Shown: positions 1-21,978 of the stretch, piece after piece | Layout of the letters: every line of letters starts with the position of its first letter | Numbering within the stretch: position 1 is the first letter of the stretch | Source: a virus | Strand: one strand, 5' to 3' | IMG/VR virus record: IMGVR_UViG_3300028364_000163 | Location: 1-21,978 of that record | DNA length: 21,978 nt | The notes under the pieces: model-generated | Told to the model about the DNA's origin: nothing | What the model saw: only the letters and a program-made list of their open reading frames with translations | The model's database searches: none | Position numbers and translations under genes: made by a program

Positions 1-692
1 AGCAGCAGCTGGCCAATGGTGGCGGCGTCGACATTAAAATCTGGCTCTGGCGGAGTAAGGTTGTCGACACGGTGCCAAAAGGCAGCACATTTTTTGATGA
101 TTGCTTCGTGGGCCTTGTCGCTCTTCACACGGTACGTTGGATGCGGAGTATTGCCATTGACCAGGGGCGCAATGATCGACCACTGCAGGCCAGATACGAG
201 CAGCTGGTGCTGTACCTGAAACTCAATGTGCGGCGGCGCTTCGATATCGGCGCCATCATCCGACCAGGTTTTACGGAATATGAAGCCATCAACGTTCTTC
301 ACTTCAAGGATGCCTTCGCCAAACTGACGGAATAGGTCGCGGTAGGTTTCGTCACCATCAAAGCCGGCAGTGATGCCCACAACCTTGTAATCAAAGCTGG
401 ACCCAATGCGCTCTACAGGAAGCTGCATGTACACCTTGAAAGGCTCCACAACCAGTCCGTAGTCCTCGGCCACACCCTCGGCAATGGCAGCCTCAAGCCG
501 GTTCCCCCACTTCATCCGTTCGTTCGCTTCAAAGCCGTCACCAATCTGACCCGTTTTTAGGTGGTACAGACTAAATTCAGTCACGTAGGGCGAGGCGCCG
601 AACAAAGCGGAGGTTTCCGTACTGTTCAAATTTGCTTTGCGCATGCCCAACCATTCGGCTTCGGTCTGAAACTCTAAAATCTGCCTTTCCAT
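1..692 (-). CDS. YqaJ-type phage exonuclease/recombinase, 3'-truncated by window edge
   Basis: Likely a lambda-exonuclease-like (YqaJ family) nuclease of the PD-(D/E)XK fold, which resects duplex DNA to give single strands for phage recombination. Reading leftwards from the ATG at 692-690, about 230 codons are open to the edge, so the C-terminus is missing. Visible signatures: an N-terminal MRKANLNSTETSALFG segment (the family's 'R...GGSD...G' region), GNRLEAAIAEG (helix with the conserved E), a GFDGDE segment supplying the acidic residue, and GILEVKN supplying the E-x-K pair. IEFQVQHQLLVSG matches the family's Q-rich closing helix. The start is set by AGAGGAAA just upstream. The gene diverges from the HTH/ssb operon. 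A partner annealing protein (RecT- or Erf-like) might lie further left, but that is outside the window. The family call is confident; the substrate is inferred. Confidence 0.85.
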   Translation of the reverse strand, partial: MERQILEFQTEAEWLGMRKANLNSTETSALFGASPYVTEFSLYHLKTGQIGDGFEANERMKWGNRLEAAIAEGVAEDYGLVVEPFKVYMQLPVERIGSSFDYKVVGITAGFDGDETYRDLFRQFGEGILEVKNVDGFIFRKTWSDDGADIEAPPHIEFQVQHQLLVSGLQWSIIAPLVNGNTPHPTYRVKSDKAHEAIIKKCAAFWHRVDNLTPPEPDFNVDAATIGQLL

Positions 693-866
693 AACATTTC
701 CTCTTTTTTGATAGTGTCGCCTAATGACGAACTAACGCAAGTATGGTTACAGTTTTGCGCAAGATCAAGCGCTATTGAAAACTAAAGTTATTGTTTAACC
801 TGTTCCGTTGTTGCAAAACAATGTAAATTGTATCAGTTACCGATAAACAGGAAAGGAGTCAGTAAA
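693..866. promoter_or_regulatory. Divergent intergenic control region with inverted repeats
   Basis: AT-rich gap between the leftward exonuclease gene and the rightward HTH gene, so it should hold promoters in both directions. Two overlapping 14-bp inverted repeats are visible: TTGTT-gcaa-AACAA at 808-821 and ACAAT-gtaa-ATTGT at 818-831. A related ATTGTT lies at 790-795, and a TTGCGCAA palindrome lies further left. A possible rightward promoter is TTGTTG (808-813) and TATCAG (831-836) with a 17-bp spacer, which would overlap both repeats. The adjacent HTH gene product is the obvious candidate binder. The repeats are seen; the promoter and operator roles are inferred. Confidence 0.4.
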
Positions 867-1208
867 ATGGCTGTAAAAGTTAAAGCTAAAGCGCCTGTGA
901 CCAGTTATTTGCAGCTGACACCAGGCGTAACTCGCAGATTGCGCAACCAGCTTGGCATGAGCCAATCAGCATTTTGGGGGGAGCTTGGCATTAGCCTGCA
1001 GCGGGGCAACAGCTTTGAAACTCGCAAGACGGCCAGCAGCAATCACCTGTTCCAGTTGGCGGTATTCGTTCGCTATGTCATGGGCGTACCGCTGGAAGAT
1101 GGGCTTCAGTTGTTGGAATTGAGTCGACACGCCAGATTTGGGCGCGCGGCAGCAGACGTTATCAACCAGGCAGTAAATCTAGGAGAAAATGTATGTCACG
1201 CGGAGTAA
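867..1208 (+). CDS. Small XRE-like helix-turn-helix regulator
   Basis: A 113-residue protein. Residues about 18-75 look like a Cro/CI-type DNA-binding domain: a helix (TRRLRNQLG), the [11 protein letters not shown] segment typical of phage and plasmid HTH proteins that read 'lgmsQseFW...', then a stretch [12 protein letters not shown] where the recognition helix should be, followed by a hydrophobic helix ([15 protein letters not shown]). A very basic N-terminus (MAVKVKAKA) precedes it. I chose the ATG at 867 because GGAG lies just before it; an in-frame ATG at 828 has no ribosome site and would lie inside the operator-like repeats. The gene overlaps ssb by 16 nt, so the two are probably co-transcribed and coupled. 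Its position beside the divergent control region suggests it regulates early transcription. That role is inferred. Confidence 0.7.
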
Positions 1209-1918
1209 ACAAGGTAATCATCATCGGCAACCTGGGGCAAGATCCAGATGTGCGTTATACGCCGAACGGCAACGCCGTGGCCAACATCAGCGTAGCCACA
1301 GATGAAAGCTACAAAGACAAAAACACAGGCCAGACGGTCCCAAAGACTGAATGGCACAAGGTTGTGATATTCGGAAAGCTGGCGGAAATTATCGGCCAAT
1401 ACCTGCGCAAAGGCTCCAAGGTATATCTGGAAGGCAAGCTGCAGACGCGAAAATGGCAGAACCAATCCGGCAATGATGTTTACACCACTGAAATTGTGGT
1501 CGCTGTAGATGGGCAGCTGGTCATGCTCGACGGCAAACCGCAAGACGAGCAGCAGGGCCAGCAGCAAAACAACCAACAAAACGGTCAGCAAAACGGAAAT
1601 CAGCGCCCACAGCAGCAGCCAAACAACCAGCGACAGCAGCAGCAAATGCCGCAGAACAACCAGCGACAGCAGCAGCAAATGCCGCAGAACAACCAGCAGA
1701 TGCCGCCGGCGCAGCAGCAGAATAAACAGCAGGGCTACCAGCGGCAGCCGCACATGCAGGAGCAATACCCGAACACAACCCAGCAAAATAACCAGCAGCA
1801 CCAGCGCGGGCAGACTCACGCTGAACAGCAGCAAGGTGGCCAGACTAATAACCAGGCACCGCCACCGAATGACGACTTCGACGACGACATACCTTTTAGT
1901 CGACCCAATCTTAGTTAA
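1193..1918 (+). CDS. ssb: Single-stranded DNA-binding protein (SSB) with extended Q/N-rich linker
   Basis: A 241-residue SSB that coats single-stranded DNA during phage replication and recombination. Residues 1 to about 110 form the OB fold, with the family signatures [32 protein letters not shown] and [15 protein letters not shown]. The linker (about 118-220) is unusually Q/N/P-rich and includes a 33-bp tandem repeat encoding [11 protein letters not shown] twice. The acidic tail DDFDDDIPF, which docks partner proteins in bacterial SSBs, is present, but six residues (SRPNLS) follow it before the TAA, so the Phe is not C-terminal as in most bacterial SSBs. The start follows AGGAGA with good spacing and overlaps the upstream HTH gene. 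It is longer than the roughly 180 residues usual for the family because of the linker. Confidence 0.95.
1622..1696 (+). repeat. 33-bp tandem repeat within ssb
   Basis: Two identical 33-bp units (1622-1654 and 1655-1687), each encoding [11 protein letters not shown], are followed by a shortened copy beginning at 1688 (NNQ). It lies in the disordered linker of SSB and stays in frame, so copy-number change would only lengthen or shorten the linker. Slippage or unequal exchange is the likely origin. Confidence 0.9.
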
Positions 1919-1984
1919 TGCCTAATCACTTGGGCATAAGGTTGGGATGATTAAACGTCATCACGGATAAGGGACAGGCTCGCA

Positions 1985-2569
1985 ATGAGTGAGAGAATCA
2001 TAATGAGGCGGCGGGGCGATATGCTGGTACCCGCCGATGAAGCGTCAGCGGTGGCGCTTCGCGCGCTGCCAACAGATCAGATGATTGGCGTAGATACCGT
2101 GGTTGTTCGCAACTTCGAGAATCACAAGCGGGCCATGGCACTGGTGAGGCTTTCGTTCGATTACTGGGAGCCAAAGAACTTTGTCAGCACGATAGAGCGC
2201 AAGACCGTGGGTAACCTGGGTAAATTCATGGTGAGCAACGGTGTCGACCGTGACGCAGCCAGGGCGCTGTGTAAAACCTACCTGCAGCACGTCAATGCAA
2301 ACAGGCAGAACATGGCTGCCGAGCGCAGCTTTGAGTCGTTCAGAGAGTTTATAACGATTGAAGCCGGTTACTGCGACACAGTGTTAACGCCTGCAGGGCC
2401 GAAACGCATGGCCAGAAGCTGGGCCTACAAGAATATGACGGAGCAAAAATTCCAAGAAATGTACAAAGCGATATTTGCCGCTTGCTGGGATCTGGTGCTA
2501 AAGCAGACCTTCGACAGTGAATCGCACGTTGAGCAGGTGGTCATGGAATTAATCGGTTTCGACAGATAG
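1985..2569 (+). CDS. DUF1367 family phage protein
   Basis: A 194-residue protein resembling the DUF1367 family of lambdoid nin-like regions. The N-terminus has the 'P.DE......L' opening (MLVPADEASAVALRAL) followed by the family's RNFENHKRAMALVRLSFDYWEP segment (typically RN..fHrk.fall...f..W). The C-terminal half is helical and ends EQVVMELIGFDR. The biochemical function is unknown; family members sit beside recombination and nuclease genes, as here with YbcO-like and RuvC-like genes directly downstream. The ATG at 1985 has only a weak site (ACAGG) upstream; a second in-frame ATG at 2003 is possible. The 66-nt gap after ssb holds no clear terminator. Confidence 0.75.
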   Translation: MSERIIMRRRGDMLVPADEASAVALRALPTDQMIGVDTVVVRNFENHKRAMALVRLSFDYWEPKNFVSTIERKTVGNLGKFMVSNGVDRDAARALCKTYLQHVNANRQNMAAERSFESFREFITIEAGYCDTVLTPAGPKRMARSWAYKNMTEQKFQEMYKAIFAACWDLVLKQTFDSESHVEQVVMELIGFDR

Positions 2570-2578
2570 CGAGGGATC

Positions 2579-2884
2579 ATGGCGGTTAAAAGCAAAAAGA
2601 TAACAGGCGCGGCGCGGGGACAGGATTGCACGTTGAACATTGTCGGCGCCTGCAACTATGACCCAGCGACAACCGTGTTTACTCATTTCCCTGACGAAAG
2701 CCACGGTATGGGAAGGAAGTCAGACGATGTATCAGGCGGTTTCGGCTGCGGCGCTTGTCACGATGTACTGGATGGCCGGCAACCCTGGCCGGAGGGCGAA
2801 CAAGCGTATGAGCAATGGTACATGCGCCGGAGCCAGACCCGCACCACAAGGCTGCTAATTCAATCAGGGATACTGAAATTATGA
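2579..2884 (+). CDS. YbcO-like (DUF1364) putative nuclease
   Basis: A 101-residue zinc-binding protein resembling YbcO of the DLP12 prophage. Visible motifs: RGQDCTLNIVGACNYDPATTVFTHF (C17, C25, H36), GMGRKSDD, then GGFGCGACHDVLDG (C57, C60, H61). The paired Cys and CHD..DG pattern is that of the family, which is considered a small HNH-like nuclease acting in phage DNA metabolism. Length matches the family (about 95-105). GAGGGA lies just before the ATG. Its stop overlaps the RuvC-like start (ATGA), so the two are coupled, consistent with a joint role on branched DNA. Family assignment is from pattern recognition; activity is inferred. Confidence 0.8.
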   Translation: MAVKSKKITGAARGQDCTLNIVGACNYDPATTVFTHFPDESHGMGRKSDDVSGGFGCGACHDVLDGRQPWPEGEQAYEQWYMRRSQTRTTRLLIQSGILKL

Positions 2885-3357
2885 AACTCTACGCAGCAAT
2901 CGACCCTGGGCTAACCGGCGCAATCGCAATTGTGGACGACAAAGGCGAATACATTGGCCACGCCCACATGCCCACTGCAGTAGTGGGTACCAGCAAAGAG
3001 GTGAACGTACCCGCGGTGGTCCAGTTCCTGAGCAACCGACACATTTCGCATTGCTTCATCGAAAAAGTGCAGGGCATGAACAAGAACGGCGTGAAGCAGG
3101 CGGCATCTGCAGCATTCAAGTTTGGTGACGCCTACGGCTCTGTGAAGGGCTGTGTAGGTGCTTTGCTAATACCCACCACCTACATAACCCCGCAAGTCTG
3201 GAAACGTCACGCTGGGATACTTGGCAAGGAGAAGGACGCAAGCCGCGGGCGATGCCTGCAGCTGTACCCGGGCATACCGGATCTGAACTTAAAGGGAAAA
3301 GGCCAGGCACTGGCAGACGCTTTACTGATTGCACGGTTTGGCCTGGGCCTGAAATAA
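2881..3357 (+). CDS. RuvC-like Holliday junction resolvase
   Basis: A 158-residue RNase-H-fold nuclease that would cut four-way junctions arising in phage recombination or resolve branches before packaging. Strand 1 carries YAAIDPGLTGAIAIVD with catalytic D8. A second acidic residue is E61 in HCFIEKVQGM, and the C-terminal helix carries D146 in GKGQALADALLIARFG, matching the RuvC D...E...D order and spacing. PQVWKRHAG and KDASRGRCLQLYP correspond to the segment between strands in phage RuvC-like proteins. The start at 2881 is the ATG fused to the upstream stop; an in-frame ATG at 2815 would extend far into the YbcO-like gene and disrupt the compact strand-1 start. It is the last gene before the hairpin cluster. 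Confidence 0.85.
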   Translation: MKLYAAIDPGLTGAIAIVDDKGEYIGHAHMPTAVVGTSKEVNVPAVVQFLSNRHISHCFIEKVQGMNKNGVKQAASAAFKFGDAYGSVKGCVGALLIPTTYITPQVWKRHAGILGKEKDASRGRCLQLYPGIPDLNLKGKGQALADALLIARFGLGLK

Positions 3358-3359
3358 AA

Positions 3360-3381
3360 ACGGGCCACCGAAGCAGCCCGT
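3360..3381 (-). terminator. GC hairpin, terminator-like on the minus strand
   Basis: Stem ACGGGC (3360-3365) pairs with GCCCGT (3376-3381) over a 10-nt loop. Read on the minus strand it is followed by TTTTATTT, the form of an intrinsic terminator; on the plus strand there is no T run. I see no minus-strand gene to the right that would need it, so it may instead be an RNA-stabilising hairpin at the end of the upstream operon. Confidence 0.35.
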
Positions 3382-3395
3382 AAAAGAGGAAATCA

Positions 3396-3426
3396 CGCTG
3401 GCGGCAGGAGTAGATAACCGCCAGCG
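3396..3426. other. Perfect 9-bp inverted repeat (hairpin)
   Basis: CGCTGGCGG (3396-3404) is the exact reverse complement of CCGCCAGCG (3418-3426), separated by 13 nt. No T run follows on either strand. It is the middle of three hairpins in the non-coding stretch 3358-3545 and could be an RNA structure or a protein-binding site. Confidence 0.5.
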
Positions 3427-3447
3427 ACAACCCACAATACAATTCTG

Positions 3448-3484
3448 TGCCGGCACGGACAAACAAAGTTAGTGCCGGCATTTT
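3448..3484 (+). terminator. Candidate intrinsic terminator
   Basis: TGCCGGCAC (3448-3456) pairs perfectly with GTGCCGGCA (3472-3480) over a 15-nt loop and is followed by TTTT. The short T run makes it a moderate candidate for ending the ssb-to-resolvase transcript before the small HTH gene. Because each arm contains the self-complementary TGCCGGCA, the same bases also form a direct repeat of a palindrome, so an operator pair is an alternative reading. Confidence 0.45.
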
Positions 3485-3545
3485 GCGGCCCATCAATAAT
3501 AGTCTACTATCAACCTGTGCAATAAATTTAGTGGAGAAACGTAAC

Positions 3546-3719
3546 ATGACCATTGAACAGATAAGGGAAATTTTAAAAGACAGAAATCTGAAAGAGGTTT
3601 CACGAAGGACCGGAGTGCATTACGTCACGCTCTCAACAATCAGAAGCGGATCAAACACCAATCCAAAATACAACACAGTTAAGACTTTGGAGAATTATTT
3701 CAAAGAGCAGGTGGCGTAG
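3546..3719 (+). CDS. 57-residue helix-turn-helix protein (Cro-like)
   Basis: Small DNA-binding protein candidate. Residues about 1-50 read as a short four-helix XRE-type fold: MTIEQIREILKDR (helix 1), LKEVSRRTG (helix 2), VHYVTLSTIRSG (recognition helix position), then KYNTVKTLENYFKEQ. The SRRTGVHYVTLSTIRSG core is the classical HTH pattern. GGAGAAA lies a few bases before the ATG. Its stop overlaps the GTG start of the O-like gene by one base, so the two are translationally coupled. Its location, after a hairpin cluster and directly before the replication initiator, parallels the Cro/CII zone of lambdoid phages. A regulatory role over replication genes is inferred. Confidence 0.7.
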   Translation: MTIEQIREILKDRNLKEVSRRTGVHYVTLSTIRSGSNTNPKYNTVKTLENYFKEQVA

Positions 3720-4642
3720 TGGCAGCACTTCCATACATGCAGCTTTACGTTGCTGACTACCTGGCCGACACCATGCACCTGACCACGGAGGAACACGGCG
3801 CATATTTGCTTTTGTTAATGAACTACTGGCAAACAGGTAAACCAATACCTAAATCCAGGCTTTCAAGAATTGCACGACTGTCCAACGACCGTTGGATTCT
3901 CGTTGAAGCTTCGTTGGCCGAGTTCTTCAACGACAATGGGACGGAGTGGGAGCAGGCAAGGGTAGAGCGTGACCTAAAGCTGGTAAAGGATTCGCAAGAG
4001 CAGCGGGTGCTTGCCGGGAAAGCGTCAGCAGAGGCAAGAAAGCGGTCACAACAAGAGAAAGACAAACGGAATCCCAACGAGAAGCCAACGACCGTTGAAC
4101 GACCGTTACAACGAGAAGGCAACGAGAAGGCAACGAATATAGATATAGATACAGATACAGATACAGATACAGATACAGATACATATAAAGAAAAAGATCA
4201 AAAGCGGCCTGCGCCTGCGAGCGAAAACCCCGCCGATGTTCCAAGCGTTTCACCGCCAAGGAGCAAAAAGCCAGAAATTGATTACTCCAGCTGGCCAGAA
4301 ATTCCAGAGCCACAAATACTTTTTGACTGGATGGCTGCCAGAAAAAAAGCCAAAGGCGCAAACAGCCAAACGGCCATCAACACAATCGGAAAGGAACTGC
4401 ACAAAGCCGTGGATCTTGGATTTACTGTAGACCAATGCGGAGAACTGGCAGCCACACAATGCTGGCGAGGATTCAAAGCGGAATGGATGGTTAACCAGGT
4501 GGGAGGAAATTCTAAAGCGCCAAACCAGCAAGTGGGGTTCAACGGACAGCAGATAAAATCTAAGCAGCAGCTTCTTGAAGAAAGAAACGAGCAAGCCGTC
4601 AGAGACTTTGCAGGGGAAGGTGAAACCTATGACCAATACTGA
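3719..4642 (+). CDS. O-like phage replication protein with DUF1376 N-terminus
   Basis: A 307-residue protein, probably the replication initiator. Residues about 4-95 match the DUF1376 pattern (YMQLYVADYLADTMHLTTEEHGAYLLLLMNYWQTGKPIP), a winged-helix-like domain found at the N-terminus of phage replication proteins. Residues about 115-180 are a low-complexity linker with an IDIDTDTDTDT run. The C-terminal part (DWMAARKKAKGANSQTAINTIGKELHKAVDLGFTVDQCGELAATQCWRGFKAEWM) is helical. The start is GTG, fused to the upstream stop. The linker-coding DNA contains the iteron-like array and GATACA tract described separately, as lambda's origin lies within O. The stop overlaps the next gene, a P-like candidate. 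DUF1376 membership is confident; origin binding is inferred. Confidence 0.75.
   Translation: MAALPYMQLYVADYLADTMHLTTEEHGAYLLLLMNYWQTGKPIPKSRLSRIARLSNDRWILVEASLAEFFNDNGTEWEQARVERDLKLVKDSQEQRVLAGKASAEARKRSQQEKDKRNPNEKPTTVERPLQREGNEKATNIDIDTDTDTDTDTDTYKEKDQKRPAPASENPADVPSVSPPRSKKPEIDYSSWPEIPEPQILFDWMAARKKAKGANSQTAINTIGKELHKAVDLGFTVDQCGELAATQCWRGFKAEWMVNQVGGNSKAPNQQVGFNGQQIKSKQQLLEERNEQAVRDFAGEGETYDQY
3882..3933. repeat. Cluster of CAACGA motifs in both orientations (part of candidate origin)
   Basis: Inside the O-like gene, a 14-bp dyad CCAACG-AC-CGTTGG lies at 3882-3895. It is followed by TCGTTG at 3900-3905 and 3911-3916 (11 bp apart) and CAACGA at 3928-3933. The 11-mer CAACGACCGTT at 3883-3893 is identical to one unit of the array at 4075-4141. 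Probably extra binding sites for the same protein. Confidence 0.5.
4075..4184. other. Candidate replication origin: 11-bp iterons plus AT-rich GATACA tract
   Basis: Six CAACGA-type units start at 4075, 4086, 4097 (GAACGA), 4109, 4120 and 4131, that is every 11 bp with one extra base. Unit variants are CAACGAGAAGS and SAACGACCGTT. Units 2-3 contain a near-perfect dyad CCAACG-AC-CGTTGA. Immediately downstream lies an AT-rich tract: GATATA followed by six perfect GATACA copies (4148-4183). The 11-bp period is out of phase with codons and the encoded protein shows no matching repeat, so the pattern is a DNA feature. Phased iterons next to an easily melted tract inside an initiator gene is the lambda ori layout. 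The repeats are seen; the origin function is inferred. Confidence 0.6.
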
Positions 4643-5324
4643 CAAAAAAGAGTTTGGCCGCATCTGGATAGCAGCCTACGCGATGTACGGCAAAGATATG
4701 ACGCAGCCAATGCTGGAAATGCTTTTCAGCTCAATGGAAAATTACAACCTAGAAGATATCCGTTGCGGCCTTTCTGGACACGTCAAAAATCCAGACACTG
4801 GCCAGTTCCCGCCAAAGCCAAGCGATGTTATCAAGCACATATCTGGCAGCAGCCAGTCGGCAGCCGGCGAAGCATGGGCAAAAGTGGATTACGCTATTCG
4901 CTGCATTGGAAACTACCGAACGGTGGTATTTGACGATCCAAAAATTCACGCAGCCATTGAGCGCCTGGGTGGCTGGGTGAAGATAACCACACTGGATGGC
5001 AAAGAATATCCGTTCATTCAGAATCACTTTTTGAAAATCTACCAGGGGTTCACGGTAAATCCGCCGACCAAGTACCCAAACAAAATGATAGGCGCTTGTG
5101 AGCATCAAAACGAGCAGGAGTCTGGCTTCTTGCGCGGCAAGCCTGACAACCAGCCTGTACTGATTGGCGACAAGGAAAAGGCACGACTGGTCTACGAGGG
5201 AGGCAGTGTAGGTGGCATTGCACAGGTAACCCAAGGGCAGACACAGACTTTCCTAGATACAGGAATCAAGGCCCAGCTGGACCGGATAATTAAATCCAGC
5301 AAATATATTGAAAACGAAGAGTAA
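4629..5324 (+). CDS. P-like replication partner candidate (possible DUF6475)
   Basis: A 231-residue protein overlapping the O-like stop by 14 nt; AAGGTGA precedes the ATG at 4629. The N-terminal half (EFGRIWIAAYAMYGKDMTQPMLEMLFSSMENYNLEDIRCGLSGHVKNPDTGQFPPKPSDVIKHI) has the pattern of phage P / helicase-loader-associated domains: a target number of helices, then 'FPP.P.D.I'. The middle carries YRTVVFDDPKIHAAIERLGGW, a motif I associate with DUF6475 phage proteins. The C-terminus is polar and helical. No Walker motif is present, so it is not a DnaC-type ATPase. Position directly after the O-like gene suggests that it recruits the host replicative helicase to the origin. That role rests on context and weak pattern similarity. 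Confidence 0.55.
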   Translation: MTNTDKKEFGRIWIAAYAMYGKDMTQPMLEMLFSSMENYNLEDIRCGLSGHVKNPDTGQFPPKPSDVIKHISGSSQSAAGEAWAKVDYAIRCIGNYRTVVFDDPKIHAAIERLGGWVKITTLDGKEYPFIQNHFLKIYQGFTVNPPTKYPNKMIGACEHQNEQESGFLRGKPDNQPVLIGDKEKARLVYEGGSVGGIAQVTQGQTQTFLDTGIKAQLDRIIKSSKYIENEE

Positions 5325-5339
5325 AAGGGCTACTTTTAC
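5321..5339. other. 7-bp inverted repeat at the end of the P-like gene
   Basis: GTAAAAG (5321-5327) pairs with CTTTTAC (5333-5339) over a GGCTA loop, and the stop codon lies within the stem. The stem is AT-rich and no T run follows it, so it is a weak candidate for a terminator or mRNA end structure. Confidence 0.3.
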
Positions 5340-5384
5340 CGCATAACAACAAAAAACACCCAATCCAAAACGAGGAAACGTTAC

Positions 5385-5609
5385 ATGCCAAAAAGTGAGA
5401 ATATTTTTATAGAAGCAGATTTTGGGGAAATTGCAAAGCGCATTGCAGCTAACGCGAAATTTGACGCGGCAATGATTCAATACATTTTAAGCCGAGAAGT
5501 AACCATTCTGCATGAAATTGTCGGCGAGGCTCTACTCGAACTTCACGCAGAAGTCGTGGAAGCCGTCAAAGATTACAAGGAGACTCCCGGTGACAGAAGC
5601 AAGCATTAG
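5385..5609 (+). CDS. Unrecognised 74-residue acidic helical protein
   Basis: No family recognised. The sequence is almost entirely amphipathic and acidic (FGEIAKRIAANAKFDAAMIQYILSREVTILHEIVGEALLELHAEVVEAVKDYKE), suggesting a small helical bundle or coiled-coil dimer, cytoplasmic, with no signal or membrane segment. GAGGAAA lies a few bases before the ATG, the extended ribosome site also used by other genes here that follow a gap. The next gene starts within its last codons (GTG at 5590), so the two are coupled. It sits between the replication genes and the DUF2303 module. Confidence 0.7.
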   Translation: MPKSENIFIEADFGEIAKRIAANAKFDAAMIQYILSREVTILHEIVGEALLELHAEVVEAVKDYKETPGDRSKH

Positions 5610-6009
5610 GCATCTGCGCCAGCGCTTGAAGGCTTACAGCAACCTGTGTATTCCGTTGAACCTGGCCTGCAAGAACATCGGCATATCGCTCAAGGTAATT
5701 GAGCGCATTGCAGCCGCAGAGAAGTGGACCCACGAACTGGACGATATGTTCCAGATAACAGCAGGCCAAAAGCGCAAGGCGCCGGCAAAGCACGAAGGCA
5801 TTCGATATCTGAAAGTAGAAACGCTGGAATCATTGGCACCAGAGCTTAATAAACGGCTGATTGTCAGATTTCTAACCGCGCGCTGGACCAGGCGCACAAT
5901 CAAAAAGAAGGTAATGCTTCATGTCCCAAAAACCAGAAAGCAAGCCAGCAGTAGGCCCGGCATTGGTCAGTCGAATGACGGACACCATGGAAGTGCTGCA
6001 AGACTTTGA
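5590..6009 (+). CDS. Unrecognised basic protein with HTH-like segment
   Basis: A 139-residue, strongly basic protein starting at GTG 5590, set by a good AAGGAG seven bases upstream; an in-frame ATG at 5512 would overlap the previous gene by about 100 nt. Residues about 10-45 (LKAYSNLCIPLNLACKNIGISLKVIERIAAAEKW) look like a helix-turn-helix or sigma-like segment ('l..acknigis..vierIa..ekW'), and a second candidate lies at RFLTARWTRRTIKKKV. This suggests nucleic-acid binding. The last 30 residues are encoded by DNA that also encodes the start of the next gene in another frame, and look compositionally random, so the true end may be an accident of a late stop. Function unknown. Confidence 0.55.
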   Translation: MTEASIRHLRQRLKAYSNLCIPLNLACKNIGISLKVIERIAAAEKWTHELDDMFQITAGQKRKAPAKHEGIRYLKVETLESLAPELNKRLIVRFLTARWTRRTIKKKVMLHVPKTRKQASSRPGIGQSNDGHHGSAARL

Positions 6010-6319
6010 CGGCGGCGTATTCCTTGAAAAGCTGAACCGCGCACTTACCGAAGTCGCCGGCGGTGTGATTGATTACAAAGTCAAAGGCAGAGTGACGATT
6101 ACTCTGGAAATGCAGCCCATCGGTGGCAGCGCTCAAGTAAACCTGACTCACAAGCTGGAATACCTGGTACCCATGCCGAACGGATCTTTGCTCGACAAAG
6201 ACAACACCAGCACGGTCATGCAAGTGCATACCGGTGGGCGCTTGTGTTTCGAGAAGGAAAACCAAACGGCGCTATTCAACCGCAATGGATCAATCAAGGA
6301 CGCAACCGATGATAAGTGA
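5921..6319 (+). CDS. Conserved phage protein preceding DUF2303
   Basis: A 132-residue protein. The core (LNRALTEVAGGVIDYKVKGRVTITLEMQPIGGSAQVNLTHKLEYLVPMPNGS...GGRLCFEKENQTALF) resembles a small beta-rich phage protein that I recall regularly upstream of DUF2303 genes. Its function is unknown. GAAGGT precedes the ATG at 5921. That start overlaps the upstream gene by 89 nt; a second in-frame ATG at 5975 (MTDTMEVLQ) would cut the overlap to 35 nt but lacks an obvious ribosome site. The end overlaps the DUF2303 start by 11 nt, so the pair is likely made together. Confidence 0.7.
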   Translation: MSQKPESKPAVGPALVSRMTDTMEVLQDFDGGVFLEKLNRALTEVAGGVIDYKVKGRVTITLEMQPIGGSAQVNLTHKLEYLVPMPNGSLLDKDNTSTVMQVHTGGRLCFEKENQTALFNRNGSIKDATDDK

Positions 6320-7196
6320 ATCTGGAATCGACAAGCTGGTGGAGCTAACTTCACCGGCTGAAATCAACAAAATGCTTGGCGCAATGACTGGACAGCGGGC
6401 GCTGGCAATTCCAACAACCGTAAAAGTGCATGACTTTGAAAGGTATTTCCCCAAGCTACTGCGAATGAAGCAACAATTCCAAACGCAAGACCTTGAAAGC
6501 TTTGCTGTGTATTCCATTGATATGGCTGGCCAGTATGCAAGAGCATCAGAAACAACAGATGCAGCAGGTTTAGACGAAGGATTGGCAGCGCAATTAACGC
6601 CTTTATTCGTGGACGAGTCGGCAATGTCGGCGCGCGTAGTGTTTGATTTTGCATCCGTAGAAGATCCACTGCACTGCGATAACACGGCAACATTGACGCT
6701 TCGCAAGACGGCTGAATACCGACAGTTCCTAGAAGCGAACGACAACCCAATGCGCCAGAAAAACTTTGCCGAGTGGCTGGAAGACTGGCGCGCATACCTT
6801 GTGGTTTACGACCAGGACGGCGGGACGCTACCAATGGCCACGGCAATTTCAGCCGTTCGCAAATACGAAGTATTGGAAAAGAACGAGGTTGGCAGCGAAG
6901 AAAAGTCGTTTTCACAGCGAAAATCCGCAACGTCAGAAGTGGGCGCGAAAAACGCCGAAAAACTGCCTGGCTTCGTCGGCTTCAAGTGTAAGCCGTACAA
7001 GGAACTGAATCAGCGCGAATTTATGACCCGCGTTTCAATTTCAGATCCTCAGTCGCCGGTATTCCGCTTGCGCGCTATTCAGCTGGAAACTGTAGCAGAA
7101 GATATTGCTAGTGAGTTTTGCCGGCTAATAGGCGACAGAATCAATGAGGACGGCGTGAATTGCGATAGGTTTGCAATTTACAAGGGCAGCATTTAA
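6309..7196 (+). CDS. DUF2303 family phage protein
   Basis: A 295-residue protein matching the DUF2303 pattern: an early VHDFERYFPKL segment (family 'v.dlE.y...p'), a middle ARVVFDF...DPLHCDNTATLTLRKTAEYRQFLEANDNPMRQKNFAEWLEDW block (fD......HcdhtA.l.l..T.ew..w...ng....Q..FaefLEd), and a C-terminal PPVFRLR-like segment (SPVFRLRAIQLETVAEDIASEF). Its function is unknown; it is common in phage early/recombination regions. I chose ATG 6309 because AAGGA lies eight bases upstream; in-frame ATGs at 6234 and 6285 lack a site and would deepen the overlap with the previous gene. It ends the replication/early block, followed by a 278-nt stretch carrying an interrupted ORF. Confidence 0.85.
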   Translation: MISESGIDKLVELTSPAEINKMLGAMTGQRALAIPTTVKVHDFERYFPKLLRMKQQFQTQDLESFAVYSIDMAGQYARASETTDAAGLDEGLAAQLTPLFVDESAMSARVVFDFASVEDPLHCDNTATLTLRKTAEYRQFLEANDNPMRQKNFAEWLEDWRAYLVVYDQDGGTLPMATAISAVRKYEVLEKNEVGSEEKSFSQRKSATSEVGAKNAEKLPGFVGFKCKPYKELNQREFMTRVSISDPQSPVFRLRAIQLETVAEDIASEFCRLIGDRINEDGVNCDRFAIYKGSI

Positions 7197-7238
7197 CCCT
7201 TAGCACGAGGCAGGGCCAGGTGACTGGCTCTGTATTCT

Positions 7239-7475
7239 ATGCAAAAACACACCATTTAGACTTACATTGACGGGATACTTTGCCAGGTTGAGATTGAGTA
7301 CAGCCCGGGCAGCGATCGATTAATTCACAGTGCAAGCACCGAGCCAAACGACCCCGAAGAGATTGAGGTGATATCTGCCATGTATCGCAGGGGTAACCCG
7401 GTAGCCTGGGTGGAACGGAAACTGACGAGGCACGAAGAGGCCCGCATCATCAAAGAGTTTAAGAGGGAAATCTAA
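7239..7475 (+). pseudogene. Small phage ORF interrupted by an in-frame TAG at codon 7
   Basis: Reading from ATG 7239 gives MQKHTI, a TAG at 7257-7259, then 71 open codons (TYIDGILCQVEIEYSPGS...NPVAWVERKLTRHEEARIIKEF...) to a TAA at 7473-7475. The 'YIDGILCQVE...W.E.K' pattern resembles a small phage protein family that I recall beginning right at 'YVDG.LC.V'. The TAA overlaps the next gene's ATG (TAATG), the coupling expected of a live gene. There is no ribosome site before 7239. The first good start after the TAG is ATG 7380, with GAGGTGA eight bases upstream, giving a 31-residue product. So this is either a recent amber mutant, a non-canonical start, or a gene reduced to its C-terminus. The stretch 7197-7238 holds nothing else clear. 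Confidence 0.5.
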
Positions 7476-7882
7476 TGGCAGACCTTGAACGACTGGCAAA
7501 GCAACACGCCAAGCTGGCAGACGAGCGCAACCGGTTAAAGCGCGAAGGCAGTGACGAATTAGGTAAGTGTTTGCGCGCGAACGCAACACCCGAAGGCTTC
7601 AATAATTTTGGTCCTGACAGCTTAAAAAACCGACTCAAAGCTAATTACGAAAAACTGAATTGCATTGAGGCCGCTTACGCAAATCTGGACGGTTTTACTT
7701 TTGAAGAGGCATGGCCGTACATCGATATCGACGACGAAAACAGCATGGCCTGCATCCACTGCCAAAACACGCGCGAACTGCGAAAGCAGAGAATGGCCGC
7801 CGGCATCCAGCTGGGAAAGATCAGAACCGGCATTACCCTGGCGGGCAGGTATTTGTTGAAGCTTGAATCGGAAAAGGACTAG
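7475..7882 (+). CDS. Unrecognised 135-residue protein with CxxC motif
   Basis: The N-terminal 25 residues form a charged heptad-like helix (LERLAKQHAKLADERNRLKRE). The middle is neutral. The C-terminus carries C93-IH-C96 followed by NTRELRKQRMAAGIQLGKIRTGITLAGRYLL, a 'C..C......R......G..kg.Itr.Gr.L' pattern that I associate with small phage proteins of unknown function. The single CxxC pair could bind metal on dimerisation. The ATG overlaps the preceding TAA, so its translation probably depends on ribosomes finishing the interrupted upstream ORF. No family name is offered. Confidence 0.75.
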   Translation: MADLERLAKQHAKLADERNRLKREGSDELGKCLRANATPEGFNNFGPDSLKNRLKANYEKLNCIEAAYANLDGFTFEEAWPYIDIDDENSMACIHCQNTRELRKQRMAAGIQLGKIRTGITLAGRYLLKLESEKD

Positions 7883-7885
7883 GCC

Positions 7886-8401
7886 ATGCCGAGAAGCAAG
7901 AAGCCGCGTAAAAAATACGCATTAACCCAACGAAGCCGCCGCGAGTCAATCCTTGGCGTTGAAATGGAGCATGACACCGCCTGGCGAGTGGATGGCAAAG
8001 ATAAGGCGACAGTTAAAATCAAAATACCTGATGGAAGTATTTACTTGCCGGAAGGCTACTACCAAGGCCGGTGGCTTATGCTTAACGGCGCAATTGACAC
8101 CCATGCAATGGCTCTTGAGAGGCTAAAGCGGCTGGAATTTAACTGGCAGGTTTGGTCTTGGGCGCTTGGAGAAACCCCAACGGGAGAGCAATACCGAGAA
8201 GAAACAAGCTTTAACGCCGACGAGCCGGTAAAGCTGGACGCATTGCATGAACTTGCAGAGCAGGCAATGGCGGAGAATAAAAAAGCGCTTGGCCTGAATC
8301 ACTATCGATCAAGTGGGTGGCGCGTAGTAACCACTGGACAAGCGGAGCCTTACAGCCTAGAGTTACTGAAACAGGCAAAGAAAGGTAAAAAAAGTGGCTG
8401 A
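7886..8401 (+). CDS. Unrecognised 171-residue phage protein
   Basis: No family recognised with confidence. The N-terminus is very basic (MPRSKKPRKKYALTQRSRRES), suggesting nucleic-acid contact. A core follows with a predicted mix of strands and helices (YLPEGYYQGRWLMLNGAIDTHAMALERLKRLEFNWQVWSWALGETPTGEQYREE), then a polar tail. AAGGA lies shortly before the ATG, and the gap to the upstream gene is three bases. It has no signal or membrane segment. The stop is overlapped by the start of a tiny hydrophobic ORF. Being one of a set of co-directional small genes, it is likely expressed early as part of the accessory block. Confidence 0.7.
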   Translation: MPRSKKPRKKYALTQRSRRESILGVEMEHDTAWRVDGKDKATVKIKIPDGSIYLPEGYYQGRWLMLNGAIDTHAMALERLKRLEFNWQVWSWALGETPTGEQYREETSFNADEPVKLDALHELAEQAMAENKKALGLNHYRSSGWRVVTTGQAEPYSLELLKQAKKGKKSG

Positions 8402-8480
8402 ATACATACTATACGCAGCGCCATATATCCTTTTACCGTTAATCGGCGCGGCAATAAAAATAATCAGGCGATCAATTTAA
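8394..8480 (+). CDS. Putative 28-residue single-pass membrane peptide
   Basis: The GTG at 8394 overlaps the upstream stop, with AAAGG eight bases before it. The product has one hydrophobic stretch (YILYAAPYILLPLIGAAIKII) and a short basic end (RRSI). That is enough for one membrane pass, with the positive C-terminus facing the cytoplasm. Small phage membrane peptides can act in lysis control, superinfection exclusion or anti-defence, but nothing in the sequence singles out one of these. The overlap, ribosome site and clean hydrophobic profile are the support. Chance occurrence is possible given the size. Confidence 0.5.
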   Translation: MAEYILYAAPYILLPLIGAAIKIIRRSI

Positions 8481-8495
8481 ACCGAGGAAATCAAG

Positions 8496-8690
8496 ATGGA
8501 AGATCGTAATTTTTTGGTTTGGTCAAACGAACACAAAGCCTACTGGGGATGGAACCATTGTGGTTACACGGTAGATGCTGCCCTGGCAGGGCGTTACACC
8601 CTGGCCGATGCCGTTGCTATCTGTCACCAAGCAAACGGACCCCAATCTTCGGGCGTCCCGCCTGAATCCATCGTACCGGTGGCGGAATGA
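8496..8690 (+). CDS. Small conserved phage protein (WS.E.K..W..GYT type)
   Basis: A 64-residue protein. The pattern FLVWSNEHKAYWGWNHCGYTVDAALAGRYTLADAVAICHQANGPQSSGVPPESIVPV is one that I recognise from many phage and prophage small ORFs of unknown function: 'fllWs.eh..ww....GYt....eAG.ys..eA..ic..a......P.e..vp'. It is probably a compact soluble fold. GAGGAAA precedes the ATG. It shares an ATGA overlap with the next gene, so the two are likely made in a set ratio. The role is unknown. Confidence 0.75.
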   Translation: MEDRNFLVWSNEHKAYWGWNHCGYTVDAALAGRYTLADAVAICHQANGPQSSGVPPESIVPVAE

Positions 8691-8974
8691 ATGCCGAGCA
8701 GCTGCGCCAGCAGCTTGTTAACGCGCAATACTACCTGCACACGAACGGTCAGCTTATATTCAAGCCGAACGGCGGTGTAGAGCGCGAGAGCAGCTTTGTG
8801 GTGAAGGTATGGCAGGTTCTTGACCACGTTCGCACACCGCAAGATTACACCCAGTTTTTGAGAGAAGCGCGAGAGGCAGGAGCAAGCGCAGATCGAATAA
8901 ACGAAATCGCACTTGTAAACGATCTGGACGAAAATAATCCAGGCTGGCAATATCAAGTGTATGGTGGCGAGTAA
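8687..8974 (+). CDS. Unrecognised 95-residue phage protein
   Basis: No family recognised. It is soluble and mixed in structure: an N-terminal helix (NAEQLRQQLVNAQYYLHTN), a strand-rich segment (GQLIFKPNGGVERESSFVVKVWQVL) and a helical part (DYTQFLREAREAGASADRINEIALVNDL). Its ATG is fused to the stop of the preceding small conserved gene, so expression is coupled. A 59-nt gap follows, ending in AAAAGAGGAAA before the RyR-domain gene; the gap shows no firm promoter or terminator. Confidence 0.65.
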   Translation: MNAEQLRQQLVNAQYYLHTNGQLIFKPNGGVERESSFVVKVWQVLDHVRTPQDYTQFLREAREAGASADRINEIALVNDLDENNPGWQYQVYGGE

Positions 8975-9033
8975 CTGCCGGTGGCGCTATAGTGGCTACT
9001 ACAGAATAAATACAGATTAAAAGAGGAAATATC

Positions 9034-9657
9034 ATGCTTGAGTCAGAACTAAAAGATCAAAAAAAACTCGCACAAGCGCAGCTTACACACTGGCGTTGCC
9101 ACAAGATTGTTCAAGCCGGCTACATTGTGGAACGGCTGGACTTTGAAGGCGGCGCGCATCTGTGCATTGACCAAATCCGCGAAGGAATTGCCGTAGACGC
9201 AGTGTTTCTGCAGCGACACAATCCGCAAATCGGCCAGTGTTACGTTTTGTACGAAGATGGGTACGAGTCAATCAGCCCAGCTGGAAGCTTTGAGGCTGGA
9301 TACAGCGAGGTTGGCTCTATTCCGCACACAGCAATAACTGAAATTGCTGAACAGGCCCACGAAATGAACCGGCTGTACTGTGAAGCGCTGGGGGATAACA
9401 GCCAGGTAAAGTGGGCTGATGCCGACGAATGGCAGAAGAAAAGCGCAGTTACTGGCGTGACAGCGGTATTGCATAGCATCGACAGCACATCGGAAGACCT
9501 GCACAACAGCTGGACGCTTGGCGATGTGAAGGATGGTATTGCAAGAACGCATCCCTGCATGGTCCCTTACGACCAGCTGCCAGCCGACCAGCAGTTCAAA
9601 GATCATCTGTTTCGCAGCTTTGTAACGCTCAACCTGCAGCTGTACGGCGCACTGTAA
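9034..9657 (+). CDS. Two-domain phage protein with C-terminal RyR-like domain
   Basis: A 207-residue protein. Residues about 20-92 (HKIVQAGYIVERLDFEGG...DAVFLQRHNPQIGQCYVLYEDGYESISPAGSFEAGY) match a small phage module usually seen alone ('...PqvG.YyV.Y.DGY.SfSPa.aFE.GY'). Residues about 100-197 (ITEIAEQAHEMNRLYCEALGDNSQVKW...EWQKKSAVTGV...HNSW...HPCMVPYDQLPADQQFKDHLFRSFV) match the phage version of the RyR (ryanodine receptor repeat) domain, with the HPC..PYD.L....K...F signature; the stretch between HNSW and HPC is shorter than in most copies. RyR domains have been proposed as ligand sensors, including in bacterial conflict systems, but the phage role is unknown. AAGAGGAAA precedes the ATG. 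The next gene starts 64 nt later, after a gap with no clear signal. Confidence 0.7.
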   Translation: MLESELKDQKKLAQAQLTHWRCHKIVQAGYIVERLDFEGGAHLCIDQIREGIAVDAVFLQRHNPQIGQCYVLYEDGYESISPAGSFEAGYSEVGSIPHTAITEIAEQAHEMNRLYCEALGDNSQVKWADADEWQKKSAVTGVTAVLHSIDSTSEDLHNSWTLGDVKDGIARTHPCMVPYDQLPADQQFKDHLFRSFVTLNLQLYGAL

Positions 9658-9721
9658 GAAGTTTGCCCGCATCTGGGGCAGCAAAAGATCAAAAGGCCGC
9701 CAAAAGGCCAAGGTGATACCG

Positions 9722-10042
9722 ATGAAAGTGAAATGTTACTTGGTAATCCAAGGCAAGACCCCAACCAGTGGACTTGACCGAAACAGACGGCGCGACCCGG
9801 GCACACTCCGCGTCACAAAAAGAAGGCCGGACACGGACAGCGATGAAATAGCCATTGCGCTATGCCTCGATATTCCTGATTCGTTGTTCATCAAACCCGT
9901 ACTGCAAGCCAACATATCCGTGCCGGAAGGCTCCCCCATGGGCGGTGAAATAGACACGGTGGTTGCAGACAACATTGCTGACGTTATCCGCGAGCAGCTT
10001 GGAATCGTTGTTCACGTAACAGCAGAGCGGGGTGACAGTTGA
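9722..10042 (+). CDS. Unrecognised 106-residue protein
   Basis: No family recognised. A short beta-prone N-terminus (MKVKCYLVIQGK) is followed by a basic, turn-rich stretch (DRNRRRDPGTLRVTKRRPDTDSDE), then a more regular half (IAIALCLDIPDSLFIKPVLQANISVPEG...ADNIADVIREQLGIVVHVTAE). The start at ATG 9722 is preferred because AAGGTGA sits about five bases before it; a GTG at 9713 would lie inside that ribosome site. The stop overlaps the next ATG (TGATG). One of the accessory small genes; no function proposed. Confidence 0.65.
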   Translation: MKVKCYLVIQGKTPTSGLDRNRRRDPGTLRVTKRRPDTDSDEIAIALCLDIPDSLFIKPVLQANISVPEGSPMGGEIDTVVADNIADVIREQLGIVVHVTAERGDS

Positions 10043-10662
10043 TGGCCATTGAGCAGGAGCGCCAAAAAATGAAAACAAGTAAAGAGTCGTTCCACGATTG
10101 GGCTGACACTTTCGATCCAGAAGGTGACGAGTGGATGGATATGGAAATTGATAAGGTTTACGCCCAAGGCTGGAAAGATTGCCAGGCGCAGCTGGAAAGC
10201 GCAGAGCCAGTAGGCGAAGTGATCTACATGATTCAGCCGAATTGGGAAGACGCCAGCAAAACCAAGGGCGTAGCGCTGGTGGATCAGTTCATAAAGCCGG
10301 GGACAAAGGTTTACTTGCGGGTACCCGTAGCAAAACCGGAAAAAACCGAGCGTGATGTATTGAGCGAGGTGATGGACGCTTTGTTTGACGCTGGATACGT
10401 AATGCTTGGCGTCTGCGATGGCGAGGAATGGCTTCACGAAGGGACCAGGGCCGAGTTATTGGACTTTGTAATGGCCGCTGACGAGGGAACAATCCAATAC
10501 AGCAGCCCAGTGGGGAAGAGGTTTTCAATGCACATGGTCTACGGCAATGCGCCGTGGGAAGTGATTGCAGACCTGAGCGGTCAAGACGTTGACACATTTG
10601 AATACGGCAACGCCGTTATTACACCGGTCACTGACAGGGCCGAGCGAGAGCTACGCACATGA
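10042..10662 (+). CDS. Unrecognised 206-residue acidic phage protein
   Basis: No named family. Residues about 10-50 (SKESFHDWADTFDPEGDEWMDMEIDKVYAQGWKDCQAQLESAEPVGEV) look like the 'A...GW..C...' helix common in mosaic phage accessory proteins that also carry PVGEV...G..VYLRV, as seen here. The remainder has an alpha/beta composition. GGGGTGA precedes ATG 10042, which is fused to the upstream stop. The last residues (ERELRT) and the junction with the next gene are nearly identical to the next junction downstream: a 21-bp direct repeat spans both stop-start boundaries. This suggests gene exchange at the boundary. Confidence 0.65.
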   Translation: MAIEQERQKMKTSKESFHDWADTFDPEGDEWMDMEIDKVYAQGWKDCQAQLESAEPVGEVIYMIQPNWEDASKTKGVALVDQFIKPGTKVYLRVPVAKPEKTERDVLSEVMDALFDAGYVMLGVCDGEEWLHEGTRAELLDFVMAADEGTIQYSSPVGKRFSMHMVYGNAPWEVIADLSGQDVDTFEYGNAVITPVTDRAERELRT

Positions 10663-10668
10663 GCGATG
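10648..10668 (+). repeat. 21-bp direct repeat at a gene boundary, copy 1
   Basis: This 21-bp segment (GAGCTACGCAC followed by ATGAGCGATG) is identical to 11238-11258. It spans the last codons (ELRT), the stop, and the start (MSD) of the next gene. The copies are 590 bp apart and exactly bracket one gene. Confidence 0.9.
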
Positions 10669-11252
10669 TAATCTTGAAAATGAAGATGTCAGCGATTTCA
10701 GCGGGAAAGCTATTTCAGCGCGCTTGCTACCTTGAAAGCCAAGTGGATCATCTAAACGCGCAGCTAGAAGGGATCAGAGCCGCTGCCATGGCGATTGTTA
10801 AAGATGCGCCAAGCTATGGGCCGTTGTGGTTTGGGAGTGAGGAAATCAAAGCTTTGCACCCATTCCTAAAGCCAGTCGACCAAGTAGAGGTTTATCACGT
10901 CGACGACCCAGTAGGTTATGTGAGCAAGAGAATGCTGGACCAGATGGACGCTAACGCATGGTCCGGCCTGATGATGCGCAGTCAGATGATTGACGGCGAT
11001 ATCGGTCTTTACACCCATTCTGTCAGTCGTTCGGAAATCCCGAATAACTCAGACCATTTAACCGATGCCGGTGAAATGAATGCCAGCGCCGATGTGCCGG
11101 ATGGGTGGAAGCTGGTACCGCTGGAGCCAACACTCAAAATGCTTGAAGAAATTCATTTGGTTAAAGAGTTTACGCACCAAGCGATGACCGCCAGGTACGT
11201 GGCTTTGCTCGACGCTGCGCCAGAGCCACCAAAGCGGGAGCTACGCACATGA
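10659..11252 (+). CDS. Unrecognised 197-residue protein bracketed by direct repeats
   Basis: No named family. N-terminal helix with coiled-coil character (AGKLFQRACYLESQVDHLNAQLEGIRAAAMAIVKDA), a middle with EVYHVDDPVGYVSKRML, and a C-terminal module ADVPDGWKLVPLEPTLKMLEEI...YVALLDAAPEPPKRELRT. That last part resembles a widespread phage tail-end motif ('PdGWklVP..PT..M......W...L.AAP.P'), commonly fused to otherwise unrelated phage proteins. The gene lies exactly between two 21-bp repeats, so its insertion or loss by recombination is easy to picture. Start and stop both use ATGA overlaps, giving a coupled chain. Role unknown. Confidence 0.65.
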   Translation: MSDVILKMKMSAISAGKLFQRACYLESQVDHLNAQLEGIRAAAMAIVKDAPSYGPLWFGSEEIKALHPFLKPVDQVEVYHVDDPVGYVSKRMLDQMDANAWSGLMMRSQMIDGDIGLYTHSVSRSEIPNNSDHLTDAGEMNASADVPDGWKLVPLEPTLKMLEEIHLVKEFTHQAMTARYVALLDAAPEPPKRELRT

Positions 11253-11258
11253 GCGATG
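11238..11258 (+). repeat. 21-bp direct repeat at a gene boundary, copy 2
   Basis: Perfect match to 10648-10668, again covering the ELRT codons, stop and the MSD start of the next gene. The shorter match CATGAGCGAT recurs around the start at 12321. Confidence 0.9.
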
Positions 11259-11830
11259 CAAAAGCCGAAGGCCATTCAAAGGATTGGTTAAAAACGCTCG
11301 ACCGGTGGATTGATCTAATGTCGCGGCTAAAGAAACAGCCAATCCGCGAGTCAATGCAGCAAGAGGTTGATAGAGTCAGAACCGAAGTAATGCGCTACCG
11401 CGAACACAAGGTTTTGCCGGCATTGGCCGATAAGCAGGTGCCGTGCGAGCCGAGGCCCAGTATTGGCAGGCGCAAGGCCGCACAGATTGGCCAAACCATC
11501 GGCGTACTGGCTCAGAATCAGGAAGGTAGAGTTTGTGCTGTGACTGATATGGGCCGGTGTACTTGGCTACGGGAGAATGTGACCGGAGAGGGAAATAGCC
11601 AAGGTGAGTTGCAGGGCATGGCCAACACGGTTTGTGGAACTCTGCCGTATGGCCAGACACTATCCCTGCGAATGGAAAAGGACGCAGCCTGGCTGGAACT
11701 GGAAGACGAAAACGGCAACAACTTGGAACTAACTCACATGGATGAAGGCACATTGCTTGAGCAGATTGCAGAGTCGGTCTTTACAGGCATTGCTGCAGCA
11801 TTTGAAGAACAAAAGGACAAATCAAAATGA
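11249..11830 (+). CDS. Unrecognised 193-residue protein
   Basis: No family recognised. The N-terminal 55 residues are helical and charged (DWLKTLDRWIDLMSRLKKQPIRESMQQEVDRVRTEVMRYREH). A central part (IGQTIGVLAQNQEGRVCAVTDMGRCTWLRE) and a beta-prone C-terminal half (TLSLRMEKDAAWLELEDENGNNLELTH) follow, ending in an acidic helix. The short MSDAKAEGHSKDW opening derives partly from the shared 21-bp repeat, so the first residues may reflect boundary exchange rather than the protein's own history. Its stop overlaps the next start. Confidence 0.65.
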   Translation: MSDAKAEGHSKDWLKTLDRWIDLMSRLKKQPIRESMQQEVDRVRTEVMRYREHKVLPALADKQVPCEPRPSIGRRKAAQIGQTIGVLAQNQEGRVCAVTDMGRCTWLRENVTGEGNSQGELQGMANTVCGTLPYGQTLSLRMEKDAAWLELEDENGNNLELTHMDEGTLLEQIAESVFTGIAAAFEEQKDKSK

Positions 11831-12324
11831 GCCGCCGGTTTGGAAGGAATCAGCGCCGCAAGCTGCAGGCCAAAGTCGCTTTCTTGGAGCGCAACCTGCT
11901 AAGAAGCCAGGGCCATTACCAGCAAGCGGTGAAGAACGGCGCCACTAACGCGGAAATCATCCAAGAAACAGCTAATTTGCTGGGACAGCATTTCTGTACG
12001 CTTCCTGCCGAAAGCGTAGAAGTGACGAGCATGGGACCGTATCTGGAAGGCTACATGATGGACCGCAGCATTACGCACAGTCAGAATTTTATGCTGGAGG
12101 TATTGCCAGTGCTGCGAGGATCTGCAGTTATCGATGATCTAAGCGGCATGATGCACGTTCGGATAGAGATTGATGGCCATGTAGCTGGGTACGCAATAAG
12201 CCCAAAGGCGCTGGCCGAAATGCGATACGTGAGCGCGGCAAGAAAGCTGAACAAACAGATTTCAAGCATTCTAACGCACCACATAATGCGCTCAATTCAG
12301 AAAGAATACGGGATCAGGCCATGA
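11827..12324 (+). CDS. Unrecognised 165-residue protein with basic N-terminus
   Basis: No named family. It opens MSRRFGRNQRRKLQAKVAFLERNLLRSQGHYQQAV, a basic helix of a kind that I have seen at the start of several phage accessory proteins. The rest (YLEGYMMDRSITHSQNFMLEVLPVLRGSAVIDDLSGMMHVRIEIDGHVAGYAISPKALAEM) has an alpha/beta profile. No catalytic motif stands out. AAGGA lies upstream of the ATG, and ATGA overlaps exist at both ends, so it belongs to the same coupled chain as its neighbours. Confidence 0.65.
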   Translation: MSRRFGRNQRRKLQAKVAFLERNLLRSQGHYQQAVKNGATNAEIIQETANLLGQHFCTLPAESVEVTSMGPYLEGYMMDRSITHSQNFMLEVLPVLRGSAVIDDLSGMMHVRIEIDGHVAGYAISPKALAEMRYVSAARKLNKQISSILTHHIMRSIQKEYGIRP

Positions 12325-12509
12325 GCGATATTCTGGACGAAGGTTGTTCGTGCCACGTCAGCCCGCCCTGCCGGTTTTGCGTAGAAACCTATGAATGTGA
12401 GCAGTGCCACTGCAGAGTAATTGGAGAGGACCAGGACGAACTGGCGGCAAGCAATCAGCTGTGCGATGAATGCTTGGAGAAGGCGCCGCAGATCGACCCG
12501 CGATCGTGA
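12321..12509 (+). CDS. Cys-rich 62-residue putative zinc-binding protein
   Basis: Nine cysteines (C9, C11, C17, C20, C26, C29, C31, C48, C51) and two histidines (H12, H30) lie in 62 residues. They include three CxxC pairs: PCRFC, ECEQC and CDEC. This is enough ligand for one or two zinc ribbons; the C26/C29 plus C48/C51 set reads as a classical ribbon (YECEQCHCRVIG...QLCDECLE). Such small phage zinc proteins often bind nucleic acid or host transcription proteins, but nothing here identifies a partner. The ATG is fused to the upstream stop. Confidence 0.7.
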   Translation: MSDILDEGCSCHVSPPCRFCVETYECEQCHCRVIGEDQDELAASNQLCDECLEKAPQIDPRS

Positions 12510-12562
12510 CAGGCACTGATTTACTCAAACCAAAATTCAGAGTTAAAAAGAAGGATCAAAAA

Positions 12563-12928
12563 ATGATACCGAAAAATGAAGACCTGGCAAGAGCGCTGAC
12601 CAGAGAAACTCAACCGGAGAACAAAGCTATGGACAAGACACTAGGCAACACTGATGTAAACGGCGCGCGTAAAAACGTGAAAGACATTGTGGTATTCGGC
12701 AATGGCGACCTGTTTAAGCTACTGGCCAAGGCGTCAAGCGAAGCCGAAGGCTGGATGAAGTCAACGAAGGCCATGGCCACCGCCAAAGGTTGCGCAGTCC
12801 AGGTAACGACCCAACAGCGAAACCCTGACGGAACATACTCGATTGCGGAAGCGCTAACTTTTGTACCTGGCGTATTCATAGATGAGGACGAACACGGCAA
12901 TCGTTACTTACGGTCAATAGACGGCTAA
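12563..12928 (+). CDS. Conserved phage protein of unknown function, 121 residues
   Basis: I chose ATG 12563, with AAGGA seven bases upstream, over an in-frame ATG at 12470 lying inside the Cys-rich gene. The central block (GNTDVNGARKNVKDIVVFGNGDLFKLLAKASSEAEGWMKSTKAM) and the following VQVTTQQRNPDGTYSIAEALTFVPGV look like a small conserved phage protein that I recall from other phages without a name. The polar first 30 residues are variable-looking. It is the last gene of the accessory block; a 73-nt gap with a short ACCGC...GCGGT hairpin follows before the packaging genes. Confidence 0.65.
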   Translation: MIPKNEDLARALTRETQPENKAMDKTLGNTDVNGARKNVKDIVVFGNGDLFKLLAKASSEAEGWMKSTKAMATAKGCAVQVTTQQRNPDGTYSIAEALTFVPGVFIDEDEHGNRYLRSIDG

Positions 12929-13001
12929 ACCGCACATAGAGCGGTCACCAGCCTTCAATGATACAATCTGTGCATCTGTCAGCGCCTTAATGGAGGAAAC
13001 C

Positions 13002-13679
13002 ATGGCAAACGAAGATGCACAGACACCAAAACCCGCAAAGAAGAAGATCCCCAGATCACCAGCTGGACGAAAGCCCGCAGCGAAGAAGCCCGCCGTACCT
13101 GTAAAACCAAAAACCCTGAAGAACGGCAAGCCTGACCACCGCGCAAAGCCCAAGGGTAAGACCCAGGCCGCAAAGGATGCCGCAATACCGTCACCAGAAG
13201 GCAGGCCAACAATGTTCGATGAAGCCATGGCCGATAAGGTTCTGGAACACTTGGCAACCGGCGGAGCAATGCGCACATTCATGGAAATGGACGGTTACCC
13301 ATACCCTTGTACGGTCTACCGATGGCTGTTCAGATACCCTAAGTTTAGAGACAACTACCTTGAGGCCCGAAATATCGGCATGTTTGCGATGGGTGAAGAC
13401 ATGTTCGATATTGCAGATGATGGCGCCAACGATTACATGGAAAAGCTGGATAAAGACGGGCAGGCGGCAGGCTGGCGCGAGAACGGCGAGACTGTCCAGC
13501 GCTCACGTTTACGGGTTCAGACTCGCCAGTGGTACATGGAGCGAATGAACGCGCGCCATTTTGGCGACAAAAAGCAGGTTAAGCATGAAGTGGACGAGGA
13601 TTCAGTATTGTCGGGGATCTTGAAATCAGTAAGCGGAGCCACTTTGAGGCCGAAGCCCCAAAGCAAGCGTGAGGATTAA
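13002..13679 (+). CDS. terS: Terminase small subunit-like protein
   Basis: A 225-residue protein likely to recognise the phage packaging site and load the large terminase. The first 65 residues are Lys/Pro/Ala-rich and disordered. Then comes a helix-turn-helix core: MFDEAMADKVLEHLATGGAMRTFMEMDGYPYPCTVYRWLFRYPKFRDNYLEARNIGMFAMGEDMFDIADDGANDY. It matches the Sf6-type small terminase pattern ('i...la.G.sl..i....g.P...tvy.Wl...peF...Y..A...........i.diad.....'). RSRLRVQTRQWYMERMNARHFGDK is the usual family end. I chose ATG 13002, preceded by GGAGGAAA, rather than ATG 12990. Unusually, its partner terL does not follow directly; a minus-strand cassette intervenes, with a 4-nt tail-to-tail overlap. 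Confidence 0.85.
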   Translation: MANEDAQTPKPAKKKIPRSPAGRKPAAKKPAVPVKPKTLKNGKPDHRAKPKGKTQAAKDAAIPSPEGRPTMFDEAMADKVLEHLATGGAMRTFMEMDGYPYPCTVYRWLFRYPKFRDNYLEARNIGMFAMGEDMFDIADDGANDYMEKLDKDGQAAGWRENGETVQRSRLRVQTRQWYMERMNARHFGDKKQVKHEVDEDSVLSGILKSVSGATLRPKPQSKRED

Positions 13680-14023
13680 TTGCGTTGACACAGGTTTTCG
13701 ATTGCGCTGATACGCTGCAACAGAGTCATGGCTCCCACTTCATCGGCAGCCAGCTTTACCTCGGCCCGGGTGAAGGCCGGCAGTTTAGACTCAACGATCA
13801 GTCGCGGCAGCAATTCGATCATGCTGGCGCGCATTCTGTGAATTGTGGAGGGCAAGGCCAACAAAACCTCACAAGATTTCACGGAGAGCGCCGTTTCAGC
13901 ATTGCGCATGACCAAGTAATGGTACCGTTCGGCCATTACGTTGACCCGCTTGCTGAATGGCAGGGGCGAGGTGTCCTTGATTCTTTGCAGTTCAGGAGAC
14001 AGTCGAATTGATGTATTGCTCAT
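13676..14023 (-). CDS. Unrecognised 115-residue protein, minus-strand cassette
   Basis: No family recognised. The sequence is helical and mildly basic (RLSPELQRIKDTSPLPFSKRVNVMAERYHYLVMRNAETALSVKSCEVLLALPSTIHRMRASMIELLPRLIVESKLPAFTRAEVKLAADEVGAMTLLQRISAIENL), without Cys or catalytic motifs. AAGGGG precedes the ATG at 14023. Its start overlaps the RadC-like stop (ATGA), so the two are coupled. Its stop overlaps the terS stop region tail to tail, and I see no terminator between them. A partner role for the RadC-like protein, or a regulatory role, is possible but unsupported. Confidence 0.65.
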   Translation of the reverse strand: MSNTSIRLSPELQRIKDTSPLPFSKRVNVMAERYHYLVMRNAETALSVKSCEVLLALPSTIHRMRASMIELLPRLIVESKLPAFTRAEVKLAADEVGAMTLLQRISAIENLCQRN

Positions 14024-14550
14024 ACCAGACCCCTTTCAGCCAGAGACACAGTTTGGTTGCCGCCAACAACCGTGTGGTCAAGAACACGAACATCAATGTG
14101 GGCCAGTGCATCCTTCAATCGCTTGGTAAGCGATATATCGGCTTGGCTTGGCTCTGGATTGCCGCTTGGGTGGTTGTGAAAGAATATGCAGGCGCCGGCG
14201 TTGTGCTGCAGGGCAGACTTGATTACTTCGCGCGGATAGACCGCAGCGCCATCGATCGTTCCGTAAAACATATCGATCACGGCAATCGTTTTATGCCGGT
14301 TATCCAGCCAGATTACGCCGAACACTTCCGATTGATGCTTGGCCAGGTGATTAGCCAGAAACCGCTTGGTAATGTCCGGCGATGTCAGGCAATCAGACTT
14401 GCGCAGAAACTTGGCTTCAATAATGTCAGCCGCTTGCTCAAAAAGGCCCAGTTCTTCAGCTGTAAACATATCGAATCCGTTATTAGGCGCAGTGAATGGA
14501 TCTTGCTCAACGTTGTAACTTGGCGATTGCTCTGTTCCGATGCTTTTCAT
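14020..14550 (-). CDS. RadC-like JAMM (MPN+) domain protein
   Basis: A 176-residue protein. Residues about 55-176 match the RadC (DUF2466) catalytic domain: the conserved E75 in SEVFGVIWLDNRHKTI, then FFHNHPSGNPEPSQADISLTKRL, giving the zinc-binding JAMM signature H125-x-H127...D138, with S135. The N-terminal UvrC-like helix-hairpin-helix of full-length RadC (about 220 residues) is replaced by an unrelated polar stretch. JAMM domains are zinc metalloproteases or isopeptidases; the role of RadC itself in DNA repair is disputed, and phage or plasmid copies are often seen near anti-restriction genes. AAGGAAA precedes the ATG. It lies in a minus-strand cassette splitting terS from terL. Domain call firm; biological role open. 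Confidence 0.88.
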   Translation of the reverse strand: MKSIGTEQSPSYNVEQDPFTAPNNGFDMFTAEELGLFEQAADIIEAKFLRKSDCLTSPDITKRFLANHLAKHQSEVFGVIWLDNRHKTIAVIDMFYGTIDGAAVYPREVIKSALQHNAGACIFFHNHPSGNPEPSQADISLTKRLKDALAHIDVRVLDHTVVGGNQTVSLAERGLV

Positions 14551-14604
14551 AGTCGTTTCCTTGTGTGCAGTAGAGTGGCGCCAGCTTTGCCAGCGCCGTT
14601 GTGG

Positions 14605-14865
14605 TTAAGTCGCGGTATAACGGCCAGCGTCATACGCTGCCATGATCTTGTCGGTGGTGACGTAATCGCCATCCACTTCCATAGTGCCTTTGATTCCGCG
14701 CGTGGTGTCGTGAAACTCAACCGTATGAACGATGTTCCATTCCGGCATGACGGAACATTTCTCAGACTTGATAATCTTGGCCTTGATGATCTGGCCATCG
14801 GGCGAGTACATACGCCCAGTGTTAAAGTCAGCTGCGATGTTAAGTTTAAAAACGTGGTAGTCCAT
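14605..14865 (-). CDS. Unrecognised 86-residue protein, first gene of minus-strand cassette
   Basis: No family recognised. Beta-rich, soluble sequence (MDYHVFKLNIAADFNTGRMYSPDGQIIKAKIIKSEKC...WNIVHTVEFHDTTRGIKGTMEVDGDYVTTDKIMAAYDAG). I chose the ATG at 14865 since AAGGAAG lies about seven bases upstream; an in-frame upstream ATG (14958) would run through the divergent promoter region and has no ribosome site. A 54-nt gap, with a GGCGC...GCGCC hairpin and no T run, separates it from the RadC-like gene. Being promoter-proximal, it may be the most strongly made protein of the cassette. Confidence 0.65.
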   Translation of the reverse strand: MDYHVFKLNIAADFNTGRMYSPDGQIIKAKIIKSEKCSVMPEWNIVHTVEFHDTTRGIKGTMEVDGDYVTTDKIMAAYDAGRYTAT

Positions 14866-14969
14866 TTTTCGGCTTCCTTTTTGGCTTGCTTGAGACTGTA
14901 TTGTAATACGTTTTGTACCACAAACAAAGTATTTATTGACCGGATTACCCAAAAACACGGGGTTTTAAC
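14866..14969. promoter_or_regulatory. Divergent promoter region between the minus cassette and terL
   Basis: This 104-bp gap separates the leftward cassette from rightward terL. On the minus strand a TACAAT hexamer follows TTGTTT with a 16-bp spacer, a plausible sigma-70 promoter for the cassette. The -10 overlaps the inverted repeat GTATT-gt-AATAC, a possible operator. I see no equally good rightward promoter, so terL may be read from upstream through the cassette or from a phage-specific signal. Confidence 0.4.
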
Positions 14970-16613
14970 GTGACAGCAAGCAAAAACCCGCCAGCCGGTC
15001 CTATCACCAGGGCGCGGCAGTTATCGCTTGCTGCCAGGCCGATGGACTTCACGCCGCGTGATCCAGCGGAAACACAGGCAGCGCTATCTGTTCCGCTCTG
15101 GCGTATCAGCCACCTGTACAAGATCATCGTGAAGGGTGAAGACGAAAGCGGGGACGACCAAGACCTGATAATGATGTTCAAGCCCAACAAACCGCAGCGC
15201 AAAGTGATAGCCAGGCTATGGCACCGCAACCTAATTTTGAAAGCGCGGCAGCTGGGTTTCACAACGTTCATAGCCATCCTGTTTCTGGATTACTCGCTGT
15301 TTGGCAAAGGAAACACTCGGGCAGGCATCATTGCGCACACCGAGGGCAGCGCTAAGAACATCTTTAGAGACAAGGTTAAGTTTGCCTATACCAACCTACC
15401 AGCTGACCTTCTTGCGCTGTTCCCTGTGCAGCGTGACAGTGCAGACGAGCTACTGTTTGCGCACAACAACAGTTCTATTCGCGTATCAACGTCAATGCGA
15501 TCGGGAACGATCAACTATTTGCACGTTTCTGAATTTGGCAAGATATGCGCGCGATTCCCTGACCGAGCGAACGAGGTAATCACCGGCAGCATTCCGGCGG
15601 TACCGCTATCAGGCATGGTCTTCATTGAAAGCACGGCAGAAGGTAAAGACGGCGAGTTTTACAAAATGTCCCAGCGGAGCCAGGCGCTCTTCGACGCAGG
15701 CCGAGAGCTTAACCTCAAACAGTACCAGTTCCACTTTTTCGCGTGGTGGGAGGCGCCAGAATACAGAATGGCGGCAGATTCGACGGTCATATCACCGGAG
15801 GAACACGCTTATTTCGATTCAGTAGAGCAAAAGATCAAACGCAAGCTGGACCCTGAGCAGCGAGCGTGGTGGATAGTCACTCGGGATGAAGACTTCGTTG
15901 GTGACGAGCAGAAGATGTGGCAGGAATACCCGAGCTTTCCCGAAGAGGCATTCCAGGTATCGCGCGAAGGGACGTATTTTTCTAAGCAACTGCAGCAGGC
16001 CCGCAAAGAGAAACGCATTATTGACCACTTGCCTATGCTGCCTGGCATACCGTGCTGGACCTTTTGGGATATCGGCAACAACGATGGAACGGCGATATGG
16101 GTGATCCAGAAGGTTGGGATGGAATTTAGATGCGTCCGATTCTATGAAGCGTGGGGGGAAAGCTACTCACACGCCACAAAATGGCTGCAAGACCAGAACA
16201 TAACGTATTCGACGCATTACTTGCCGCACGATGCAGACCACACCAGGCAGGGCAAGGAGATCAACGAAAGCCCGAAACAGATGCTTGAAAAGCTATTGCC
16301 AACGCACAACTTTGAAATTGTGCCTCGCATTGAAGAGATAACGTGGGGCATCAATCAAACCCGGGACGTATTCCCGCTGCTATATTTTGATCTTGAGCAT
16401 TGCAAAGAAGGCGTGGTGCATATCGAAATGTACCGGAAGAAATGGAACTCGACTCAAGAGCGATGGAGCGACCAGCCCGACAAGTCTGGCGGTCACTCAG
16501 AAGCGGCAGACGCACTACGGCAGTTTGGCCAGGCATACACAAATGGGCAGATTAACGTTTACAAAACTCGGAAAAAGCCTAAAAACCGTCGACCAGGCGG
16601 TATGACGGCATAA
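14970..16613 (+). CDS. terL: Terminase large subunit
   Basis: A 547-residue packaging motor that translocates phage DNA into the head and cuts it. ATPase domain: a Walker A variant KARQLGFTT (residues 91-99), Walker B region INYLHVSEFG with catalytic E188, and the coupling motif STA at 221-223. Nuclease domain (RNase H fold): D367 in CWTFWDIGNNDGTA, the acidic HDAD pair at 420-423, and D514 in GGHSEAADALRQFG. Order and spacing match phage large terminases, as does the length. The start is GTG 14970 with only a weak CGGGG upstream; a later ATG (15042) is possible but would shorten a leader without known motifs. It follows the divergent region and precedes the portal operon. Confidence 0.93.
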   Translation: MTASKNPPAGPITRARQLSLAARPMDFTPRDPAETQAALSVPLWRISHLYKIIVKGEDESGDDQDLIMMFKPNKPQRKVIARLWHRNLILKARQLGFTTFIAILFLDYSLFGKGNTRAGIIAHTEGSAKNIFRDKVKFAYTNLPADLLALFPVQRDSADELLFAHNNSSIRVSTSMRSGTINYLHVSEFGKICARFPDRANEVITGSIPAVPLSGMVFIESTAEGKDGEFYKMSQRSQALFDAGRELNLKQYQFHFFAWWEAPEYRMAADSTVISPEEHAYFDSVEQKIKRKLDPEQRAWWIVTRDEDFVGDEQKMWQEYPSFPEEAFQVSREGTYFSKQLQQARKEKRIIDHLPMLPGIPCWTFWDIGNNDGTAIWVIQKVGMEFRCVRFYEAWGESYSHATKWLQDQNITYSTHYLPHDADHTRQGKEINESPKQMLEKLLPTHNFEIVPRIEEITWGINQTRDVFPLLYFDLEHCKEGVVHIEMYRKKWNSTQERWSDQPDKSGGHSEAADALRQFGQAYTNGQINVYKTRKKPKNRRPGGMTA

Positions 16614-16628
16614 ATTGGAGCAAGCAAA

Positions 16629-17069
16629 ATGGCTGAAAGACCCGCATTAGATTTGACTGTATTTGACTTTAAACGCCAGTCGCGTGAATTAACCGTATTC
16701 GGCACATGGATCGAAGACGAAGAGGAAGAGGATGACGAGCCGTGCCTTGTTATCACTGAAACAAGAAAGATTGGTAGTGACAAACTGATACCCTGTGCAG
16801 TATTGCTTTCGGAAGCCTGGCGGTATGATGACCCTGCCAACGGTCACCTTCATTTGCTGTCAGTCGCCATGAGATTTGTGAAGGCCATGGGTTTAACCGA
16901 CAATATGACAAACGCGCACATGGTTGCTGACGCAATACACGGACACTTGCTGGACCTAATCAAGATTCCGCCAAAGCCAAGAGGCGTAAATCGAAATTCA
17001 GGAGCCGAGGCTACTATTGTAGATCCCAACGGCAAGCGGATATCAATTGAAATGTATGACAACGAATAA
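16629..17069 (+). CDS. Unrecognised 146-residue protein between terL and portal
   Basis: No family recognised. A beta-prone N-terminus with an acidic cluster (WIEDEEEEDDEPC) leads into a helical half (CAVLLSEAWRYDDPANGHLHLLSVAMRFVKAMGLTDNMTNAHMVADAIHGHLLDLIKIPPKP) and a polar end. GGAG precedes the ATG. The gaps to terL and to the portal gene are 15 and 11 nt, so it is an integral part of the head operon and likely made late. A head-assembly or packaging accessory role is inferred only from position. Confidence 0.7.
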   Translation: MAERPALDLTVFDFKRQSRELTVFGTWIEDEEEEDDEPCLVITETRKIGSDKLIPCAVLLSEAWRYDDPANGHLHLLSVAMRFVKAMGLTDNMTNAHMVADAIHGHLLDLIKIPPKPRGVNRNSGAEATIVDPNGKRISIEMYDNE

Positions 17070-17080
17070 GGGGCATTCCA

Positions 17081-19438
17081 GTGTTTGATTTAAGCGACGA
17101 TACGATCACCGAAGTTAAACGCAGGAATAACCCGCTCGAGGACAATAGCCTTTACGGAAAAATGGACGATGAAGACGAGGACGCCGGCGAAGATTCAGGC
17201 AAAGACGACCTCGACAGTGCTGACAACGTGGAACTGCACAAACGGCTTTTGGCGTTTTACCAAAACGAACTGGACCGCCAAGAAGAAAACCGAGTGCAAA
17301 TGTCGATCGATGCCGATTATTACGACCATGTTCAGTGGAGCGAGCAAGACTCGGAAGAGATCATGGCGCGCGGGCAAGAGCCATTGGTGTACAACGTGGT
17401 GTCGCAAGCCTGCAACTGGATCATCGGCAGCGAGAAGAAAGGCCGAGTTGACTACAAGGTTTTGCCGCGAGGACCGGAGGACGCAGTACCGGCGCAGCGC
17501 AAGACCAAGATGTTTAAGTACGTCACTGACATAAACCGTACACAGTTCCACCGGAGCCGAGCGTTTGAAGACTCCGTAAAAGTCGGCATAGGTTGGATGG
17601 AGTGCGGCATACAGGACGATAGCGACGAAGAAATGCTGTTTGAGCGCTACGAGTCATGGCGGAACATGCTTTGGGACAGCAGCAGCACTGAAATGGACCT
17701 CAAGGATGCGCGTTACGTGATCCGCAGCAAGTGGATCGATGAAGATATCGCCATAACGATGTTTCCCGACCGCGCCGATATCATTAAGCGATCTGCAGTA
17801 GAAAATACGTTCGATGCTGGCAACGACCACGAGTACGGCGACCAGGCAATGGACAGCCAGGAAGAGACTCTGGAAGACAACGTTGGTGGCCGGGGTACCG
17901 ATTCAGGCACCAGGCCGCGCGTGAGAATGATTGAAATTTGGTACAAGAAGCCCATTCGCCGCGAGCGCTTGCAGGGCGGCAAACTTAACGGCGACACATT
18001 CGACGCGGAAGACGAGCAGCAACAAGAGGAAATCCAATCAGGCCGGTCGGTTGTTAACAGTCTGGTTCAAATGCGTGTATGCGTTGCGGTAATGGCCATG
18101 GCCGGCCTGTGCTACAACGATGAAAGCCCCTACAAGCACAATCGATATCCCTTCACGCCGATTTTCAGCTACCGCCGCGACCGCGACAACCTACCGTATG
18201 GCACCATTCGCGGCATGCGTGATGTTCAGAAAGATATAAACAAGCGCGCAAGCAAGGCGCTCTACATTATGTCGACGAACAAAATAATGATGGAGAAGGG
18301 CGCCGTCGACGATATTGACGAGCTTAGAGAAGAAGCCGCACGGCCTGACGCCATCATTGAGTACAAAAAAGGTTACGCACTTGATTTAAACGTCGACCGG
18401 GGACTGGAAGAAACCCATCTGCGCATGATGGAGCGTGATATTGCATTCAGCCAGACCGCCAGCGGTGTAACGGATGAACTGCAGGGCAAGACAACCAACG
18501 CCCAGTCTGGTATCGCCGTTCAGCGCCGGCAAGAACAAGGCATGATGAGTACAGCCAAGCTGTTCGATAACCTTCGCCTGGCATTCCAGATCCAGGGTGA
18601 GAAGGTTTTGTCGTTGATGGAGCAATATTACAGCGAGGAAAAAGTATTCCGCATTACGAACGAGCGTGGGACGCCGGAGTTTGTGACCGTAAATGACGGG
18701 CTGCCAGAAAACGATATTGTGAACACGAAAGCAGACTTTATTGTGTTTGAAAGCGAATGGCGCGCATCAATCCGTGAGGCCCAAGCAGAGAAGCTGGCGG
18801 ATATGATGGGACAGATGCCGCCGGAGGTTGCCATCATCTTGCTGGATCTGGTTGTCGAAGCCATGGACTTGCCAAACGCGGAAGAAATTGTTAAGCGTAT
18901 TCGCCAGATCAACGGGCAGCGTGACCCTGACGCCACTGAAATTACAGAAGAAGAACAGGCGGCTATGGAAGACCAGGCCCAGCAGAAGAAAATGCAGAAC
19001 GATATGGTTCAGGCTGAATTGCGCAAGAAAATGGCCGAAGCTGGCAAAACCGAGGCAGAGCAGCAGGCTGTATTGTCGAAGCTTAATGAGAATGCTGCGG
19101 CAGCTACTAACCGCAACATGGACAGTCAGACCAAAGCCATTGAAGCGGCCAAGGAAGCGCTGGCGTATCCGCAGGTGACCCGTATCGCTGACAAGCTGAT
19201 GCGAGAGTTTGGTTTTGTGTCACAGACCGAAAAAGAGGCAACCGAGCAAGCCGCCGCAGCCGATCAACAGCGCCAGGCTGCCATGGAAGAGCAGGCAATG
19301 ATGGAAGAGCAGGCCCAGCAGGAGCAGCAGGCGGCAATGGAGGAAGAACAGACCGCCATGATGAAGCAACAGCAGCAGGGCCAGCAGCAGCAGGGCCAGC
19401 AGCAGCAACCAACCCCAGGCATGACGCCAGGCACATAG
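17081..19438 (+). CDS. P22-like portal protein
   Basis: A 785-residue portal: the dodecameric ring at the capsid vertex through which DNA passes and to which the tail attaches. After an acidic N-terminus comes the family opening DADYYDHVQWSEQDSEEIMARGQEPLVYNVVSQACNWIIGSEKKGRVDYKVLPRG. Then come YESWRNMLWDSSSTEMDLKDARYVIRSKWID and the conserved PFTPIFSYRRDRDNLPYGTIRGMRDVQKDINKRASKALY. FSQTASGVTDELQGKTTNAQSGIAVQRRQEQG is also typical of P22-type portals. The C-terminal 170 residues are helical and then Q/M/E-rich, as in the long portal barrel. P22 portal has about 725 residues. The start is GTG 17081 with AAGGGG upstream. Confidence 0.92.
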   Translation: MFDLSDDTITEVKRRNNPLEDNSLYGKMDDEDEDAGEDSGKDDLDSADNVELHKRLLAFYQNELDRQEENRVQMSIDADYYDHVQWSEQDSEEIMARGQEPLVYNVVSQACNWIIGSEKKGRVDYKVLPRGPEDAVPAQRKTKMFKYVTDINRTQFHRSRAFEDSVKVGIGWMECGIQDDSDEEMLFERYESWRNMLWDSSSTEMDLKDARYVIRSKWIDEDIAITMFPDRADIIKRSAVENTFDAGNDHEYGDQAMDSQEETLEDNVGGRGTDSGTRPRVRMIEIWYKKPIRRERLQGGKLNGDTFDAEDEQQQEEIQSGRSVVNSLVQMRVCVAVMAMAGLCYNDESPYKHNRYPFTPIFSYRRDRDNLPYGTIRGMRDVQKDINKRASKALYIMSTNKIMMEKGAVDDIDELREEAARPDAIIEYKKGYALDLNVDRGLEETHLRMMERDIAFSQTASGVTDELQGKTTNAQSGIAVQRRQEQGMMSTAKLFDNLRLAFQIQGEKVLSLMEQYYSEEKVFRITNERGTPEFVTVNDGLPENDIVNTKADFIVFESEWRASIREAQAEKLADMMGQMPPEVAIILLDLVVEAMDLPNAEEIVKRIRQINGQRDPDATEITEEEQAAMEDQAQQKKMQNDMVQAELRKKMAEAGKTEAEQQAVLSKLNENAAAATNRNMDSQTKAIEAAKEALAYPQVTRIADKLMREFGFVSQTEKEATEQAAAADQQRQAAMEEQAMMEEQAQQEQQAAMEEEQTAMMKQQQQGQQQQGQQQQPTPGMTPGT
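19367..19408 (+). repeat. 15-bp tandem repeat at the portal C-terminus
   Basis: Nearly three units encode QQQQG (CAG-rich codons, GGC) at 19367-19381, 19382-19396 and 19397-19408. They lie in the low-complexity tail of the portal and stay in frame, so variation in copy number would be tolerated. Confidence 0.8.
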
Positions 19439-19453
19439 AAAAGAGGTCAGGAA

Positions 19454-19774
19454 ATGGACGATAAGAATTTTTACCTAAATTCAGAAGGCGTAGTAATGCC
19501 GCGCCACAACACGGTTACAGACGAGTTGATTGATTCGCGCATAATCAAAGAGCAATACCACGTATTTGACGGGACCACGGTAACGGTCTGTGTGCTGACG
19601 CTGGTTAATGAATTTACAGTCATTGGAGAGTCGGCCTGTGCAGACCCGGCTAACTTCAATGAAGGTACCGGAAGGCATTACGCTCGCCGTGACGCAACCA
19701 CGAAAATTGGCCGGCTGGAAGGTTACTTGCTGCGCCAGCAGCTGCACGAAGGCAAAGGAAAAACCCGAGCTTAA
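19454..19774 (+). CDS. Phage Gp49-like protein
   Basis: A 106-residue protein matching the phage Gp49 family. The diagnostic segment is VTVCVLTLVNEFTVIGESACADPANFNEGTGRHYARRDATTKIGRLEGYLLRQQL (family 'vt.c.LtL.NGf.v.G.Sacvdp.nfd...G...A...A..kiw.leGylL...l'). This copy has E where G is usual after the N, and R where W is usual near 'KIGRLEGY'. The function is unknown, but its place between portal and scaffold/capsid suggests a structural or assembly role. AGGA precedes the ATG. It is probably transcribed with the portal gene. Confidence 0.85.
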   Translation: MDDKNFYLNSEGVVMPRHNTVTDELIDSRIIKEQYHVFDGTTVTVCVLTLVNEFTVIGESACADPANFNEGTGRHYARRDATTKIGRLEGYLLRQQLHEGKGKTRA

Positions 19775-19803
19775 CAATTAACAACTGTTCAAAAGGTGAT
19801 GAA

Positions 19804-20703
19804 ATGGCACGTCCTGAAGAAATCAGCGAAGAGTTTTGGAACCAGCTAACCGAAGAAGAGCGCGAGGCGCTGGAGGAAGAGGAAGGCGAAGAAGACGAGG
19901 ATGGCGACGACGACGACGACGAAGATGAAGGCGAAGGCGAAGGCGAAGAAACCGGCGATGATGATGCAGCCGCAGCCGCAGCCGCAGAAGCTGCCGCAGA
20001 AGCTGCCGGCGATGAAGGTGAAGGCGATGAAAGTGAGTCTGCAGAAAAGGCCAGCGCTAAAGAGGGCTATAACCCGCTACTACGCGCGGATTTGCCCGCC
20101 GATATCGAAGAGAAAATCGCTACCATTGCCACCAAGCGCGAAGAATTGGAAGTTCAGTTTGACGATGGCGAACTGACCACGAAGGAATACCGGCAATCCA
20201 TGGGTACGCTGGACAAAGAAGAGCGCGGTATTGAGCAGCAGCAGTTCAAGGCTCAAATTGCAGTCGAAATGGAAGAGCAGCAAGAGCGCGCGGTATGGAT
20301 GGACACAGTACGTTCGTTTCTGGACGAGAACACGCAGTATGAAGCGAAGCCCTTGCTGTATGAAAACCTAGACCGGATGGTGATTTTATTGGCAAAAGAT
20401 CCCGCCAACAAAGAACTAACCGGCGAAGAAATGCTGAATAAGGCGCACACGAAAATCTATGAAGACCTTGGCATTGCTGTACCGGCAAAAGAGAAAAAAG
20501 CTGCAGAAGGGAAAAAGGCAGCAAAAAAAGTGGTGAAGGCAGTACCAACACTAGGAGCATTGCCTAGTTCGGACACCCAAGACCCAACCAACGTGAGTAA
20601 ATACGCAAGGCTGGACCGGTTACTTGACTCTGACCCTGTAGGGTACGAAGCGGCATTTGATGCAATGTCGGAAAAAGAGCAAGAGCGCTACCTGGCGCAA
20701 TAA
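19804..20703 (+). CDS. Probable scaffold/assembly protein
   Basis: A 299-residue protein directly ahead of the capsid region. Residues about 10-85 are extremely acidic, then Ala-rich (runs of E/D, a nine-Ala run, GDEGEGDESES). A helical centre follows (ADIEEKIATIATKREELEVQFDDGELTTKEYRQSMGTLDKEERGIEQQQFKAQIAVEMEEQ), then a Lys/Ala-rich basic patch (KEKKAAEGKKAAKKVVKAV) and a short end with RLDRLLDSDPVGYEAAFDAMSEKEQERYL. Acidic, helical, with a basic capsid-binding region near the C-terminus is the usual build of tailed-phage scaffolds, and the locus (portal, this gene, capsid) agrees. AAGGTGA precedes the ATG. Called on composition and position, not on a family motif. Confidence 0.7.
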   Translation: MARPEEISEEFWNQLTEEEREALEEEEGEEDEDGDDDDDEDEGEGEGEETGDDDAAAAAAAEAAAEAAGDEGEGDESESAEKASAKEGYNPLLRADLPADIEEKIATIATKREELEVQFDDGELTTKEYRQSMGTLDKEERGIEQQQFKAQIAVEMEEQQERAVWMDTVRSFLDENTQYEAKPLLYENLDRMVILLAKDPANKELTGEEMLNKAHTKIYEDLGIAVPAKEKKAAEGKKAAKKVVKAVPTLGALPSSDTQDPTNVSKYARLDRLLDSDPVGYEAAFDAMSEKEQERYLAQ

Positions 20704-20710
20704 CTAGAAC

Positions 20711-20729
20711 GTGGCCTATAAATGGCCAC
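20711..20729. other. 6-bp hairpin between scaffold and CsrA-like gene
   Basis: GTGGCC (20711-20716) pairs with GGCCAC (20724-20729) over a TATAAAT loop. It is followed by TAACTTTATA rather than a solid T run. It could be a weak terminator trimming read-through from the scaffold gene, or an mRNA structure controlling the CsrA-like gene 22 bases further on. Confidence 0.4.
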
Positions 20730-20751
20730 TAACTTTATATGGGGCGCCTGA

Positions 20752-20958
20752 ATGCTTAGTATTGACCTGAAGCCGGGAGAAACCGTTGTCATTGGAAAAA
20801 ATGGTGAGATACGGGTAACTCTTGAGGAAAAGAAAGGCCAGGTTGCCCGATTATCCTTTGACGCCGACCGCAGCATTCCAATAAACAGGGTAGAGAAAAT
20901 CAAAAGCCTTAGCGGAATAGCTGCAAAATACGGCATTGGCAAGCGCAAGGAAAAGTAA
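20752..20958 (+). CDS. CsrA/RsmA-like post-transcriptional regulator
   Basis: A 68-residue protein that aligns by eye with CsrA along most of its length: ML....PGETVVIGKNGEIRVTLEEKKGQVARLSFDADRSIPINRVEKI against CsrA's ML....[38 protein letters not shown], with a two-residue insertion before strand 2. R46 occupies the place of the RNA-contacting R44 of CsrA, but the R6-R7 pair of strand 1 is replaced by L6-K7, so RNA preference may differ. CsrA dimers bind GGA-containing hairpins in 5' leaders to change translation or stability. A basic tail (AAKYGIGKRKEK) follows. GGGGCG lies before the ATG. It sits alone between scaffold and capsid genes, so a role in tuning their expression is plausible but inferred. 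Confidence 0.75.
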   Translation: MLSIDLKPGETVVIGKNGEIRVTLEEKKGQVARLSFDADRSIPINRVEKIKSLSGIAAKYGIGKRKEK

Positions 20959-20960
20959 CT

Positions 20961-20978
20961 GGCTTGCACAAAGCCTTT
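20961..20978 (+). terminator. Weak terminator-like hairpin before the capsid gene
   Basis: GGCTT (20961-20965) pairs with AAGCC (20971-20975) over GCACA and is followed by TTTAT. The stem is short and the T run poor. It begins just after the CsrA-like stop codon, in the 109-nt leader of the capsid gene. Confidence 0.35.
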
Positions 20979-21067
20979 ATCGAACAGATAATGAACACCG
21001 AGCAAGTGAAGTCGCAGGAGTGACGGAGCTAATACGAAAACCTAAACCCAATGAGGGGTAACTCCTG

Positions 21068-21978
21068 ATGGCTTCTACCGTAGTTGCTTTTGGCGATCCT
21101 AAAGCCGCAAAAAAGTGGTCTGGCTCACTCGCAGTCGACCAAATCAAAAAATCATACTTCGAGCGCAAGTTCGTTGGTACCGAAGACAACAGCATCATCC
21201 AACGCAAGACTGAACTGGAAACCGATAGTGGTGACCGGATTTCATTCGACCTGTCTGTGCAGCTGCGCGGTGAATACACCGAAGGCGACCGCCGCTTGGA
21301 TAACAAAGCGGAAAACCTGAAATTCTACACCGACGAAGTAAATATCGACCAGGCGCGTAAAGCCGTATCAGCCGGCGGCAAAATGACCCGCAAGCGTACT
21401 GTGCATAACTTGCGATCCATTGCCCGTAACCGCTTGGGTGATTACTGGTCCCGTTTCAGCGACGAACTGATGTTCATGTACCTGTCTGGCGCGCGCGGCA
21501 TCAACAGAGATTTCCTGTTTGGCCTCGACTTCACTGGTCACGCTGGCAATCTGTTTCAGACGCCTGATGCAATTCACCAGATGTACGGTGGCGATGCAAC
21601 CAGCAAGGGTTCAATCGTTGCGGGTGACAAAATGACCCGTTCTATTGTTGAGCGCGCAGAGGTGAAAGCCACCATGCTGCAAGCGCAAGACCCTGACGCA
21701 GCCAACATGGTCCCAGTTACCATGGAAGGCGAAGAGCGTTATGTGTGCGTTATGTCGCCCTTCCAGGCTCACGACTTGCGCAATGAATCCGCAGGTGAAT
21801 GGCTCGATGTTCAGAAAGCCGCCGCCGCCGCCGAAGGCCGGAACAACCCGATCTTCAAAGGCTCACTTGGTATGCTTAAAAACGTGGTTCTGCACAGCCA
21901 CCGCAACGCCATCCGTTTCAGCGATTATGGCGCTGGTAGTAACGTCAGTGCGTCCCGGGCATTGTTTATGGGCCGTCA
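21068..21978 (+). CDS. N4-gp56 family major capsid protein, 3'-truncated by window edge
   Basis: The first 303 codons are open to the edge. The N-terminus AVDQIKKSYFERKFVGTEDNSIIQRKTELETDSGDRISFDLSVQLRGEYTEGDRRLDNKAENLKFYTDEVNIDQARKAVSAGGKMTRKRTVHNLRSIARNRLGDYWSRFSDELMFMYLSGARG is the characteristic opening of the N4-gp56 major capsid family (HK97-like fold; 'GD.i.F.L...L.G....Gd..L.G.E..L.fy.d.v.IdQ.R.avr..G.m..qr...dlR..ar..L..w'). Its end falls outside the window. GAGGGG lies about nine bases before ATG 21068. Two GGA motifs (21017-21019 and 21025-21027) lie in the leader, possible sites for the CsrA-like product of the preceding gene. High expression late in infection is expected. Confidence 0.92.
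   Translation, partial: MASTVVAFGDPKAAKKWSGSLAVDQIKKSYFERKFVGTEDNSIIQRKTELETDSGDRISFDLSVQLRGEYTEGDRRLDNKAENLKFYTDEVNIDQARKAVSAGGKMTRKRTVHNLRSIARNRLGDYWSRFSDELMFMYLSGARGINRDFLFGLDFTGHAGNLFQTPDAIHQMYGGDATSKGSIVAGDKMTRSIVERAEVKATMLQAQDPDAANMVPVTMEGEERYVCVMSPFQAHDLRNESAGEWLDVQKAAAAAEGRNNPIFKGSLGMLKNVVLHSHRNAIRFSDYGAGSNVSASRALFMGR

Follow-up and report, generated by a model that had tools for sequence, protein, structure and literature searches.

A probable phage replication origin inside a DUF1376 initiator-like gene, marked by two helically phased arrays of half-sites

The window, that is the whole stretch of 21,978 bp of viral DNA analysed here, holds near 4.1 kb a region which we regard, at a probability of roughly 0.8, as a phage replication origin embedded in the initiator gene, where the DUF1376 protein would bind two arrays of short sites and an adjoining tract would melt. 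This region is most likely the start of phage DNA copying, because scores of distinct related genes preserve its layout. An origin at this place had already been proposed in a preliminary description of the DNA, and the proposal is supported by the spacing found in homologues, by the tract being the least stable duplex and by the replication-module setting. The features concerned are the following.

3546..3719, plus strand: small helix-turn-helix regulator gene (HTH_3, E=1.8e-5), directly upstream of the initiator gene
3719..4642, plus strand: DUF1376 initiator-like gene (307 aa, 924 nt), with N-terminal DUF1376 domain, disordered linker and helical C-terminal domain
3728..4069, plus strand: region coding for the folded N-terminal domain (residues 4-117), winged-helix-like in the AlphaFold2 prediction, proposed iteron binder
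3884..3932, no strand: array 1, with AACG at 3884 and 3929 and CGTT at 3890, 3901 and 3912, the CGTT steps being 11 bp
4065..4135, no strand: array 2, with AACG at 4065, 4076, 4087, 4098, 4110, 4121 and 4132 and CGTT at 4093 and 4104
4097..4231, plus strand: codons of the disordered linker (residues 127-171, pLDDT <50), carrying much of array 2 and the tract
4137..4195, no strand: A-rich tract and proposed unwinding element, with ATATAGATATA ahead of the six GATACA copies and TATAAAGAAAAAG after them
4310..4504, plus strand: region coding for the C-terminal domain (residues 198-262), helical in the AlphaFold2 prediction
4629..5324, plus strand: DUF6475 gene (PF20081, E=2.8e-26), downstream, in place of a helicase loader (P/DnaC) gene

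The initiator-like gene belongs to a replication module. Its GTG start overlaps the stop codon of the helix-turn-helix gene, and its product matches Pfam PF07120 (DUF1376) at the N-terminus with E=1.4e-21 (77.1 bits against a cut-off of 30.1) as well as PHROG 6451 (primosomal protein, E=8e-65), the match to PHROG 678 (replication initiation O-like) being limited to residues 107-281. An NCBIfam search gave no match, and a Rep-family domain was absent among the Pfam, PHROG and NCBIfam matches. In most annotated homologues a DnaC/IstB-like, P or DnaB gene comes next; in the window it is the DUF6475 gene. The DUF6475 protein, which corresponds to PHROG 10105 and occupies the slot held by DnaC or P in other phages, is a candidate new helicase loader. 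Two DnaA boxes (TTWTNCACA) were found in the window and none near 4.1 kb, where the DnaA box cluster that marks a host DnaA-dependent origin was accordingly absent, and a sigma-70 promoter search near the arrays found none. The cumulative GC skew of the window and of two complete phage genomes is uninformative on origin position since gene strand dominates the signal. Elsewhere in the window, the Gln/Asn-rich tail of the SSB gene carries a perfect 33-bp repeat of 2.3 copies (1622-1697).

Array 2 occupies nucleotides 347-417 of the 924-nt gene and lies thus inside it. The six CAACGA/GAACGA units reported in the preliminary description are present at 4075, 4086, 4097, 4109, 4120 and 4131, with a 12-bp step between 4097 and 4109 and 11-bp steps otherwise, and the dyad claimed for them is found as CAACGACCGTTG at 4086-4097. 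However, that description had overlooked the first unit, AACG 4065, and the whole of array 1, which sits ~190 bp upstream of array 2 in codons SNDRWILVEASLAEFFND of the DUF1376 domain. Two AACGACCGTT dyads are contained in array 2, and the 12-mer CAACGACCGTTG is common to both arrays, with perfect copies at 3883 and 4086-4097. Eight of the nine copies of AACG-N7-AACG in the window fall inside the initiator gene, in its two arrays. Furthermore, the strongest lag-11 identity of the window is a stretch of 55 bp from 4071 (36/55 matches), the maximum over 40 simulated windows being 29.

The encoded peptide does not account for these figures. With the 307-aa protein held fixed and synonymous codons drawn according to window usage, 0.71 half-site pairs at 11 bp would be expected in the gene and 8 were observed, while for AACGNNCGTT dyads the values were 0.13 and 3, and none of 20,000 such randomisations reached the observed count of either pairs or dyads. 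The 11-bp step had been said to run out of phase with the codons; the GATACA tract, unlike the ladder, runs in codon phase as (Asp-Thr)n. A shared 11-18-mer of the window is also read in different frames in the two arrays, as SNDRW in array 1 and PTTVE in array 2.

The tract is as first described, GATATA lying at 4142 and the six GATACA copies at 4148-4183. By calculation, duplex stability is lowest in the entire window at 4135-4195, over 40 bp as well as over 60 bp, and the top strand of the tract is asymmetric (35 A, 13 T, 9 G and 7 C in 64 bases).

The collection of DUF1376 relatives covered viral contigs and named phages as well as species and E. coli genomes, and gave a set of 52 non-redundant genes less than about 90% identical. 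The comparison with homologues that the preliminary description had proposed gave a strong answer, the repeat spacing surviving in relatives while the linker peptide drifts. Both arrays stand at matching positions in most of the 52 genes, even if array 1 is weak or missing in some members (L050, L067). Pooled over the set, lag-11 identity reaches 0.445 in the linker against 0.337 under synonymous randomisation (z=19.6) and 0.364 against 0.314 in the domain codons (z=10.2), these pooled z-scores being inflated because the sequences are related. Half-sites are in excess in the linker (336 against 134 ± 8 expected) and in the domain codons (287 against 152 ± 9), with no enrichment in the remainder of the gene (258 against 283 ± 14). 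Distances between half-sites of the same orientation peak at 11, 22 and 33 bp, and those of AACG..CGTT at 6, 17 and 28 bp, which is a spacing by one turn. The arrays have a common motif: 1547 six-mers are shared between arrays 1 and 2 against 384 ± 27 expected, an excess of about fourfold, while pairs of an array with a control region share six-mers at expectation and a control pair without either array is moderately high (242 against 178). Tested gene by gene, shared words are significant at p<=0.005 in 42 of the 52.

This conservation acts at the level of DNA. In array 1, codons 56, 58, 62, 65, 66 and 71 show strong synonymous conservation in homologues, R58 being encoded by CGT and V62 by GTT, and in array 2 the same applies to many of codons 120-138. 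Position 65 varies between Ser, Thr, Ala and Val, yet its codon is nearly always xCG, and so is that of position 129, which varies between Pro, Ser and Thr. In the contigs of L002, L003 and L035 nearly all AACG-N7-AACG matches fall in the DUF1376 gene, and in the complete phage UFJF_PfDIW6 arrays 2 and 1 rank above every other stretch of the genome by lag-11 identity. In the linker of L052 (4001-4867) there is a repeated 33-bp unit (STDAEQESNER) corresponding to exactly three 11-bp steps; here the ladder has apparently been expanded by duplication, which repeated the peptide too.

A second class (class II), whose proteins start with MHYYQFNI and which has at least 598 relatives in IMG/VR, was tested on 28 distinct genes. 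Both arrays are present, with the motif TGCG..CGCA instead of AACG/CGTT, array 1 being written in RMRTHCDCIAVVL codons and array 2 in those for DANALRTQSE, and the two often consist of identical DNA in another reading frame (RMRTHCDC against DANALRT). Words common to both arrays number 671 against 224 ± 19 expected, and the per-gene test of shared words gives p<=0.005 in 18 of 28. Array 2 is followed by a repeat of 7 bp, ACACAGA or a similar unit, which does not keep the codon phase. In L046, L047 and L051 the protein is closer to that of the window and the motif is TGCG; 17 class II genes with a C-terminal domain of the window type have on average the TGCG motif, with L155 and L219 as single exceptions. 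The motif tracks the N-terminal (DUF1376) class and not the C-terminal domain, which supports the earlier suggestion of a distinct iteron type paired with DUF1376.

Beyond these classes, the per-gene lag-11 test gave p of about 0.03-0.05 for the distant DUF1376 phages L068, L070 and L071, 0.09 for L072, 0.23 for L073 (Acinetobacter) and 0.68 for L074 (Bradyrhizobium); a scan with the L073 protein returned one relative only. Given that the most distant phages test borderline or negative, our claim on arrays is limited to the two well-sampled classes. In L063 (4000-5226), from a prophage of E. coli PS2Canimalfeces12, the DUF1376 gene has an inserted T5orf172 domain, and clusters of CTACG/CGTAG replace the usual motif with no clear 11-bp spacing; this protein is possibly an initiator that acquired a further DNA-binding domain along with sites for it.

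The stretch following array 2 was likewise compared. In class I it has the lowest stability of its locus in 17 of 55 cases and one of the three lowest in 32 of 55. Within the tract of homologues Thr is encoded by ACA in 97/97 cases against 246/869 elsewhere, and Asp by GAT in 172/178 against 395/810, a codon purity that is only supporting evidence because slippage could maintain it too. The tract of the marine class is 7-bp periodic and ranks least stable of its locus in 1 of 22. In the marine DUF1376 phages L154-L233 a 7-bp tandem tract (ACACANN), out of codon phase, follows array 2, its unit differing in length from the 6-bp GATACA unit. In L066, L120, L128, L133-L137 and L147 a purine-rich tract of the GAAGAGAAGAGAAG type (EEKRREE) replaces the DT tract after array 2, and Pseudomonas phage UFJF_PfDIW6 is among the homologues with such a tract.

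In the AlphaFold2 model the N-terminal domain shows helices at residues 7-17, 23-39, 45-51 and 56-66, a short beta hairpin and a long helix at 80-117, with pLDDT >90 across most of it. The Foldseek hits in the PDB were for the most part DNA-binding proteins of the winged-helix type, such as MarR and LexA, with no significant E-value, and against viral models it returned other DUF1376 proteins and a Lin1244/Lin1753-like domain; a DUF1376 profile run against PDB sequences found nothing above chance. The DUF1376 N-terminal domain is probably a winged helix. In some homologues the C-terminal half contains a DnaT DNA-binding domain.

Together, the arrays, the tract and the predicted fold suggest how the origin may work. 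The N-terminal DUF1376 domain would bind the AACG/CGTT half-sites, one per helical turn (11 bp), in both arrays, and a multimer assembled over array 2, on a single face of the helix, would strain the adjoining GATACA tract, which would then melt. The C-terminal domain could next recruit the putative helicase loader encoded just downstream, and replication would start there. As for array 1, it may reinforce the array 2 complex, form a loop with it or regulate it.

Other explanations of the arrays were considered. They could be in-gene operators through which the DUF1376 protein or another regulator represses the gene, with no role in an origin, since a repressor is also compatible with phased arrays of sites and a helix-turn-helix gene lies directly upstream. 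We consider this unlikely: the sites are ~165 and ~350 bp into the gene, not close to a promoter, phased sites were looked for upstream of the gene and none were seen, and the arrays remain in homologues whose upstream gene changes (YdaT, cII-like, HTH). Moreover, a melting tract and a helicase-loader neighbour suit an origin better. It is very improbable that a partition, packaging or recombination site has come by chance to lie inside a replication gene; phased arrays do occur in centromere-like sites too, but those described here are always within the initiator gene, usually before a loader gene, across different kinds of phages, and their motif changes along with the DUF1376 class.

There is a slighter chance still that the motifs are kept by an RNA-level element, such as an mRNA structure or a translational control. 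Folded as RNA, positions 3870-4200 give z=-2.6, a value explained by arrays 1 and 2 being in part inverted repeats of each other; array 2 alone gives z=-1.0, the values of homologues lie between -0.85 and -3.9 with differing structures and no common fold, and no Rfam match was found. A spacing of 11, 22 and 33 bp in either orientation is, on the contrary, a pattern of duplex DNA. That the ladders are a by-product of a conserved or repetitive peptide combined with codon bias has a nearly negligible likelihood, even though the (DT)n tract keeps in step with the codons and the peptides NDRW and NDRST recur. Indeed, the excess persists when proteins are fixed, the window and several homologues read an identical 11-18-mer in different frames between the arrays, differing amino acids retain identical bases, and the marine tract has a period of 7 bp out of codon phase.

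Returning to the origin, we lean towards a wider view in which DUF1376 proteins would be a distinct and widespread class of phage initiators. They would assemble on 11-bp ladders of half-sites that occur twice in the gene encoding them, once within the codons of the folded DNA-binding domain, and specificity would shift in evolution by the rewriting of both ladders together with the domain. One stretch of DNA would then encode a DNA-binding domain and would most likely also be the target of that domain, and the site sequence changes in step at two places of the gene. If the origin reading holds, a testable job falls to DUF1376, which occurs in hundreds of phage contigs as a domain of unknown function, and the position of the origin becomes predictable for each DUF1376 phage contig from its sequence.

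In the portions of the open literature available to us, no such arrays were reported in DUF1376 genes, DUF1376 appearing just as an entry in gene lists with no origin attached. The iterons of phage lambda are 18-19 bp long; the window has instead an 11-bp one-turn ladder of 4-bp half-sites and not longer dyad iterons. A second array within the codons of a folded domain is a further difference from lambda, and the N-terminal domain is DUF1376, with no match to the lambda O family. Lambda carries iterons and an AT-rich tract in the middle of gene O, and in lambda and Stx phages, as proposed here, the origin lies in the initiator gene and consists of repeated dyads followed by an AT-rich, strand-asymmetric tract (PMC7466680, PMC5043065). 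The helicase-loader gene comes next in those phages (PMC7466680, PMC5043065), a place taken by DUF6475 in the window and by DnaC-like, P or DnaB genes in most annotated homologues. By this analogy the origin anatomy is lambda-like, in a variant distinct from the ori-lambda type; given that the iteron form and the initiator family differ, it is not a lambda-type member though it would work alike. In iteron plasmids (P1, F and RK2 type) helix-phased initiator sites also adjoin an A+T-rich region (PMC5043065), as in the window, but here no Rep-family domain was found, and the sites are inside the initiator gene and both inverted and direct.

The Rac prophage of E. coli, reported to have an active origin, oriJ (PMC3945230), offers another likeness in its ydaU-ydaV pair, where a DUF1376 gene is again followed by a DnaC-like one. 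No position of oriJ within Rac, in ydaU or elsewhere, was found in the portions of the open literature available to us. In the linker of ydaU (L062:3949-4806, K-12) TGTT/AACA half-sites, some of them 11-12 bp apart, are followed by AATAAAGATACAGATAAAGAT; these half-sites precede a GATACA/GATAAA stretch. The motif is a different one, the statistics are weaker (p about 0.05), and ydaU would seem to be a weaker relative. Its half-site stretch is a candidate for the position of oriJ, and ydaU gives a lead for locating the Rac origin.
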